In this document: piece by piece, positions 1-64,000 of the stretch
Layout: each line of letters starts with the position of its first letter
How positions within the stretch are numbered: position 1 is the first letter of the stretch
NCBI GenBank assembly: GCA_947492955.1
Contig: CANLOV010000005.1
Location: forward strand, 124,001 to 188,000
DNA: 64,000 bases
Origin: an uncultured Cellulophaga sp.
GTDB lineage: Bacteria > Bacteroidota > Bacteroidia > Flavobacteriales > Flavobacteriaceae
Direction of reading: 5' to 3'
Position numbers and translations under genes: made by a program
The notes under the pieces: generated by a model
Seen by the model: only the letters and a program-made list of their open reading frames with translations
The model's database searches: none
What the model was told of the DNA's origin: nothing

Positions 1-16
1 AACAATTTTTAATATC

Positions 17-814
17 ATGAAAAACATTTTAGTTCCTGTAGGTACATCTCCTAACTCTCATGAAACATTGCAGTATGCGGTTGATTTTGCTGCTAAATTT
101 TCTGCACAAATTTATGTAATGGAAGTTTTTAACTTAAAAACAGGAGCAGGAAGTTTATCTAATATTACAGAGAAAGTTATAGAGAATACCAAAGAGCATT
201 TAAAAGGGATTATAGATAGAGTAAATGCTAAAGATGTTGCCATAAAAATTGTTACCTATAATGGAAACCTTGTAGATGGTATAAAAGGCATAGATAGGGA
301 GTTAGGTATAGATTTAATTATTCTAGCGCCAAAGAGTAATGATATTACAGAAGAGATGTATTTAGGACCTACATCTGGACGAATTATAAAAAGAACAGAT
401 ATACCTACTTTAATAGTTCCTAAAGGAACCGTTTTTAAACCTGCAAAAACAATTATGACAGCGTTTAAATCTGGAATATTAAAACGAAATAGAATTTTAA
501 ATCCACTATTAGAGATTAAAAAAAGTTTTGGAGCTAAGGTAAATCTTTTGTTAGTAAAAACACCTGGTTATACAGATGAGGATTTACAAGTAAATACGGC
601 ATTAATGGATGTGAGCTCTCAGCTTACTTTTTCCGAAAACTCTACTACTTATTTAGGAGTACTAGAACATTTTCAGGCACAAAAACCAGAAATGTTATGT
701 GTATTTAGAAGAAGAAGAGGTTTTTTTAAAAAATTATGGGAAAAGAATAATATTTCTAAATCAGAATTTTTTGTGCCCGTTCCTGTTTTAGTCTTAAGTG
801 TTAAGAAAGATTAA
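17..814 (+). CDS. Universal stress protein, UspA family (tandem domain)
   Basis: A cytoplasmic protein of 265 residues in the size range of tandem Usp proteins. The N-terminal half (about 1-140) opens with the typical MKNILVPVGTSPNS strand and ends with GPTSGRIIKRTDIPTLIVP, which resembles the nucleotide-binding loop of Usp domains followed by the last core strand. The C-terminal half starts with another ...TIMTAFKSG strand but lacks a clear glycine-rich ATP loop, so only the first domain may bind nucleotide. Usp proteins are linked to stress and starvation survival; the exact role here is unknown. The gene stands alone. The ATG at 17 fits the family start. Its promoter lies outside the window. 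Confidence 0.85.
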   Translation: MKNILVPVGTSPNSHETLQYAVDFAAKFSAQIYVMEVFNLKTGAGSLSNITEKVIENTKEHLKGIIDRVNAKDVAIKIVTYNGNLVDGIKGIDRELGIDLIILAPKSNDITEEMYLGPTSGRIIKRTDIPTLIVPKGTVFKPAKTIMTAFKSGILKRNRILNPLLEIKKSFGAKVNLLLVKTPGYTDEDLQVNTALMDVSSQLTFSENSTTYLGVLEHFQAQKPEMLCVFRRRRGFFKKLWEKNNISKSEFFVPVPVLVLSVKKD

Positions 815-936
815 TTTTTACAAGATATTAGTTTGGTTAAGATAATGGGTTTAATTCCATTTCGCTTTTTAACAAAAGTCTATTTTATATCTTAATAAGC
901 TTTCTTATTAAAGAAAGCATTATAATAAACGTTAGA

Positions 937-1974
937 TTGAAAACGATTAAAGACATAGCAATAGAAGCTAAAGTATCTCCAGGAACTGTAGATAGAGTAT
1001 TGCATAATAGACCGGGAGTATCTCTTAAAACAAAGGAAAAAGTACAAAAGCTCCTTACTAAATATAATTTTGAAAAAAATGTATTTGCAAGTACGTTGGC
1101 CTTTAAAAATAAATTTACCATAGCTACTATTATTCCTTCTGCTAAATCTGAAAAAGAATTTTGGCAAGAACCCGATAAAGGAATTAAAGCAGCAATAAAA
1201 GAAATACAAAAATATGGTATAGAAACCCAGTGTTTTTATTTTGATAAGTATGATTTAGACTCCTACGAAAAAGCATTTGAAGAAATGCTAAAAGTAAACC
1301 CTAATGGTGTTTTAATGACTCCTTTTTTTTATAAAAAAACAGTAGAGCTTACAGCAAAATTAAATGCTAAAAAAATACCTTATGTTTTTATAAATATTGA
1401 TGTTGAATCTATGGATAATATTGCATTCATAGGTCAAAATTCTTATCAAAGTGGCTACTTAGCAGGGAAATTGTTAAGTTTAAAACTAGAAGATAACAAA
1501 GAAGTTTTAATTATTAGGTCTAAGAAATATGTAGATAACCATGGAGCTATTAGTTCTCGTATTAAAGGCTTCTTATCGTATTTTAAAGAAAAAAACACAT
1601 CAGTAGCTGTAAAAGAAGTTTATTTAGAGACTTTTGATACTGATGAGGTAGCTATGATATTAGCAAAAGAGTTTTCTGAGAATGAGCAGCTAAAAGGAGT
1701 TTTTGTTCCATCTAGTGCTGCCTTTAAAGTTGCTGAGTATTTAGAGACAATTCCTAAAAAAGAAATAAGTTTAATAGGCTACGATTCTCATGAGGATAAT
1801 ATAAAGTATTTAAAAAATGAAACTATAGATTTTTTAATTTCTCAAAACCCTTATGAACAAGGATATATGGGAGTTAAAATAATTTTTGAATACTTATTAT
1901 TTAATAAAATACCTAATAAAAAATATAGTTCTCCAATTCATATTATTACCAAGGAGAATTCCGATTATATATAA
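937..1974 (+). CDS. LacI-family transcriptional regulator (TTG start)
   Basis: A 345-residue DNA-binding regulator. Residues 1-50 form a LacI helix-turn-helix: the start TIKDIAIEAKVSPGTVDRVL followed by HNRPGVS is diagnostic. Residues about 60-335 form a periplasmic-binding-protein-like sugar-sensing domain with a late IGYD motif. The only start that keeps the complete HTH is the TTG at 937, so I accept that rare start. The gene converges on the Gfo/Idh and DUF1080 genes with a shared terminator between them, so it is a likely local regulator of a sugar pathway. A CG-centred palindrome at 4831-4842 could be its operator; that link is inference. Confidence 0.88.
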   Translation: MKTIKDIAIEAKVSPGTVDRVLHNRPGVSLKTKEKVQKLLTKYNFEKNVFASTLAFKNKFTIATIIPSAKSEKEFWQEPDKGIKAAIKEIQKYGIETQCFYFDKYDLDSYEKAFEEMLKVNPNGVLMTPFFYKKTVELTAKLNAKKIPYVFINIDVESMDNIAFIGQNSYQSGYLAGKLLSLKLEDNKEVLIIRSKKYVDNHGAISSRIKGFLSYFKEKNTSVAVKEVYLETFDTDEVAMILAKEFSENEQLKGVFVPSSAAFKVAEYLETIPKKEISLIGYDSHEDNIKYLKNETIDFLISQNPYEQGYMGVKIIFEYLLFNKIPNKKYSSPIHIITKENSDYI

Positions 1975-2006
1975 AAAATGCTCCAATTATAGTTGGAGCA
2001 TTTTTT
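1973..2006. terminator. Bidirectional terminator between LacI gene and Gfo/Idh gene
   Basis: A perfect 14-bp inverted repeat (arms AAAAAATGCTCCAA and its inverse) with a 6-nt loop, carrying A and T runs on both sides. It overlaps the last base pairs of the LacI gene and can terminate both convergent transcripts. Confidence 0.85.
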
Positions 2007-2014
2007 ATATTAAA

Positions 2015-3343
2015 TTATAATTTTGGCTCCCAACCCTTTTCGTATTCACGTTTCCAGTTTTTCATAGCCTTTTTATTGTTTAACACTTTTCCTGTTTTAG
2101 TGTTTATTTTTAATGTTTCACCTGCATCTTGAGCCATATTTCCTAAATGGCATAGCATAGTAGAAATACTAGCATCTTTAATATCTGAGTTAAGAGATAT
2201 ATCTTTTCTAATAGCATTAAAGAAGTTGCCAACATGAGACACATCTAATTGTCCGTCTCCTCTAGTGTTGGTAGTAGCACTCTCGCTTTCTTCTTTTTCA
2301 CTTTTTATAAGAGAACCATCTAAAGCATAGAGATTATAGGCGTTTCTACTTAAGGTAATAGTCCCTTTGCTACCATAAATAGTAGCTCCTCTCCCTGGTT
2401 GTTTAGGTTGTATTTTACCTCTGCTGTGCCCTGTCCAAGTAATAAATTTATCATCATTAAATTTGTACGTTACCTGTTGGTTATCTACAAATTGCCAATC
2501 ATCATTAAAAGTATGTTTTCCTCCGAAAGAGGTTACGCTCTGGGGTAAATCTACGCCTAAAGCCCATCTACATATATCTATTTCATGAGTTCCGTTATTA
2601 TGAATTTCTCCTGTACCCCAATTTCTAAACCAATGCCAATTATAAGGGTGAATATTGTCTTTATATGTTGTTCTAGGAGCTGGTCCTTGCCAAAGGTTCC
2701 AATCTAAAGTTTTAGGCACATCTATTTTATTTCCTATTCCTATAGAACCTCTGTTATTAGAATAATAAGCTTCTCCTTTATACACATCGCCAATAATACC
2801 TTCTTTAATTTCTTTTACAGCTAATATGGAAGTTTTTGCAGAACGTTGCTGGTTTCCCATTTGTACTTTTTTACCATATTTTCTTTGTGCGGCAACTAAA
2901 AGGTCGTTTTCATACGGGTTATGGCTACAAGGTTTTTCTACATATACATGTTTACCTGCCTGCATTGCCATAATTGCCATAGGTGCATGCCAATGCTCTG
3001 GTGTGGCAATAAAAACAGCATCAACATCTTTGTCTTCTAATATTTTTCTAAAATCTTTTTCCACTTTAGGAACATAGCCAATATTTTCTTTACACCATTT
3101 GTTATGTTCTTCTATAATTACATCATCTACATCACAACTATATATAATTTTAGCATTTTTATCTTGATGAATAGCTAAAACGTGCGATTTTGCTCTACTA
3201 CGAACACCTATCACAGCAACATTTATATGGTCGTTTGCACCTAAGATATTAGCATAACTCATGTTAGGAAGTATTAAACCTCCTAATGTTACTGCGGCAC
3301 CTCCTAAAGTTGACTTTTTAATAAAATTTCTTCTTGTGCTCAT
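2015..3343 (-). CDS. Gfo/Idh/MocA-family oxidoreductase, Tat-exported
   Basis: A 442-residue NAD(P)-dependent sugar oxidoreductase. The N-terminus MSTRRNFIKKSTLGG is a twin-arginine signal followed by a hydrophobic stretch, so export to the periplasm with bound cofactor is expected. A Rossmann fold follows (INVAVIGVRSRAKS, a loose GxGxxG), then the family EKP motif in HVYVEKPCSHNP. The motif NNGTHEIDICRWALG in the catalytic domain fits the family's GGxxxHxxD-like site. It lies 5 bp downstream of the DUF1080 gene in one operon. Such enzymes are known to oxidise sugar C3 or the reverse, and DUF1080 proteins act on 3-keto-glycosides, so a joint 3-keto-glycoside pathway is likely. The exact substrate is not visible. 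Confidence 0.88.
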   Translation of the reverse strand: MSTRRNFIKKSTLGGAAVTLGGLILPNMSYANILGANDHINVAVIGVRSRAKSHVLAIHQDKNAKIIYSCDVDDVIIEEHNKWCKENIGYVPKVEKDFRKILEDKDVDAVFIATPEHWHAPMAIMAMQAGKHVYVEKPCSHNPYENDLLVAAQRKYGKKVQMGNQQRSAKTSILAVKEIKEGIIGDVYKGEAYYSNNRGSIGIGNKIDVPKTLDWNLWQGPAPRTTYKDNIHPYNWHWFRNWGTGEIHNNGTHEIDICRWALGVDLPQSVTSFGGKHTFNDDWQFVDNQQVTYKFNDDKFITWTGHSRGKIQPKQPGRGATIYGSKGTITLSRNAYNLYALDGSLIKSEKEESESATTNTRGDGQLDVSHVGNFFNAIRKDISLNSDIKDASISTMLCHLGNMAQDAGETLKINTKTGKVLNNKKAMKNWKREYEKGWEPKL

Positions 3344-3348
3344 AATAA

Positions 3349-4737
3349 TTAGTTTTTGGCAATTTTTATTTTAATGTTTTTAAAGGAAACTTTGTCTCCA
3401 TGATCTTGGAGTAAAATTTGACCTTTATCTGCTTCTCCAAAATTTTTCCACGTAACATATTTACTTTCAGACACTAACTTTCTGTAGGCCTCACTTTTAC
3501 GTTCATATTCTAAAACTTTAACCCCATTTAACCAGTGTTCAACATGATTGTTTTTAGAAATAATATGAGCAGTATTCCATTCTCCAATAGGTTTTACAGG
3601 TTTGTTTACATCTGCTTTTATTAAATCGTACAAAGAAGAAATGGTTCTACTACCTTCATGATTTCCTTTTTTAGCATCTGGATGTTTAGCATCGTCTAAA
3701 ATCTGATATTCTAAACCTATAGAAGAACCTGGTCCTTTATTAATATTAGTATCTACATAATATTTTATACCACTATTTGCTCCCTCGGTAAGTTTAAAAT
3801 CTACTTTAAGTTCAAAATCGCCATATAATTCTTTGGTAACAATATCTCCACCTGCATTAGACTCCTTACCACCACTTGCTAATACCGTTAATTCTCCGTT
3901 ATTAATCTCCCAACCACTTTTTGGAAAATTATCTAATCTAGCTCCTCGCCACCCGTTAGAGGTTTTACCGTCCCATAACAATTGCCATCCATTTTTCTTT
4001 TCATTAATAGTTAGTTCGTTTTTTGTTATTACAGGACTTAAAGGTGTTTTTTTAGCATATTTAGAAATGCTATCGGTAATAATTTTAATGTTTTTCCAGT
4101 GTATTTCTGTGCCTTCCTTACTATTTTTGCCAATGCTGTGCACTTGGAGTCCTATAAAACCACTTGCCGTTTTGCCATCTATTAAATACGCAGCGGGAAC
4201 TCCATTTATCCATGTTTTTAAGGTATCTTTAATGGCCTCTATCCTGTAATGGTTCCAATCATTTTGTTTAAATGCTTTTTGCGCATTTGTGTTATTTTCT
4301 AATGTATTTAACCAGCCTCTTCTTCCTTCATCAAAAATACCTGCACTCCATGCTCTTTCAGAAGGGTCTATTTCTATTTGGTAGCCATGTACTTTACCAT
4401 TTTGATAGTTTGGAAAACTATTACTACGAATTTGTATGCCAGAGTTCATGCTAGGGTCTACCTTATACTCTAATTCTAAAATAAAATCACCATACATTTT
4501 ATCACTTGTCATAAAAGAATTCGGTGTGTTTTTAACGGTGCTACCAACTATTGCTCCGTCTTTTATGGTGTAAATTGCTTTTCCTCCTTTTTGTGTCCAA
4601 CCATTTAAACTCTCGCCATCAAATAAATTTATCCATGGAATATCTGTTTTTTTAGTGCTTGAGCAACTCTGGATAATCATTGCAAACAATAGTATAAATA
4701 TTTGATATTTTTTAAAAATAGTTTTTTTAGTTGTCAT
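3349..4737 (-). CDS. Two-domain DUF1080 (3-keto-disaccharide hydrolase) lipoprotein
   Basis: A 462-residue secreted lipoprotein. The signal peptide ends in the lipobox IIQSC with Cys25. Two DUF1080 lectin-like domains follow, about 33-220 (starting INLFDGESLNGWTQKGG) and about 248-460 (starting LLWDGKTSNGWRGA); each contains the LFDG/NGW opening and GDFELEY/GDFELKVDF strands of the family. Family members include hydrolases of 3-keto-glycosides. Many proteins in the family have one domain, so the duplication is notable. The gene is first in an operon with the Gfo/Idh gene 5 bp downstream and diverges from the SDR gene, with a palindrome in the 202-bp interval. Periplasmic or surface location is inferred. 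Confidence 0.87.
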   Translation of the reverse strand: MTTKKTIFKKYQIFILLFAMIIQSCSSTKKTDIPWINLFDGESLNGWTQKGGKAIYTIKDGAIVGSTVKNTPNSFMTSDKMYGDFILELEYKVDPSMNSGIQIRSNSFPNYQNGKVHGYQIEIDPSERAWSAGIFDEGRRGWLNTLENNTNAQKAFKQNDWNHYRIEAIKDTLKTWINGVPAAYLIDGKTASGFIGLQVHSIGKNSKEGTEIHWKNIKIITDSISKYAKKTPLSPVITKNELTINEKKNGWQLLWDGKTSNGWRGARLDNFPKSGWEINNGELTVLASGGKESNAGGDIVTKELYGDFELKVDFKLTEGANSGIKYYVDTNINKGPGSSIGLEYQILDDAKHPDAKKGNHEGSRTISSLYDLIKADVNKPVKPIGEWNTAHIISKNNHVEHWLNGVKVLEYERKSEAYRKLVSESKYVTWKNFGEADKGQILLQDHGDKVSFKNIKIKIAKN

Positions 4738-4830
4738 ATTCAGTTGTAGTTAATTTAGTTGAAATATTGCTCTTTAGTTTTGTTTAAATAGTTTTCAAAT
4801 TTTTTAAAAATAAATAAACTAATAATTCAT

Positions 4831-4842
4831 GTGTGCGCACAC
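4831..4842. promoter_or_regulatory. CG-centred palindrome, candidate LacI operator
   Basis: The perfect 12-bp palindrome GTGTGCGCACAC stands out in an AT-rich interval. It lies about 94 bp upstream of the DUF1080 start and about 98 bp upstream of the SDR start, nearly midway. A central CG step is typical of LacI-family operators, and a LacI gene lies at 937-1974. Binding is inferred. Confidence 0.5.
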
Positions 4843-4939
4843 GAAAATAATAAATCTTTTTTTATTAATGTATAGTTATTACTAATATGTACTTTATATT
4901 GTTTGCAATTTCATAATTTTAACATTAAATAAAATAGAT

Positions 4940-5650
4940 ATGAGTTTAATAAACAAGGTTGCATATATAACTGGTGGTTCTAAAGGAATTGGTTATGCAA
5001 TTGCAGAAAAATTATTAAAATTAGGAATGAGGGTTGCTATTAGTGGTAGAAATATAGCTTCTTTAGAGAGTTCAGCAAACTCTTTAGGAAAAAGTGATAA
5101 TGTGTTTTGTATTACATCTGATGTTGGTTTATTGGTAGATGAACAGAAAGCTGTACAACAAATTATAGATAAATGGGGGCAAGTAGATGTAGTTGTGGCT
5201 AATGCTGGTGTTGGATATTTTGCTCCTGTAGATGAGTTAACAGAGGAAGATTGGTTAAAAATGATAAATACAAACCTATCTGGTGCTTTTTATACACTTA
5301 AGTCTTCAGTAGATGCTTTAAAAAAATCTAAAGGCTATTATATTACAATAGCAAGTTTAGCCGGAGCTAATTTTTTTGAAAAAGGATCAGGGTATAACGC
5401 TACTAAGTTTGGACTAGTTGGGTTTACGCAAGCAGCTATGTTAGATTTACGTAAGTATGATATAAAGGTTTCTACCATAATGCCTGGCTCTGTATCTACA
5501 GGTTTTGCTAATAATACTCCGTCTGAAAAAGATGCATGGAAAATACAACCAGAAGATATAGGAGAACTAGTAGTAGATTTACTTAAAATGAATCCAAGAA
5601 CTTTGCCTAGTAAAATAGAAGTACGCCCTAAAAGACCAGATTTAAAATAA
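4940..5650 (+). CDS. Short-chain dehydrogenase/reductase
   Basis: A 236-residue classical SDR. The cofactor loop is TGGSKGIGYAIAEKL, the NAG motif is in VVANAGVGYFAP, and the catalytic site is Ser in ITIASLAG with YNATK as the YxxxK pair. The length is normal for a FabG-like SDR. The substrate is unknown; the position divergent to the DUF1080-Gfo/Idh operon suggests sugar metabolism, but this is weak evidence. It converges tail to tail, 5 bp apart, with the AddB-like gene. Confidence 0.85.
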   Translation: MSLINKVAYITGGSKGIGYAIAEKLLKLGMRVAISGRNIASLESSANSLGKSDNVFCITSDVGLLVDEQKAVQQIIDKWGQVDVVVANAGVGYFAPVDELTEEDWLKMINTNLSGAFYTLKSSVDALKKSKGYYITIASLAGANFFEKGSGYNATKFGLVGFTQAAMLDLRKYDIKVSTIMPGSVSTGFANNTPSEKDAWKIQPEDIGELVVDLLKMNPRTLPSKIEVRPKRPDLK

Positions 5651-5655
5651 AAATC

Positions 5656-8403
5656 TTATACTTCTTTCTCTTCAAAAGAAATATTAGGATTACATATTTC
5701 TATAATAAGTCGTTTTAACTCAGATGAAAAAAGAAGTAATGTTTCTTGGGTAATATTAATGTCTTTAGTTCTGCTTCCTTTTTTCTCTTTAGTAGCAAAA
5801 TTTAGCAGACCAGCATTTAAATTTTTAAAGGAAAGTATGCCAGCTTCAATAGTGCTAATTGGTTTTTTATGATTGTACATGGTTGCGTAGCATAATAGCT
5901 GAAAAGCTTTGCTATAGTCGTAATAGGTAACAATATCTTGCCAGGTAACTATTTCTACATCTTTAGAAGCTACTTTGCCTGTTTTATAATCTATAATTCG
6001 TAAAACACCATCTTTTTCATCTATTCGGTCTAACTTTCCTTTTAATTTTACAGGAAAAGGAATCTCAGGTATGTTAATAGGGATATTTAAATTTTCTTCT
6101 AATCCTAATATTTTTATTTGATGCTTTTCTACATCTTTTAATTCTAGTTTAATAAAGTTTTCTATGTATTTAATAACTACATGGAAAGCAATTAAGTTTT
6201 TCCCTCTTGTAATATCTCCTTCTCCATAACTTTTTATAAAATGCTTACTAACAGTTGGTTTAATTTTTGACTGTAAATCTGTAAGTATTTCTTTAGTTAA
6301 AATAGCACCTATAAATGGCGTGTATAATTCCTCTAAACTATCATGAACAATAGTACCAAAAGTATTAGCCGCAACAGTTTCTTCTACCTCTAAAGCATCA
6401 TTAATTTTTAAAATATTCTTTTTATAAAAATCTATAGGGTTTCTTATATAATTAGTTAATGAAGTAGGAGAAAAGCCTTTTTCTGCATAAGAAGTTATAA
6501 GCTTCATTAGGCTTTCATTCTTTGTAATTACTTCTAAGTTTTTTGTTATGGGTTTTATATCTGGCGATGCAATAATCTCAGTAATATCATTCAGCCTATT
6601 TTTATCTGTTAGCATTTGAGAAATTAACCTACTTTTTTCTCCGCCTTCTAATACATCTGGTTCTGTATTGTATAGAATATAAATATTTTTAGCACGCTGT
6701 AATAATCTATAGAAATGATAGGTGTATACAGCATCTTTTTCCTTGTAAGTTGGTAATCCAAAATCTTGTTTTATATCATAAGGAATAAACGAGTTATTGC
6801 TCTTCCCAGAGGGTAAAATGCCTTCGTTTACAGAAGTAATGATTACGGTTTCAAAATCTAGGTTTCTACTTTCTAACATTCCCATTACTTGTAAACCTTC
6901 TAAGGGTTCTCCTTTAAAGTCTAAAGTTTCAGATGATAATAGTTCTCTATATAGGCTATAAAGAGCTTTTAAATCGTTAACAAAAGAATGTTCTTTTATA
7001 AGTTCTTTTAACTGGTTAAATAATGTGTAAAAACGATATAAATATTCAAGTTCTAAAGAATTTTCATCTGTAGAAAATTTTTCTTTTAAAGCTAAAATAA
7101 TAGTCAAGCATTTATCTATAAAAATAGATGAGTTAACAGTTTCGTTAAAAAAGATAAGAGGTACATGTTCTTTATTTTTTAAAGAACCTTCTATTCTCTC
7201 TGTGGTTAAAAAAATCCAATTTTTACTTTTTATTTGATGAGTTAAAATTGCAGCATTATTTTCTTCTTCTTTAGTTAGTAAAACATGTAAGTAGGGGTGC
7301 GATAAAAAAGAAAGTACATTTTGGTAGAACCAACCTTGAGGTTCTTTTTTTAAGTGTAAATTAAAAAAATCTGAAAATAAACTAGCTAAAGGCGTTTTGT
7401 ATAACTCGTAACCCATAGTAACATTTACGCGCTCTATTTCTTTAGGAATAGAGTTTATTAATGGGTTTAATAGGTTTTCGTCTCCTAGAACAACAGCTGT
7501 GTTTTTAAGTAATCGTGGATTGTTATTTTTTAGATTAGTGAGTATTTCTCCAACATATTTTGCCTGCGCTATATTTTTAGGAACACCTATTATCTTAATA
7601 TCTTTTTTAGATAAATAATTTCTTTTTAATCCTTTTAGCGTGTTTTCTTTATAGTAATTCCATGTGCTTTTATGTTGTCTTATAAAAAAACCAGCATCAT
7701 GTATATAATCGTTTACAAAGTAGGGGTCGTTATCCCAATAGATATCGGCAGAAGAATTTTTTATTGTTTCTTGTATAATTGTAGATTCAGCATTATTTAA
7801 TGCGTTAAAACCAATAAAAATGTGTGTCTTTGTTTTATTTTCTTCAAGATAAGTATTTAGTTTTTCGCATGCTTGTCTATAAACTAAACCTTGATGTCCA
7901 ATAGTTTTATTTAATAGATTTTGATTAAATGTAGTATATAGTTCTTTTAGGTTTTTCCAGAAATAGATATAATCTTGTATCATTTTTGTTTTCTCTTTCT
8001 GTAAAGACCAATGATTAAGTTCTTGTACATCTGATAAGTAAGAGAATATCTGGTTAGGTTCTATTAAGTAGCGGTCTATTTCATTAAAATCTTGTAATAA
8101 AGTTTGCCCCCATTTAGAAAAAGCATAGAAGCTATCTTTTTCTTCATTGTTTATTTTTAGGTAAGCGTTGTAGAGTTCAAATAGCTGTTGTGTATTTGTT
8201 GCATATGATAGTTCTGCTATTTTTTCTACAAAGGTTTCAATACTATAGATTTCTGGTAAAAAATGTGTTTTTAAAGTTGTTTTAGCAATACTTTTTTTTA
8301 AAAAAGTACCAGCTCTTTTGCTAGGCAGTACAAAAACTATATCCTCTATAGAATTGTACTGTTGCTTAACCTCTTCTAAAACTTCCTCAAGAAAACTTTT
8401 CAT
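5656..8403 (-). CDS. AddB-like PD-(D/E)XK nuclease, double-strand break repair
   Basis: A 915-residue protein. The N-terminus has IVFVLPSKRAGTFLKKSI, the inactivated-helicase opening found in AddB proteins. The middle is helicase-like, with QVMGMLESRNLDFETVII and VNEGILPSG. The C-terminus carries a RecB-type nuclease: GTIVHDSLEELY, then KLKGKLDRIDEKDG and IIDYKTGK, giving the D...D-x-K active site. The partner is the AddA-like gene at 9982-13086; both are on the minus strand with ompA between them. Together they would resect double-strand ends for recombination. Assignment to the AddB side rather than another PD-(D/E)XK helicase relative rests on this pairing. Confidence 0.85.
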   Translation of the reverse strand: MKSFLEEVLEEVKQQYNSIEDIVFVLPSKRAGTFLKKSIAKTTLKTHFLPEIYSIETFVEKIAELSYATNTQQLFELYNAYLKINNEEKDSFYAFSKWGQTLLQDFNEIDRYLIEPNQIFSYLSDVQELNHWSLQKEKTKMIQDYIYFWKNLKELYTTFNQNLLNKTIGHQGLVYRQACEKLNTYLEENKTKTHIFIGFNALNNAESTIIQETIKNSSADIYWDNDPYFVNDYIHDAGFFIRQHKSTWNYYKENTLKGLKRNYLSKKDIKIIGVPKNIAQAKYVGEILTNLKNNNPRLLKNTAVVLGDENLLNPLINSIPKEIERVNVTMGYELYKTPLASLFSDFFNLHLKKEPQGWFYQNVLSFLSHPYLHVLLTKEEENNAAILTHQIKSKNWIFLTTERIEGSLKNKEHVPLIFFNETVNSSIFIDKCLTIILALKEKFSTDENSLELEYLYRFYTLFNQLKELIKEHSFVNDLKALYSLYRELLSSETLDFKGEPLEGLQVMGMLESRNLDFETVIITSVNEGILPSGKSNNSFIPYDIKQDFGLPTYKEKDAVYTYHFYRLLQRAKNIYILYNTEPDVLEGGEKSRLISQMLTDKNRLNDITEIIASPDIKPITKNLEVITKNESLMKLITSYAEKGFSPTSLTNYIRNPIDFYKKNILKINDALEVEETVAANTFGTIVHDSLEELYTPFIGAILTKEILTDLQSKIKPTVSKHFIKSYGEGDITRGKNLIAFHVVIKYIENFIKLELKDVEKHQIKILGLEENLNIPINIPEIPFPVKLKGKLDRIDEKDGVLRIIDYKTGKVASKDVEIVTWQDIVTYYDYSKAFQLLCYATMYNHKKPISTIEAGILSFKNLNAGLLNFATKEKKGSRTKDINITQETLLLFSSELKRLIIEICNPNISFEEKEV

Positions 8404-8417
8404 ATTTAAAAATAAAA

Positions 8418-8441
8418 AAAGCTCCGCAATTGCGGAGCTTT
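8418..8441 (-). terminator. Terminator of the OmpA gene
   Basis: A perfect inverted repeat, arms AAAGCTCCGCAA and its inverse, gives a GC-rich stem followed on the minus strand by a T run. It separates the highly expressed OmpA gene from the AddB-like gene immediately downstream. Confidence 0.85.
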
Positions 8442-8474
8442 AATATTATAATTGAGTTTTAATTTATCTTAGAA

Positions 8475-9821
8475 TTACTTTACTAAGTTAATTTCAACTC
8501 TTCTGTTTTGTGCTCTACCAGATCTAGTTTTGTTAGTAGCGATAGGCTTATCTTCACCGTAACCGATAGCAGTTAATCTATCAGCACCAATACCTCTAGC
8601 GATTAAGAAATCTCTAACTGAATTTGCTCTAGAATCAGATAACTTTTGGTTTAAAGAAGCACTACCAACACTATCAGTGTGACCTTCAACTGTAAATTTA
8701 GCAGTTGGGTACTCAGCTAATATAGTAATGATGTCTACCATAACAGCTGTAGATTCTGCTTTGATTGAAGACTTACCAGTATCAAATAAGATAGTTCTAG
8801 CATAGTCATTTAATTTTTTCTGAACTTCTTCAGTTACTTCAGGACAACCGTTGTTAGCAACAGGACCAGCAACCTCAGGACAAGCATCGTCTTTATCTAA
8901 AACGCTATCTCCATCTTTATCAGCCCATGGACAACCATTGTTAGCAGCAGGACCAGCTTCGTTAGGACAAGTATCATCACCATCAGCAACACCGTCACCA
9001 TCAGCATCTGGACAACCAGCTAAAGCAGCTAAACCAGCAACAGAAGGACATTTATCATCACCATCAACGATACCATCACCGTCAGAATCAGGACATCCGT
9101 TTAATTCTTTAGTTCCAGCTTCGTTAGGACAAGCATCTTTGCTATCTTCGATACCATCACCATCAGCATCAGGACATCCGTTGAAAGCCTCTAAACCAGC
9201 AACTTCAGGACAAGCATCATCTTTATCGAATACACCGTCGCCGTCTGTATCAGTTCCACCAAATTTAATCGCTATACCAGCTAAATGTTGGAAATGAGGC
9301 GCTAAGTAGTCTTCAAAAGCATGTTTGTAGTTAGATTGTAATGTTAATCCAATGTTATCATTGAACCATATGTTAACACCAACACCACCATTAGCAGTAC
9401 CAGCTCCAATTTCATCTATCCAAGTGTAACCACCGCCTACTTCTACGAAAGGATCAATTACAGTATTTTTTAAGAAGTTGTATTTAACTGTACCATCGAT
9501 ACCATAATATGATAAATCATCTACTGAAGTATCTCCCCATTTGTCAATTCTGTTTAAAGAACCTCTAACTCCTACAGAGAATCCAGAACCAACAGACTTA
9601 GATACTGCTATGTAAGATAAAGAAGGTAAAATGTTCCAGTGGTCAGTTGCATTAAAAAGTTGGTTTCCAAAAGAGCTTCCTGGGAAGTCACCTGTTGGGT
9701 ACACGTCTACTGCATTGACACCAAAACTAATCTGCCATGGATTGTTCTCGTCTTGCGCGTGTATGTTGTTTATACCTACTACAAGTAAGGCTACAACTAA
9801 TAATTTGCTAAGATGTTTCAT
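8475..9821 (-). CDS. OmpA-family outer membrane protein with thrombospondin type 3 repeats
   Basis: A 448-residue outer membrane protein. The signal peptide is [19 protein letters not shown] ending at IHAQ. Residues about 24-190 look like an eight-strand OmpA barrel with aromatic, glycine-rich strands. Residues about 193-327 hold five calcium-binding thrombospondin type 3 repeats of the DxDGDGxxDxxDxCP type, each ending in NGCP or AGCP. Residues about 330-448 form the OmpA peptidoglycan-binding domain ([35 protein letters not shown]). It anchors the outer membrane to the wall. The strong promoter at 9857-9887 and a GC-rich terminator suggest high expression. Confidence 0.95.
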
Positions 9822-9856
9822 TTATTAAAATTTTAAGTTTAAGTGTTTATTAGCTG

Positions 9857-9887
9857 CAAATGTAAGTTGTTAATATTTATTAACAAA
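9857..9887 (-). promoter_or_regulatory. Bacteroidota-type promoter of the OmpA gene
   Basis: On the minus strand the sequence reads TTTG-N19-TACATTTG, a full match to the Bacteroidota -33/-7 consensus (TTTG and TAnnTTTG) with ideal spacing. The -7 box is at 9857-9864 and the -33 box at 9884-9887, giving a leader of about 30 nt before the ATG. Confidence 0.8.
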
Positions 9888-9981
9888 ATCAATTTCTTTT
9901 TTTTTTAAGTCTTGATATTTTTTGCTTTTACAGTAGTCTATCGAGGATTTGTGTTTTTTATCGATATAATGAGGTGTTTTT

Positions 9982-12900
9982 TTAGGATATAAAAACTAAA
10001 GATATTTCTTCGTTTATGTATACAATAATCTTATTTTTAATAACATAGCCCATTTTTTCAAATGCAAGAGCATAGGAATTAATTTGCTTTTTATAAGCAT
10101 CATTTTTTTGTCCTGTTTTGTAATCTATTATAGTCACATTATTATTGTCTATAATTACTCTATCTGGTCGTAATACAATTCCTTTTTCTGTAATTATATC
10201 TCTTTCATTCAAAATTTTAGCATTGGTTTTGTAAAATTCACTTAATTCTGGATGATTAATTATAGTATAAATCTTTGTTTTTAAGTTTAAAGACTCTTCT
10301 TTAGATATAGTTCCGTTTCTAACAGATGTAACAATTGTTTGCTCTACATCCTCTCCTGTTTTTATAAAAGATAATAATTGATGTATTGTATTTCCTTTAT
10401 TAATAGCCTCTTCTTTACTTGTTCCCCATATAGCACCCGAGTTTGTGAGTATTTTAAAGCTAGGGCTTTCTTTATAAGTATATAAATAAGGTATAGTATG
10501 TTTTACTTTAGTTGTTTTTTCTTCACCAATATTAATAGGGAGCTCTCCAAAAGAGTAATTTGTTTTATTGGTGTCCCAAATATTTAGTTGTTTTAAATAA
10601 TGAATAAATAATCCAGAATAATATTCTGTTTTATGTTCCCCTTTAGAGGTAATATTTTTTTCGGTAATTATATATAGTGCTTTTTCCGCTCTTGTAAGTG
10701 CAACATATAAAATGTTAAAGGCATCTAACTCTAGTTTATTTTGCTCATCATTATATATGCTCTCAGAAATATCATCATAATTTTTAACTTCTTGTTTTTT
10801 ATCTAATAGAAAAGAGTTAAAACCCATAAAAGCTGTTTCATCTACTGGTATCCATAATTTGGGTTCTATTTCTTCGTAAATATAAGTGTTAGCATAAGGG
10901 AAAATAACAATAGGGAACTCTAATCCTTTAGATTTGTGTACAGTCATGATCTGTATAGCTTCTGTGTTTTCTGGAGCAGTAATGCTAAGCGTTTCTTTCT
11001 GTTTTTCCCAATAAGATAAAAAAGTATGAGAGCCAGCTCCTTCTTTTTGTTCTACATCTAATACCGTATCCATTAAATAGTTAATATATGCATCTGATTT
11101 AGATATAAGGTTAAACTTTTTTATAGCATACTCTAAGCCATCAAAAACAGATACTTTTTTTAATATATCGGTATCAAAATCATAATTTACTTTTAATAAT
11201 AGGTCTAGATTATTTAAATGCGCACTAATAAAATTATGCCTTTCTTTTGGTGCTAAGAAAAGAAGAATATTATATTTAATTTCCTGATTTTCGGTATTGG
11301 TATTGTATTGTAAAAGGTTAATTAAAAAAGAAATCTTAGGGTTATTCTTTAGTAATAGTGTCTCAGAAGATATAATAGGGATATTATTATGCATTAAAAA
11401 GTTAGCTAATAATATTCCATGCTTTTTTTTTCTGGTTAAAATACAGATATCACTTAATTTAAAGTTATTTGCTTTAACACTTTTAATAGTATCTAAAATA
11501 TTGGAACAGTAATCTTCATCTGTATTATCGGAGTTATTTTCTATAAAGTTGATATTAACAAAACCTCCTTTTTTATGGTTTGTTTCTTGTTTATTTCCGT
11601 CTAGAAATAATTGATTGTACTTTTCATGATTTAAAAAATCACTGGTGCTAGAAAAAAAGGCATTATTAAATTTTATTATTTCTTCATGACTTCTATAATT
11701 AGCGGGTAAATTTTCTATTTCTGGAACTGCTACAAAAGGATTTGTGTTGCTGTTTACAAGATTTAAAAACTGTTCTGCCTTACCACCACGCCATCTATAA
11801 ATTGCTTGTTTAGTGTCTCCAACTAAAAGTAAAGATCCTTTGTTTTCTTCTAAATCTTCACCTTCTAAGGCATTGCTAACTAAAGGAATTAAATTATTCC
11901 ATTGCATTTCAGATGTATCCTGAAATTCGTCTATAAAAAAATATTGGTATTTTTCTCCTAGCCTTTCATATATGAAAGGAGTGGGCTGGTTCTTAATTTC
12001 ATTAGATATAATAGCGTTAAAAGAAGATATAGGAAGTAAGTCTTGTTCTAATTCTAGATTTTTTATTTCTTGTTGTATAGCATTTAATAGTGTTAAGGGC
12101 ACTATGTTTTTATAGCTGTTTTTTAAAAATAAAATTTGATATACTATTTTTTTAATAGTGTTATAAAGAGGTAATATTTCATGGGATATTGCCTCGGCAT
12201 TATCAGATGCGCTTTTCTTTAGTATGTTGGCACTAGCTAAATTTTCTTCTAATTTATTAGCGTACAAAGAATTGTTTAGTTCTCCGGCTATAATTTTTTT
12301 AAAATGATTAGGAAGTGTGCCTCTTGTAAAATCGGCATGGTCTAAATTATAGGTATCTATTATAGTTAAAACAGTATGGGCTATATCTATAGCTTTTGTA
12401 GTAAGATTTTTTATTTCTGATAGGATGTTTTTTTTTAATGCTATAAAATCATCAATAGTTTTATGGTCTAATTTTTTTAGATGTTGGCTATTAGTTTCAT
12501 TAAAAAGTAGTTTTCCTATTTTATTAAGATCAAAAGAAATGTCCCAACTTTTATCTTCATCTATTTTTTCTAGCGCAAAATCTAATAATACTTTAGTTAG
12601 TTTTTCGTCTGTACCTGCTTTATAAATAAGTTTAGAAATAGCTTCACTTAATAAAAGGTCTGTATCTAAAACTACTTCAAAATTTTGAGGTATTTTTAAA
12701 TCTTTTGCAAAAGTCCTAATAAGCCTGTGTGTAAATTTATCTATTGTAGAAACATCGAAGTAAGCATAGTTGTGTAATATTTCTTTAAGTATAGTAGTGG
12801 CTTTCTTTTTTAAATCTTCGGGGTTTATTGCTAATTCATTAGTAATAGCAATAAACATTGGAGAAGCACTTTTTATAGTATCTGTTTTACTAAATTCAAA

Positions 12901-13086
12901 TAAGCTACCAAGAATTCTTTGTTTCATTTCATTTACCGCTTTATTGGTAAATGTAATAGCTAGAATATGGCGGTAATTTTTTCTGGATTTAGATGAAAGA
13001 ATAATTTTAAGATATTCTTTAGTAAGTGTATAGGTTTTTCCAGAACCAGCAGAAGCATTATATATTTTATAGGTAGCGTTCAGCAC
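9982..13086 (-). CDS. AddA-like UvrD/RecB helicase-nuclease
   Basis: A 1034-residue superfamily 1 helicase fused to a nuclease. Walker A is in the first 20 residues (YNASAGSGKTYTL), motif Ia is ITFTNKAVNEMKQRI, Walker B is FFIDEFQDTSEMQW, motif III is LVGDTKQAIYRWRGG, motif IV is LPANYRSHEE, motif V is MTVHKSKGLEFPIVIF and motif VI is LYVALTRAEKALY. The C-terminus has GIVLRPDRVIID and IIDYKTGQKN, the RecB-type nuclease D...DxK, with QINSYALAF. It should unwind and degrade double-strand ends with the AddB-like protein at 5656-8403. AddA proteins are usually somewhat longer, so this is a compact version. Confidence 0.88.
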   Translation of the reverse strand: MLNATYKIYNASAGSGKTYTLTKEYLKIILSSKSRKNYRHILAITFTNKAVNEMKQRILGSLFEFSKTDTIKSASPMFIAITNELAINPEDLKKKATTILKEILHNYAYFDVSTIDKFTHRLIRTFAKDLKIPQNFEVVLDTDLLLSEAISKLIYKAGTDEKLTKVLLDFALEKIDEDKSWDISFDLNKIGKLLFNETNSQHLKKLDHKTIDDFIALKKNILSEIKNLTTKAIDIAHTVLTIIDTYNLDHADFTRGTLPNHFKKIIAGELNNSLYANKLEENLASANILKKSASDNAEAISHEILPLYNTIKKIVYQILFLKNSYKNIVPLTLLNAIQQEIKNLELEQDLLPISSFNAIISNEIKNQPTPFIYERLGEKYQYFFIDEFQDTSEMQWNNLIPLVSNALEGEDLEENKGSLLLVGDTKQAIYRWRGGKAEQFLNLVNSNTNPFVAVPEIENLPANYRSHEEIIKFNNAFFSSTSDFLNHEKYNQLFLDGNKQETNHKKGGFVNINFIENNSDNTDEDYCSNILDTIKSVKANNFKLSDICILTRKKKHGILLANFLMHNNIPIISSETLLLKNNPKISFLINLLQYNTNTENQEIKYNILLFLAPKERHNFISAHLNNLDLLLKVNYDFDTDILKKVSVFDGLEYAIKKFNLISKSDAYINYLMDTVLDVEQKEGAGSHTFLSYWEKQKETLSITAPENTEAIQIMTVHKSKGLEFPIVIFPYANTYIYEEIEPKLWIPVDETAFMGFNSFLLDKKQEVKNYDDISESIYNDEQNKLELDAFNILYVALTRAEKALYIITEKNITSKGEHKTEYYSGLFIHYLKQLNIWDTNKTNYSFGELPINIGEEKTTKVKHTIPYLYTYKESPSFKILTNSGAIWGTSKEEAINKGNTIHQLLSFIKTGEDVEQTIVTSVRNGTISKEESLNLKTKIYTIINHPELSEFYKTNAKILNERDIITEKGIVLRPDRVIIDNNNVTIIDYKTGQKNDAYKKQINSYALAFEKMGYVIKNKIIVYINEEISLVFIS

Positions 13087-13136
13087 TATTTTATTTGCAA
13101 AATAAGGATTCTTGGGCAGTTCTTAACAAATTATTA

Positions 13137-13167
13137 ATTGAAATTGTTTGATAATATTGTAAATTTG
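13137..13167 (+). promoter_or_regulatory. Promoter of the superoxide dismutase gene
   Basis: The sequence reads ATTG-N19-TAAATTTG (-33 at 13137-13140, -7 at 13160-13167), a near-perfect Bacteroidota promoter, about 38 bp ahead of the ATG at 13205. Confidence 0.7.
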
Positions 13168-13204
13168 AATAACAATATTAATTAACTACAAAAACAATAT
13201 AAAG

Positions 13205-13813
13205 ATGGCTTTTGAATTACCAAAACTACCTTATGCATATGATGCATTAGAACCACATATTGATGCAAGAACAATGGAAATACACCATTCTAAACATCAT
13301 AACGGTTATACAACAAAATTAAATGCTGCTATTGAAGGAACAGATTTAGAAGGAAAGTCTATAGATGATATTATTACAGGTTTAGATATGTCTAACGGAG
13401 CGGTACGTAATAATGGAGGAGGGTTTTATAACCATTCTTTGTTTTGGGAAGTAATGTCTCCAAATGGTGGTGGTACACCATCAGGAGAATTAGCAGAAGC
13501 AATAGATGCTGCTTTTGGTTCTTTTGAAGATTTTAAAGCTGCTTTTTCTTCAGCTGCAGCAACAAGATTTGGTTCTGGTTGGGCATGGTTATGTGTACAT
13601 AAAGGAGGAAAGGTAGAAGTTTGTTCTACTCCAAATCAAGATAATCCATTAATGCCAGATACAGGCTGTGGAGGATTTCCAATTTTAGGTTTAGATGTTT
13701 GGGAGCATGCTTATTATTTAAATTATCAAAATAGAAGACCAGATTATATAGGAGGCTTTTTTAATGTAATTAACTGGGAAAAAGTATCAGAGTTATACGC
13801 TTCAAATAAGTAA
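13205..13813 (+). CDS. sodA: Superoxide dismutase, Fe/Mn family (Mn-like)
   Basis: A 202-residue cytoplasmic enzyme that converts superoxide to oxygen and hydrogen peroxide. Metal ligands are His27 (EIHHSKHH), His77 (NHSLFW), Asp164 and His168 (DVWEHAYY). Gln145 in [10 protein letters not shown] sits where Mn enzymes carry their second-sphere glutamine, so I lean to Mn or cambialistic use; iron cannot be excluded. No signal peptide is seen. It has its own promoter and a strong terminator, so it is monocistronic. Its neighbour across the promoter is the AddA-like gene. Confidence 0.93.
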
Positions 13814-13833
13814 GCATATTTAATAATAATATG

Positions 13834-13870
13834 ATAGCCACTTAGTTAACACTAAGTGGCTATTTTTTTT
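13834..13870 (+). terminator. Terminator of the superoxide dismutase gene
   Basis: A 12-bp perfect stem (ATAGCCACTTAG and its inverse) with a 6-nt loop, followed by eight or more T residues, 20 bp after the stop codon. Confidence 0.9.
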
Positions 13871-13877
13871 GTTCATT

Positions 13878-13958
13878 TTTAAAAATAGAAAAGGGTAGAG
13901 AAGTCTCTACCCTTTTCATCCCAAATCTTACCATAAACTTAACCTACTTATGCTATGG
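13878..13958 (-). ncRNA. Small RNA, four-copy family, copy A
   Basis: Transcribed on the minus strand. It starts with the conserved block CCATAGCATAAGTAGG... (13920-13958), then a perfect 13-bp hairpin (arms 13888-13900 and 13905-13917, stem GAAAAGGGTAGAG on the plus strand) ending in a T-rich tract. The 5' block is almost identical in copies B, C and D, while the hairpin sequence is unrelated but fully paired. A promoter at 13964-13994 places the expected start at the block's 5' end. Within the block, CCATA can pair with TATGG to expose a 19-nt loop. Predicted length is about 80 nt; there is no ORF. I do not know a name for it; the Rfam Flavo-1 motif should be compared. Confidence 0.7.
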
Positions 13959-13963
13959 CGATA

Positions 13964-13994
13964 CTAAATTACTGGTATTGTGTTAAATAACAAA
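13964..13994 (-). promoter_or_regulatory. Promoter of small RNA copy A
   Basis: Minus-strand TTTG-N19-TAATTTAG (one mismatch to TAnnTTTG), -7 at 13964-13971 and -33 at 13991-13994. The -7 box ends 5 bp before the conserved block, the spacing expected for a start at or near its first bases. Confidence 0.65.
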
Positions 13995-14079
13995 GAAATT
14001 TTAAGAGTTTTTATAATTTTTCTATTATAAATGGATGTTGTTAAATAGAAAAAAGAAGATATTTAGAGGTAATCCATTG

Positions 14080-14162
14080 ATTACCAGAAATGAAAAAGAC
14101 AGAGTAACACTCTGTCTTTTTCCCCCAAATCTTACCATGAACTTAACCTACTTATGCTATGG
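14080..14162 (-). ncRNA. Small RNA, four-copy family, copy B
   Basis: Second copy on the minus strand, upstream of copy A. Conserved block 14123-14162; hairpin arms 14092-14105 and 14109-14122 form a perfect 14-bp stem (GACAGAGT core) that ends in TTTTTC. It differs from copy A inside the block by TTC instead of TTT before ATGG, and it has AA instead of GC bases ahead of the block, the same variant as copy D. It probably folds and terminates on its own rather than being co-transcribed with copy A. Confidence 0.7.
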
Positions 14163-14167
14163 TTCTC

Positions 14168-14175
14168 CAAAGGTA
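14168..14175 (-). promoter_or_regulatory. -7 box of small RNA copy B
   Basis: Minus-strand TACCTTTG, an exact TAnnTTTG match, ending 5 bp before the conserved block. Nineteen bases further upstream lies TTTT, a partial -33 box. Confidence 0.65.
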
Positions 14176-14302
14176 TGGCAATAGCCTTATCTTAAAAAAG
14201 GTTTTAGACCAATACCTATATATTAAGGTGAAATACTTTTTACAAACATTAAGACTACATTTAAAAAAGAATAAGATTACATTTTTACAATATTATATGA
14301 AA

Positions 14303-14336
14303 AATGCCTTTGATAATTTAAATTACCAAAGGCATT
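14303..14336 (-). terminator. Terminator of the cupredoxin-like gene
   Basis: Arms AATGCCTTTG and its inverse (10 bp) enclose a 14-nt AT-rich loop that is itself mostly self-complementary. On the minus strand it is followed by TTTTTC. It lies 24 bp after the cupredoxin stop codon. Confidence 0.8.
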
Positions 14337-14359
14337 AGAGTTTGTAATTTACGTTCTAG

Positions 14360-14749
14360 TTATTTAACAACTAATATGTTATCGGTAGAAGTAGGGTTTA
14401 AAGGACAGAAATAAACATATTTACCCTTTTTTAATACTGTAGGTTTAGAAACTTGCTTTTTCCCTGTAGCTACAGCCTCGGTTACATATGCTGTTTGTAT
14501 GTGGTTTTTTGGATCACTAAGATCTTTTCCTTTTTGTACCAATACAAAACCAACATTATGATCTACTGCATTGTTAGAGATTTCGAAAATATAAGTTCCT
14601 TCCGATACTGTTATTTGTTTTTGTGTAAATTCACCAGACGTTTGTTCTAAAGAGATAACTTTAGAAGTTTCTTTCATCATTTTGTCTTGAGCTGTTCCTG
14701 AAAAGATTACTGCTACTACAAATACGATTGCTAAAATTGCTTTTTTCAT
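14360..14749 (-). CDS. Exported cupredoxin-like protein lacking usual copper ligands
   Basis: A 129-residue protein with a signal peptide (MKKAILAIVFVVAVIFSGTAQ) and a small beta-sandwich of cupredoxin type. The first ligand region NNAVDHNVGF has a His and the C-terminal strand has YVYFCPLNPTS with the Cys. In blue-copper proteins this loop reads CPxHxxxGM or similar, with a second His and Met; here both positions are missing (CPLNPTSTDNILVV). Copper binding of the classical type is therefore doubtful. It is probably periplasmic, possibly in stress or metal handling. The gene stands alone with its own terminator, next to the small RNA pair and superoxide dismutase. Confidence 0.75.
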   Translation of the reverse strand: MKKAILAIVFVVAVIFSGTAQDKMMKETSKVISLEQTSGEFTQKQITVSEGTYIFEISNNAVDHNVGFVLVQKGKDLSDPKNHIQTAYVTEAVATGKKQVSKPTVLKKGKYVYFCPLNPTSTDNILVVK

Positions 14750-14880
14750 TTTAATTTAAAATTTATATAATAATTAATTTAATTTTTCAAATTGTTTAAT
14801 TTGATATTACAAAGGTCATATACAAGAGGCTATTTTTAATTGTCTGTATTTCCCTTTTTATAGCCAATATTTCCCTAAGT

Positions 14881-15039
14881 TTATTTTATAGAGATAAAAG
14901 GCCTTTCTGCATCACAATAAAAGTCGTGATGGTATTTCTGCTCACAATGTGTTTTAGAGTCTTTCGTTTTTAAGTTGTTTTTTTCTGTATTACCGAAAAT
15001 TTCAATTAAATTGAAAATAGATATATTTCTTTTTCTCAT
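14881..15039 (-). CDS. Small hypothetical protein (52 aa), His/Cys-containing
   Basis: An intact ORF of 53 codons from ATG (15037-15039) to TAA (14881-14883), MRKRNISIFNLIEIF at its start. The C-terminal part has two Cys and three His close together (HCEQKYHHDFYC), which might bind a metal. There is no clear ribosome site, as usual in this phylum, and no good promoter. It lies in a 632-bp interval otherwise free of genes. I do not recognise it; translation is unproven. Confidence 0.35.
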   Translation of the reverse strand: MRKRNISIFNLIEIFGNTEKNNLKTKDSKTHCEQKYHHDFYCDAERPFISIK

Positions 15040-15381
15040 CTTATTTATTGTTTTAATTATGGTACAAAAATGAGATAGAATTAAAGTTATTTGTTAGACA
15101 GATTTTCCTGTTAGCTAGTCAAAACTTCCTTTGGAGTTAGTTTAGGCTTTGGTTTGTCTTTTTTCAAGATAAATTTTATAGTATTTTAAAGATGAGATTT
15201 AATTTTGGCTATATTTTCCCTTCATTTTAAGTTGTTTATGATGTTTTCTTGTTTATTCTTAATAGGATTAAAAGTGCTAAATAGCTGATTTTGTTGAAAC
15301 AAAAGTGTTAATCTCTATTTTAAATTTTTTTGATAACTATTAATTAGCTAAAATTGTTGCTATTAATTATAATTTATAGAG
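15040..15381. other. Intergenic region without a recognisable gene
   Basis: An AT-rich interval between the 52-aa ORF and the PAS gene. It presumably carries the PAS promoter, but I see no exact TTTG/TAnnTTTG pair, no hairpin and no repeat. Confidence 0.5.
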
Positions 15382-15894
15382 ATGATGAAAGAGTATGAAG
15401 AAGTGATACATAAATATTATAGCGCGTTAAAAGTTAATGGTTTGCCCTCTTCTTGGGATATATATAGTTCTTACTTTAGTAGGTTATGTTACAACTATAA
15501 AGACGTGCAGGTATTAACTAATTTGGCAGAGAAAAATAGTTGGACTCATGTATTAGATTTAAATAATGATTTAGTTAATAAGGAGCAAGTTATTGTTGTA
15601 ACAGATGCAGAATTAAACATTGTGCATGCAACTAAAAATATACATGCTATGAATGGGTATATGCCAGATGAGATTATAGGTAAAAAACCAAAAATGTTTC
15701 AAGGTGTGGCAACATCTAAAGAAACTACAGCTTACATTTCTAAAGCTGTTAAGAGTAAATCTTCTTTTGAAGCTACTATATTAAACTACAGAAAAGATGG
15801 TACTCCATATAATTGTTATATAAAAGGAAGTCCTGTTTTTAATGAAAAAGGAAAGCTAATTAACTTTATAGCCTATGAAAGAGAAGTAGCTTAA
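15382..15894 (+). CDS. Stand-alone PAS-domain protein (LOV-like, no flavin cysteine)
   Basis: A 170-residue cytoplasmic protein. Residues about 65-168 are a PAS fold: VVTDAELNIVHATKNIHAMNGY, then EIIGKKPKMFQG and YRKDGTPYNCYIKGSPVFNEKG. The arrangement resembles LOV domains, but where LOV has NCRFLQ this has KPKMFQG, so the photoactive cysteine is absent. The N-terminal 60 residues contain aromatic helices with no known domain. It has no output domain and no kinase neighbour, so it must act through a partner if it signals. A bidirectional terminator separates it from pyk. Confidence 0.75.
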   Translation: MMKEYEEVIHKYYSALKVNGLPSSWDIYSSYFSRLCYNYKDVQVLTNLAEKNSWTHVLDLNNDLVNKEQVIVVTDAELNIVHATKNIHAMNGYMPDEIIGKKPKMFQGVATSKETTAYISKAVKSKSSFEATILNYRKDGTPYNCYIKGSPVFNEKGKLINFIAYEREVA

Positions 15895-15915
15895 AACTAA
15901 GTGTTCATAAATATA

Positions 15916-15950
15916 AAACCCTGCAATATTATTTTATATTGCAGGGTTTT
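15916..15950. terminator. Bidirectional terminator between the PAS gene and pyk
   Basis: A stem of about 14 bp with core ACCCTGCAATA paired with its inverse, bordered by A and T runs. It serves both convergent transcripts. Confidence 0.85.
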
Positions 15951-15972
15951 TACTTTTATTTAAAAGTATATT

Positions 15973-17400
15973 TTAAACTTCTGTTACTCTAAGAGTATTT
16001 ACCATCCCTTTTGTTTTTATAGGCATAGCAGCTAAACTAATAACCATATCGCCTTTTTCTAAAAGACCTTTTTCTATTGCTATTTTATTTACATCCTCTA
16101 TAGTATCATCTGTAGATACATATTTATCATAATAAAAAGCTCTAACACCCCATAATAAATTCAATTGTGTTAAAATTCTTTTGTTAGATGTAAATACTAA
16201 AATATATGCATTTGGTCTCCAAGCAGATACTTGGAAAGCTGTATATCCACTATTTGTTAAAGTAGAAATTGCTTTTGCATCAATTTCGTTAGACATTAGT
16301 GCCGCATGGTAACATACAGACTTAGTAATGTATCTTTTTGTTTTTATATGTGGTGGCTCATGTGGTACCTTAATTAAACTAGAACCTTCTACGGTTTGTA
16401 GAATACTTGCCATTTTCTCTATTACTTGTACTGGGTAATTACCAACAGAAGTTTCTCCTGATAGCATTACAGCATCTGCGCCATCCATTACAGAGTTAGC
16501 AACATCATTAACTTCTGCTCTAGTAGGTGTAAGGCTAGTAATCATAGTTTCCATCATTTGCGTAGCAATAATTACTGGAATTCTAGCTTTTTTGGCCCTT
16601 AGTACTAATTGTTTCTGAATTAAAGGAACTTCTTGTGCAGGAACTTCAACTCCTAAATCACCTCTAGCTACCATAAGCCCATCGCAATAAGAAACAATTT
16701 TATCTATGTTTTCTACAGCTTCAGGTTTCTCTATTTTAGCTATAATTGGAATTTTTTCGTCTGTATGCTCTTTTATTAAATTTTGAAGATCTATTAAATC
16801 TTGGCTAAAACGTACAAAAGAAAGAGCTATCCAATCTACTTTTTTAGAAATAGCAAAAATAGCATCTTTAACATCTTTTTCTGTAAGCGCAGGAAGAGAG
16901 ATGTTGGTATTAGGTAAATTAACTCCTTTTTTAGATTTTAAAGGCCCTCCTTGTATTACTTTAGCTTTTACTTCGTTTTCTTTGTTTGTAGAAAGCACTT
17001 CAAACATTAACTTTCCGTCATCTAAAAGAATGTTTTCTCCGGCTTTTACATCTTTAGGGAAAGAAGCGTAATTCATGTATACTCTTTCTGCATTACCTTC
17101 AAAAGGTTCACCAGTAACAAATGTTATTTCATCACCAGGAGCTACAACTACTTCTGCAGCCATTACACCAACTCTAAGCTTAGGTCCTTGTAAATCTGCA
17201 AGTATAGAAGTATGCACTTCAAGTTCTTCGTTTAATTCTCTAATAATATTGATGCGTTCAGTAACATCACTATAATCTGCATGAGAAAAGTTGATTCTAA
17301 AGACATTTACCCCTGCAAGGATCATATCTCTCAACACATCTTTTTTACTAGTAGCAGGTCCTAGAGTTGCTACTATTTTAGTTTTTTTGTTACTTGGCAT
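15973..17400 (-). CDS. pyk: Pyruvate kinase
   Basis: A 475-residue glycolytic enzyme making pyruvate and ATP from phosphoenolpyruvate and ADP. It starts MPSNKKTKIVATLGPATSKK, has NVFRINFSHADY, the active-site signature IPIIAKIEKPEAVENID, MVARGDLGVEVP, and MMETMITSLTPTRAEVND with DGADAVMLSGETS. The C-terminal allosteric domain is complete. The length is typical. It lies 4 bp downstream of the IPExxxVDY gene, so they are probably co-transcribed, an arrangement I recall as common in Flavobacteriia. Confidence 0.97.
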   Translation of the reverse strand: MPSNKKTKIVATLGPATSKKDVLRDMILAGVNVFRINFSHADYSDVTERINIIRELNEELEVHTSILADLQGPKLRVGVMAAEVVVAPGDEITFVTGEPFEGNAERVYMNYASFPKDVKAGENILLDDGKLMFEVLSTNKENEVKAKVIQGGPLKSKKGVNLPNTNISLPALTEKDVKDAIFAISKKVDWIALSFVRFSQDLIDLQNLIKEHTDEKIPIIAKIEKPEAVENIDKIVSYCDGLMVARGDLGVEVPAQEVPLIQKQLVLRAKKARIPVIIATQMMETMITSLTPTRAEVNDVANSVMDGADAVMLSGETSVGNYPVQVIEKMASILQTVEGSSLIKVPHEPPHIKTKRYITKSVCYHAALMSNEIDAKAISTLTNSGYTAFQVSAWRPNAYILVFTSNKRILTQLNLLWGVRAFYYDKYVSTDDTIEDVNKIAIEKGLLEKGDMVISLAAMPIKTKGMVNTLRVTEV

Positions 17401-17404
17401 TCTG

Positions 17405-17866
17405 TTAAAAAATTAAATTATTTTTAGATTTTAGTTTGATTACTTCAATAGAATAAGCTGTAATTATTTCAGGTATCATTAAAAGTTTTTTTACAATGTC
17501 TTCTGTTTCTTCTACTGCTTGTTCAATTTTAATAAAGTAATCTACTTCTTTATATTCTGGCACTAAGAAATGGGTTGTATATGTTAATTCATTACTAAAC
17601 AACCCTTCTTGTTTTTTGCTTTCTTTTTCTACACTTGTATTTATAATTAATGTCCAATAAGCATCATTTAATGTGTCTTTCCATTCAAAAAAAGGAAAAG
17701 ATACATTTTCAGAAAAATCCAAATCAATAGGAGCTCTATTTAATTTAGATGTTAGTTGTCTATTAATCAAATATGCTATAGAATAATCTTCTAAACTACT
17801 ATGTATAGCAATAAGTGTGTATGAACTTTCATAAAAATCTTCAGAAATTTTGTGTATTGCCGACAT
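17405..17866 (-). CDS. IPExxxVDY family protein
   Basis: A 153-residue protein with the family signature, here VPEYKEVDYFIKIE near residue 110. No signal peptide or membrane segment. The function of the family is unknown; it is found in Flavobacteriia next to pyruvate kinase, as here. It begins an operon with pyk and lies about 108 bp downstream of rnc on the same strand, so it could also be co-transcribed with rnc and fabF. Confidence 0.8.
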   Translation of the reverse strand: MSAIHKISEDFYESSYTLIAIHSSLEDYSIAYLINRQLTSKLNRAPIDLDFSENVSFPFFEWKDTLNDAYWTLIINTSVEKESKKQEGLFSNELTYTTHFLVPEYKEVDYFIKIEQAVEETEDIVKKLLMIPEIITAYSIEVIKLKSKNNLIF

Positions 17867-17974
17867 ATCCTTTTATGAATCGGTAAATATATAATTAAAA
17901 ATGTAGTTTGCCTAGTTATATACTGGGATTAAACGCATCGTTTTTTACGAAAACGTTTGAATTTAACAAATCTC

Positions 17975-18712
17975 TTATGATTTGTCTATTTTATTCTGTA
18001 ATGCAAAATAAGCTCTTTTAGAAGCGGTCTCTTCTGCCTTTTTTTTAGAGGTGGCTCTTGCCTTTGCAACTATGGAATCTCCAATCGAAAGTTTTACAGC
18101 AAAATGTTTTAGTGGGTCATTTCCTGTGTCTTCATAAACATCATAGTTAAATGTCTTTTTTTGTTTTTGGCACCACTCTATTACTAGGCTTTTATAGCTA
18201 ATAACTTTTCCTTCTAATTGTTCTATGTTTACATAGGGTTTTATAACACTATTGTATAGAAATTTTTCGCAATATTTATAACCTCTATCTAAATAAATGG
18301 CTCCAACTAGAGCTTCAAAAACATTACCATGAATATTATCTCCAAAGTGAGACTTAGGAATTCTACTTTCTACAAATTGTATAAGGTTTAAATCTTTGCC
18401 CAGTTCGTTAAGATGTTCTCTACTTACAATTTTAGAACGCATTTTAGTTAGGTAGCCTTCGTCTCCCGTAGGTACTTCGGCGTATAAATATTTAGAAATA
18501 ATAGTACCTAACATAGCATCGCCTAAGAATTCTAGCCGCTCGTAGTTCATGGGATTTCCGTTAGCATCCTTTTTGTTAGCGGATCTGTGTAGAAATGCTT
18601 TTTTGTAAATCTTTAAGTTTTTAGGCTTAAAGCCTAAAATTTTTCGAATACCCCAAAAAAAATCCCCATCCTCTTTAGAATGGGAATTAAATATGTTTGA
18701 GGTAATTTTCAT
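17975..18712 (-). CDS. rnc: Ribonuclease III
   Basis: A 245-residue double-strand-specific endoribonuclease for rRNA and mRNA processing. The RNase III signature is ERLEFLGDAMLGTIIS, and the second acidic site is NVFEALVGAIYLDRGY. The C-terminal double-strand RNA-binding domain begins at YKSLVIEWCQ and contains ARATSKKKAEETASKRAY. It lies 3 bp downstream of fabF in one operon. The family usually has about 225-245 residues. Confidence 0.96.
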   Translation of the reverse strand: MKITSNIFNSHSKEDGDFFWGIRKILGFKPKNLKIYKKAFLHRSANKKDANGNPMNYERLEFLGDAMLGTIISKYLYAEVPTGDEGYLTKMRSKIVSREHLNELGKDLNLIQFVESRIPKSHFGDNIHGNVFEALVGAIYLDRGYKYCEKFLYNSVIKPYVNIEQLEGKVISYKSLVIEWCQKQKKTFNYDVYEDTGNDPLKHFAVKLSIGDSIVAKARATSKKKAEETASKRAYFALQNKIDKS

Positions 18713-18715
18713 AAA

Positions 18716-19966
18716 TTAACTTAATTTTTTTAGCACAACACAAGCGTTATGTCCGCCAAACCCAAAAGTATTACTCATGGCAACTTTAATATCTCTTTTT
18801 TGAGCTTTATTAAGAGTTAAGTTTAAACTAGGGTCTATATTTTCATCTATTGTTGAGTGGTTAATTGTTGGGGGTACAATACCGTGCTCCATAGCTAATA
18901 TAGATGCTATTGCTTCTATAGCACCGGCAGCTCCTAACAAGTGACCTGTCATAGATTTTGTAGAGTTTATATTTATGTTGGCAGCATGTTCTCCAAATAC
19001 TTTAGAGATTGCTTTTAATTCTGCAACATCTCCTAAAGGGGTAGAGGTACCGTGGGTGTTAATAGCATCTACGTCTTCAGGTTTTAAACCTGCATCTTTT
19101 AAACAGTTTTCCATTACGCGTACAACACCAACTCCTTCTGGGTGTGGCGCCGTCATATGGTGGGCGTCACTAGAAAGACCACCACCTGCAACTTCTGCAT
19201 ATATTTTAGCTCCTCTTGCTACAGCATGTTCGTATTCTTCTAATACTAAAGCTCCGGCACCTTCTCCTAAAACAAAACCATCTCTATTAGCATCAAAAGG
19301 TCTAGATGCAGTTTCTGGACTCTCGTTTCTTGTAGATAGGGCATGCATAGCACTAAAACCACCCATACCTGCAATAGTAACAGCAGCTTCGCTACCTCCA
19401 GATACAATAACATCGCAATGCCCTAAACGAATATAGTTTAAAGCATCAATCATAGCATTTGCAGAAGAAGCACAAGCAGATACAGTAGTATAGTTAGGGC
19501 CCATAAAGCCATGCTTTATAGAAATGTTACCTGGTGCAATATCTGCAATCATTTTAGGAATAAAGAAAGGGTTAAATTTTGGTGTGCCGTCACCAGCAGC
19601 AAAATTTAAAACTTCATTTTGGAATGTTTCTAAACCACCTATTCCTGCTCCCCAGATAACACCAACACGATATTTATCTATTTTTTCCAAATCTAATCCA
19701 GAATCTAGAATAGCTTCATCGGAAGATATCATTGCGTATTGTGCAAACCGATCCATTTTACGAGCATTTTTTCTGTCAAAATGATCTAATGGATTGTAGT
19801 TTTTAAGTTCACAAGCAAATTTAGTTTTGAATTTTTCGCTATCGTAATAAGTTACAGGAGCACATCCACTTTTTCCATTTACTAATCCATCCCAATATTC
19901 TTCAATATTGTTACCTATTGGTGTTAAAGCACCTAAACCAGTAACTACAACTCGCTTTAATTGCAT
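18716..19966 (-). CDS. fabF: Beta-ketoacyl-ACP synthase II
   Basis: A 416-residue fatty-acid elongation enzyme that condenses malonyl-ACP with acyl-ACP. It has the Cys active site in TVSACASSANAM, the His in DAINTHGTSTPLGD, and Lys plus His in STKSMTGHLLGAAG. The C-terminus NTFGFGGHNACVV is typical. It lies about 115 bp downstream of acpP, with a strong hairpin in between, and 3 bp upstream of rnc. Confidence 0.97.
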   Translation of the reverse strand: MQLKRVVVTGLGALTPIGNNIEEYWDGLVNGKSGCAPVTYYDSEKFKTKFACELKNYNPLDHFDRKNARKMDRFAQYAMISSDEAILDSGLDLEKIDKYRVGVIWGAGIGGLETFQNEVLNFAAGDGTPKFNPFFIPKMIADIAPGNISIKHGFMGPNYTTVSACASSANAMIDALNYIRLGHCDVIVSGGSEAAVTIAGMGGFSAMHALSTRNESPETASRPFDANRDGFVLGEGAGALVLEEYEHAVARGAKIYAEVAGGGLSSDAHHMTAPHPEGVGVVRVMENCLKDAGLKPEDVDAINTHGTSTPLGDVAELKAISKVFGEHAANININSTKSMTGHLLGAAGAIEAIASILAMEHGIVPPTINHSTIDENIDPSLNLTLNKAQKRDIKVAMSNTFGFGGHNACVVLKKLS

Positions 19967-20014
19967 TGAACTATAATTTTTAATTTATATATCTAATTAT
20001 GTAAACTGTAAAGT

Positions 20015-20052
20015 AAAAAAAATATCCATGCGGAACTAATACCGCATGGATA
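20015..20052 (-). terminator. Terminator or attenuator between acpP and fabF
   Basis: An 11-bp perfect stem (TATCCATGCGG and its inverse) with an 8-nt loop, followed on the minus strand by eight T residues. It is a full intrinsic terminator placed between two genes usually co-transcribed, so it may set a high acpP to fabF ratio. Confidence 0.85.
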
Positions 20053-20080
20053 ATTTATAATCTTTTGCAAGGAAACATAA

Positions 20081-20314
20081 TTACTTTGCTTCTTCGATAT
20101 AACTTATTGCTTGACCAACTGTTGCTATATTTTCTGCTTGATCGTCTGGGATTTGAATATCAAATTCTTTTTCAAATTCCATAATTAATTCAACAGTGTC
20201 TAAAGAATCTGCTCCTAGGTCGTTTGTAAAGCTTGCCTCAGCTACTACTTCATTTTCATCAACACCTAATTTATCAACGATAATAGCTTTTACTCTTGAT
20301 GCAATGTCTGACAT
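20081..20314 (-). CDS. acpP: Acyl carrier protein
   Basis: A 77-residue acidic protein carrying fatty-acid intermediates on a phosphopantetheine arm. Ser37 in [15 protein letters not shown] is the attachment site. The four-helix sequence is typical and of full length. fabF follows after a terminator-like hairpin, and purN lies divergently. Confidence 0.97.
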
Positions 20315-20471
20315 AATAATATTAGTTTTAAAAATTTAATTGATGGCAAAAATAAAAAACTTATAGTTTAATAGCACTATTTGTCGATAAAATGTCTCTT
20401 TTTTTAATTGATTTTATAGCAATAGTGTTAATTTCGCCCATGAATACAGGGATAAATCACTAATAAATTTT

Positions 20472-21038
20472 ATGAAAAGTATCGTTCTTTTTGCTTCAGG
20501 ATCAGGTTCTAATGTAGAAAATATAGGAAATTACTTTAAAAACGACCCAAATATTAACATTTCTTGTGTTCTTACCAACAAAAGAGATGCTAAAGTAATA
20601 GATAGGTGTAATAGGTTAGGTATAAATGCATTATATTTTAATAAGACAGCATTTACAAAAACAAGTTGTGTTTTAGATATTTTAAAAACATTTAATCCAG
20701 ATCTTATTGTTTTAGCTGGGTTTTTATGGAAAATTCCAGAAAATTTAATTCAAAATTTCCCTAATAAAATAATAAATGTACACCCAGCATTATTGCCTAA
20801 ATATGGAGGTAAAGGAATGTATGGTATGCACGTACATGCATCTGTAAAAGAAAATAAAGAAGAAGAAACAGGCATTACTATACATTATGTAAATGAAAAT
20901 TATGACGAGGGAGCAATTATAAAACAAGCTAAGACTACAGTTTTAACAGAAGATACAGCAGAAGATATTGCACAAAAAGTACATGCCTTAGAATATGAAT
21001 ATTTTCCTAAAGTAATTAAAACATTACTTAATGCATAA
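20472..21038 (+). CDS. purN: Phosphoribosylglycinamide formyltransferase
   Basis: A 188-residue purine synthesis enzyme (GAR to FGAR with 10-formyl-THF). Motifs: FASGSGSNVENI at the phosphate loop, IINVHPALLPKYGGKGMYG with catalytic Asn and His, and ETGITIHYVNENYDEG with the catalytic Asp. The 8-bp overlap with rnhA indicates translational coupling. It is divergent from acpP, a setting I recall as common in Flavobacteriia. Confidence 0.95.
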   Translation: MKSIVLFASGSGSNVENIGNYFKNDPNINISCVLTNKRDAKVIDRCNRLGINALYFNKTAFTKTSCVLDILKTFNPDLIVLAGFLWKIPENLIQNFPNKIINVHPALLPKYGGKGMYGMHVHASVKENKEEETGITIHYVNENYDEGAIIKQAKTTVLTEDTAEDIAQKVHALEYEYFPKVIKTLLNA

Positions 21039-21504
21039 AGCGCAGGTACATATATATACAGATGGTGCTGCTCGTGGTAATCCAGGACCAGGAGGATATG
21101 GTATTGTAATGGAATGGGTTGGTAAACCCTATAAAAAAGAGTTTGCAGATGGTTTTAAGCACACAACCAATAACCGCATGGAGCTTTTAGCTGTTATAGT
21201 TGCATTACGGAAGCTTAAAAATAAAGGAACCAATGTTATTGTATTTACAGATTCTAAATATGTAGTAGATGCTGTAGAAAAAAAATGGTTAGAGCGTTGG
21301 GAAAGAACTTCTTTTAAAGACAAAAAAAATCCAGATTTATGGAAAATGTTTTTGGTAGAATACAGAAAACATAATGTTTTATTTAAATGGATAAAAGGAC
21401 ATAATAATCATCCGCAAAATGAAAGATGCGATGCACTGGCCGTTGCAGCTTCTAAAGCACAACAATTGAAAGAAGATACTGGCTTTGTTCCTAATAAAAA
21501 ATAA
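21031..21504 (+). CDS. rnhA: Ribonuclease HI
   Basis: A 157-residue enzyme removing RNA from RNA-DNA hybrids. The catalytic acids are in IYTDGAARGNPGPGGYG (Asp), NNRMELLAVI (Glu), FTDSKYVVDAV (Asp) and NERCDALA (Asp), with the loop His in GHNNHPQNE. It is full length. It overlaps purN by 8 bp and is followed after 99 bp by a PfkB gene with its own promoter. Confidence 0.95.
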   Translation: MHKAQVHIYTDGAARGNPGPGGYGIVMEWVGKPYKKEFADGFKHTTNNRMELLAVIVALRKLKNKGTNVIVFTDSKYVVDAVEKKWLERWERTSFKDKKNPDLWKMFLVEYRKHNVLFKWIKGHNNHPQNERCDALAVAASKAQQLKEDTGFVPNKK

Positions 21505-21575
21505 GATTAAAACAATTGATGTTTAAGAGTTAATTCTTTTTTAATTCTTGGTTAGATACTCAAAAAACTTACCCT

Positions 21576-21583
21576 TATATTTG
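21576..21583 (+). promoter_or_regulatory. -7 box of the PfkB kinase gene
   Basis: TATATTTG, an exact TAnnTTTG match, 20 bp before the ATG at 21604. The upstream -33 element is weak (TTAG at 20 bp spacing). Confidence 0.5.
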
Positions 21584-21603
21584 CACCTTAATTACATTAT
21601 TTA

Positions 21604-22530
21604 ATGGGTAAACTTTTAATTGTTGGTAGTGTTGCTTTTGATGCTATTGAAACCCCTTTTGGGAAAACAGACAAAATTTTAGGAGGAGCAGCTCCATTTA
21701 TAGCTTTAGCAGCATCTCAGTTTAACATAGATTCAGCTATAGTTTCTATTGTGGGAGAAGATTTCCCTCAAGAATATTTAGACTTATTAAAATCTAAAAA
21801 TGTAGATATTTCTGCTATTGAAGTTGTTAAAGGGGGTAAAACTTTTTTTTGGAAAGGAAAATACCATAACGATTTAAATACAAGAGATACTCTAGTTACA
21901 GAGTTAAACGTTTTAGGAGATTTTTCTCCTATAGTTCCAGAAAATTATAAAAATGCAGACATTGTTATGTTAGGCAACTTACATCCTAGTGTACAAATGA
22001 GTGTTATAAACCAAATGGAACAAAAGCCTAAGCTAATTGCTTTGGATACTATGAATTTTTGGATGGATAATGCACTCGATGAGCTTTTAAATGTAATAAA
22101 GCATATAGATGTTATTACTATTAATGATGAAGAAGCAAGGCAATTAACAGGAGAATATTCTTTGGTTAAAGCAGCAGCTAAAATTCAGGAAATGGGACCT
22201 AAGTATGTAGTTATAAAAAAGGGTGAGCACGGTGCTTTATTATTTCATAAGGATGATATTTTCTTTGCACCAGCATTACCATTAGAAGAAGTTTTTGATC
22301 CTACAGGAGCAGGAGATACTTTTGCAGGAGGTTTTTCGGGATATTTAGCAGAAACAGAGAATATTTCTTTTGATAATTTAAAAAAGGCCATTATTCATGG
22401 TTCTAATCTAGCTTCATTTAATGTAGAACGTTTTGGAACGGAAAGAATGGAGAACTTAAATAAGGAAGAGGTAAATAAAAGATTGCTTCAGTTTAAGAAG
22501 TTAACGCAGTTTGATATCGAATTACAATAA
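21604..22530 (+). CDS. PfkB-family sugar or nucleoside kinase
   Basis: A 308-residue cytoplasmic kinase of ribokinase fold. The N-terminus LLIVGSVAFDAIETP and ILGGAAPFIALAASQF give the substrate-side glycine motif. The C-terminal signature is DPTGAGDTFAGGFSGYL with the catalytic Asp. The substrate is unknown; its place just before a purF-type gene and behind purN suggests a nucleoside or ribose compound, but this is inference. An intrinsic terminator separates it from the purF-type gene. Confidence 0.87.
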   Translation: MGKLLIVGSVAFDAIETPFGKTDKILGGAAPFIALAASQFNIDSAIVSIVGEDFPQEYLDLLKSKNVDISAIEVVKGGKTFFWKGKYHNDLNTRDTLVTELNVLGDFSPIVPENYKNADIVMLGNLHPSVQMSVINQMEQKPKLIALDTMNFWMDNALDELLNVIKHIDVITINDEEARQLTGEYSLVKAAAKIQEMGPKYVVIKKGEHGALLFHKDDIFFAPALPLEEVFDPTGAGDTFAGGFSGYLAETENISFDNLKKAIIHGSNLASFNVERFGTERMENLNKEEVNKRLLQFKKLTQFDIELQ

Positions 22531-22538
22531 AAATATGG

Positions 22539-22563
22539 GCCCTGACTTTTCGGGGCTTTTTTA
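22539..22563 (+). terminator. Terminator after the PfkB gene
   Basis: A 7-bp stem, GCCCTGA with TCGGGGC (one T-G pair) and loop CTTT, followed by six T residues. It lies 9 bp after the PfkB stop codon and 22 bp before the next ATG. Confidence 0.8.
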
Positions 22564-22584
22564 ATCTATAATTAAGACAAGAAA

Positions 22585-24483
22585 ATGAGTGACGCCATTA
22601 AGCACGAATGTGGAATTTCACTGATACGGTTACTAAAACCATTAGAGTATTATAAAGAAAAATATGGTACAGCATTTTATGGAGTAAATAAAATGTATTT
22701 AATGATGGAGAAACAACATAACCGTGGACAAGACGGTGCTGGTTTCGCTAGTATTAAATTAGATATGGAAGCGGGCGAACGTTATATGAGCAGAGTGCGT
22801 TCAGCAGAAAACCAGCCAATACAGGATATTTTTGCCCAGATTAATGATAGAATTAATACAGCTTTACAAGAAAACCCTTCATACGAAGATAATGTAGCAT
22901 TGCAGAAAAAGCATATTCCATATATTGGAGAGCTTTTATTAGGACATGTTCGTTATGGTACATTTGGAAAAAATAGTATAGAAAGTGTTCATCCTTTTTT
23001 AAGACAAAACAATTGGATGCACCGTAACCTAATTGTTGCTGGTAACTTTAACATGACTAATGTTAATGAGCTTTTTAATAGTCTTGTTAAAATAGGACAG
23101 CACCCAAAAGAAATGGCAGATACCGTTACTGTCATGGAGAAGATAGGGCATTTTTTAGACGATGCCGTAGCCAAATTATATAAGCAAATAAAAAAAGAAG
23201 GTTATAGTAAATTAGAAGCTTCGCCAATAATAGCAGAAAGATTAAATGTTGCTAAAATTCTTAGAAGAGCTGCTAAGAATTGGGATGGAGGTTATGCCAT
23301 GGCAGGTTTATTAGGACATGGAGATTCTTTTGTACTTCGTGATCCTTCTGGGATTAGACCAACCTACTATTATCAAGACGATGAGGTTGTTGCCATAGCT
23401 TCTGAAAGACCAGCAATACAAACGGTATTTAATGTTAAGTACGAAGATATTAAAGAGCTAGATCCAGGGAAAGCTATAATTATAAAGAAGGATGGTACAG
23501 TATCTATAAAACAGATATTAGAACCAAGAGAAAGAAAAGCTTGTTCGTTTGAGCGTATTTATTTTTCTAGAGGAAGTGATAAAGAAATATACCAAGAACG
23601 TAAAGAATTAGGAAAGCTTCTTTTTCCTCAAATTTTATCTTCGATTGATAATGATATAAAAAATACGGTCTTTTCTTATATTCCTAATACAGCAGAAACC
23701 TCGTTTTTTGGAATGGTAAAAGAGGCACAGAACTCTTTAAACAGAAAGAAAGAAGAGCAAATTTTATCTATAGGAACTAAAATTACATTAGAGCAATTAC
23801 ACGAAATTTTAGAAGTACGTCCACGAATAGAAAAAGTAGCTATTAAAGATGCAAAACTTAGAACCTTTATTACACAAGACAGTAGTAGAGACGATTTAGT
23901 GGCCCATGTTTATGATATATCGTACGGTTCTGTAAAGAAAGGAGATAATTTAGTTATTATAGATGATAGTATCGTAAGAGGTACTACACTTAAAAAGAGT
24001 ATTCTTAAAATTTTAGATAGGTTACATCCAAAGAAAATTATTGTTGTTTCATCTGCACCACAAATACGTTATCCAGACTGTTATGGTATAGATATGGCTA
24101 AATTAGAAGATTTTATTGCTTTTAGAGCTGCACTTGCTTTGCACGAAGATAACAATACAATGCATTTAGTAGAAGAAATTTATAAGAAGTGTTTAACACA
24201 AATAAACTCTAAAGATAAAGATGTAGTAAATTATGTAAAAGAGTTTTATGCACCTTTTACTGCAGATGAAATCTCTAAAAAAACAGGAGAATTATTAAGT
24301 CCTGAAGGAATAAATGCAGAAGTTGAAATCATATATCAAACGATAGAAAATTTACATATAGCTTGCCCTAAAAATTTAGGAGATTGGTATTTTACAGGAG
24401 ATTATCCTACACCAGGGGGTAATAGAGTTGTAAATAAAGCTTTTATTAATTTCTTTGAAGGAAAAAGTGAAAGAGCATATTAA
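22585..24483 (+). CDS. purF: Amidophosphoribosyltransferase (long PurF form)
   Basis: A 632-residue enzyme of the glutamine PRPP amidotransferase family, catalysing the first step of purine synthesis. The N-terminal Ntn glutaminase domain holds Cys9 in HECGISLIRL; this is not directly behind the Met, so eight residues must be removed or tolerated. GHVRYGTFG and NLIVAGNFNM follow. The PRPP-binding site is VIIDDSIVRGTTLKKS. Usual PurF has about 500 residues, so it carries over 100 extra, mainly in the middle and C-terminus. I regard it as the main purF, although a second purF elsewhere cannot be excluded. Confidence 0.85.
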   Translation: MSDAIKHECGISLIRLLKPLEYYKEKYGTAFYGVNKMYLMMEKQHNRGQDGAGFASIKLDMEAGERYMSRVRSAENQPIQDIFAQINDRINTALQENPSYEDNVALQKKHIPYIGELLLGHVRYGTFGKNSIESVHPFLRQNNWMHRNLIVAGNFNMTNVNELFNSLVKIGQHPKEMADTVTVMEKIGHFLDDAVAKLYKQIKKEGYSKLEASPIIAERLNVAKILRRAAKNWDGGYAMAGLLGHGDSFVLRDPSGIRPTYYYQDDEVVAIASERPAIQTVFNVKYEDIKELDPGKAIIIKKDGTVSIKQILEPRERKACSFERIYFSRGSDKEIYQERKELGKLLFPQILSSIDNDIKNTVFSYIPNTAETSFFGMVKEAQNSLNRKKEEQILSIGTKITLEQLHEILEVRPRIEKVAIKDAKLRTFITQDSSRDDLVAHVYDISYGSVKKGDNLVIIDDSIVRGTTLKKSILKILDRLHPKKIIVVSSAPQIRYPDCYGIDMAKLEDFIAFRAALALHEDNNTMHLVEEIYKKCLTQINSKDKDVVNYVKEFYAPFTADEISKKTGELLSPEGINAEVEIIYQTIENLHIACPKNLGDWYFTGDYPTPGGNRVVNKAFINFFEGKSERAY

Positions 24484-24570
24484 ATTTTGCACTTTAGGTG
24501 TAAAAACATGCATTTCATCGATGATTTAAGTTTTTTATCCTACTTATTGTCGAAAAGGACTACATAACAC

Positions 24571-24578
24571 TAACTTGG
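24571..24578 (+). promoter_or_regulatory. -7 box of small RNA copy C
   Basis: TAACTTGG, one mismatch to TAnnTTTG, ending 5 bp before the conserved block. ATTG lies 21 bp upstream as a -33 candidate. Confidence 0.5.
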
Positions 24579-24583
24579 TGTTG

Positions 24584-24657
24584 CCATAGCATAAGTAGGT
24601 TAAGTTTATGGTAAGATTTGGGGTAAAAAGGTGGAAAACATTCCACCTTTTTCATTT
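24584..24657 (+). ncRNA. Small RNA, four-copy family, copy C
   Basis: Plus-strand copy after purF. Conserved block 24584-24623, identical to copy A except at its last base. Hairpin arms 24625-24636 and 24641-24652 (AAAAAGGTGGAA and its inverse) form a 12-bp stem with a 4-nt loop, ending in TTTTT. The GC bases before the block and the TTTATGG segment match copy A, so A and C form one subtype. The interval 24484-24857 holds no protein gene, only this copy and copy D. Confidence 0.7.
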
Positions 24658-24732
24658 TCAGTCATTTCCATCCTAGTTTTATTCTTACAATAAAAGCATT
24701 TCAACCCAAAATAAAAGACATTAGTCTAATAC

Positions 24733-24766
24733 TTTGTAGTTAGATAACTTACATACCATACTTTTG
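24733..24766 (+). promoter_or_regulatory. Promoter of small RNA copy D
   Basis: TTTG (24733-24736), 22 bp spacing, then TACTTTTG (24759-24766), an exact TAnnTTTG box. It ends 5 bp before the conserved block, as in the other copies. Confidence 0.65.
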
Positions 24767-24771
24767 GAGAA

Positions 24772-24845
24772 CCATAGCATAAGTAGGTTAAGTTCATGGT
24801 AAGATTTGGGGAAAGAAGGCGGAGTTTACTCCGCCTTCTTGTTTT
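24772..24845 (+). ncRNA. Small RNA, four-copy family, copy D
   Basis: Fourth copy, plus strand. Conserved block 24772-24811; hairpin arms 24813-24825 and 24828-24840 (core GAAGGCGGAGT) give a 13-bp stem followed by GTTTTT, an ideal intrinsic terminator. It carries the TTCATGG variant of copy B. The terminator faces the end of the convergent 126-aa gene at 24858. Confidence 0.72.
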
Positions 24846-24857
24846 TATACACCGTTT

Positions 24858-25238
24858 TTATTTCCGTTTTAGTATCTGTTCAACATATTTTCTGTGATTG
24901 TCAAATCCGTTCTTTTCGGGATTTTCCAAGTTAACCATTCCATCAATTCCAGAGTCGTAAATCTGCCAATTATGCTTTTTAGCAAGCTCGATTAGAGCGT
25001 AAATTCCATTTTCTCCGTACAATGAAAGCATAAAATTGCTTGAGAGTTCATTGTCCGCAGAAAAGTCAATCGTAAAATCAGTTCCGATTATTTCTCTGTG
25101 TTTATCATCTTTTTTAATTCGGTCAAATGAGTTTTCCAAAATTCCAGTAAAATCAGTCGGTTCAAGTTGGTTTTCGTTCAATTCCGCAACTGATTCTATT
25201 TTCTGTTTTGAATTAAAAAGTACAATGTCCCAACTCAT
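24858..25238 (-). CDS. Hypothetical protein (126 aa)
   Basis: I do not recognise this protein. It is acidic, without signal peptide or membrane segment, begins MSWDIVLFNSKQKIESVAE and has the phrase DSGIDGMVNLENPEKNGF near the end. Codon and base use looks richer in G and C (many CCG and TCG on the plus strand) than in the neighbours, which hints at horizontal acquisition. It lies 3 bp downstream of the 93-aa gene and forms a two-gene unit. Its size and acidity resemble immunity proteins, but no toxin gene is nearby. Confidence 0.7.
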   Translation of the reverse strand: MSWDIVLFNSKQKIESVAELNENQLEPTDFTGILENSFDRIKKDDKHREIIGTDFTIDFSADNELSSNFMLSLYGENGIYALIELAKKHNWQIYDSGIDGMVNLENPEKNGFDNHRKYVEQILKRK

Positions 25239-25241
25239 TTC

Positions 25242-25523
25242 TTAAAAGTTAAATTCACAGATATTTTCGTTAATATTTACTCTTTTTAAACATTCAGCGA
25301 TTAATTCCGAAACTCTTGAAGTAGGAATTAAACTGTAATTATATACAGTTCCGACTTCATTCTTTTTTGAGGAATCCCATTCGTATTCAATTCCGTTTTC
25401 ATCAATAATGATTGACTTTCCTTCAAAAATATCTTGCCATTCAACTCGTTGAGTTAAATCAGTAATGCTTTCATAAACTATTACTTGGTGTTCAGAATTT
25501 ACTTTGTCAATTAGAAATATCAT
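25242..25523 (-). CDS. Hypothetical protein (93 aa)
   Basis: I do not recognise this protein. It is a small acidic cytoplasmic product with GKSIIIDENGIEYEWDSS in the middle. It lies 3 bp upstream of the 126-aa gene with similar, more GC-rich base use, so both probably arrived together and act together. The short interval to the sulfatase gene (25524-25557) has no clear terminator. Confidence 0.65.
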   Translation of the reverse strand: MIFLIDKVNSEHQVIVYESITDLTQRVEWQDIFEGKSIIIDENGIEYEWDSSKKNEVGTVYNYSLIPTSRVSELIAECLKRVNINENICEFNF

Positions 25524-25557
25524 TATTTTGTCAAATGGTGTACAACTCTCGTGTAAA

Positions 25558-27075
25558 TTATTCTTTAAATTCTGGGTTTACTAAAACTCTATTTTCTGCA
25601 CGAGCTTTCATATACTCTGCTTTTGAAGGTCTTGGGCGAATACGATATTTTGTTGGAAGTCCTGTTTCTCTGTAAAAATCGTCTGGAGTTCTTTCTGAGG
25701 GAAGTATGTCATTAGTTGTTCTTCTAAATGTAGCTAGTTTATGCCTCATATCATTTAATACTCTATTGTATTTTGAATCTAAGGCCAAGTTATGAAGCTC
25801 ATAGGGGTCTGCTACAATATCAAATAACTCTTCTTTGTCTCTTGGGTTTTTAAAACACTTTAATTGCGCTGTGTTTAAAGTACCAGTTTCTTTTTGTGTT
25901 AACATATTTTGCCAACTTCTACCTCTAACAATATCTGCAGATGGAGTATCTGGAAGGTCATCATAGTAATTTTTTACATATTTATATTGCTTTGTACGGA
26001 CTGCCCTTGTATAATCCTCGTAATCATGAAAATGGTCTTCAGCATATATTTCATCATGTATTTTTAGTTTGGGTTCGTTTAGTAAAGGAGTAAAGTCTTT
26101 ACCTTCAAAATCGGGTATTGGCTCTAGTCCTGCTACTTTCATAAAAGTAGGGGCAATATCAATAGCACTTACTAAGCTATTACAGCTGGTTTCTGCTTTT
26201 ACTTTTGCAGGCCATTTTACTATCCAGGGCGTTTTTATGCCTCCATCATAAAGTGTTGTTTTATCTCTAGGAAATGCCCTTCCATTATCAGCAATAAATA
26301 CAATCATGGTATTTTCTGTTAAGCCCTGATGTTCTATTTCTGATACTACTTTACCAATATAATCATCCATTCTGGCTATTTCATCATAGTATAGCGCAAA
26401 GTCTTCTTTAACTTTAGCTGTATTGGGCATATACGGAGGAATTATTACATTTTCTGGATTGTGCGGATTGTCACTAATACCTTTATAAAATGGTCTATGC
26501 GCATCAAAAGAAGCTAACCAAGCAAAGAAAGGTTTATCTTTTGGTCTGTTTTGTAATAGTTTTATCCAATCATCACACCCGCTTCCATCTCCTACAAGCT
26601 TTCTGTCTAAACCAATAGGTGCATCTTTCCATTGCATTTCTAAAAGAACATCAAAATCGTCTTTTACGGCATTGCCTAAGTGATATTTACCAGCTAATCC
26701 AGTCCAATATCCTGCATTTTTTAATTCTTTAACAAATGTCTTTTTTTCTTGAGGTAAAGGCCATGATAATTGTTCGGCATCTGTATTATGAGGGTAAAGA
26801 CCAGATATAATACTAGTTCTACTGGGGCTACAAGAACTTGTGGTTAAAAAGGCTTCGTTAAATAACATTCCGTCTTTAGCAAGTTGGTCTAAATTTGGTG
26901 TTCTTATATGGGGATTTCCATAAGGACCAATATCATTCCAACTAACATCATCGGCTATAATTAATATAATGTTAGGTTGGTCTAATGGTTTATTTTCTTT
27001 TTTATTTGTTTTACAAGAAATAGATGCGATTAGGAGTATGCCCAATATTAAAAAAGAAAATCTTTTAAAAATCAT
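25558..27075 (-). CDS. Sulfatase lipoprotein (sulfoglucosamine sulfohydrolase-like)
   Basis: A 505-residue arylsulfatase-fold enzyme for removing sulfate esters from glycans. A lipoprotein-type signal ends at ISC21. The metal site opens with LIIADDVSWNDIGPYGN, and the formylglycine site is Cys82 in TTSSCSPSRTSIISG (C-x-P-x-R), so it is a Cys-type sulfatase that needs an anaerobic or FGE-type activating enzyme. VFIADNGRAFPRDKTTLYDGG carries the later metal ligands. The overall layout resembles N-sulfoglucosamine sulfohydrolases. The gene is not in a clear polysaccharide utilisation locus, so its glycan is unknown. Confidence 0.88.
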   Translation of the reverse strand: MIFKRFSFLILGILLIASISCKTNKKENKPLDQPNIILIIADDVSWNDIGPYGNPHIRTPNLDQLAKDGMLFNEAFLTTSSCSPSRTSIISGLYPHNTDAEQLSWPLPQEKKTFVKELKNAGYWTGLAGKYHLGNAVKDDFDVLLEMQWKDAPIGLDRKLVGDGSGCDDWIKLLQNRPKDKPFFAWLASFDAHRPFYKGISDNPHNPENVIIPPYMPNTAKVKEDFALYYDEIARMDDYIGKVVSEIEHQGLTENTMIVFIADNGRAFPRDKTTLYDGGIKTPWIVKWPAKVKAETSCNSLVSAIDIAPTFMKVAGLEPIPDFEGKDFTPLLNEPKLKIHDEIYAEDHFHDYEDYTRAVRTKQYKYVKNYYDDLPDTPSADIVRGRSWQNMLTQKETGTLNTAQLKCFKNPRDKEELFDIVADPYELHNLALDSKYNRVLNDMRHKLATFRRTTNDILPSERTPDDFYRETGLPTKYRIRPRPSKAEYMKARAENRVLVNPEFKE

Positions 27076-27182
27076 AGAAATAGGTATTGGTTTTTGTGCT
27101 AATATAATTTTTATTGAAAGCTCTAATTAGTAAAATATGGTCATAAATTATGACTATTTTCTTCAATAAAGGTTCTGTAAGA

Positions 27183-28283
27183 TTAAAAATCGAATTTTAA
27201 CTGAACTGAGACTGGAATTTCCTTTTCTTTTTGTTTGTTTTTCTCTGTATTTAAATTAGCCAAAGAAATCCCTAGTAAGCGAACGGAGTTTTCCATTTTC
27301 TCTTGGTATAGAAGTTCTTTTGCCGTTTCTAAAATTAAATCTTTATCGGCAATAAAATAGCTTAATGTTTTACTTCTGGTGTGTAAAGTAAAATCGCTGT
27401 ACTTAATTTTTAAAGTAATTGTTTTGCCAGCAAGCTTGTATTTTTTTAAGCGTTTTTCTAGCTCTATAGCTATGTTTTCTAGGCGTTCTAACATAAAAAT
27501 TTCGCTACTAAGATTTTCGCTAAAAGTACGTTCTGCACCAACAGATTTGGGAGTTCTATTAGGCTTTACAGGGCTGTTGTGTATACCACGAACTACATTG
27601 TAATAGTAGGTGCCACTTTTTCCAAAATTATCTTCTAAATAAGATATAGACTTTTGTTTTAAGTCTTTCCCTGTAAAAATGCCTAACCTGTACATTTTAT
27701 CAGCAGTTACTTTACCAACACCGTAAAATTTTCTAATTTCTAAATCTTCTAAAAAAGTAATAACCTCTTCTGGGTTTACAGTTTTTTGTCCGTTTGGTTT
27801 GTTATAGTCACTAGCTACTTTTGCAATAAATTTATTAATAGATATACCTGCAGATGCTGTTAAGCCTAATTCGTTGTAAATACGATTCCTTATTTCTTTT
27901 GCAATTAAAGATGCCGATGGATTTCCTTTTTTATTTACGGTAACATCTAGGTAAGCTTCATCTAAAGACAATGGTTCTACCAAATCGGTATAATCAAAAA
28001 ATATTTTACGTATGCTTTGCGAGATTTCTTTGTACCTAGAAAAATTTGGTTTTACAAAAATTAAATCTGGGCAGTTTTTTTTGGCTAAAAACCCACTCAT
28101 GGCACTACGTACACCAAATTTACGAGCTTCATAACTTGCAGCAGAAACTACACCTCTATGTTCTCCGCCACCAACAGCAATGGGTTTACCCTTAAGTGTT
28201 GGGTTGTCCAATTGCTCTACAGAAGCATAGAAAGCATCCATATCTACATGAATAATTTTTCGTAAAGTAAAATTGTAGGACAT
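27183..28283 (-). CDS. dinB: DNA polymerase IV (Y family)
   Basis: A 366-residue translesion polymerase. The catalytic acids are in IIHVDMDAFYASVEQLD and EPLSLDEAYLDVT; GGGEHRGVVSAASYEARKFG is the finger region. The helix-hairpin-helix part has YGVGKVTADKMYRLG. The C-terminus QLKFDF fits a beta-clamp binding motif. It is full length. It is divergent from the CYTH gene with a 62-bp interval. Confidence 0.95.
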   Translation of the reverse strand: MSYNFTLRKIIHVDMDAFYASVEQLDNPTLKGKPIAVGGGEHRGVVSAASYEARKFGVRSAMSGFLAKKNCPDLIFVKPNFSRYKEISQSIRKIFFDYTDLVEPLSLDEAYLDVTVNKKGNPSASLIAKEIRNRIYNELGLTASAGISINKFIAKVASDYNKPNGQKTVNPEEVITFLEDLEIRKFYGVGKVTADKMYRLGIFTGKDLKQKSISYLEDNFGKSGTYYYNVVRGIHNSPVKPNRTPKSVGAERTFSENLSSEIFMLERLENIAIELEKRLKKYKLAGKTITLKIKYSDFTLHTRSKTLSYFIADKDLILETAKELLYQEKMENSVRLLGISLANLNTEKNKQKEKEIPVSVQLKFDF

Positions 28284-28345
28284 ACTACAAAATTAGAGTA
28301 TTTTAGTACAGTTAAATAACCATTAACTATAAAATAAAAATAATC

Positions 28346-28819
28346 GTGATAGAGATAGAACGTAAGTTTTTAGTGATTTCGGATGCTTTTAAGAACGAAG
28401 CTAGCCTTAAGGAACGAATTACACAGGGCTTTTTAAACACCGACCCAAACCGTACCGTAAGAGTACGTATAAAAGGAGAATTAGGCTTTATTACCGTAAA
28501 AGGAAAAAGTAATGATACTGGGACAACTCGTTTTGAATGGGAAAAAGAAATTCCATTACAAGATGCTACAGCATTATTAAAGCTGTGTGAAGAAGGTATG
28601 GTAGATAAAATTAGACACAATATTAGAATTGGTAACCATATTTATGAGGTAGATGAGTTTTTTGGTGCTAATGAAGGTTTAGTAGTTGCGGAAATAGAGC
28701 TAAAGGCAGAAGATGAAACTTTTGAGAAGCCTAGTTGGTTAGGAAAAGAAGTAACCGGAGAGGTAAAATATTATAATTCGCAATTGGGGAAAAATCCTTT
28801 TTCCAAGTGGATCCACTAG
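28346..28819 (+). CDS. CYTH-domain protein
   Basis: A 157-residue protein of the CYTH (triphosphate tunnel) superfamily. It begins MIEIERKFLV with the ExExK motif (Glu3, Glu5, Lys7), followed by VRVRIKGELGFITVKG and FEWEKEIP, the alternating charged strands of the tunnel. Members hydrolyse triphosphates or thiamine triphosphate, or make cAMP; this bacterial short form is most often a tripolyphosphatase-type enzyme. The stop codon lies inside a 14-bp palindrome (28811-28824). Confidence 0.85.
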   Translation: MIEIERKFLVISDAFKNEASLKERITQGFLNTDPNRTVRVRIKGELGFITVKGKSNDTGTTRFEWEKEIPLQDATALLKLCEEGMVDKIRHNIRIGNHIYEVDEFFGANEGLVVAEIELKAEDETFEKPSWLGKEVTGEVKYYNSQLGKNPFSKWIH

Positions 28820-28824
28820 TGGAT
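28811..28824. repeat. Palindrome at the end of the CYTH gene
   Basis: ATCCACTAGTGGAT is a perfect 14-bp palindrome overlapping the TAG stop codon, preceded by the overlapping palindrome GTGGATCCAC. It could be a weak terminator stem or a protein-binding site. There is no T run. Confidence 0.35.
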
Positions 28825-28885
28825 TTACTATTTTACTTTGTTATGATTTGAAGAGTCCTTTGTTTAGTTAAGTCATTTATTTAAA

Positions 28886-30820
28886 ATGAAAAGAGACATA
28901 AGTCGTCGAGTGGTATTTTATTCAAAACAGGATATGTCGTATGATAAAAACCTTCAAAATGCTGAATCAATAATTGATAGTTTTAATTCTGAAAAAAGCT
29001 TTAATATAAACGATATTTTAGAGTTATATCATATAAAAATTTACTTCGATAATGACCTATATCGTAGTGTTTGGAATATTGAAACAAAAGAGAATTATAT
29101 AAAGACTGTTGATTTATTTTGGGATGTAATAACTTCTTTTTTCATTAAAATAAACAATGAAAATATTTTGAATTATTATGATTCACTAGATTGTGAATAT
29201 TATGATTCATTTTGGACTCTCATAAGTCAATTAAGTGTTTATAAAAGAATTTCATCAAGTAGCCTAAATGTTATTCTTGACAATAGTAAGTTTCACATAA
29301 GACAACTACTAAAGCAAAAGAGTATAGTAAATCATTTTTCTAGGATTATTAAGGACTATCTTATAAAATCTACAGAGTCAGCAGAATTATTACTTTCTCA
29401 GTTTGAAGAAGACCATATTTTATCTGAAAAACCCTCATTATTTTTTCCTAATTCATTAAAAGGCTCTGATAGAGAGTCTATAGTTTTAAAATATTTAGAT
29501 TTACCAAACGCAAATTTAAACTACGTTAGATTAGTTATTAATTCAAGAACGCTCAAATTATCAGATAAAACTAAATTAAAGGCAAAAAGATTAGAAAAAA
29601 AGCAGAGTGATAATTTTTTCAAAAAAGAAGTTGGAAATTCTCATAGAGTGCAAGTTTCATTATCAAAAGATCAGAATGAACCTTACAAGTTAGAAAATCA
29701 AAAAAGTCAATTAATACATTCCTATTCAGAAAAATGGCTTAACAAAACAAAATCGAATAAAAATATATTTCATAATTTCTATTACCTATTTAGATATATC
29801 AATGTGCAAGGTTGTATTGAATTAGTGAGTAAAAATCACGAAATAGATTCTTTTGAAAGGACTTTGACACGTTCTAAAAACGAATACTTAATAAGTTTTA
29901 AGTTTCGTGGTAAAAATTTATTATCAAATATACAATTAGCAATGTATCTTCATTACCTACAAAAAAATGAGATAAGTATTGAGAATGTATTATCACATCA
30001 AGTTAATCAAGTCTTAAATCAAAGTTTTGAAATTAAAGGCTTAACAATTTCATTCGCATCTGAAAATGCTACTCCACTAGAAAAGATTAGGTTTATTGCA
30101 CCGGAATTAGAGTTTCTTATCAAACAATATCAATGTTATGTAGAAGAAGGTTTTATAGATTTTGATTTGATTAAAATGAGTTCTTCACAATTACATTTAA
30201 GTAAGGTGAAAAGTAGATTAAATAAAAAATATGTTTATGGTAAAGGTGATGAATATTGGAAATTAAAACGTTATTTTTTCTCATATCAGTCAATGCTCTA
30301 TTACATTGAGTCTTTTGAAAAAAAGTATCATTCGTTTTATCAATTATTGATAAGCGAAAATATTTGTTACGAAGATTTTAAAGATTATCAAAAAAGAGAT
30401 ATTGATTATTTAATTTCAAATGAATATTTATACATAGATAAAGACGATTTTTTGAGAATTAAGAATAAAGAATTAATTTTTGTAATTGGAAAATTATATT
30501 ATGAAGACGTTCTAAATTTTTGGCATTATTCTGAGGAAATTAGAAATGAAATTTTAAGGATGGAAAAAAGTGGAATAGTTAAATTTGAGAACACATTATT
30601 TAGTGTTGAGGAAAGAAAATATTTAAACTTTTACCTGAATAAAAAAGAATTTTCGAACGGATTGGATTTACGTAATAAATATTTACACGGAACTAATAAT
30701 AGTTCAAAAGATGTGCAACAGAATGATTATTTAAAATTATTAAAACTAATAATTCTTATAATTTATAAAATTAAGGATGATTTGAATTTATATGAAAAAG
30801 AACAAAAAATTAACTCTTAA
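28886..30820 (+). CDS. Large unknown protein with C-terminal HEPN-like RNxxxH motif
   Basis: A 644-residue protein I cannot place in a named family. It is rich in Lys, Asn, Tyr and Ile, has no signal peptide or convincing membrane segment, and is mostly predicted helical. Near the C-terminus, LDLRNKYLHGTN contains R596-N-K-Y-L-H601, the Rx4H motif with polar second residue that marks HEPN ribonuclease domains, followed by a long hydrophobic helix. HEPN domains are common in abortive-infection proteins, and DUF4209 proteins end in a similar LRN...HG, so a defence role is plausible but unproven. It stands alone between housekeeping genes, 66 bp after the CYTH gene. Confidence 0.8.
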   Translation: MKRDISRRVVFYSKQDMSYDKNLQNAESIIDSFNSEKSFNINDILELYHIKIYFDNDLYRSVWNIETKENYIKTVDLFWDVITSFFIKINNENILNYYDSLDCEYYDSFWTLISQLSVYKRISSSSLNVILDNSKFHIRQLLKQKSIVNHFSRIIKDYLIKSTESAELLLSQFEEDHILSEKPSLFFPNSLKGSDRESIVLKYLDLPNANLNYVRLVINSRTLKLSDKTKLKAKRLEKKQSDNFFKKEVGNSHRVQVSLSKDQNEPYKLENQKSQLIHSYSEKWLNKTKSNKNIFHNFYYLFRYINVQGCIELVSKNHEIDSFERTLTRSKNEYLISFKFRGKNLLSNIQLAMYLHYLQKNEISIENVLSHQVNQVLNQSFEIKGLTISFASENATPLEKIRFIAPELEFLIKQYQCYVEEGFIDFDLIKMSSSQLHLSKVKSRLNKKYVYGKGDEYWKLKRYFFSYQSMLYYIESFEKKYHSFYQLLISENICYEDFKDYQKRDIDYLISNEYLYIDKDDFLRIKNKELIFVIGKLYYEDVLNFWHYSEEIRNEILRMEKSGIVKFENTLFSVEERKYLNFYLNKKEFSNGLDLRNKYLHGTNNSSKDVQQNDYLKLLKLIILIIYKIKDDLNLYEKEQKINS

Positions 30821-30840
30821 CTCTTGAAAAATATAACTAT

Positions 30841-31236
30841 TTATTTAGCCAAAATCCCATCCTTATTAATCACAGAAACGGGCGCTAAGTTTGCTTCGCC
30901 AATTGTATTTTTCTTAAAAATAAATTTTTTCTCGTAGAGTTTATTATCTGCAAAAAAGGTTACAAAAAATTCATTGTTTAGTGCAAATAAATCTTCTTGC
31001 AGCATTTCTATCTTTTCAAAAGACTTGGCGCCAACTACACCAATTCCATGGCGCATAATAGATGTTTTTCTGTCACCATCGAAACCTTTAGACACCACCA
31101 ATACCATTTCTATAGGCTCTTGTCTCTCATTAATAATGTATACAGTCCAATCTTTAGCTAAATACTCTTCGTTCCATTCATGAATAATAGCAACGCTAAC
31201 GTTTTTAACTACAGGGATTTCAATGTCTTTTTTCAT
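30841..31236 (-). CDS. Conserved hypothetical protein upstream-associated with pheS (131 aa)
   Basis: A 131-residue cytoplasmic protein with no known catalytic motif. I see MKKDIEIPVVKNVSVAI at the start and alternating beta strands, for example WTVYIINERQEPIEMVLVV and FVTFFADNKLYEKKFIF, suggesting a small beta-sandwich. It lies 24 bp downstream of pheS on the same strand, as in other flavobacteria from memory, and databases may label it as phenylalanyl-tRNA synthetase by association only. Its function is unknown. Confidence 0.75.
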   Translation of the reverse strand: MKKDIEIPVVKNVSVAIIHEWNEEYLAKDWTVYIINERQEPIEMVLVVSKGFDGDRKTSIMRHGIGVVGAKSFEKIEMLQEDLFALNNEFFVTFFADNKLYEKKFIFKKNTIGEANLAPVSVINKDGILAK

Positions 31237-31260
31237 TTTTAATAAGTGGTCAGGAAATTA

Positions 31261-32280
31261 TTAAAAAGCACTCTTAAATTGCTCTAAGAAACGTACATCG
31301 TTTTCACTTAACAAACGAATATCTGTAATTTGGTGTAAAAGCATTGCAATACGATCTATACCTACTCCAAAAGCAAATCCAGAGTATTCATTTGGGTCTA
31401 TTTTGCAATTTTCTAAAACATTTGGGTCTACCATACCACAACCACCAATTTCTAACCAGCCTGTACCTTTGGTAATTTTGTAATCGGTTTCTGTTTCTAA
31501 GCCCCAATACACATCTACTTCTGCACTAGGCTCAGTAAATGGAAAATAAGAAGGGCGTAAACGTATTTTAGATTTTCCAAACAATTCTCTTGTAAAGAAC
31601 TGTAGCGTTTGTTTTAAATCTGCAAAAGAAACATCTTTATCTATATATAAACCTTCTACTTGGTGAAAAAAACAATGAGAACGTGCAGAAATTGCTTCGT
31701 TACGATAAACTCTACCAGGAGAAATAGTTCTAATAGGAGGTTTATTTTCTTCCATATAACGTACTTGTACCGATGAGGTATGTGTACGCAATAATACATC
31801 CGGATTGGTTTGTATAAAAAAGGTATCCTGCATATCTCTAGCAGGATGGTATTCTGGTAAATTTAATGCAGTAAAATTATGCCAGTCGTCTTCTATTTCT
31901 GGTCCTTCAGAAACATTAAACCCTATTCTAGAAAAGATATCTATAATCTGATTTTTTACTAAAGATATTGGATGGCGAGCGCCTATAGCAATAGGTTCTC
32001 CAGGGCGAGTTAAATCGCCATAAATTCCTTTTTCATCAGCCGCATTTTCAAGGGCTTCTTTTAAACCATTGACTTTGGTTGTAGCCGCATTTTTTAATTG
32101 ATTAATTGTTTGGCCAAATTCTTTTTTTTGGTCATTAGGAACGTTTTTAAATTCAGCAAAAAAATCATTTAACAGTCCTTTTTTACCTAAATATTTAATT
32201 CGGAAAGCTTCAATAGCTTCTGTATCAGTAGAATTAAAGGCTTCTACTGCTGCAATTTGTTCCTTTATTTTATCAATCAT
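31261..32280 (-). CDS. pheS: Phenylalanine-tRNA ligase alpha subunit
   Basis: A 339-residue class II synthetase subunit charging tRNA-Phe. The N-terminal coiled coil includes EAFRIKYLGKKGLLNDFF. Motif 2 is in SPGRVYRNEAISARSHCFFH, and motif 3 is GFAFGVGIDRIAMLLH. PheT is not in the window, as is usual in this phylum where the subunits are separated. It is followed by the 131-aa gene and lies 131 bp downstream of the bat operon. Confidence 0.97.
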   Translation of the reverse strand: MIDKIKEQIAAVEAFNSTDTEAIEAFRIKYLGKKGLLNDFFAEFKNVPNDQKKEFGQTINQLKNAATTKVNGLKEALENAADEKGIYGDLTRPGEPIAIGARHPISLVKNQIIDIFSRIGFNVSEGPEIEDDWHNFTALNLPEYHPARDMQDTFFIQTNPDVLLRTHTSSVQVRYMEENKPPIRTISPGRVYRNEAISARSHCFFHQVEGLYIDKDVSFADLKQTLQFFTRELFGKSKIRLRPSYFPFTEPSAEVDVYWGLETETDYKITKGTGWLEIGGCGMVDPNVLENCKIDPNEYSGFAFGVGIDRIAMLLHQITDIRLLSENDVRFLEQFKSAF

Positions 32281-32411
32281 AATTAAAAAACTAAGAGCGC
32301 AAATTTAAAACTTTTATAGCTCTTTAATGGAAAAAACTAGTAGAAACATCTACTTTTTAAAGTCTTATTTATTTGTTCTTAAGTAAAACCTAAAGAAAGG
32401 CCTGTTTTTAA

Positions 32412-33173
32412 TTAAAAATCTTTTAGTAGTTTAATATCATTAGAAGTTACCCAGCCTGTTTTACCATCTATAATTTGGATTTTGTGCCAGTCGTTTAATT
32501 TTTCTAATACATTTACTTTAGTACCTTCATGCAATCTAAAAGTTTCGGCACTTCTATTATTTGGCTCTGATTGTACTACTACTTCTTCAGAAAAAATAAT
32601 AGCAGGTTGGTCGGCTTTAAAATCTGCATATTCTATATAGGCAATAATAAGAGCAAATATACCTAAGAACAATGCTGTAATACTGCTGATAAATGCAATA
32701 CGTTTTTGGTTTGCATATTTTAAAAAATAAAAAGCAATATAAGCTAGTACAAAAAGTATAATTAGAAGTATTGCAATATAAGACCATTGATCAAAAGACA
32801 TGTCGCCTACAATACTTTTATAAATTTTAGATAGCCCTGTTTTTGGCATTTCTTCAATAGCATCAACCGTCATGTTTTTAGCATAGGCTAAATTGTTAGT
32901 TATCTCGGCATCATTAGGTTTTAATAATAATGCTTTTTCGTAGTAATATATACTAGGGGCAACCTGGTTTAATTTGTAATAAGCATTTCCTAAATTATAG
33001 TAAAGCGCTGCAGAGTGCTGTCCATTTTCTATAATTTTTAGATAGCTTTCTGTTGCCGCTTCATAATGCCCATCATTATAGGCTTTTGTAGCGGTATTAA
33101 AAAGGGTATTGTTTTCTTGTGCATTTCCTCCATAAGATAATATTAATAGAAGAAGTAGTAGTAGCTTTTTCAT
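32412..33173 (-). CDS. batE: BatE, TPR and SH3 membrane protein
   Basis: The last gene of the Bat operon, 253 residues. A signal peptide (MKKLLLLLLLILSYGGNAQ) is followed by a TPR pair including ALYYNLGNAYYKLNQVAPSI, two membrane segments at about 130-190 (IAILLIILFVLAYIAFYFL and AFISSITALFLGIFALII) and a bacterial SH3 domain (AETFRLHEGTKVNVLEKL ... GWVTSNDIKLL). The order TPR, membrane, SH3 matches BatE. It lies 2 bp downstream of batD. Confidence 0.88.
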   Translation of the reverse strand: MKKLLLLLLLILSYGGNAQENNTLFNTATKAYNDGHYEAATESYLKIIENGQHSAALYYNLGNAYYKLNQVAPSIYYYEKALLLKPNDAEITNNLAYAKNMTVDAIEEMPKTGLSKIYKSIVGDMSFDQWSYIAILLIILFVLAYIAFYFLKYANQKRIAFISSITALFLGIFALIIAYIEYADFKADQPAIIFSEEVVVQSEPNNRSAETFRLHEGTKVNVLEKLNDWHKIQIIDGKTGWVTSNDIKLLKDF

Positions 33174-33175
33174 AT

Positions 33176-34972
33176 CTATATTTGTTTATCTATTATGGAA
33201 ATTACGTCGCTTGCTTTTGTATAATCTTCTTGCATTTGTACATCTGAAAAAGGACTATATCTTGCCATTTCGCAGTTTTTAAGTAGTGCTATAAAACTCT
33301 CATTAGTAGCATCGTTTACTTTCTTTTCGCTTAATAAAGATGCAATTTTGTCTTTGCTAAATTCGGAAGTTTCAATCTTTAATTTTGCTTTTAGATAGTT
33401 ATGTAATGCTTTTTCTAAAGCAATATAAAACTCGTCTTTATTACCTAAAGCTTTTTTAGCATTGGATAAGTATTTTTTTGCTAGTTTATTAGCCTTTTTT
33501 ACTTTATTACCAACAACATCACTTGCAATAGCATCTCGTTTTTTGCCAAATAAAATAGCAACGGGGATAAAAATTAAAGGAACCAGTAACCAAAGGTAAA
33601 ATGGCGTAGAGCCCAAAAAGTGTTTATAGCCTATAGTGCTTAGATTAGGTTTTAGTTTTATAAAACCAAAATCGTTTCCGGTGCTTACTACCGCTTGTCT
33701 ATTACTATTTGTTGGAGTGTTAGCAGAAGATGAAGTTTGGTTGGTATTGGTAGGGCCTTCTAACACATTAACAATAAGCTCTTCTGAATTTAAAGTATGG
33801 TATTTTTCTGTTTTTGGATTAAAATAGCTAAAGGGTATACTAGGTAAAGGATATTTTCCTTTGAATGATGGTACAACCGTATAACTATTACTTACTTTTC
33901 CTTGCATACCAGAGAAAGTGGTTCTTACTTTTTGGTTTACTTCTGGGTCGTATACTTCTAATGAGCTAGGAACTGTTAGTTTGGGTATTTCAAATAACTT
34001 TAAATTTCCTTTTCCGTTAATTTCTACTTTGGCTTGTAAAGATTCGCCTGCATTTAAATGTGTTTTGGTTGTGGTAACAAAAAAATCAAAATCTCCTACA
34101 GCACCTGTAAAACTTGCAGGTTTTCCTTCTACTGGTAAGGGTTTAACATTAATAGTACGGTTGCCAGCAGATACTGTTTTATTTGCTTGCGAATACATAG
34201 GTCTACCAAAAAAATCTCGCCTGTTAGTAGGCACATCTACAGGAACGTCTAATGAAAATCCTTCTATTTTTAATTTCCCTGATTTTTGAGGGTATAATAC
34301 AACTCTTTTTAGAATTACATAGTTATAAGGCTCACCTTTGTATGTTCCGCTATCTAATTTTAATCTTTCGATGGGAATATCTTGACTCCAGAAGTTATTA
34401 TACTTAGGGGTGTCTATGGTTCTGGGAGAAGATATATTTAAAGAAGGGTTTACATATAGTTTATAAACAACCGTTATAGCCTCGTTTAAATAAGGTTTTG
34501 TGTTCGATATTTCGGCAACAAAATGAATATTATCATCGGCAACATCTGCTGCTGTTCTTTGTCCGTTTGGTTTGTCTACTGCTGCAGTTACTTCTACTTG
34601 TTTTGCTAATGATTTATAGGTTTTACCACTAATAACAATAGAGGCTTGTTTTATAGTAAATTTTCCGCGTGCTGTAGGAGATAAGGTATACGAGTATGTT
34701 TTAGAATAGCTTCTTTTGCCATTTATCCATGAAGAGCTAATAGATTGTGAGGGTCCCATAACTACTTTAAAACCATCGAACCTTGGAGGGTTAAAATCGT
34801 CCCCATCTTTATTCATTACAAAATCTACACGCAAGCGTTCGTTTAATCCGAGTTTGTTTTTACTCAACTTCATTTCAAACGTAACGTTATTATCTTGCGC
34901 ATTAGAAATAAATGCTAAAAATAATAGGGGAATTAACGCTATGTATTGTTTAAAAGTTATTTGCATTACCAA
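33176..34972 (-). CDS. batD: BatD protein
   Basis: A 598-residue membrane-anchored periplasmic protein. A signal peptide ends near NAQ. Beta-sandwich repeats follow (FEMKLSKNKLGLNERLRVDF, then FVAEISNTKPYLNEAITVVY and FVTTTKTHLNAGESLQAKVE, three NxxLNE-type starts). A membrane segment FYLWLLVPLIFIPVAILFG is near residue 460, and a cytoplasmic helical tail follows. Bat proteins act with MoxR in stress and aerotolerance, mainly as an assembly or protein-interaction complex. It overlaps batC by 7 bp and is 2 bp from batE. Confidence 0.9.
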   Translation of the reverse strand: MVMQITFKQYIALIPLLFLAFISNAQDNNVTFEMKLSKNKLGLNERLRVDFVMNKDGDDFNPPRFDGFKVVMGPSQSISSSWINGKRSYSKTYSYTLSPTARGKFTIKQASIVISGKTYKSLAKQVEVTAAVDKPNGQRTAADVADDNIHFVAEISNTKPYLNEAITVVYKLYVNPSLNISSPRTIDTPKYNNFWSQDIPIERLKLDSGTYKGEPYNYVILKRVVLYPQKSGKLKIEGFSLDVPVDVPTNRRDFFGRPMYSQANKTVSAGNRTINVKPLPVEGKPASFTGAVGDFDFFVTTTKTHLNAGESLQAKVEINGKGNLKLFEIPKLTVPSSLEVYDPEVNQKVRTTFSGMQGKVSNSYTVVPSFKGKYPLPSIPFSYFNPKTEKYHTLNSEELIVNVLEGPTNTNQTSSSANTPTNSNRQAVVSTGNDFGFIKLKPNLSTIGYKHFLGSTPFYLWLLVPLIFIPVAILFGKKRDAIASDVVGNKVKKANKLAKKYLSNAKKALGNKDEFYIALEKALHNYLKAKLKIETSEFSKDKIASLLSEKKVNDATNESFIALLKNCEMARYSPFSDVQMQEDYTKASDVISIIDKQI

Positions 34973-35847
34973 TCTTTTTCGTTTTTAACTTTAGCTCCTT
35001 TTACTTTTTGGGCGTCTACTTTCTCTTGTACTTTTTTCTCTTCGTTTTGCATTGCCTCCAATAAGTTTTTTACTTGCTGTTTAGACAATTGGTTGGGTCT
35101 AGGCTGTTGTTGTTCTTTCTCCTTTTGCTTATTATCTCCTTTACCCTCTTTAGGTTTGTTTTTTTCTTCCTCTTTTTTATCGCCTTCTCCTTCTTTATTG
35201 TCTTCTTTTTGGTCGCCTTCGTCTCCTTTATCTTGCTCGTCTTTATTATCTTTTTTCTCCTCGTCTCCTTTGTTTTTGTCTTTTTTATCTTCCCCGTCCT
35301 TCTGGTCTTTATTTTCGTCGTCTTTATCCTTGTTGTCTTGGTCTTTATCGTCCTTATTTTGGTCGTTTTTCTTTTCTTCGTCTTGCTGTTTTTTAAGCAT
35401 TTCTTTTGCCAATGCTAAATTATAGCGCGTTTCTTCGTCTTTAGAATTATTTCTTAAGGCTTCTTTATAGGCATCTACTGCTTTTTGGTATTCTTTATTT
35501 TTCATAAACACATTACCCATATTATGGTAGGCGCTATGTTTATCTTTCTTGTCTGTAGCTAATTCTCCTGCTTGTTTGTAACGCGAAAAGGCTTCGCTGT
35601 AGGTTTCGTTATTATAATAGGCGTTCCCTAAATTATAAGGCGCAGCAATATTTTCTTCACTTTCGTGTATTGCTTTTCTATAATCTGCTTCTGCATTTAC
35701 AAAATCGTCTTCAGCTAATTTTTTATTAGCCTCCCAAGTTAGGTTTGTAGATGCCTTTAATGCTTTCGCCTTTTCTTTATCTTTTTCCTGAGCAAAAGAA
35801 AAAACACTTGTTAATAATAGTATATATGTAAATATGTTATAGCGCAT
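34966..35847 (-). CDS. batC: BatC, TPR protein with charged low-complexity region
   Basis: A 293-residue exported protein. A signal peptide (MRYNIFTYILLLTSVFSFAQ) is followed by three TPR units from about 30 to 140 (PYNLGNAYYNNETYSEAFSR and AYHNMGNVFMKNKEYQKAVD). Residues about 150-265 are a run of Asp, Glu, Lys, Gln and Asn, certainly disordered. The C-terminus has a short basic/helical end. The charged region explains spurious long ORFs on the opposite strand. Full length for BatC. It overlaps batD by 7 bp. Confidence 0.88.
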   Translation of the reverse strand: MRYNIFTYILLLTSVFSFAQEKDKEKAKALKASTNLTWEANKKLAEDDFVNAEADYRKAIHESEENIAAPYNLGNAYYNNETYSEAFSRYKQAGELATDKKDKHSAYHNMGNVFMKNKEYQKAVDAYKEALRNNSKDEETRYNLALAKEMLKKQQDEEKKNDQNKDDKDQDNKDKDDENKDQKDGEDKKDKNKGDEEKKDNKDEQDKGDEGDQKEDNKEGEGDKKEEEKNKPKEGKGDNKQKEKEQQQPRPNQLSKQQVKNLLEAMQNEEKKVQEKVDAQKVKGAKVKNEKDW

Positions 35848-35855
35848 GCCTTTTG

Positions 35856-36899
35856 TTACTCTATTTTATCATTAAATAAATTTAAATTTTTAAGCCATTT
35901 GGTTTTTCTATCCAATAAAAAGATGTCTAAAAATAGCAATAATAACCCAGCAGCTAAGAACCATTGAAATTGGTCTTTATATTCTGCAAATTGTTTAGCT
36001 TCAAATTCTTTTTTATCCATTTGGTTTAGCTGTTCTTTAATGTAGGCTACAGCTTCGCTAGTATTAGAACCATTAATATATTCTCCGTTACCTTCTTCGG
36101 CAATTTCTTTAAGAATACTTTCGTTTAGTTTGGTTATTACTACTTCTCCTTGCGCGTCTTTTTTTAAGCTTTCTACAATTCCGTTTCTTTTAATAGGAAT
36201 TGGTCCTCCTTTTATTTTTCCAACACCTATAGTAAAAACACGAATGCCCTCATCGGTTGCTTTTTCTACTATTTTTGATATTGAAACCTCAGAGTGGTCT
36301 TCCCCATCTGAAACAATAAATAACACTCTGTTTGTTTGTTCCTCATCATCATAATAAGTAGATGCTAAATCAATAGCCTCATCAATAGCCGTTCCTTGAG
36401 AGGAAAGCATATTGGTGTTCATACTCTGTAAAAACATTTTAGCAGCGCTATAGTCTGTTGTAATAGGTAATTGAGGAAATGCTTGTGCTGCATAAGCAAT
36501 AATACCTATACGGTCACTGGCTAATTCGCTTATAATTTCTGAGACTAGTCGTTTAGATTTTTCCAATCTGTTTGGAGCAATATCCTCTGCTAGCATACTT
36601 TTAGATACATCTATGGCAAAAACAATATCTATACCTTCTCTTTTTACCGTTTCTAGTTTTGTTCCAATTTTAGGATTTACTAAGCCTACAATTAAAAATG
36701 ATATCCCTAGTAGAAAAACGATAAACTTTAAGGTAGATTTTAAACGAGATTTATTGGGGGTTAATTTTTTTAATAGTTGTAAATCACTAAACTTTTTTTG
36801 TGCATTTCTTTTCCAAACCTGAAGCAATACAAAAAGCCCTATAAGCACAGGGATAATAAACAATAGGTAGAAATATATTTTCTCGTCTAACTGAATCAT
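35856..36899 (-). CDS. batB: BatB, von Willebrand factor A membrane protein
   Basis: A 347-residue protein with two N-terminal membrane segments (FYLLFIIPVLIGLFVLLQVW and FIVFLLGISFLIVGLV), a VWA domain at about 90-280 with the MIDAS motif DVSKSMLAEDI, and a final membrane segment FLAAGLLLLFLDIFLL. The loop MNTNMLSSQGTAIDEAID holds the MIDAS Thr and SDGEDHSE the Asp. It is the usual partner of BatA; 2 bp lie between them. Confidence 0.92.
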   Translation of the reverse strand: MIQLDEKIYFYLLFIIPVLIGLFVLLQVWKRNAQKKFSDLQLLKKLTPNKSRLKSTLKFIVFLLGISFLIVGLVNPKIGTKLETVKREGIDIVFAIDVSKSMLAEDIAPNRLEKSKRLVSEIISELASDRIGIIAYAAQAFPQLPITTDYSAAKMFLQSMNTNMLSSQGTAIDEAIDLASTYYDDEEQTNRVLFIVSDGEDHSEVSISKIVEKATDEGIRVFTIGVGKIKGGPIPIKRNGIVESLKKDAQGEVVITKLNESILKEIAEEGNGEYINGSNTSEAVAYIKEQLNQMDKKEFEAKQFAEYKDQFQWFLAAGLLLLFLDIFLLDRKTKWLKNLNLFNDKIE

Positions 36900-36901
36900 A
36901 A

Positions 36902-37900
36902 TTATATAAAGCTCCTAAATAATGTGTTTCTTACTAACCATTCTACTACTAGTAAGAGTGCAGCTAAAAGCACCCAAACTCTAAATTTTTCTTCGTATTT
37001 GGTGTATTTAAATTCTTCTATTTCTGTTTTTTCTAGTTTATCTATTTCATCATAAATAGTAGATAACTTTTTATTGTTTGTGGCTCTAAAGTATTGGCCA
37101 CCCGTTTCATCGGCAATTTCTTCTAACAGTTTTTCATCTATTTCTACGGGGCGCATACCATATCTAAAAGAACCATCAGCATTATAAGCAATAGGGAAAG
37201 GAGCATTACCATTTGTTCCTAAACCAATAGTATAGGTTTTAATATCATATTCAGTAGCTAAACCGGCAGCAGTTTTAGGTTCTATAAACCCAGTGTTATT
37301 TACACCATCTGTTAATAGTATAATTATTTTGCTAAGTGCTTTACTTTCTTTTAATCGGTTTACCGATGTTGCTAAACCCATACCAATTGCAGTACCATCT
37401 GTTAACTGACCAAAAGTAATGTCTTTTAGGGCATTTAAAATAATGCCTTTATCACTGGTAATTGGTGTTTTGGTATAGCTTTCTCCGGCATATACTACCA
37501 GCCCAATTCTATCATTAGGTCTTTTCTTTATAAACTCAGCAGCAACATCTTTTAATGCTGTTAGCCTATCTGGTTTAAGGTCTCTGGCTAACATACTGGT
37601 AGATACATCTATTGCCATTACAATATCTATACCTTTTGTGGTTTTTGTTTTGGTAGATACATCTTTTGTTTGTGGCCTTGCCAATGCGGTTATAATAGCT
37701 GCTAAAGCCAGTAAACGCAATAAAAATAATAAGGGTTTTAGTTTAGGTAAAATACTATTACTAGAAAATCCTTTGGTGCTAGATATTTTTAGCGATGCTG
37801 TCTCTTCTTTTCTTTTAAAGAAATACCAAAGCGCAGCCAGTGGTAGCAGTAAAAGCAACCAGAAAAACTGAGGATTTGCAAATTCTATATTATTTAGCAT
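36902..37900 (-). CDS. batA: BatA, von Willebrand factor A membrane protein
   Basis: A 332-residue protein of the same plan as BatB: N-terminal membrane segments (FFWLLLLLPLAALWYFFK and LLFLLRLLALAAIITALA), VWA domain about 88-290 with DVSTSMLARDL as MIDAS and LLTDGVNNTG for the Asp, and a C-terminal membrane segment. The MIDAS Thr is in QLTDGTAIGMGLA. It precedes batB in the operon. Confidence 0.93.
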   Translation of the reverse strand: MLNNIEFANPQFFWLLLLLPLAALWYFFKRKEETASLKISSTKGFSSNSILPKLKPLLFLLRLLALAAIITALARPQTKDVSTKTKTTKGIDIVMAIDVSTSMLARDLKPDRLTALKDVAAEFIKKRPNDRIGLVVYAGESYTKTPITSDKGIILNALKDITFGQLTDGTAIGMGLATSVNRLKESKALSKIIILLTDGVNNTGFIEPKTAAGLATEYDIKTYTIGLGTNGNAPFPIAYNADGSFRYGMRPVEIDEKLLEEIADETGGQYFRATNNKKLSTIYDEIDKLEKTEIEEFKYTKYEEKFRVWVLLAALLLVVEWLVRNTLFRSFI

Positions 37901-37902
37901 GC

Positions 37903-39570
37903 TTATAATTCTGTTTTTACGTCTACGGAGTTTATAATTCTTTCTACAATAGCATCGGCATAAATATCATCTTTTAACCAGTTTACAGTAACTTGTTGAA
38001 AGAATCCTTTTCCTCCAAAAAAGAGTAATGTATAATTACCGTCTACTATTTGTTTTGTATTTGGAATTGGGAATTTTCCACTACCATATACTTTAATTCC
38101 TTTTACACCCGTAGATGTTGTAAAATCTTCTTGTTTTGTTGTAATATTTTTTGCGCCTTGTTTTTCTAGGGTTTTTATAAAAAACTCTACAGATTGGTTT
38201 ATATCTGGCTCCGTTTGTTGTGTAAATAAGGTAGAAGAAGTTGTTATTGTAAACAAACCGATAGAACTGTTATAAACAAACAATTGCATATCCTTAACAC
38301 TTGCTTTAGCTTCTGGTGGTAGGTTAACTTCTTTTCTTAATAAAACTTTAGGTGTTTCTATGCTAATAGGTGGGAAACCATAGGAGCTAGAAACCCATTC
38401 TGTTTCTAATAATTCTTTAGTTGGGTGCCCAATAATAGAATCTTTTACATAGCCAAAACCATAATATCCTATAGCGGATATAGTAGTAATTAATACTACT
38501 GCTACGCCAATAATTATGGCAGTTATAACTTTCTTTTTCTGTTTTTTTCTAGCGAGTTCTTCTAGGTATTCTTCATTCTCTAAAAGTTCTTCTTCGGTAG
38601 GTTCTGGTAATGCTTCATGTGTTTTTTCAACAATGTGCTCTACCGCTTTTCTGTCTTCTTCTGCAATAGAAGTTTCTGGTTTTTTCTTTGCAAATTTTAC
38701 TAAATCTGCTGTTTGCAATATTCTTTTAAACTGTTGTATAGTATCGTTGTCTAGTTTTAAATCACCAGCATCACGCAGCATTTCTAATTTGTCTATTAAC
38801 TGGTCTGTTGTGCTTTCTAAAGCAGAAACATTTACATCTTCTTCTATATAAGAACGTACAATATCTGTTAGTTCCGAGTAGTATTTTTTGTATTCGTCTT
38901 GTATAAGGTATTTAGAATTTTCTAATCGTTTTAATTCTAACATAGCTCTATCGTATGGAGGTAATAAAGCTTCTTTTTCTTTTTCGGTTAATGGTTTTTT
39001 ACGAATTACAAACCAGTATAATAAAGCAGCTAAGATTAGTAAGCCTAATAGAATCCATAATATGTTTTTCCATACAGCGGCATTACTTTTTTCTACTTCC
39101 ATTAAGGATTTAATACCGTACATTTTCTGTTTAAGGGTATCTACAGGAACAGTAGTTACTTCTATGTTAAGAGAGTCTGTTAAAAATGTTTTTTCGTTAA
39201 TAAGTATTTTTTGCCTTGGTATTGTATAAGCGCCAGAATCGAACTGTGTTAAAGCGTATATTTTTTGTAGAACAATTCGGTCTTTCTTTTCTAAAGTATC
39301 CGTTTTTAAAGCTTCTACCATTTCTACAGGAGAAAAGGTTTGTCCTTCTGGGAATATTACCTGTGCTGTGGTGTCTGCTTCTACTTTTAATTTAAATTGT
39401 ATTTGCTCTCCTATTTTTATAGATGCAGTATCTATGGTAGCTGTTACTCTTGGGCTTAATTGTGCAAAGCCTTGAAATCCAATAAAAAATAAAAAGCATA
39501 CAAAGGCAAGTAACCCTTTTGGAAAAAGGAGTACGTGTAAATTATTTAATGGATTATTATTTTTTGTCAT
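37903..39570 (-). CDS. Bat-operon membrane protein with BatD-like N-terminal domain
   Basis: A 555-residue protein between the DUF58 gene and batA. A signal sequence ends near GFAQ, then a beta-sandwich domain about 36-150 resembling a short BatD repeat (TATIDTASIKIGEQIQFKLK). A membrane segment WKNILWILLGLLILAALLYW lies near residue 165, followed by a long charged cytoplasmic helical region, a second membrane segment VITAIIIGVAVVLITTISAI near 355, and a C-terminal periplasmic domain about 370-555 with alternating strands. It has no bat letter that I recognise. Its place in the operon implies a role in the same complex. It overlaps the DUF58 gene by 1 bp. Confidence 0.8.
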   Translation of the reverse strand: MTKNNNPLNNLHVLLFPKGLLAFVCFLFFIGFQGFAQLSPRVTATIDTASIKIGEQIQFKLKVEADTTAQVIFPEGQTFSPVEMVEALKTDTLEKKDRIVLQKIYALTQFDSGAYTIPRQKILINEKTFLTDSLNIEVTTVPVDTLKQKMYGIKSLMEVEKSNAAVWKNILWILLGLLILAALLYWFVIRKKPLTEKEKEALLPPYDRAMLELKRLENSKYLIQDEYKKYYSELTDIVRSYIEEDVNVSALESTTDQLIDKLEMLRDAGDLKLDNDTIQQFKRILQTADLVKFAKKKPETSIAEEDRKAVEHIVEKTHEALPEPTEEELLENEEYLEELARKKQKKKVITAIIIGVAVVLITTISAIGYYGFGYVKDSIIGHPTKELLETEWVSSSYGFPPISIETPKVLLRKEVNLPPEAKASVKDMQLFVYNSSIGLFTITTSSTLFTQQTEPDINQSVEFFIKTLEKQGAKNITTKQEDFTTSTGVKGIKVYGSGKFPIPNTKQIVDGNYTLLFFGGKGFFQQVTVNWLKDDIYADAIVERIINSVDVKTEL

Positions 39571-40436
39571 TATCCTCTTCGCTTAAAATAACCTAATAAT
39601 TTTTTTACATAGCTTTCGTCTACTCTACAACTTAAGGTACCACAACCAGATTTTGTAAAGGTGTCTTTAAAATAAGCTACTCTTTCTAAATTATACTTTT
39701 CGTATTCCTGACGTACTTTTTTAGACTGTGTATTTACCAATTGTAAAGTGCCTGTTTCTGCATCTTCCATTTGTACCATACCAATATTAGGAATAGTTTC
39801 TTCTCTTTCATCATAAATACGCACACCAGTTACATCGTGTTTTCTACCCGTAATTCTTAGTGTTTGTAAATAATCGTCTGCAATAAAATCTGATAATACA
39901 AAAACAATAGCTTTCTTTTTTTGCACGCTAGATAAGTACTTTAGTGCATGTGCTAAATCTGTTTTGTTACTTTTTGGTTTAAACTCTAAAAGCTCTCTAA
40001 TGATACGTAGTACATGCCCTTTTCCTTTTTTAGGCGGAATAAAAAGTTCTACTTCATCTGAAAATAGGAGTAATCCAATTTTATCATTGTTTTGCATAGC
40101 AGAAAAAGCAAGTGTAGCCGATATTTCTGTTACGATTTCTTTTTTAAATTGATTTGTAGTTCCAAAAAGGCCAGAGCCACTAACATCTACCACTAGCATC
40201 ATGGTTAGCTCTCTTTCTTCTTCGAAAACTTTTATATAGGGTTCGTTATAACGAGCGGTTACATTCCAATCTATGGCACGTACATCGTCTCCAAATTGGT
40301 ATTGACGCACTTCACTAAACGTCATACCTCTTCCTTTAAAGGTGGAGTGATACTCACCACCGAAGATATGGTCGGAAAGACGACGCGTCTTTATCTCAAT
40401 TTTTCGAACTTTTTTTAGTAATTCTTTTGTATCCAT
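39570..40436 (-). CDS. DUF58-domain protein of the Bat operon
   Basis: A 288-residue cytoplasmic protein. The DUF58 signature is present as STFKGRGMTFSEVRQYQFGD followed by DVRAIDWNVTARYNEPYIK. A degenerate VWA-type site follows (MLVVDVSGSGLFG). These proteins are standard partners of MoxR ATPases. It starts after a 99-bp gap behind moxR in which a large hairpin is found, and overlaps the following gene by 1 bp. Confidence 0.92.
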   Translation of the reverse strand: MDTKELLKKVRKIEIKTRRLSDHIFGGEYHSTFKGRGMTFSEVRQYQFGDDVRAIDWNVTARYNEPYIKVFEEERELTMMLVVDVSGSGLFGTTNQFKKEIVTEISATLAFSAMQNNDKIGLLLFSDEVELFIPPKKGKGHVLRIIRELLEFKPKSNKTDLAHALKYLSSVQKKKAIVFVLSDFIADDYLQTLRITGRKHDVTGVRIYDEREETIPNIGMVQMEDAETGTLQLVNTQSKKVRQEYEKYNLERVAYFKDTFTKSGCGTLSCRVDESYVKKLLGYFKRRG

Positions 40437-40457
40437 ACATTCGCCGTTGGCTCATTT

Positions 40458-40515
40458 AGTACAAATTAATAAGTATAAAGTATTAAGAAAAACTCATTTC
40501 TTAATACTTTGTACT
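40458..40515 (-). repeat. Large hairpin between moxR and the DUF58 gene
   Basis: A perfect 14-bp inner stem (40477-40490 with 40497-40510, core AAAGTATTAAGAAA) has a 6-nt loop. An outer pair AGTACAAA (40458-40465) can pair with TTTGTACT (40508-40515), competing with part of the inner stem. There is no T run, so it is more likely an RNA processing or stability element than a terminator. Confidence 0.6.
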
Positions 40516-40535
40516 CAATACTGGCACACTAGCGC

Positions 40536-41537
40536 CTAAGGTACCTCAATCTCGTTTACAATTTTATTAATGATTTGTTCCGAAGTAATGTTTTCTGCTT
40601 CGGCCTCATATGTAATTCCAATTCTGTGTCTTAAAACATCGTGGATAACAGCCCTAACATCTTCTGGTACAACATAACCTCTTCTTTTTATAAAAGCATA
40701 ACATTTGGCAGCTTTTGCTAGGTTAATACTTCCACGAGGAGATGCTCCAAAGCTTATAAGAGGTTTTAAATTTTCTAAGTTGTATTTTTCTGGATAACGT
40801 GTAGCAAAAATAATATCTAAAATGTATTTTTCTATTTTCTCATCCATGTACACATCTTTAATTGCTTCTTGCGCACTTAAGATTTGTTCTAAGGATACAA
40901 CTGGGTTTACTTTTTCGTAAGCACCACTAAGGTTTTGGCGCATTACTAATTGTTCCTCATTTAATTTAGGATAATCTATAACTGTTTTTAGCATAAAACG
41001 GTCAACCTGCGCTTCAGGTAAAGGGTATGTTCCTTCTTGTTCTACCGGGTTTTGTGTAGCCATTACTAAAAAAGGCTTGTCTAAAACAAAAGTTTCATCG
41101 CCAATAGTAACTTGTTTTTCTTGCATTGCCTCTAATAAAGCAGACTGTACTTTTGCAGGGGCACGGTTAATCTCATCTGCTAAAACAAAATTAGCAAAGA
41201 TGGGTCCTTTTTTAATAGAAAAATCGTTTTCTTTAATATTGTAAATCATAGTACCTACAACATCTGCAGGTAATAAATCTGGTGTAAATTGTATTCTACT
41301 AAAGCTTCCTTTTACAGCTTTAGAAAGGGTATTAATAGCTAAGGTTTTTGCTAAACCAGGAACACCTTCTAATAATATGTGACCTTGCCCTAATAAACCT
41401 ATAAGTAACCGTTCTATCATGTGTTTTTGACCCACAATTACTTTGTTCATTTCTAATACAAGCAAATCTATAAAAGCACTTTCCTTGGCAATTTTCTCGT
41501 TCACAGCACTAATATCAACAGTAGTATTTTCTTCCAT
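40536..41537 (-). CDS. moxR: MoxR-family AAA+ ATPase
   Basis: A 333-residue cytoplasmic AAA+ chaperone-like ATPase. Walker A is EGVPGLAKTLAI, Walker B is VLADEINRAPAKVQ followed by SALLEAMQE, and the sensor 1 segment is FLVMATQNPVEQEGTYPLPE. The C-terminal lid has GASPRGSINLAKAAK. It heads the operon moxR, DUF58, unnamed gene, batA, batB, batC, batD, batE, all on the minus strand, which is the classical MoxR-Bat arrangement. I see no exact promoter box upstream. Confidence 0.95.
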   Translation of the reverse strand: MEENTTVDISAVNEKIAKESAFIDLLVLEMNKVIVGQKHMIERLLIGLLGQGHILLEGVPGLAKTLAINTLSKAVKGSFSRIQFTPDLLPADVVGTMIYNIKENDFSIKKGPIFANFVLADEINRAPAKVQSALLEAMQEKQVTIGDETFVLDKPFLVMATQNPVEQEGTYPLPEAQVDRFMLKTVIDYPKLNEEQLVMRQNLSGAYEKVNPVVSLEQILSAQEAIKDVYMDEKIEKYILDIIFATRYPEKYNLENLKPLISFGASPRGSINLAKAAKCYAFIKRRGYVVPEDVRAVIHDVLRHRIGITYEAEAENITSEQIINKIVNEIEVP

Positions 41538-41645
41538 GTAACTATAATTTATTTTTGGTTAAATCGAAATAGATTGCAAATTGAATATTTATTTATTTAA
41601 TCGCTGTTAATGATTGGTTAAAAAATTAACGTTATATCTACTTTT

Positions 41646-41801
41646 ATGAAGTATTTAAGTGTTTTTAGTTTAAAATTTATCAAACGAACGCAAAATAATA
41701 CTTCTTCTGAATATGTAAAAGATAAAATCGCTTATTTTTATGGAAAAACTAAAACGACTTATAAGTTTACTATGAATATAAAAAATAGGGTGGTTTTTTA
41801 A
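41646..41801 (+). CDS. Possible small ORF (51 aa) before the AlbA_2 gene
   Basis: An ATG-to-TAA ORF starting MKYLSVFSLKFIKRTQ, basic and without known domain. Its stop overlaps the ATG of the next ORF (TAATG). A possible promoter (TTGG, 21 bp, TACTTTTA) overlaps its start, which would put transcription initiation inside it. It may be noncoding leader. Confidence 0.25.
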   Translation: MKYLSVFSLKFIKRTQNNTSSEYVKDKIAYFYGKTKTTYKFTMNIKNRVVF

Positions 41802-41866
41802 TGGGTGTAACAAGTAGTATTAGTAAAGCATTGGCACAAGACAGTGCTACAGTATTGAATAAATAA
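41801..41866 (+). CDS. Possible leader ORF (21 aa) coupled to the AlbA_2 gene
   Basis: ATG at 41801, stop TAA at 41864-41866, product MGVTSSISKALAQDSATVLN plus one residue. It starts in the stop codon of the 51-aa ORF and ends 2 bp before the AlbA_2 ATG. The sequence may also be a remnant of a larger gene. Translation is unproven. Confidence 0.2.
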   Translation: MGVTSSISKALAQDSATVLNK

Positions 41867-41868
41867 TT

Positions 41869-43008
41869 ATGATTAATAAACGCTTACTAGTAAAAAATCT
41901 GCTTGCCCATAACGACGAAAATAGCTTTTACGATAAAAAGCGATTTATAGACATTGGCCAGAAAGAAGGTAAGGCAAAGTTTTTAAAACATGTATGTGCT
42001 TTGGCTAATAGCAACCCAATTAATAATTCTTTTATAGTAATTGGAGTAGAAGATGAAGACAATAAAATAGTAGGCGTAGATTTTTTTGATGATAGTAAAA
42101 TTCAGAATCTTGTAAATGCATATATAGATAACCCTCCCTTAATATCTTACGAAAATATTCCGTTTCCGCATTTACCAGAGGGCAAAGTGGTAGGCTTAGT
42201 AACTATAAAATCTAACGGAAAAGTATGTGCATTAAGGAAAAATATATGGAAATATTATGGGGGCGCTGTATTTTTTAGAGAAGGTAGTATTAGTATGCCT
42301 AAAGCATACGGAATAGAATTAAAAGATGTTAATTCTGAGGCTGTTAGTACTATAGAATTACACGCACGTAACAATATACAATTAACTTTAGATGCTGTTA
42401 TAGATTTTATAAATAACAGGCATAAAAATTTAGAGAGTAATTATAAGGTGTTTAAGGAGCAATTTATTGTTTGTTGGGCAGGAAATATTAAAAAAGTAAA
42501 AAACGAAACGTATTATTCTAGAGTAGATATAGAATTGATAAACGAACAGGTAAAACTTTTTTATTCTGCTTTGGATGAGGTTATTATATCTTATGATGAT
42601 GATTCTTTTACTACCATAGAATATGTGCAATTAGGATTAGGTACTGAGCAAAAGTATTATCCTTTAGAAAAAGTAGTCATTACATTTTCAGAAAATGGGA
42701 AGTATACTATAGAAAGTAATTTAATTTTTGAGCCTCCTAAATATGATAAAAAAATACTGCATCATATATATAATTCCAATAATGCCTTATTAAAAAAAAT
42801 AGAAAAAAATGCGGTGTTAACTCCTGCGGAAAATGAGGATTTAGAGCATTTGCCTGCTACTTTTCTAATTTGTTATTTAAACGGATTTGAAGAGGTAAAA
42901 ATAGCTATGGAAAAAGCAAAAGGACTATTAAAACAAAAATATACAGCGCAATATAAATCTTTAAAAGAAGCATTGCGAGTATTACGAAAAGTGAGATATA
43001 ATAATTAA
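41869..43008 (+). CDS. AlbA_2 (Schlafen-type) putative DNA-binding protein
   Basis: A 379-residue protein. Residues about 20-150 form the AlbA_2 domain: FIDIGQKEGKAKFLKHVCAL, then NNSFIVIGVEDEDNKIVGVD and VFFREGSISMPKA. This domain is found with nucleic-acid or ATP binding in regulators and defence proteins. Residues 150-379 are helical with mixed strands and no family I recognise. The gene overlaps the alpha/beta hydrolase gene by one base (TAATG), so they are coupled. Two tiny ORFs precede it. Confidence 0.8.
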   Translation: MINKRLLVKNLLAHNDENSFYDKKRFIDIGQKEGKAKFLKHVCALANSNPINNSFIVIGVEDEDNKIVGVDFFDDSKIQNLVNAYIDNPPLISYENIPFPHLPEGKVVGLVTIKSNGKVCALRKNIWKYYGGAVFFREGSISMPKAYGIELKDVNSEAVSTIELHARNNIQLTLDAVIDFINNRHKNLESNYKVFKEQFIVCWAGNIKKVKNETYYSRVDIELINEQVKLFYSALDEVIISYDDDSFTTIEYVQLGLGTEQKYYPLEKVVITFSENGKYTIESNLIFEPPKYDKKILHHIYNSNNALLKKIEKNAVLTPAENEDLEHLPATFLICYLNGFEEVKIAMEKAKGLLKQKYTAQYKSLKEALRVLRKVRYNN

Positions 43009-43016
43009 TGTATCAT

Positions 43017-43910
43017 ATGATGAAAAAAATTAAATACATATTTATCTTTTTAGTTATTGCATTTGTTCTTGGAGGAATTATTATTTCTAAATACGTTTTA
43101 CCTTATTCAATAATTAAACCATACAAGTTTTCTGAAAATATTACGCCTTCCGATATAGGAATCAAAAGTGTAGATGTTAATATTATAGTCGAAGATTCTA
43201 TTAATTTAAAAGGGTATTGGGTTAAAAGCGCCTCAATAAAACCTAAGGCAGTAATGTTATTAATACATGGAGTAGGAGGTTGTAAAGAACACTTTTTACA
43301 TTTAGCAAAAAGGTTAACAGCGTTAGGGATAGAATCGGTATTAATGGACAGTAGAGCCCATGGAGAAAGCGGAGGGCAATATTGTACGTATGGATTTAAA
43401 GAAAAGAATGATATTGCTGTGGTTATAGATTATATTAAAGCTAAAAACGATTCTATATCTATTGGTATTTGGGGTAATTCTATGGGAGGGGCAATTGCAA
43501 TACAAGCACTTGAATTAGATAAAAGAATTGAATTTGGAATTATAGAAAGTACGTTTACAAATCTTAATGAAATAGTATACGATTATCAAAAAAACTACAC
43601 CTATAATATTGGATTAAAACCGTTTTGTAGTATAGCATTAAATGAAGCAGGGAAAATCGCAGGATTTACTCCAAATAAAGTTTCACCTTTAGCATCTGTT
43701 CGTAATATAGAGCAACCTGTATTAATAGCACATGGGGAAGCAGATCAGAATATAAAATTTGACTATGGAAAACAATTATTTGAAAATTTAAGTTCAATAG
43801 ATAAAAAATTTATACCAGTAAAAGGAGCAGGACATTTAGATATGCGTAAAATAGGAGGAGATAAATATGCTAAAGCAATAGAAAAATTTATAGTAGAGCA
43901 TTTAAAATAA
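43017..43910 (+). CDS. Membrane-anchored alpha/beta hydrolase
   Basis: A serine hydrolase of about 297 residues. An N-terminal membrane anchor (KYIFIFLVIAFVLGGIIISK) precedes the hydrolase fold. The oxyanion strand is LLIHGVGGCKEHFLHLAKR, the nucleophile elbow GIWGNSMGGAIAIQ (GxSxG), then the Asp in IAHGEADQNI and the His in GAGHLD. This resembles family members acting on small esters, peptides or lipids. Possible starts are ATG 43008 (overlapping the upstream stop), 43017 and 43020; I chose 43017 because MMKKIKYIF gives the usual basic signal-anchor start. Confidence 0.85.
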   Translation: MMKKIKYIFIFLVIAFVLGGIIISKYVLPYSIIKPYKFSENITPSDIGIKSVDVNIIVEDSINLKGYWVKSASIKPKAVMLLIHGVGGCKEHFLHLAKRLTALGIESVLMDSRAHGESGGQYCTYGFKEKNDIAVVIDYIKAKNDSISIGIWGNSMGGAIAIQALELDKRIEFGIIESTFTNLNEIVYDYQKNYTYNIGLKPFCSIALNEAGKIAGFTPNKVSPLASVRNIEQPVLIAHGEADQNIKFDYGKQLFENLSSIDKKFIPVKGAGHLDMRKIGGDKYAKAIEKFIVEHLK

Positions 43911-43923
43911 AATAAACTTAGAT

Positions 43924-43949
43924 ATGATTTTTTATAATAAAATCATAAT
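43924..43949. repeat. Hairpin after the hydrolase gene
   Basis: Arms ATGATTTT and AAAATCAT surround a TTATAAT loop. A weak AT-rich stem, possibly a terminator. No further feature is seen in 43911-44014. Confidence 0.35.
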
Positions 43950-44014
43950 AGAAATACTATTGCGCTATTTTAAAGAAATAAGTACCTTCATAAAAATTAA
44001 AAACACAAGCCGCC

Positions 44015-45148
44015 ATGGGATTATTTGATGAAATAAAAAAGAAATTAAGTCACGAATTTATAGATATAGTAGAGTGGTTAGATACAACAGACAATACTAT
44101 AGTACACCGTTTTGAGCGCTACCAGAACGAGATCAAAAACGAAGCTAAATTAATTGTCCGCGAAGGGCAAGTAGCTGTATTTATTAATGAGGGTCAATTA
44201 GCAGATGTTTTTAAGCCAGGAACTTACACTTTAAACACGCAAAACTTACCTATTTTGGCAACTTTAAAGGGATGGAAATATGGTTTTAATAGTCCGTTTA
44301 AGGCAGAGGTTTATTTTGTAAATACGCGCCTATTTACTGATGAAAAATGGGGAACTAAAAATGCGGTTATCTTAAGCGATGAGCGCTTTGGACTAACAGA
44401 AATTAGAGCTTTTGGAACCTATAGTTTTAGAATACAAGACGCAGGAAAATTTGTAGTAGATGTAGTGGGTACAGATGGTAATTTTACTAATTATGAAATT
44501 AACGAGCATTTAAAAAGTTTAATAGTTACTCGCTTTACAGATACCATTGGCACGGCTAATTTACCTATAGAGTTATACGCTGCAAATACTTCTGAATTAT
44601 CTGAAACTTGCCAAGAGGTAATGCAACCAGAATTTGGACGTGTTGGTATACAATTAGAACGTTTTTATATAGAAAACGTATCTATGCCAGAAGAACTTAA
44701 GAAAGAAATTTTTGAGTATAGTAGAATAGATAAATTAGACTTAGGTAAACTTACCCAGTTTAAAACTGCTAAAGCTATTGAAGAAGCTGCCAAAAATGAA
44801 GGCGGTACTGCTGGTGCAGGTATGGGAATGGGAATGGGCTTTGTATTAGCACAGCAAATGGGCGGAATGATGAATCCGCAAATGGCACAACAACCAATAG
44901 CTGGGCAACAAGGAGCTGCCGTTCCGCCGCCAATGCCAACACAAGTGCTATACCATTATGCTGTAAATGGCACACAAATGGGGCCTGTAGGTTTTGATAA
45001 ATTAAAAGAATTATTTGCCAACCGTACCATAAATAAAGACTCTTTAGTTTGGAAGCAAGGCATGAGTAATTGGGCGGCGCTTAAAGATATAGAAGAGTTA
45101 AAAGTATTTTTAGGAGGTAATACACCGCCACCATTGCCAACCCACTAA
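44015..45148 (+). CDS. SPFH-domain protein with GYF_2 domain (YdjI-like)
   Basis: A 377-residue protein. Residues about 20-240 form an SPFH-type band of the YdjI / virion-core-like group: IVREGQVAVFINEGQLADVF, KAEVYFVNTRLFTDEKWGTK and FGLTEIRAFGTYSFRI. A flexible Gly/Met/Gln-rich stretch (about 265-310) leads to a C-terminal GYF_2 domain (YHYAVNGTQMGPVGFDKLKE, VWKQGMSNWAAL). GYF_2 binds proline-rich peptides. It has no signal or membrane segment; it probably associates with the membrane in oligomers. The following zinc-ribbon membrane protein resembles YdjG of the Bacillus YdjFGHI set, so a membrane-stress complex is likely. Confidence 0.85.
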   Translation: MGLFDEIKKKLSHEFIDIVEWLDTTDNTIVHRFERYQNEIKNEAKLIVREGQVAVFINEGQLADVFKPGTYTLNTQNLPILATLKGWKYGFNSPFKAEVYFVNTRLFTDEKWGTKNAVILSDERFGLTEIRAFGTYSFRIQDAGKFVVDVVGTDGNFTNYEINEHLKSLIVTRFTDTIGTANLPIELYAANTSELSETCQEVMQPEFGRVGIQLERFYIENVSMPEELKKEIFEYSRIDKLDLGKLTQFKTAKAIEEAAKNEGGTAGAGMGMGMGFVLAQQMGGMMNPQMAQQPIAGQQGAAVPPPMPTQVLYHYAVNGTQMGPVGFDKLKELFANRTINKDSLVWKQGMSNWAALKDIEELKVFLGGNTPPPLPTH

Positions 45149-45318
45149 GCGATATTTATTAAAAACATTCATTAGAGTGTTTTTTAGGATTTAAATAAAA
45201 AATGTATTGAGGATAGTTTTTTATTCTTGATACATTTTTCCTAGAGTAGAATTCCTTGAACAGAGGATTTTAGTTTAAAAAATTAAAAGAAATTAAGAAG
45301 ACTATTTCTGGTAATTTC

Positions 45319-46401
45319 ATGGAAGAAACCGTAACATCTGAACATAAAAAAGGCTGTGCCAATTGTGGTGCAGAATTAAAATATAAGCCAGGCTCTCATC
45401 AATTAAAATGTGAGTATTGTGGGTACGAGGAGTTTATAGAGCAAACAAAAAGTAGTTTTGAGGAGTTAGAGCTGAATCACTATTTAAAAGTGGTGGGCGA
45501 TAATGCGTATACAGAAACTATAGATCTTTTAAACTGTAAAAACTGTGGCGCCAACCAGCATGTAGAAGAAAACTATAAATCGCTAGGCTGTGTATATTGC
45601 GGAGAACCCTTAATACGAGAAGATGTAGAAAAAGAGGGATGGATTTTACCCAGTGCATTAGTTCCTTTTCAGTTAGATAGTAAGAGCGCGCAGAGTATTT
45701 TTAAAAATTGGGCAACAAGCCTATGGTTTGCTCCTAATAAATTAAAAAGAGCAGCTTTAGACCCAGAGGCCATACATGGTTTGTACATTCCGCATTGGAC
45801 TTTTGATGCTAATTTGTTTGCTAAGTATCAAGGACAACGAGGAGATTATTATTATGAAACGGAGAGTTATCAAACTAAAAAAGGCAGACAAACACGGCAG
45901 GTACGTAAAACACGCTGGTCTAATGCATTTGGTTCTGTAAATGGTTTTGTAGATGATATTTTAATTAATGCATCAGCAAAAAAAAGAAGAGATATCCCTA
46001 CTAAAATAGCACATTGGAATTTAAAAGATTTGGCAGTTTTTAATTCTAGTTACCTTTCTGGTTTTGTAACAGAAAAATATACAGTATCATTAAAAGAAGG
46101 ACACCATCAATCTTTTGAGCAAGCAAAAGAAATAGCTTATAATTGGATTCGTAGAGATATAGGAGGCGATACCCAACGTGTGCATAATACCAATATTAGA
46201 TTATCCGATGAAACCTTTAAGCACATTCTTTTACCAGTGTATATAAGCTCTTATATATATAATAGTAAAGAGTATCATTTTTATATAAATGGGCAAACAG
46301 GAACAATTAGTGGTACAAGACCCTATTCTTTTTGGAAAATATTCTTTTTTGTACTTTTTATAGTGATATTAATAGCAGTATTTGCGATTTTTGCACAATG
46401 A
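45319..46401 (+). CDS. Double zinc-ribbon membrane protein (YdjG-like)
   Basis: A 360-residue protein. Two zinc ribbons: CANCGAELKYKPGSHQLKCE plus YCG (first), and CKNCGANQHVEENYKSLGCV plus YCG (second), TFIIB-like. The middle has aromatic and basic beta regions (IPHWTFDANLFAKYQGQRGD). A membrane segment FFFVLFIVILIAVFAIFA closes the protein. Proteins of this group often bear names such as primosomal protein N', which I reject. It lies 170 bp downstream of the SPFH gene and overlaps the phosphatase gene by 4 bp (ATGA). Confidence 0.82.
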   Translation: MEETVTSEHKKGCANCGAELKYKPGSHQLKCEYCGYEEFIEQTKSSFEELELNHYLKVVGDNAYTETIDLLNCKNCGANQHVEENYKSLGCVYCGEPLIREDVEKEGWILPSALVPFQLDSKSAQSIFKNWATSLWFAPNKLKRAALDPEAIHGLYIPHWTFDANLFAKYQGQRGDYYYETESYQTKKGRQTRQVRKTRWSNAFGSVNGFVDDILINASAKKRRDIPTKIAHWNLKDLAVFNSSYLSGFVTEKYTVSLKEGHHQSFEQAKEIAYNWIRRDIGGDTQRVHNTNIRLSDETFKHILLPVYISSYIYNSKEYHFYINGQTGTISGTRPYSFWKIFFFVLFIVILIAVFAIFAQ

Positions 46402-47123
46402 GAACATTGGTTATAGGAGATATCCATTCAGGATTAAAAGCATTAAAGCAGTTATTAGAAAAAGCAAAAGTTACTACTAAAGACCATCTTATTTTTTTAG
46501 GAGATTATATAGATGGTTGGAGTGATGCTACTGAGACAATAGACTTTTTAATAACACTAAAAGCAACACATAAATGTACTTTTATTCGAGGAAACCATGA
46601 CGAATTGTGTTACGATTGGTTAAACGAAGGAAAAGATAATCCTACTTGGTTTATGCATGGAGGAGAAGCAACCATAAAATCTTACGATAAAATTAGTGAG
46701 GAAAGTAAAAAGGCACATATTAAGTTTTATGCCGCTTTAGAGAATTACTACATAGATTCTGATAATAGAATTTTTATGCATGCTGGTTTTACAAATTTAA
46801 AAGGAGTAGAATACGAGTATTTTACACAATCTTTTTATTGGGATAGAACTTTATGGGAGTTAGCCCTAGCTTTAAATCCTAATATTACACCAGAAGACCC
46901 TTTTTACCCCGCAAGGTTAAAACAGTACAAAGAAATATATATAGGGCATACACCATTAACAAGGATAGGAGAAACATATCCTAAAAATGTAGCGAACCTA
47001 TGGAATATGGATACAGGAGCAGCTTTTAAAGGACCATTATCTATTATGGATATTGATACCAAAGAAATATGGCAAAGTGATCCAGTACATACTTTTTACC
47101 CTACAGAACAAGGTAGAAACTAA
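46398..47123 (+). CDS. Calcineurin-like metallophosphatase
   Basis: A 241-residue serine/threonine-phosphatase-like enzyme of the PPP family. Metal-site motifs are VIGDIHSGLKAL (GDIH), FLGDYIDGWSDA (GDxxD), and FIRGNHDELCYDW (GNHDE); the later His are in IFMHAGFTN and IGHTPL. The start ATG at 46398 overlaps the preceding stop by 4 bp and gives the family start MRTLVIGDIH; an upstream in-frame start would extend into the zinc-ribbon gene and is not credible. It is probably coupled to the zinc-ribbon protein and could dephosphorylate a partner, but no target is visible. Confidence 0.87.
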   Translation: MRTLVIGDIHSGLKALKQLLEKAKVTTKDHLIFLGDYIDGWSDATETIDFLITLKATHKCTFIRGNHDELCYDWLNEGKDNPTWFMHGGEATIKSYDKISEESKKAHIKFYAALENYYIDSDNRIFMHAGFTNLKGVEYEYFTQSFYWDRTLWELALALNPNITPEDPFYPARLKQYKEIYIGHTPLTRIGETYPKNVANLWNMDTGAAFKGPLSIMDIDTKEIWQSDPVHTFYPTEQGRN

Positions 47124-47186
47124 ATTTAATGCTACCTTATACTAGTTTCTCAATAGAAATGGGGATATTTGCAAAAAATATACAGT

Positions 47187-48191
47187 ATGTCTGCTAAGAA
47201 TGTTAGAATAGAAGTAATGCGAGCTATAGAGAGCAAGGTAGATGGATTTATAGATTCATACCTTGTCCCTACAGAGAAAATATGGCAGCCAACAGATTTT
47301 CTTCCAGATTCTCAAGGTGATACCCAAGCTTTTTTTGATGAGGTAACTCAAATACGAGAAGAGGCTAAAGATTTAGGTTATGATTTTTGGGTAACATTAG
47401 TTGCCGATACAATTACTGAAGAAGCATTGCCAACATACGAATCTTGGTTAATGGATGTTGAAGGCGTAGATCAACATGGAGAAAATAAAAATGGTTGGTC
47501 TAAATGGGTACGTCACTGGACGGCAGAAGAGAATAGACACGGAGATGTGTTAAATAAATATTTGTACTTGTCTGGTAGAGTAGACATGAGAGAAATAGAA
47601 ATAACTACACAGCATTTAATTGCAGATGGTTTTGATATAGGTACAGATAGAGACCCTTATAAGAATTTTGTGTATACCTCTTTTCAGGAATTAGCCACTA
47701 ATATCTCTCATAAAAGAGTAGGTAAGTTGGCAAAGAAAAAAGGAAATACACTTTTAGGAAAAATGTGTAATATTATTGCAGGAGATGAGATGCGTCATCA
47801 TCTTGCTTATAGAGAATTTGTAAAAACTATTTTTGATCATGATCCAAGTCAAATGATGTTGGCTTTTGCAGATATGATGAAAAAGAAAATTGTAATGCCT
47901 GCACATTTTTTAAGAGAATCTGGAGGAAGTGTAGGTACTGCTTTCGAAACATTTTCTAGTTGTGCTCAACGTTTAGGCGTTTATACAGCACAAGATTATA
48001 TAGATATTCTTAAAAAATTAAATGATTATTGGGCTTTAGGTAATATTAGAAGCTTAACAGATGAAGCAGAAAAAGCACGCGATTATTTAATGAAGTTGCC
48101 AAGTAGACTACAAAGAATTTCTGACCGTATGCAGTTTGAAGATGATACCGATTACCAATTTAAATGGGTAAAACCAAACGGAGTAATATAA
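47187..48191 (+). CDS. Acyl-ACP desaturase (diiron)
   Basis: A 334-residue soluble desaturase that introduces a cis double bond into acyl-ACP. The diiron ligands lie in WTAEENRHGDVLNKYLY and AGDEMRHHLAYREF (two ExxRH), each pair characteristic of the FA_desaturase_2 family. The start at ATG 47187 (MSAKNVRIEVMRAIES) is better than a TTG 18 bp upstream. The length fits. In flavobacteria it provides monounsaturated membrane lipids. It has its own terminator. Confidence 0.93.
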   Translation: MSAKNVRIEVMRAIESKVDGFIDSYLVPTEKIWQPTDFLPDSQGDTQAFFDEVTQIREEAKDLGYDFWVTLVADTITEEALPTYESWLMDVEGVDQHGENKNGWSKWVRHWTAEENRHGDVLNKYLYLSGRVDMREIEITTQHLIADGFDIGTDRDPYKNFVYTSFQELATNISHKRVGKLAKKKGNTLLGKMCNIIAGDEMRHHLAYREFVKTIFDHDPSQMMLAFADMMKKKIVMPAHFLRESGGSVGTAFETFSSCAQRLGVYTAQDYIDILKKLNDYWALGNIRSLTDEAEKARDYLMKLPSRLQRISDRMQFEDDTDYQFKWVKPNGVI

Positions 48192-48223
48192 AAAAAACCG
48201 GTTCTATTTAGAACCGGTTTTTT
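48192..48223. terminator. Bidirectional terminator after the desaturase gene
   Basis: Perfect 14-bp stem (AAAAAACCGGTTCT and its inverse), 4-nt loop, A and T runs. It separates convergent desaturase and HhH-protein genes. Confidence 0.92.
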
Positions 48224-48227
48224 GTTT

Positions 48228-48800
48228 TTAAAGTTTTCCTCCTTTATGTTCATCTTGCCATTTAGAAAGGTCTGCCCATTTACCTTCATAAGCCATTTTA
48301 GATTGTAACGGCCAAGAGGCTGGGTCGTGTATTTTATAACGCTCACCGCCAGAATCTAAAACTTCTTGGCATTTAGCAACAGGAGTTTCAGATAAAGCTT
48401 TCCATGTTTTTATATCGAAAGAATGAAATAAGCCTTCAATTTTAGGTCCTATACCTTCTACCACTTTTAAATCGTCTTGTTTAATTTTTTTACCAAATGC
48501 AAGTTTAGCAGCATCGGCATCAAAAGCAATTAGTGGAGCAGCTGTTGCACCAAGCGAAGATGCTATGTTTGTATCTATAGAAGGAGCTGCTACTTTTGTA
48601 GAAAGCTTAGTATTGCATGCAGCTAGGTCTGCTTCTAATTTTGCATTTTTATCGCGACATAATTTTAAATCGTCTGAGTAATCTATAACGGTATCGTTGC
48701 TGCTACTTGCTTTACCTAGTAAATAACCTAATAATGCGCAAATAAGGCCAACTAATAAAGGAATAATCCAGCACCATATATTCATATTTTGATAATCCAT
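48228..48800 (-). CDS. Membrane protein with helix-hairpin-helix-like domain
   Basis: A 190-residue protein. The N-terminal membrane segment is WIIPLLVGLICALLGYLLGK, followed by a short coiled coil with DLKLCRDKNAKLEADLAAC. The C-terminal part (about 105-190) has LKVVEGIGPKIEGLFHSF, a helix-hairpin-helix-like core known from DUF4332 and related predicted proteins, plus ALSETPVAKCQEVLDSGG. Its function is unknown. It lies downstream of the double OmpA-domain gene (27 bp gap), so both are probably envelope partners. Confidence 0.75.
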   Translation of the reverse strand: MDYQNMNIWCWIIPLLVGLICALLGYLLGKASSSNDTVIDYSDDLKLCRDKNAKLEADLAACNTKLSTKVAAPSIDTNIASSLGATAAPLIAFDADAAKLAFGKKIKQDDLKVVEGIGPKIEGLFHSFDIKTWKALSETPVAKCQEVLDSGGERYKIHDPASWPLQSKMAYEGKWADLSKWQDEHKGGKL

Positions 48801-48827
48801 ATTTTTTTAATTTTTAGTGTTTAATAT

Positions 48828-49733
48828 TTAGTTAAGTGTTATAATTGTTCTTCTGTTTTCTGCTCTTCCTTCTTCAGTTGCATTACTAGCTATTGGTTCG
48901 TCTGGACCTTTAGATGTAGCATTAATTTTTGCTGCAGGAATACCATTTCTAATAAGATAATTTTTTCCAAAATTTGCTCTTTCTTGTCCTAGAGCTATAT
49001 TATTATTTCGGTCTCCAACATTATCTGTATGGCCTATTACATTACAAGAAGCGCCTTCTACTTTATCTAAATATCTAGAAATATCCGCAATTTCTTGTCT
49101 TTGTTCTGGTGTAAGATTTACGGCGGTTTGCCCAGTATTAAAGTGTAGCACTATTGGGTTAGCTTTTATTTTATCTGCTAACGGTTGCAAATCTTCTTCT
49201 ACTTTTTCAGATATGGCGTAAGATTCTGGACCAAAGAAGATATTATCCTTAGGAACCATTTCTTCTTTTAAGGCACCAAAAACATCTATTTGAGAAGAAG
49301 GTATACCTTTAGATGTAAAGTAATTTTTAATAGCTGTAGCTCTTGCTAATCCTAAATTAGGAAAGGCAGAGTTGTTTACTTCACTACTTTTATAAAACCC
49401 AGTAATATTTATAGTTTTATCACTATGCGTATCTAAATATTTTTTTAAACTAAAAATTCCTGCATCTACGTTTGCCGATACTGTATCTAAGATATTGAAG
49501 TTAGAAACGTTAAAATTAATATTATCAGGATTGCTATACGTAAAGTCTCCGTTGTTTATAGAGAAAGGATATGATGTTGCTTGTGGAGTAATTGGGGTTT
49601 CTACTACCTTTTCCTTATCATTTATATTTTCATCTACATTGTTACCGCAAGTAGAGCAGCAATGAATATAAAAATAAGTTCCTGCCAATATCGTTAAGAT
49701 AATTAGCAGCAAATACAATGTTTTTTTACTCAT
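48828..49733 (-). CDS. OmpA-domain protein with two C-terminal-type domains
   Basis: A 301-residue protein anchored by an N-terminal membrane segment (LYLLLIILTILAGTYFYIH), followed by an unusual Cys pair (HCCSTCG). Residues about 60-160 resemble a divergent OmpA domain (INITGFYKSSEVNNSAFPNL, ARATAIKNYF), and residues about 190-301 are a clear OmpA domain (IGHTDNVGDRNNNIALGQER, NRRTIIT). The second is likely to bind peptidoglycan. It precedes the HhH membrane protein gene, probably co-transcribed. Confidence 0.85.
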   Translation of the reverse strand: MSKKTLYLLLIILTILAGTYFYIHCCSTCGNNVDENINDKEKVVETPITPQATSYPFSINNGDFTYSNPDNINFNVSNFNILDTVSANVDAGIFSLKKYLDTHSDKTINITGFYKSSEVNNSAFPNLGLARATAIKNYFTSKGIPSSQIDVFGALKEEMVPKDNIFFGPESYAISEKVEEDLQPLADKIKANPIVLHFNTGQTAVNLTPEQRQEIADISRYLDKVEGASCNVIGHTDNVGDRNNNIALGQERANFGKNYLIRNGIPAAKINATSKGPDEPIASNATEEGRAENRRTIITLN

Positions 49734-49970
49734 AATATGGTGTTTAGTGTTTATTCTTCTAAAATTATTAAAAAAAAATTAAAAATGTTAAAATTGAAGT
49801 TTAAATCTTGTGTATTAAGATGTTAATTGATTTTTTCTGAATTTCACTAGTTGTTATTAACTAAAAAGTTATGGTAATAAACCAGATATACATTTTTTGC
49901 TACCATTTACAATTAATCGTTTACCTAACGATTAATTTATGCAGAACTTACTAATGTTTTTCTAGGATAT

Positions 49971-50011
49971 ACCCTATTTCTCCCGACATAGTTTCGGCAT
50001 TGGAATAGGGT
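49971..50011. repeat. Long imperfect hairpin in a gene-poor interval
   Basis: Arms ACCCTATT (49971-49978) and AATAGGGT (50004-50011), with an inner pair CCGA (49983-49986) and TCGG (49994-49997) and loop CATAGTT. It is followed by TTTCTTT on the plus strand, so it may terminate a plus-strand transcript or be a structured RNA. Between 49734 and 50125 I see no gene. Confidence 0.45.
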
Positions 50012-50125
50012 TTCTTTAGCAAAAATAAATAAAAAGTAGGATTTTTCCTCACTTTTTTATTAAATTGCATTTTCAATTGTTATTAAAATAATCAAAGTTT
50101 CCCTGTAAATAGAAAAAACAGATTT

Positions 50126-50284
50126 ATGATACGTAGGATTTTTAGAGAGCTAAGCTCTAAGGTTTTAAATTTATTTAGTTTTTGCTGCATGGTTTTTTTA
50201 TTAGGAATTCAAACTTTATTGGAAGGAAGTTGGCAAGTGCCCGAAGTTGATAATAATAAAAAATTTAAACAGACTATAGAGTAA
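50126..50284 (+). CDS. Small hypothetical membrane protein (52 aa)
   Basis: ATG at 50126, TAA at 50282-50284. The start MIRRIFRELSSKVLNLF is basic and amphipathic, followed by a hydrophobic segment FCCMVFLLGIQTLL, then a polar tail EVDNNKKFKQTIE. It may be an inner-membrane microprotein. It ends 13 bp before the DUF1304 gene on the opposite strand. I do not recognise it. Confidence 0.4.
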   Translation: MIRRIFRELSSKVLNLFSFCCMVFLLGIQTLLEGSWQVPEVDNNKKFKQTIE

Positions 50285-50296
50285 ATCTTATAGTGA

Positions 50297-50659
50297 CTAT
50301 TTAACAATACATAATATAATACCAATTAGCGCAGGTAAAGCTTGTATAAAAAATATTTTCTTTTCTACAGTTAATGCTCCATATATTCCTGCTATTGATA
50401 CACATCCTAAAAAGAAAATACTAATATTAGTTTTCCAAACAGGGTCATTAATAAAAAAGGTCCATAAGAGGCCAGCAGCTAAGAAACCATTATATAAACC
50501 TTGGTTTGCCGCCATGGACTTTGTAGGTTTAAATAATTCTAAAGGAAATTTTTTAAATATTTTAGGACCTTTGGTTGTCCAAGCAAACATCTCGAACCAA
50601 AGAAAATAGAAGTGAAGTAGCGCTATTAAGCCAATTATTATGTTAATTACACTAATCAT
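50297..50659 (-). CDS. DUF1304 membrane protein
   Basis: A 120-residue protein with four predicted membrane helices (INIIIGLIALLHFYFLWFEM, GFLAAGLLWTFF, NISIFFLGCVSIAGIYGA, ALPALIGIILCIV). The region FEMFAWTTKGPKIFKKF and the NQGLYNGFLAAGL motif are typical of DUF1304. Function unknown. It overlaps the 3-hydroxyanthranilate dioxygenase gene by 8 bp and follows it in the same direction. Confidence 0.85.
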   Translation of the reverse strand: MISVINIIIGLIALLHFYFLWFEMFAWTTKGPKIFKKFPLELFKPTKSMAANQGLYNGFLAAGLLWTFFINDPVWKTNISIFFLGCVSIAGIYGALTVEKKIFFIQALPALIGIILCIVK

Positions 50660-51191
50660 TTGCTATAAAACGTTTATCTACAGGCATTACAGTATTACAT
50701 TTATTACAAGTTCTTAATTCTTTAGAACTATAAAAATGTTTAAAATGACTTAGGAAGTCTTTTTCTATATCGTGTAAAACAAAATAGGCTTCATACAGTT
50801 TGTTATTACAATTATCGCAAAACCACAAGAGTCCGTCATCAACGTGCATATTTGCTCTTTTTCGTTCTATAACAAGTCCTATAGAGTCTTTATGCCTAAC
50901 AGGTGAATGTGGAACCTTTGCAGGATGTAAATACATATCGCCAGGACCTAATTTCATTGTTCTTTTTTTACCATCTTCTTGGATATGTACTTCTATATTT
51001 CCTTCTAATTGATAAAAAAGTTCTTCAGTTTCATTATAATGATAATCTTTTCTTGCATTTGGCCCGGCTACTATCATTACAATATAATCTCCCGCATCTT
51101 TATATAAATTTTTATTGCCTACAGGAGGCTTTAAAGAATCACGATTTTCTGAAATCCATTTCGTAAGGTTAAAGGGAGCTGGTATAGCCAT
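50652..51191 (-). CDS. nbaC: 3-hydroxyanthranilate 3,4-dioxygenase
   Basis: A 179-residue cupin enzyme opening the ring of 3-hydroxyanthranilate in the kynurenine route to NAD. The Fe site is in RKDYHYNETEELFYQLEG (His, Glu) with YLHPAKVPHSPVRHKDS for the second His. The C-terminus has a rubredoxin-like metal site of two CxxC pairs (WFCDNCNNKLY and LRTCNKCNTVM), characteristic of bacterial enzymes. Other kynurenine genes are not in the window. Its start is fixed by MAIPAPFNLTKWI. Confidence 0.93.
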   Translation of the reverse strand: MAIPAPFNLTKWISENRDSLKPPVGNKNLYKDAGDYIVMIVAGPNARKDYHYNETEELFYQLEGNIEVHIQEDGKKRTMKLGPGDMYLHPAKVPHSPVRHKDSIGLVIERKRANMHVDDGLLWFCDNCNNKLYEAYFVLHDIEKDFLSHFKHFYSSKELRTCNKCNTVMPVDKRFIAND

Positions 51192-51245
51192 TTTATAAAA
51201 GTTTTGTGAAAGTTAAAAAAAAGAGTTGACATAATTATAAAATAC

Positions 51246-51277
51246 AAAGACCGCTTAATGCACATTAAGCGGTCTTT
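51246..51277 (-). terminator. Terminator of the first CAP-domain gene
   Basis: Perfect 14-bp stem (AAAGACCGCTTAAT and its inverse), 4-nt loop, with a T run on the minus strand. It follows the CAP gene (51309-51797) and precedes the dioxygenase. Confidence 0.85.
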
Positions 51278-51308
51278 TAAAAAAATAAACACTTGGTAAA
51301 ATACTTAA

Positions 51309-51797
51309 TTATTCAAAAAACATTTGTGTAAAATAAAAAACTCCGTTTTGATCTTCCTTTACACTAATCCCTGTATGTGTATAATTTCCTTCTATAGTTT
51401 TTTTATGTTTTTTACTTGCTAACCATGCATTAAAAACATCTGTAGCAGTAGTATAATCTTTTCCTACATTTTCGCTTATGGCTTTAGCCTTGGTCTTTTT
51501 TGAAAGAGCTGTAGCTCTATGGTTAAAGTTGTCATGACTTATTTTTCCTTTAGAAATCATATAATCATTATGACCCATAGCAGTATTATATGTATGTATG
51601 TCAAAAGTAAGTTCGTTTTTTCCAATAGATATTCTATGCGCGTTTACAAGTTCAAAAATTTCCTTTTCTAAAGGATTAGAAACTTGTGATACTACAGTAG
51701 TACTTTCGAATAATTCTTCTTCTTCTTGTACTGTTGTATTAGTGCATGATGTTAGTGTGGTAATAACTAAGATTAAAAAAGCGTAATGTAATTTCAT
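51309..51797 (-). CDS. CAP-domain lipoprotein (copy 1)
   Basis: A 162-residue protein with lipobox TLTSC (Cys18) and a CAP/SCP domain: EIFELVNAHRISIGKNELTF, HNDYMISKGKISHDNFNHRA and AISENVGKDYTTATDVFNAW, ending VFYFTQMFFE. The His and Glu (NHRA, ISENV) are the usual CAP cavity residues. I prefer ATG 51797 (MKLHYAFLILVITT) over an in-frame ATG 24 bp upstream because it gives a proper signal. Role unknown; CAP proteins are secreted, sometimes interacting with sterols, lipids or peptides. Confidence 0.87.
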   Translation of the reverse strand: MKLHYAFLILVITTLTSCTNTTVQEEEELFESTTVVSQVSNPLEKEIFELVNAHRISIGKNELTFDIHTYNTAMGHNDYMISKGKISHDNFNHRATALSKKTKAKAISENVGKDYTTATDVFNAWLASKKHKKTIEGNYTHTGISVKEDQNGVFYFTQMFFE

Positions 51798-51997
51798 TTT
51801 ATTGTTTTGTTTGTGAAGCAAAACTATGTACAGATTTATTTAAAACCATACTTTACTTAAATAAACATGAAATTATTCGATAATATGTAAACACCTATAG
51901 AGGAAAGGCTTATCGGTGAATTACGGAGTGTATTTTATCGTAAAAACAGTTCCTTTTAGTCTGTTTTTAACCTTTTGTCTAGTTTAATTATACGCAC

Positions 51998-52046
51998 ATC
52001 GGCACTTATCATTTTTCTGTTAGAAGAAGTGATAAATAATACCGAT
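51998..52046 (-). terminator. Imperfect hairpin after CAP copy 2
   Basis: ATCGG pairs with CCGAT, inner TTATCA with TGATAA, then a TTTTCT/AGAAGA pair. It lies just downstream of the second CAP gene; it lacks a good T run on the minus strand. Confidence 0.4.
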
Positions 52047-52056
52047 AAAAGTTAAA

Positions 52057-52536
52057 TTATTTAAAGAATAACTGTGTGTAATACAATTTGCCATTAGTAT
52101 TTCTTTTTACGCTTATGGCTGTATGGGTAAATTCTCCCTCAATAGTTTTTCTGTGATTAGAACTTGCTAGCCAACCTTCAAAAGCAGCATTAGCACTTGT
52201 ATAATCTTTAGCTACATTTTCGGATACAAGAGACGCTTTTGTTTCAGCAGCAATATTAGATGCACGTGTATTAAAATTATCGTGGTTAGTAGTCCCTTTT
52301 ACTACCATATAGTCGGTATGTTCATTAGCATATTTATAGGCTACTGAACTAAACTCAAGCGAATTTTGACCTAAATTAAGCCTATGTTCATTAACAATAC
52401 TTAATAGCTCTTGTTCTACTTGTGTAACATTTTCTGCGGTTATAATGTTTGTCTCCTCAATACTTTCTTTACTACAAGATAATAGTAGTGTACCAAAAAG
52501 TAATGTAAGGACATAATACTGTAATCTAATTTTCAT
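52057..52536 (-). CDS. CAP-domain lipoprotein (copy 2)
   Basis: A 159-residue paralogue of the protein at 51309-51797. Lipobox LLLSC with Cys21. The CAP domain has ELLSIVNEHRLNLGQNSLEF, ANEHTDYMVVKGTTNHDNFN, SENVAKDYTSANAAFEGW and LYYTQLFFK at the end. The two copies share most motif residues but have diverged in the N-terminal third, so the duplication is not recent. The 254-bp interval upstream (52537-52790) holds no gene that I see. Confidence 0.87.
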   Translation of the reverse strand: MKIRLQYYVLTLLFGTLLLSCSKESIEETNIITAENVTQVEQELLSIVNEHRLNLGQNSLEFSSVAYKYANEHTDYMVVKGTTNHDNFNTRASNIAAETKASLVSENVAKDYTSANAAFEGWLASSNHRKTIEGEFTHTAISVKRNTNGKLYYTQLFFK

Positions 52537-52740
52537 ATAGTTTCTAATTGCAAGTAGGTGTCTATTCTATTTGCAAGTAGGATGAGAAGATTGGGGTATT
52601 CTCGTGTTCTTAATTTAGACTGGGGGTCTGTTCTCTATGCAATTATATACAAATAGTTAGTGATAGGTTTTATAATATTCTTTTTTTCGATGAATTACAC
52701 GTTATTTTACTTCTAAAGTAAACATTGTAAGAATATTAAA

Positions 52741-52778
52741 ACACCTATGCTAAATTTATAAAAAGATAGGATAGGTGT
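52741..52778 (-). terminator. Weak terminator of the kduI-kduD operon
   Basis: ACACCTAT (52741-52748) pairs with ATAGGTGT (52771-52778) across a 22-nt loop, followed on the minus strand by TTTT. It lies just after kduD. Confidence 0.4.
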
Positions 52779-52790
52779 GTTAAATATGTT

Positions 52791-53585
52791 TTAATCTTCG
52801 TTAGAGGGCTTACCAATAGTAGCAAGTATACCACCATCTACATATATTACTTGTCCGTTAACAAAGCTACTTGCTTCTGAACTTAAGAATATAGCGGCTC
52901 CTTGTAAATCGTTAGGGTCTCCCCATTTAGCTGCGGGGGTTCTGTTAACAATAAAATCGTTAAACGGGTGTCCGTCTACTCTAATAGGTGCTGTTTGCGA
53001 AGTAGCAAAATACCCAGGGCCAATTCCGTTAACCTGGATGTTATGTTTAGCCCATTCTGTGGCCATATTTTGGGTTAACATTTTTAAGCCTCCTTTTGCA
53101 GCAGCATATGCACCTACAGTATTTCTGCCTAGTTCACTCATCATAGAACAGATATTAATTATTTTCCCTTCTTTTTTAGCAATCATGTTTTTTACTACAT
53201 GTTTAGATACAATAAAAGGACTTACTAAATCAATATCTATTACTTGTTTAAAATCGGCTACTTCCATTTCTTCTAAAGGAGTTCTTTTTATGATACCCGC
53301 ATTGTTAATAAGGATATCAATAGTACCAACCTCAGTTTCAATTTTTTTAATAGCTTGTATTACTTCTGCTTCATTAGCTACATTAAATTGATAGCCTAAG
53401 GCATTAATGCCTTCGCTTTTATAATGTGCTACAGCATCATCAATTTTTTGTTTAGATGAATTTCCGTTTACTATAATTGTTGCTCCTGCTTTTCCTAAAC
53501 CAGTAGCCATAGCCATTCCTAGACCATGAGTACTACCTGTAACTAAAGCAATTTTTCCTTCTAAATTAAATAACGATACTCCCAT
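52791..53585 (-). CDS. kduD: 2-dehydro-3-deoxy-D-gluconate 5-dehydrogenase (KduD-like SDR)
   Basis: A 264-residue SDR that interconverts 3-deoxy-D-glycero-2,5-hexodiulosonate and KDG. The cofactor loop is VTGSTHGLGMAMATGL, NNAG is in LINNAGIIKRTPLEEM, the catalytic YxxxK is YAAAKGG, and the C-terminus has the VDGGILATIGKP end of KduD. I chose ATG 53585 (MGVSLFNLEGKIALVTG); an in-frame ATG 72 bp upstream runs into kduI and is not credible. It lies 2 bp downstream of kduI. Confidence 0.9.
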   Translation of the reverse strand: MGVSLFNLEGKIALVTGSTHGLGMAMATGLGKAGATIIVNGNSSKQKIDDAVAHYKSEGINALGYQFNVANEAEVIQAIKKIETEVGTIDILINNAGIIKRTPLEEMEVADFKQVIDIDLVSPFIVSKHVVKNMIAKKEGKIINICSMMSELGRNTVGAYAAAKGGLKMLTQNMATEWAKHNIQVNGIGPGYFATSQTAPIRVDGHPFNDFIVNRTPAAKWGDPNDLQGAAIFLSSEASSFVNGQVIYVDGGILATIGKPSNED

Positions 53586-53587
53586 AA

Positions 53588-54427
53588 TTACCTTAATTCT
53601 GTAATTTTTGCAGTATCCATATCTGTATAATCTAAGTTTTCTCCTGCCATTCCCCAAATAAATGTATAGTTAGAAGTTCCTGCACCACAATGAATAGACC
53701 ATGGCGGAGATATTACTGCTTCATGATTCTGCATCCATATATGTCTTGTTTCTTGTGGTTGTCCCATAAAATGACAAACTGATTGTCCTTCTGGTACATC
53801 CATATAAAAGTATATTTCCATTCTGCGATCATGTACATGTGCTGGCATTGTATTCCATACACTTCCTGCCTTTAATTCTGTCATTCCCATTTGTAATTGA
53901 CAAGAAGTAATTACCCCACCAATAATCATTTGGTTAACTGTTCTATGGTTCGCTGTTTCTAAAGAACCCAATTCTAATTTATTTGCTTCTGCTAAGCTTA
54001 CTTTTTTAGTTGGGTAATTTCTGTGAGCAGGGGCAGAATTTAAATAAAATTTTGCAGGCTTAGTAACATCATTACTTTTAAATATAACCTCTTTAATACC
54101 CATTCCTATATACAAAGCATCTTTATGTTCTAATGTATACGATTCTCCATCTACTTCAACAGTACCAGATGCACCAGCATTTATAATCCCTAATTCTCGT
54201 CTTTCTAAAAAATAAGGAGATTTTAAAGGGTCTATGTTCTCTAGTTTTAATGGTTTTAAAGGAACAGCAGAACCAGCTATGTAACGATCGTAATGAGAAT
54301 AAGTAAGGTTTATTTTACCAGGCTGCATTAAGTTATCTATTAGAAACTCTTCTCTTAATTCTTTAGTATCATATTTTTTTACTGCCTTTGGACTAGAGGC
54401 ATATCTTGTTTCGTATTGTGTAGACAT
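53588..54427 (-). CDS. kduI: 5-dehydro-4-deoxy-D-glucuronate isomerase
   Basis: A 279-residue cupin-type isomerase that converts 5-keto-4-deoxyuronate (from pectin or other polyuronate breakdown) to 3-deoxy-hexodiulosonate. Metal-binding His and Glu lie in [19 protein letters not shown] and [16 protein letters not shown], and the end [20 protein letters not shown] is typical. I chose ATG 54427 ([12 protein letters not shown]) over the in-frame start 39 bp upstream. It heads the kduI-kduD operon. A perfect 24-bp palindrome lies 50 bp upstream. Confidence 0.94.
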
Positions 54428-54476
54428 AATGAATTGATTTTTATGTGTGTAAATTATTTTATACAAATGTAAAAAA

Positions 54477-54500
54477 TTAAATACAATCGATTGTATTTAA
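54477..54500. promoter_or_regulatory. LacI-type operator, 24-bp palindrome before kduI
   Basis: The half-site TTAAATACAATC is followed directly by its exact inverse (CG at the centre). It sits between the divergent kduI and LacI genes, 50 bp from the kduI ATG and 127 bp from the LacI ATG. The 16-bp core recurs at 56854-56869. A LacI protein gene at 54627-55643 is the obvious regulator. Confidence 0.8.
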
Positions 54501-54626
54501 TTGTAAAACAAATATCTTTTGTATAATTAATATATTATTTTAGTACTTGAGTTAAAAATTAAATACTAGTAATTATTTTTACAGCTGAAATTGTAGATGA
54601 GTTTTGGGTCATAAAAAGAGTTTAGA

Positions 54627-55643
54627 ATGAGTAATAAGGTTACAATACATGTGATTGCCAAGGCTTTAAATATAGATAGCTCAACTGTTTCTAGGGCTTT
54701 AAATAATAGTGATAGGGTTACCAAAAAAACAAAGGAGCTTGTCTTAAAAAAGGCAAAAGAATTAGGGTACCAAAGAAATTCATTAGCATCTAATTTACGA
54801 AAAAACAAATCTTATACTATTGGAGTTGTTGTACCTAGAATTTCTCGTCACTTTTTTTCATCTGCTATTTCTGGTATAGAGGAGATGGCATATTCATTAG
54901 GGTATAATGTTATAATTTGCCAGTCGTTAGAAGAACTTAGTAGAGAAGAAAGTATTATTAATAACTTAATTTCTAATAGAGTAGATGGTGTTCTTATATC
55001 TGTTTCTATGGAGACAGAAGATGGTGCTCATTTAAAAGCCTTAAAACAAAATAATGTTCCGTTAGTTTTTTTTGATAGACATTGTAATGCTTTATTAAAT
55101 ACAAGTAAAGTAAGTTTAGATGATGCACATGCTGCCTATGAGGCTACCAATTATTTAATTGGTAAAGGGAATAAAAGAATAGTACATTTTTCTGGCCCGC
55201 AGACTTTAAATATTTACAGAGAGCGATTAAAGGGATATATAAAAGCACTTAAAGAAAACAATATACCTTTTGATGAAGATCTTGTTTTAAGTTCAAGATT
55301 AATGGAGCTAAACGGAAAAGAATTAACAAAAAAAATTATCGATAATAATATAGTTATCGATGCTATTTTTTCTGCAAATGATTTAGCAGCAATAGGTGCT
55401 ATTAAATATTTAAAAAGTATTGGCAAAAAAATACCAGATGAAGTTAGTGTTATTGGTTTTAGTAACGAACCAGTTTCAGAAGTTATAGAGCCATCACTAA
55501 CAACCATAAACCAATTTGGTTTAAAGATGGGAAAAAAAGCATGTGAACTTCTTATACGTATAATTAATGGGGAGGCTTTAAAACCTCACGAAAAAAATGA
55601 GATTATAAAGCCAGAATTAATACTAAGAGAATCTACTTTATAA
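54627..55643 (+). CDS. LacI-family regulator of the uronate locus
   Basis: A 338-residue regulator. The HTH at 5-50 contains HVIAKALNIDSSTVSRALNN, then RVTKKTKELVLKKAKELGYQ. The sugar-binding domain continues to about 335 with GVVVPRISRHFFSSAISGIE and a late LAAIGAIKYL. Its operator probably is the CG-centred palindrome 127 bp upstream, so it controls kduI-kduD and itself and, by a second copy, the DUF4861 gene. It converges on the DUF4861 gene with one base between the stop codons. The inducer is likely a KDG-type sugar acid; that is inference. Confidence 0.92.
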   Translation: MSNKVTIHVIAKALNIDSSTVSRALNNSDRVTKKTKELVLKKAKELGYQRNSLASNLRKNKSYTIGVVVPRISRHFFSSAISGIEEMAYSLGYNVIICQSLEELSREESIINNLISNRVDGVLISVSMETEDGAHLKALKQNNVPLVFFDRHCNALLNTSKVSLDDAHAAYEATNYLIGKGNKRIVHFSGPQTLNIYRERLKGYIKALKENNIPFDEDLVLSSRLMELNGKELTKKIIDNNIVIDAIFSANDLAAIGAIKYLKSIGKKIPDEVSVIGFSNEPVSEVIEPSLTTINQFGLKMGKKACELLIRIINGEALKPHEKNEIIKPELILRESTL

Positions 55644-55644
55644 T

Positions 55645-56820
55645 TTATTTTTTAACAAAGCTTACAAGTAATGGATTTTGAATGTTTTGAGAGAAAGTAT
55701 CTAAATACTGTTGCCATTCTATTTGATTGTTAAATTGCTTACTTTCTTTCCATCCAAAACCAGCATAATAAACCACTTTATTATCAATAACTTTTAAATG
55801 AGCATAAGCATTACTTAAGTCAATAGTTTCGGTATCATACTTATCATAGCCAACAAACGTATTTGGAGCGGCAATAATAGCTGTTCCTAGTTCAGATGAA
55901 CCGTGAGGTTGCCAGTAGCTAACCCAATTGTTATTCTCATTACTGGTAACAACACCATCTTTTTCGTGTAAAGTTAAGCCTGCAGAAATAGTATTACTTC
56001 CTTCTATATTTATTTCAAATTTGGACAGGTTACTGCCTAAGTCTAAACTAATAATTCTAGATTCCTTTATTAATTTACCACCAGCATCCCAAGATTCGTA
56101 TTCAACATAAAAACTAGTTCTTAAAGGACCTGTGGTTATTGTTTTCCATTTGGTGTAATTTTTAGAAATATAGTAAGTGGTATCTTTTTTTACAGCAATT
56201 CCGCCAACACCTCTACTGACACCTACATGAAAATTATCTAAACCTTCTCCATTATCTTCATGATAAGTTCCTGCTGTTTCTAATTCTTTTTTGTACCATT
56301 TATTAATAATAGGGTACTCTACTTTCTTTAACCATGCATCTACTCCACTAGATAAGGTTCCGCCTGCAACACCATCTTCTTTCATTTTCTGAGCAGTAGG
56401 ACCAAAAATTCTAAAAGCTACTTTATTATTTTCCCATGTATAATCGTCTGTACGCTCTGGAACAAATCTAGAAAAACATAAATTTTCTGTTTTTGAGCTT
56501 TCTTCACTAGTAATAGTTACTATTTCGAATGTTTTTTTTGTGTTTGCAGCTATTTTAGGCTGAAACAATAATTGATCACCCATACCATCCCCATCATTAT
56601 CAACTAACTGTGTTAGCTCTAAAGTGTTAGTTTCGTTATTTTTAATACCAACCAAAGACAAATCTTTAACTTTTAAAAAATCTGCGGTTAATTCTACTGT
56701 TTCATATGCTCTCTCCTTATTTAAAGTATTTTCAATAGTAATATATGTAGACTCTTTTTTAGGAGAACAAGAAAAGAATGAAATTATTAGTACTACTATT
56801 ACTGTGTTAATTTTATTCAT
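55645..56820 (-). CDS. DUF4861 lipoprotein of the uronate locus
   Basis: A 391-residue secreted lipoprotein (lipobox FFSC, Cys18). The body is a large beta structure with LVDNDGDGMGDQLLFQPKIA, AFRIFGPTAQKMKEDGVAGG and NKWYKKELETAGTYHEDNGE, as found in DUF4861 proteins that accompany polyuronate-degrading genes. Its biochemical role is uncertain; family members have been linked to uronate or pectin breakdown. The ATG at 56820 (MNKINTVIVVL) is preferred to an upstream TTG. The operator at 56854-56869 lies 34 bp upstream. Confidence 0.8.
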   Translation of the reverse strand: MNKINTVIVVLIISFFSCSPKKESTYITIENTLNKERAYETVELTADFLKVKDLSLVGIKNNETNTLELTQLVDNDGDGMGDQLLFQPKIAANTKKTFEIVTITSEESSKTENLCFSRFVPERTDDYTWENNKVAFRIFGPTAQKMKEDGVAGGTLSSGVDAWLKKVEYPIINKWYKKELETAGTYHEDNGEGLDNFHVGVSRGVGGIAVKKDTTYYISKNYTKWKTITTGPLRTSFYVEYESWDAGGKLIKESRIISLDLGSNLSKFEINIEGSNTISAGLTLHEKDGVVTSNENNNWVSYWQPHGSSELGTAIIAAPNTFVGYDKYDTETIDLSNAYAHLKVIDNKVVYYAGFGWKESKQFNNQIEWQQYLDTFSQNIQNPLLVSFVKK

Positions 56821-56853
56821 AATAAATTTTTTCAAATTATTTAATGTTTAAAT

Positions 56854-56869
56854 ATACAATCGATTGTAT
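56854..56869. promoter_or_regulatory. LacI-type operator, second copy, before the DUF4861 gene
   Basis: The perfect 16-bp palindrome ATACAATCGATTGTAT is the same as the core of the palindrome at 54477-54500. It lies in the 93-bp gap between dctM and the DUF4861 gene, close to the ATG, so it probably controls that gene alone. Confidence 0.75.
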
Positions 56870-56913
56870 TTATGTGGTTTAAAAATCTTAAATATTTTAT
56901 ATAATCTTTAAAG

Positions 56914-58188
56914 TTAATCTATAAACAGGCTTGGTAATGCAAGAGATAAGCTAGGAAATAGAGTTACTATAATAAGCACAATAAAACTTACTATTAAGAA
57001 CGGAAAACCAGCTTTACTCACAGCACCTATAGATACTTTACCAATGCTCGAAGCTACAAATAAACAAACACCAACAGGGGGGGTTGTAAGTCCAATAATA
57101 AGGTTTAAAACAGCAATAACTGCAAAATGGATAGGGTCTACATCTACAGATAAAGCAACTTTTAATAAAATAGGAAATAAAATTAATAAAGCGGCTATTG
57201 TTTCCATAAAGGTACCTACTACAATAAGCAATAGGTTTATAAGTAATAGTACTACGTATTTATTATCTGTAAATCCTAAGATTTCATTAGATATAGTTTG
57301 TGGTATTTGTTCTGTAATTAAAATCCATCCAAAAAGATTGGCAAAGGCAACCAATATCATTAACGATGCAGATGTTTTCATAGAGTCTAATAACACTACT
57401 AAAACATTTTTATAGGTTAGTTTTTTATACACAAAAATACCAATGATTAGCGCATATATAATAGCAATTACAGAAGCTTCGGTTGGTGTAAATATTCCTC
57501 CAATGATTCCAAAAAGGATAATAAAAGTCATTAAAAGCGACCAGAAGGTATCTACAAACCCGCGAGAAACCTGCTTAAATGTACTACGAGGGTGTTTAGG
57601 GTAATTTTTCTTTTTAGAAATAAAGTAAGCAACTAATAATAATCCTACTCCTAATAATAACCCAGGAATGGCTCCTGCAAGAAATAATTTGCCAACAGAT
57701 AAGCCACTAAGTGTTGCCGCAATAATCATGGGTACACTAGGCGGAATTATAGGACCTATAGTAGAAGAAGCTGCTGTAACTGCAGAAGAGAATGCAGCAT
57801 CGTAGCCTTCTTTTTTCATGGCAGGTATCATAATAGATCCCATACTGGCAGTATCAGATATTGCAGTTCCAGAAATACCAGCAAATAACATGGAAGCACC
57901 AATATTTACCAATGATAATCCTCCTCTTATGTGCCCAAGTAAGTGGTTGCAAAATGTTATTATCTTTTCGGTTAACCCTCCTTGATTCATGAGATTACCA
58001 GCGATAATAAACCCAGGAATACTTAATAGTACAAAAACATCTATCCCAGAATACATTTTCATAGGGATAATTATTAATGGTACTCCTTTAAATAGAAGAT
58101 ATATAAGACAAGAGAAACCTAAAGAAAAAGCAATAGGATATCTTAATATTAAACATGCAACAAATATGATGATTAGAATCCAAATCAT
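56914..58188 (-). CDS. dctM: TRAP transporter large permease (DctM)
   Basis: A 424-residue inner-membrane protein with about twelve hydrophobic segments. The family motifs ISGTAISDTASMGSIMIPAM, SSTIGPIIPPSVPMIIAA and GLTTPPVGVCLFVASSIG are present. It carries the substrate pathway of a sodium-driven TRAP system with the small permease and the binding protein. The gene overlaps dctQ by one base. Confidence 0.95.
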   Translation of the reverse strand: MIWILIIIFVACLILRYPIAFSLGFSCLIYLLFKGVPLIIIPMKMYSGIDVFVLLSIPGFIIAGNLMNQGGLTEKIITFCNHLLGHIRGGLSLVNIGASMLFAGISGTAISDTASMGSIMIPAMKKEGYDAAFSSAVTAASSTIGPIIPPSVPMIIAATLSGLSVGKLFLAGAIPGLLLGVGLLLVAYFISKKKNYPKHPRSTFKQVSRGFVDTFWSLLMTFIILFGIIGGIFTPTEASVIAIIYALIIGIFVYKKLTYKNVLVVLLDSMKTSASLMILVAFANLFGWILITEQIPQTISNEILGFTDNKYVVLLLINLLLIVVGTFMETIAALLILFPILLKVALSVDVDPIHFAVIAVLNLIIGLTTPPVGVCLFVASSIGKVSIGAVSKAGFPFLIVSFIVLIIVTLFPSLSLALPSLFID

Positions 58189-58655
58189 TATTTTGATTTT
58201 TTAGTAACTTTTATAAATTCTTTCCAGGTGTAAAATAGTACACCTAATGCCATTATTAAAATGCTTAAAAAAGCAAAGGCCATGCGAAAGCCCATGCTTG
58301 GAGATTTTTCTGGAAAGCCAAGGATAATTAATTGTACGGCATATATTGCTACAATAGCAAATAATAAAAAGGTAGCAATTGGAATAATAATAGTAAGTGC
58401 TTTTTTAACTTTCTCTGGGAAGGAGTTATAAAACATGTCTAAATGCACATAGTATTTGCTTTTTAAAGCTAAACCAGCACCAAAAGATATGGCATACATA
58501 AAAAATAATCTTGAGGCTTCTTCTGTCCAGGAAGGGGCACTCTCTAAAAAGAAACGGGCAAATATTTGAAGTATAACCATTAAAATAAAGCCAACGGTGC
58601 TCCATAATGTTCCTATTTTTAGAAACTTTCCTATATTTTTAGTTAAAGTATTCAA
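58188..58655 (-). CDS. dctQ: TRAP transporter small permease (DctQ)
   Basis: A 155-residue inner-membrane protein with four hydrophobic segments (LWSTVGFILMVILQIFARFF, LFFMYAISFGAGLAL, TIIIPIATFLLFAIVAIYA, FLSILIMALGVLFYTW). SWTEEASRLFFMYAISFG is the DctQ family motif. It overlaps dctP by 4 bp and dctM by 1 bp, so the three are translated as a unit. Confidence 0.93.
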   Translation of the reverse strand: MNTLTKNIGKFLKIGTLWSTVGFILMVILQIFARFFLESAPSWTEEASRLFFMYAISFGAGLALKSKYYVHLDMFYNSFPEKVKKALTIIIPIATFLLFAIVAIYAVQLIILGFPEKSPSMGFRMAFAFLSILIMALGVLFYTWKEFIKVTKKSK

Positions 58656-59656
58656 TTGAGTTCTTTTTTAATTTGATGATAAACTTCTTGCATTTCTGGA
58701 GATAGGCTATTATATATACCTTTTTCACATTTTTTAATAAAAGCAACTTTATCTACTTTTATAAGCTCCATTCCTTTATCTCTTAACTCTTGCTGAATAC
58801 CTTTTTCACTTTCAACAAAAAGTTTGTGCTCGTAAACTTGCATGTCTTTTGCTGCTTGTAAAAAGATCTTTTTAAGGTCTGGAGGTAGTTTTTGAAATTG
58901 TTTTTCTCCAATAACTGGGTAGGTCCAACTTACTACATGTCCTGTTAAGTTAATGTATTTTTGAACTTCAAAAAAACCAGCATTTTTTATATTGGCAAAA
59001 GGATTTTCCTGAGCTTCTATAGTTCCTTGTTGTAAGGATGTAAAAACTTCTGAAAATGCCATAGGGGTAGGTTTAGCACCTAATGCAGCCCATGCAGTAA
59101 CAAAAGAAGGCACATTAGGAACTCTTATAATAAGTCCTTTTAAATCGTCAGGGTGTTTTATAGGCCTGTTAGAGGTAAGGTGTCGTTCGCCGCTATTAAA
59201 ATAACCTAAGGTTCGTAAGCCAGTTTTCTCTAGCATTTCTTTTTCTATTCGTTTTCCAATAGGACCATGAATTAGGCGTTTCATGTCTGTGGAATCTTTT
59301 AAAAGAAAAGGAAGTTCGCAGAAAGTGGCTATCTCAATCCAGTTGCTTAAAAGAGATCCCGTTATAGTCATATCTATAACCTCTGCTTGTATTAAACGAA
59401 TAGCTTCAATTTCTTTAGCTAATTGTTCGGAAGGGTAGACCTCTAATTTCATTCTACCATTAGAACGTTCTTCTAGTATTTTTTGAAAATATTCAAATCC
59501 TTTATACCAGGTATGGTTTTCGTTTACTAATAAACTAGCTCTTAATAAAAATTCGGGCTCTTTTTTAGCATTGGTACAGCCATTCAATAATAAGATAAAA
59601 GAAAAGAATAGCGTAAATCTAATTGCCAGATGAGTTGCCTGTTTTACATTTATCAT
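58652..59656 (-). CDS. dctP: TRAP transporter solute-binding protein (DctP)
   Basis: A 334-residue binding protein exported with a lipoprotein signal (lipobox LLNGC, Cys27). Family motifs: HTWYKGFEYFQKILEERSNG, IEAIRLIQAEVIDMTITG, and FTSLQQGTIEAQENPFANI with the conserved NP-type binding region. Most TRAP binding proteins are free in the periplasm, so the lipid anchor is a variation. Gene context points to uronate-derived acids. It lies 55 bp downstream of the response regulator gene with no palindrome in that gap. Confidence 0.92.
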   Translation of the reverse strand: MINVKQATHLAIRFTLFFSFILLLNGCTNAKKEPEFLLRASLLVNENHTWYKGFEYFQKILEERSNGRMKLEVYPSEQLAKEIEAIRLIQAEVIDMTITGSLLSNWIEIATFCELPFLLKDSTDMKRLIHGPIGKRIEKEMLEKTGLRTLGYFNSGERHLTSNRPIKHPDDLKGLIIRVPNVPSFVTAWAALGAKPTPMAFSEVFTSLQQGTIEAQENPFANIKNAGFFEVQKYINLTGHVVSWTYPVIGEKQFQKLPPDLKKIFLQAAKDMQVYEHKLFVESEKGIQQELRDKGMELIKVDKVAFIKKCEKGIYNSLSPEMQEVYHQIKKELN

Positions 59657-59711
59657 GGATAAATTTTATTAAAAAGGCAGTAAGTTATATATTTTTTAGG
59701 ATATAAGCATT

Positions 59712-60461
59712 TCAACGATGCATTTTATCTAGGATTTCTATAATCTCTGTTTTCTTACGTACAGACACAGGTACATTTTCACCATTTTTAAGCATTAAAT
59801 AACCGCCATCTGTTTTAATATAAGCACTAATACATTGCAGATTTACTAAATGACTTTGGTGTATGCGTATAAAGTCATAGTTTTTAAGCATATCCGCAAA
59901 ATACTTTAATGTTTTGGTTACAAATATTTTACGTTTGTCTTGTAGGTGGAAAATAGTATTATTACTATCCGATTCGCAACGAATAATATCATCTAAGTTT
60001 ACAATAATAATTTGATCTAGAGTATGTAAAGATATTTTGTTGGGTTTCTGTTCTGGAGCAGACAGTGTTTCTTTTAAAATATTTAAACGTTCTTTATTAG
60101 GTTGTATTTGTTGTTTTGCGCGATCTATAGCTAAACTTAAATCTTCATGAGAATAGGGCTTTAGCACATAATCTATAGCAGCAAATTTAAAAGCTCTAAT
60201 AGCAAATTCGTCACTAGCAGTTACAAAGATTATTTTTGATTTTAAATCTGGAAAAATTTCTAAAATATCAAAACCAGTACCGTCTCCTAGCATAATATCT
60301 AAAAAAAGAATATCGGGTTGGTTTTTGCGTAACACTTTAGCCGCTTCTACTACACTTTGTGCTGTTGCTATAATTTCTATTTCTGGATGCTTTGTTTCAA
60401 TATCGCTTTTTAAAAGCTGCAAAGCATCAATCATGTCTTCTACAATAATAGCTGTAAGCAT
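59712..60461 (-). CDS. LytTR-type response regulator
   Basis: A 249-residue regulator. Receiver domain about 1-120: AIIVEDMIDALQLL for the acidic pocket, Asp55 in FLDIMLGDGTGF as phosphoacceptor, and DYVLKPYSHEDLSLAID with the Lys. The LytTR DNA-binding domain is about 145-248 (SLHTLDQIIIVNLDDIIRCE, IRIHQSHLVNLQCISAYI). It is the partner of the sensor gene 6 bp upstream. LytTR proteins bind 9-bp direct repeats; I do not see one clearly upstream of dctP. Confidence 0.92.
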   Translation of the reverse strand: MLTAIIVEDMIDALQLLKSDIETKHPEIEIIATAQSVVEAAKVLRKNQPDILFLDIMLGDGTGFDILEIFPDLKSKIIFVTASDEFAIRAFKFAAIDYVLKPYSHEDLSLAIDRAKQQIQPNKERLNILKETLSAPEQKPNKISLHTLDQIIIVNLDDIIRCESDSNNTIFHLQDKRKIFVTKTLKYFADMLKNYDFIRIHQSHLVNLQCISAYIKTDGGYLMLKNGENVPVSVRKKTEIIEILDKMHR

Positions 60462-60467
60462 AGGTAT

Positions 60468-63400
60468 TTAATAATCGGTTAATAAAGGAATTTTAAAGGT
60501 AATATTTGTTCCGTTAATAGTGCCATCTTCTTCTTTAATTTCTGAAATATGTAGAGCGTCTTCTCCAGAAATAGATGCTAATCGTTCTTTAGTAACAGTT
60601 AATGCCATTGATTGGTGGTCTGTTTTTGCTTTTGCATGCTGAGATTTAAAAATACCCATGCCATTATCTATTACTTTACAATACAAATATTCGGCTGTTG
60701 TATAAAATAGAATTTGTAATTCCCCTTCTTTATCTCCTTTTAAAATACCATGCCTAATTGCATTTTCTACAAAGGGTTGTATTAACATGGGAGCAATAAG
60801 AATTTCTTCTGCGCTAGGATCTGTATCTGTTTTAATATGATATGTAAAAGGTTTAGGTGCCATTAATTGTTCTACTTCTATATAATGGCGTAATGTTTTT
60901 ATTTCTTGGTCTAAATTTATGTGTTCTTTTCTAGAGTTATAGAGTGTTTCTCTAAGTAGGGTAGCAAAACTATTAATGGTAGTATTCATTTTTTCTGGTT
61001 TACCACTAGCCATTGCTTTTATACCATTTAATACATTAAAAATAAAATGAGGATTCATCTGTAAGCGTAATGCCTTTTGCTCTAGAGTAAGCAAATGGTT
61101 TTGCATTTGTAAACGCTCTTGTGTAGCTTTATTTTTTAACTTTATTTTTCTAATATAATACAAGCATATACCTAATAACAGTAAAATAGAGAGTGCTATA
61201 AAAGCCCATTGAAACCAAGTTTTTTTATACAACGGACTATCTATAAAAAACTTAAATTGTATGGGATTACTTTCTTCCCATCTGTGGTTTCTAGATTGCA
61301 CATAAAAAGAATGTGCTCCATAGGCTAAACCAGCAAAATTTTGTTTGTTTTCTTTTACCCAAGGACTCCACTCGGTATTATTTAATTTGGAGCGGTATTC
61401 TATATCATTAGGGTGATCTATATCTATAGTTCTGTAGGTAAAACTAAGTTGTGTTTGTTTGGGGGTTAGTTGAAGTATTTTATCACTATTTGTCCAATGA
61501 TTAAGTTGAATAGAATCTATATTTTTATAGGCTTCTTTAATAGCTGTAAATGCTATTTTTGGTTTTAAAGATGCTTTGTTTTTTTTGCTGGGAATATACT
61601 GTGTTAATCCATAAATAGCGCCAAACCAAAGATTACCATTAGTATCTTTTTCTACAGCATTTAAACAAGTTTCTATTCCTAAAAAACCATCATTTCTTCC
61701 AAAATGATATAGATCTATAATTTCGTTTTCTTGGTTTAATTGTATTTTATCTACACCACGCTCGCTTCCTGCCCATAAATAGCCTTGATTATCAAAAATA
61801 AGTTGGTATATATTGCGAGAGTATAATTTTTTTTCTCCTTTTAGTCTTTTAAAATTCAGCTGTTCTTCTGTAGTATTTGTATACCATATACCCTTGCCAG
61901 CAGTACCTAAAAAGAGCTTGTCTTTATAAAATAATAGAGAGCCTATAGCTGTTTGTGTATCTAATGGGCTTGTTATATGGCTTACACTAGCGTCTTTTAT
62001 AGTTCCTAAATCTCCGTTTTTGGTAGCATACCATAAGCTACCTTGCTTATCTATAGTAATGTCTTTTATAAACAGGTCTTTAACACCATCATTTTTTCCA
62101 AAAACCTTATGAATAATAATGGAATCGTTTTGGTAATTAAACTGAACAATTCCGCTAGAGTAAGTAGCTGCCCAGATATAATTATCGGAGACTATTATTT
62201 TTCGTATCCAATCAAATGGGAATCCATTTTCAGAATTAAACACATGGTTTTTAGTAACTAATCTAGAAATTGTATCGGTTTTTGTAGTAACAGAATCTAA
62301 TACAGTAGTAATAATACTGTCTACTTTTATAGTTTCTCTATACAGCACTCCTTTACCGTCTGATCCAGCCCAGATGTTTCCCTTTTTATCGTTAGCAATA
62401 GTTTTAATTTTTACGTTAGAAAAGCTGTTAATGCTGGGGATATGATGAATACCGAGCGAATCTATTTTTGTTAAACCAGCTTCTGAGCTAGATAGCCAAA
62501 TATTGTTTTTTACTTTATGTACGGCATAAATACGATTGCCTTTTAAGCCAGAATCTTTATCGTAATGCTTAAAATTATTCTGAAAATATTTGTAAAAGCC
62601 GCCGCCAGATGTTGCTATCCAGATATTAGATTGCTGATCGGTTATTGTTTTTCTAATGTGGGGTACCGTTAAACCTTTTTTGGTATTTAATCGTTTAATT
62701 TCTGAATACGAATCTGCATTTATAACAGTAATACCATCGTTATCTGTTGCAACCCATAGCTCATTTTTATTGTGTATAGCCATGGTATTAATACGAAGTG
62801 GTTCTCGCATTAATATAGTGTCTTCCTCATTTTTGGTATTAATTATAAAAACACCATCATTAAAAGTAGCTGCAAAAATTTTATCTTTATAAGTAATGAG
62901 CGAGGTGAAATTATTTTCTTCTATTTTTTGAATATAATTTGCCGATGTTTTTAATGCGCTTACTTTCCAGAGTCCTTTATTCGTAGCAATCCAGTAGAAG
63001 GTACCATCAAAAAGTATAGCATTAATACTATTGCTATCTATTCCGGGATTTAGAGTTATTTTTTGTGCTTTTTTTCCTTTGGAATACAAATAAATCCCTT
63101 GTTTTGTAGCTATATAAAGTTTGTTTTTTGAGGTATAAAATTGATTTATTTGTGGTGTTGTAAAGTTTAGAAAACGCTCTTTTATTTTAATAGAAAGCCC
63201 TTTGTTTGTTCCAATAAAAAGACTGTCTTTATTAGAGTAGAACGAATGTATATAGTTAGATAAAAGCCCATTGCCAACATTCCAAACTTTAAAAGTAGCA
63301 CCATCAAAACTAGCAAGTCCGCCACCTTGTGTTCCCAACCATAAATATCCTATATCGTCTTGTATTATATCGTAGACTTGCGATTGTGGCAAACCATCTT

Positions 63401-63497
63401 CAATGGTATAAGCTCGTAACTGACTATTTTGTGCTTGTAGCCTATTTGTGGTTATACAAAACAAGAGTAATAGGAGGTATGTTAAGAGTTTATTCAA
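60468..63497 (-). CDS. Beta-propeller sensor histidine kinase (LytS-like)
   Basis: A 1009-residue membrane sensor. A signal peptide is followed by a large periplasmic region of Reg_prop beta-propeller repeats from about 25 to 640 (QSQVYDIIQDDIGYLWLGTQ; IRKTITDQQSNIWIATSGG). A Y_Y_Y domain follows at about 660-750, then one membrane helix (WAFIALSILLLLGICLYYI). The cytoplasmic part has the histidine-kinase His in LQMNPHFIFNVLNGI and the N box in PFVENAIRHGI, typical of His_kinase/LytS rather than HisKA kinases. In Bacteroidota such periplasmic domains bind glycan fragments. It pairs with the LytTR regulator and probably controls the TRAP genes. Confidence 0.92.
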   Translation of the reverse strand: MNKLLTYLLLLLFCITTNRLQAQNSQLRAYTIEDGLPQSQVYDIIQDDIGYLWLGTQGGGLASFDGATFKVWNVGNGLLSNYIHSFYSNKDSLFIGTNKGLSIKIKERFLNFTTPQINQFYTSKNKLYIATKQGIYLYSKGKKAQKITLNPGIDSNSINAILFDGTFYWIATNKGLWKVSALKTSANYIQKIEENNFTSLITYKDKIFAATFNDGVFIINTKNEEDTILMREPLRINTMAIHNKNELWVATDNDGITVINADSYSEIKRLNTKKGLTVPHIRKTITDQQSNIWIATSGGGFYKYFQNNFKHYDKDSGLKGNRIYAVHKVKNNIWLSSSEAGLTKIDSLGIHHIPSINSFSNVKIKTIANDKKGNIWAGSDGKGVLYRETIKVDSIITTVLDSVTTKTDTISRLVTKNHVFNSENGFPFDWIRKIIVSDNYIWAATYSSGIVQFNYQNDSIIIHKVFGKNDGVKDLFIKDITIDKQGSLWYATKNGDLGTIKDASVSHITSPLDTQTAIGSLLFYKDKLFLGTAGKGIWYTNTTEEQLNFKRLKGEKKLYSRNIYQLIFDNQGYLWAGSERGVDKIQLNQENEIIDLYHFGRNDGFLGIETCLNAVEKDTNGNLWFGAIYGLTQYIPSKKNKASLKPKIAFTAIKEAYKNIDSIQLNHWTNSDKILQLTPKQTQLSFTYRTIDIDHPNDIEYRSKLNNTEWSPWVKENKQNFAGLAYGAHSFYVQSRNHRWEESNPIQFKFFIDSPLYKKTWFQWAFIALSILLLLGICLYYIRKIKLKNKATQERLQMQNHLLTLEQKALRLQMNPHFIFNVLNGIKAMASGKPEKMNTTINSFATLLRETLYNSRKEHINLDQEIKTLRHYIEVEQLMAPKPFTYHIKTDTDPSAEEILIAPMLIQPFVENAIRHGILKGDKEGELQILFYTTAEYLYCKVIDNGMGIFKSQHAKAKTDHQSMALTVTKERLASISGEDALHISEIKEEDGTINGTNITFKIPLLTDY

Positions 63498-63596
63498 TTA
63501 AAATGATTGATTTAATGTATTGTAACAAATATAAACAAACACATTATTACTTCTTTTTCCTTTATTTTTTTGTTAGAATTAAATAATAATTATCTT

Positions 63597-64000
63597 CTAT
63601 TCTTCTAATTTTTTTATCATTTTCTTAGAGTAATTAATGAAACGTTTATTATCATTAGGAGCTAATTCCAAGGCTTTTTTGAAGTTTTCAACAGCTTTTA
63701 TGTTACTCTCATTAGTTTTATGGTATTGAGCCAATCCAAAATAACCCTTATAGTAATTTGGAAATTGCGTTTTTGCTAGCGTAAATATATTTAAACAATT
63801 CTCGTTTTCTTTTTTTCTTAAATATTTAAAGCCTAATGAAATTAAATCTTTTTTATCGATTTCGTATTGCTGCTGATTAGCAATTAGCTTGTTATAAAAT
63901 TCCTTAATATTCTTACTACCATTAACATTAATTTCTTTTTCTAATGTTATTTCTACAGGCATTGGTAATTTATAACCTGAGTATAAACTGGCTAAAGCAA
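63597..64000 (-). CDS. C-terminal part of esterase-like protein with TPR tail (cut by window)
   Basis: The reading frame continues without stop to the right window edge, so the ATG at 63962 is internal. The visible upstream part reads SLYSGYKLPMPVEITLEKE, the region that ends esterase-fold (PF00756-like) domains, and then two TPR-like repeats (YYKGYFGLAQYHKTNESNIK and AVENFKKALELAPNDNKRF). About 134 residues are seen and the catalytic site lies outside the window. Identification as an alpha/beta hydrolase-type esterase plus TPR is moderately certain. Confidence 0.55.
   Translation of the reverse strand, partial: ALASLYSGYKLPMPVEITLEKEINVNGSKNIKEFYNKLIANQQQYEIDKKDLISLGFKYLRKKENENCLNIFTLAKTQFPNYYKGYFGLAQYHKTNESNIKAVENFKKALELAPNDNKRFINYSKKMIKKLEE

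Follow-up and report, generated by a model that had tools for sequence, protein, structure and literature searches.

Comparison with related genomes gives good support to a family of multicopy small RNA (sRNA) genes, each copy with a predicted promoter and intrinsic terminator of its own, of which four copies lie in the window (the whole stretch of 64,000 nucleotides analysed here). Judged from these comparisons, it is a family-wide set of RNA genes, usually situated between purF and sodA, in most of the flavobacteria sampled. This array, a putative direct-repeat operator upstream of most of its members and the similarity of their conserved block to the core of the FopS RNAs go beyond the original prediction, which had proposed four independent sRNA genes with a possible base-pairing loop.

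Four copies in the window

The sequence CCATAGCATAAGTAGGTTAA was found to occur exactly four times in the window, on the plus strand at 24584 and 24772 (copies C and D) and on the minus strand from 13958 and 14162 (copies A and B). At up to three mismatches 0.01 occurrences are expected by chance and none of 100 shuffled sequences reached four, while no fifth copy was found at this stringency in the whole 3.87-Mb assembly. As had been described, the 40-nt block varies among the four copies only at one internal base (position 24, T or C) and at the last base (A or G), is followed by hairpins with stems of 12, 12, 13 and 14 bp, and has a -7 box ending 5 nt ahead of it in every copy (TAACTTGG in C, TACTTTTG in D, TAATTTAG in A and TACCTTTG in B). 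The boxes of copies A and C deviate from TAnnTTTG, which we take to be the Bacteroidota -7 consensus.

Copy C (block plus terminator) occupies 24584 to 24661 on the plus strand (covariance-model match of 97.8 bits), with its -7 box at 24571 to 24578 and its 12-bp terminator hairpin at 24625 to 24652; copy D follows on the same strand at 24772 to 24848 (99.6 bits), with its -7 box at 24759 to 24766 and a hairpin, also of 12 bp, at 24813 to 24840. Both stand behind purF (22585 to 24483, plus strand). On the minus strand, copy B spans 14085 to 14162 (93.7 bits; hairpin 14122-14092) and copy A, on the side of sodA, spans 13882 to 13958 (93.5 bits; hairpin 13917-13888). The promoter of copy A, CACAATACCAGTAATTTAG (13959-14000, minus strand), resembles the promoters of sodA-side copies in other genera. 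The sodA gene itself, encoding an Fe/Mn superoxide dismutase, lies at 13205 to 13813 on the plus strand.

Promoter, block and hairpins

Among the copies of the listed loci with upstream sequence, TAnnTT was present at -13 to -8, the place of the copy C box, in 129/157, a T at -9 in 154/157 and a purine at -1 in 151/157, and this picture was unchanged in a set of 92 copies. In 120 distinct rows of the alignment, AGTAGGTTAAG, ATGGT and ATTTGGG were invariant and 28 columns of the block showed no variation, in a sample that is biased toward the search pattern, as every locus was found via one matching copy and the other copies by the model. The terminators of these 120 distinct members align as one purine-rich arm, approximately AAAAAGGYGGAG, and so the earlier description of the hairpins as unrelated in sequence was not upheld. 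Eleven of the 12 terminator pairs show compensatory change, 99.8% of 1438 cells are paired and 246 cells are changed on both sides, a result seen in 0 of 500 shuffles. Taken together, the comparison supports independent sRNA genes with promoters and intrinsic terminators; tRNA identity of the copies was not supported.

The proposed pairing of CCAT with ATGG inside the block fared less clearly. A 5' hairpin of the form RCCAURR...UUYAUGGU was predicted in all six RNAs folded, but no covariation was detected for it in the 120 rows; 13 of 600 cells of the five counted pairs were unpaired, with four pairs broken in 3, 3, 6 and 1 of the 120 rows.

Distribution and genomic context

A covariance model built from 42 copies was used to search sampled genomes. 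Strong matches (E<=1e-12) were obtained in 199 of 249 Flavobacteriaceae genomes (about 80%), weaker matches only in 22 and none in 28; seven of the 22 (between 1e-6 and 1e-10) are perhaps divergent members. In a class-wide sample of 247 genomes, matches above 75 bits were confined to Flavobacteriaceae and no match above 41 bits was seen in other families (at most 240 genomes), the best reaching 40.3 bits. Those matches outside Flavobacteriaceae that were inspected by eye were mostly terminators without the block. The sequence CATAAGTAGGTTAAG was found at up to one mismatch, chance matches included (e.g. L005 and L006), in 55 of 100 genomes, among them our own genome and all 17 congeners. The genus names of the listed loci are, by the taxonomy we assume, those of Flavobacteriaceae, the remainder being MAGs named only to higher groups.

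The usual gene order begins with purF and one to six tandem copies; sodA follows on the opposite strand, and beyond it stand a UvrD-like and an OmpA gene (the last two labels are our own). Eighty named loci were tabulated out of 118 stretches found. Among these listed loci, purF and sodA are both adjacent in 57, purF only in 10, sodA only in 9 and neither in 4; 12 of the 19 one-neighbour loci have fewer than 500 bases on the missing side. One copy was counted in 40 loci, two in 18, three in 10, four in 9, five in 2 and six in 1, numbers which are a lower bound, the loci being cut. The median spacing within arrays is 207 bp (78 intervals among the loci listed).

In the window, copies C and D stand behind purF, and copies A and B stand by sodA, 10 kb away and inverted. 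We infer that the array was split (14200-24850) by one inversion, about 10 kb long, that had an end between B and D, inside the array, because the intervening gene order fits such a single event when compared with relatives. Two extra, slightly divergent copies were noted outside the purF-sodA interval in genome G022 (L043, at 4030 and 12654), where they flank a stretch with a gene resembling that of a secreted protein of 1633 amino acids.

A putative operator and a candidate regulator

A direct repeat, cAtTTcAtC, with half-sites 20-21 bp apart, was found upstream of the promoter in 56 of 66 non-redundant copies (score >4); it was first spotted by eye, and an expectation-maximisation fit was then started from that motif. 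The half-sites are close to CATTTCATCG, their spacing is 20 bp in 47 copies and 21 bp in 9, and the repeat starts mostly at -73 to -75. The mean score was 13.9 bits; with the same matrix, shuffled sequence gave -2.6 bits, and a matrix refitted to shuffled sequence gave 5.3 bits. In the window, copy C has the repeat CATTTCATCG n10 TTTTTTATCC at 24511 to 24540 (plus strand; 20.1 bits), copy D has one at 24697 to 24727 (plus strand; 14.0 bits) and copy B a degenerate one at 14206 to 14235 (minus strand; 4.4 bits), while no direct repeat was found upstream of copy A. Among the ten low scorers, CACAATACC, the promoter seen at sodA-side copies, is present in four and a similar promoter in one more, while the remaining five have neither. 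The sodA-side copy is perhaps differently regulated.

Half-sites two helical turns apart are used by LytTR-type and similar regulators. As a motif the direct repeat is well supported, and it is consistent with a response-regulator operator, through which an as yet hypothetical regulator would activate the array. In three genera a LytTR regulator (Pfam LytTR and receiver domains) and a TPR histidine kinase are encoded between a PorP/SprF gene and a gene for a large type IX-secreted protein, and operator-like sites, weaker in our own genome, precede the PorP/SprF gene and the neighbouring type IX gene. This LytTR regulator, beside the surface-protein cluster, is a candidate regulator of the array. 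The operator-like sites ahead of the two cluster genes speak for it; against it, operators persist in genomes without that regulator (G051 and G041 have strong operators and lack the ortholog), and operator scans of whole stretches returned about as many matches as in shuffled DNA. In a hand-chosen set of 48 genomes, 15 of the 25 that carry the RNA have an ortholog (at least 60% identity), as do 3 of the 23 without a strong match; two of these three, G027 and G297, belong to one genus, and G027 has a one-mismatch seed match.

In our own genome, a LytTR regulator and a TPR histidine kinase are encoded at C1:319000-333100 (L321, L322) by fabD and a gamma carbonic anhydrase gene, in a cluster with PorP/SprF genes and a gene for a type IX-secreted protein on its flanks; a similar arrangement was seen in G291 (L352, L353) and G282. 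The window itself encodes a LytTR response regulator (Pfam LytTR and receiver) at 59715-60461 and has an operator-like direct repeat of 16.5 bits at 20394 (minus strand) upstream of an acyl carrier protein gene, which may be due to chance.

Candidate targets

The apical loop AAGUAGGU and the linker AUUUGGGG were taken as candidate pairing elements, and leaders were scored in samples of five genomes (742, 319, 296, 152 and 173 genes, defined by a simple ORF rule). The ranks reported here refer to these genome samples and are partly post hoc, as the type IX and CAP genes were first noticed via CCTACTT. By loop plus linker energy, a gene for a type IX-secreted surface protein ranked first of 319 and first of 296 in two genera, and by full duplex it ranked first and third in the same two. 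Its product has Calx-beta, DUF11 and CHU_C domains, and a PorP/SprF gene adjoins it. A sprB-like label was dropped for want of any SprB model match, which weakens a gliding reading. Two sites in the leader, CCCCARAT (about -104 to -109) and ACCTACTT (about -47 to -52), stand in an order that suits a bipartite duplex. Of 300 shuffled leaders per genus, 1 equalled its full-leader duplex energy. No pairing was found for the ortholog in our own genome.

The second candidate is a CAP-domain lipoprotein gene (52060 to 52536, minus strand), whose leader has CCTACTT at -45 and -22 together with C-rich sites able to pair with the linker. It ranked first of 742 in its own sample by loop plus linker and outside the best eight by full duplex. 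When each of the 18 leaders of its relatives in the genus was compared with 200 shuffles of itself, 10 scored at the 2.5% level or lower; the 18 leaders are related and thus not independent tests. At C2:108034-108357 of our own genome (L331), a gene for a small secreted-looking protein was observed with CCCAAATCT and ACCTA directly before its ATG; it came second of 742 on both measures, loop plus linker energy and full-duplex energy.

A loop-based target search had been suggested at the outset, and it gave top-ranked leaders in three genome samples but no general enrichment. The anti-seed CTTAACCTACT was not enriched in our own genome, where its 59 sites include the four copies and compare with 96 for the reversed control, nor was start-anchored pairing (18 versus 13.5 expected); signal-peptide genes were not specifically enriched, and genomes without the RNA behaved alike. 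The lowest full-duplex energy overall, -35.5, belonged to a gene from a genome without the RNA. The loop 7-mer CCTACTT, the best of 22 k-mers tested, was present in 5 leaders of the own-genome sample versus 0.7 in composition-matched permutations, none of which reached 5; counts were weak in two other genomes with the RNA (2 versus 0.5 and 1 versus 0.5). A loop containing AAGTAGGTTAA as a seed is plausible, but these 7-mer counts and leader ranks support it weakly. Action by trans-pairing with surface-protein leaders appears the most likely, albeit unproven.

Relation to FopS and other RNA families

No Rfam 15 model matched the family at its cut-off. The suggestion of identity with Flavo-1, which we take to be a Bacteroidota RNA motif, was rejected: it matched none of the four copies, whether at the gathering threshold or with E relaxed to 10. 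An alignment of copy C to the full FopS model (RF04319) scores 23.2 bits, the gathering cut-off being 56, and no FopS match at E up to 10 was obtained for copies A, B and D. Assignment to FopS by Rfam was accordingly rejected as below the gathering score, and the score alone means little because the unrelated terminator-bearing families STnc40 and sraA reach it too. None of 60 relatives exceeded the FopS cut-off, and with stricter filters no array stood among the matches listed.

Nonetheless, the block and the FopS consensus both hold TTCATGGTA--AGATTT (shuffle P = 0.047), located in the block at about position 22-36, internally and partly inside the predicted hairpin. At the RNA level this core, UUCAUGGUA..AGAUUU, is common to the present family, FopS and another multicopy family of the order. 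The latter, here called the third family, comes from two genomes of another family of the order and shares TTCAT[A/G]GTAAGATTT[T/G]GGG with the block (17/19). Its two forms resemble the block with P = 0.003 and 0.002, and it resembles FopS with P = 0.0015. Within it, TTCATAGTAAGATTTTGGG is invariant in five copies of the two genomes (L056, L057, L424-L426) and is followed by a variable terminator; a variant, TTCATTGTAATTTTAGGG, was seen in L427 and L429. Unlike the present family, it has nothing that corresponds to the block's first 22 nt, and it scores 30 to 40.5 bits against the FopS model. Common descent of the core in the block, the third family and FopS is probable on these similarities. 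A FopS-like match in a third taxonomic family of Flavobacteriales (L055 1501-1569, G077) reached 43.9 bits, below 56; it is close to the FopS consensus and not similar to the present block (P = 0.41).

Proposed mode of action and alternatives

We consider it probable, with reservations, that the family consists of trans-acting multicopy sRNAs under operator control which pair via the loop AAGUAGGU and the linker AUUUGGGG. Each copy would be an independent gene. Its RNA, roughly 75-80 nt long, would begin at the purine that precedes CCAT, some 5 nt past the -7 box, and stop at the intrinsic terminator. A response regulator that binds the DNA at the direct repeat (about -73/-53) would probably co-activate most copies. 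The near-invariant block would then probably act in trans, using the loop AAGUAGGU(U) and the linker to pair with the mRNA leaders of surface or secreted proteins and block translation of these mRNAs, several copies adding dose; the operator-less sodA-side copy would answer a different signal.

The alternative that survives best, unlikely but deserving serious consideration, is that the RNA mainly binds or titrates a protein, for instance one of RRM type like RbpB of Bacteroides, so that invariance of the block reflects protein contact and not mRNA pairing. It would account for conservation of the entire block, beyond a short seed, and for the failure to find genome-wide target enrichment, and an association of RbpB with the FopS family has been described in B. 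thetaiotaomicron (PMC11697453). It does not account for two kinds of leader ranking first by loop plus linker pairing. Moreover, RNAs with a single motif and a terminator are poor sponges compared to multi-site ones, which counts against titration.

It is doubtful that the RNA is a distant FopS member which, like FopS, acts at the start codon to repress susC-type transporters. The shared core, the alignment of copy C to the full model and the third family, which bridges both, favour membership, and against it stand the scores far under the gathering threshold, the absence of relatives over the cut-off among the matches listed and the internal, not 5'-terminal, position of the core. With regard to repression, the SusC leaders of our own genome do hold AACTAA (9/13) or AACTTAA (4/13) before the ATG (L276-L288), compared to 43 and 14 of the 742 leaders in the own-genome sample. 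However, they pair no better than background (P = 0.10 to 0.66 in four tests), and in SusC leaders from genomes without the RNA AACTAA was found in 0/3 and AACTTAA in 1/3. SusC targets, to which the AACTTAA/CTAAC motifs ahead of the ATG had pointed, were not kept: duplex energies showed no significant difference from background, and one genome lacking the RNA has AACTTAA as well.

It is very improbable that the copies serve neighbouring genes as leaders or attenuators, or belong to the 3'-UTR of purF; an origin in mRNA untranslated regions had been raised with the original prediction. Copy C does begin about 100 bp past the purF stop codon, but every copy has its own -7 box and terminator, the copies in the window are intact despite the split array, and a leader of the downstream gene is unlikely because sodA is convergent in the long loci that hold both neighbours. 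Even less credit can be given to a small protein encoded from the ATG inside the block: in 97 of the 120 distinct rows the frame ATGGTA... runs open until the stretch ends, but a one-base indel (AAGATTT/AGATTT) shifts it (MVRFG versus MVDLG), so that no peptide is conserved, and the terminator follows immediately. A mobile or repetitive DNA element, also raised originally, has a negligible probability, since against the near-identical copies, the extras elsewhere in a few genomes (L043, L048) and the four listed loci with neither neighbour stand a constant position in most loci with room to tell, a sodA-side copy that keeps its own promoter type across genera and the absence of any IMG/VR match to the exact 22-nt pattern. 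A viral origin was likewise not supported by that exact-pattern search.

Beyond the favoured reading of trans-acting sRNAs pairing with leaders, a bolder and frankly speculative proposal, which we think rather unlikely as a whole, may be put forward. In a family-wide circuit, a Bacteroidota counterpart of Qrr, csRNA and LhrC, a conserved response regulator would switch on the tandem RNAs, and these would repress surface proteins, type IX-secreted ones among them; the array, FopS and the third family would derive from one ancient sRNA with the core UUCAUGGUA-AGAUUU across Bacteroidales and Flavobacteriales. The family itself would be of interest as an RNA family found in about 80% of the Flavobacteriaceae genomes sampled. 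Its locus can be removed in one piece from a laboratory flavobacterium, its shared operator gives a handle on the signal, and it permits a direct test of whether the multicopy sRNAs of Bacteroidota form one superfamily.

Comparison with known systems

No description of the family was found in the literature searched, as far as the parts of it consulted extend; the supplementary sRNA tables of Flavobacterium transcriptomes (PMC9723704, PMC5395568) may list members. LhrC of Listeria, as presented in the sections of PMC4132741 consulted, has five copies under two-component-system control and a surface protein mRNA as proven target. The sequence of the present family is unrelated to LhrC, whose pairing sites are CU-rich, and the targets proposed here are candidates only. 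In streptococci, CiaR binds direct repeats, and the csRNA genes are dispersed. The csRNAs are several near-identical sRNAs under one response regulator, CiaR, in the portions of PMC8186281 and PMC4507080 consulted; they differ from the present family in both sequence and regulator.

There is a close likeness to FopS/GibS of Bacteroides (RF04319), of which 14 copies are given for FopS in B. theta in the consulted parts of PMC11697453 and PMC7366714. Both belong to Bacteroidota, are multicopy and have a conserved 5' part, a variable Rho-independent terminator and a canonical promoter. The R1 seed of FopS lies in a single-stranded 5' end, whereas here the core is internal and predicted to be neither at the 5' end nor fully unpaired; and, unlike FopS, the present copies mostly form one tandem array at a conserved locus, preceded by a putative direct-repeat operator.
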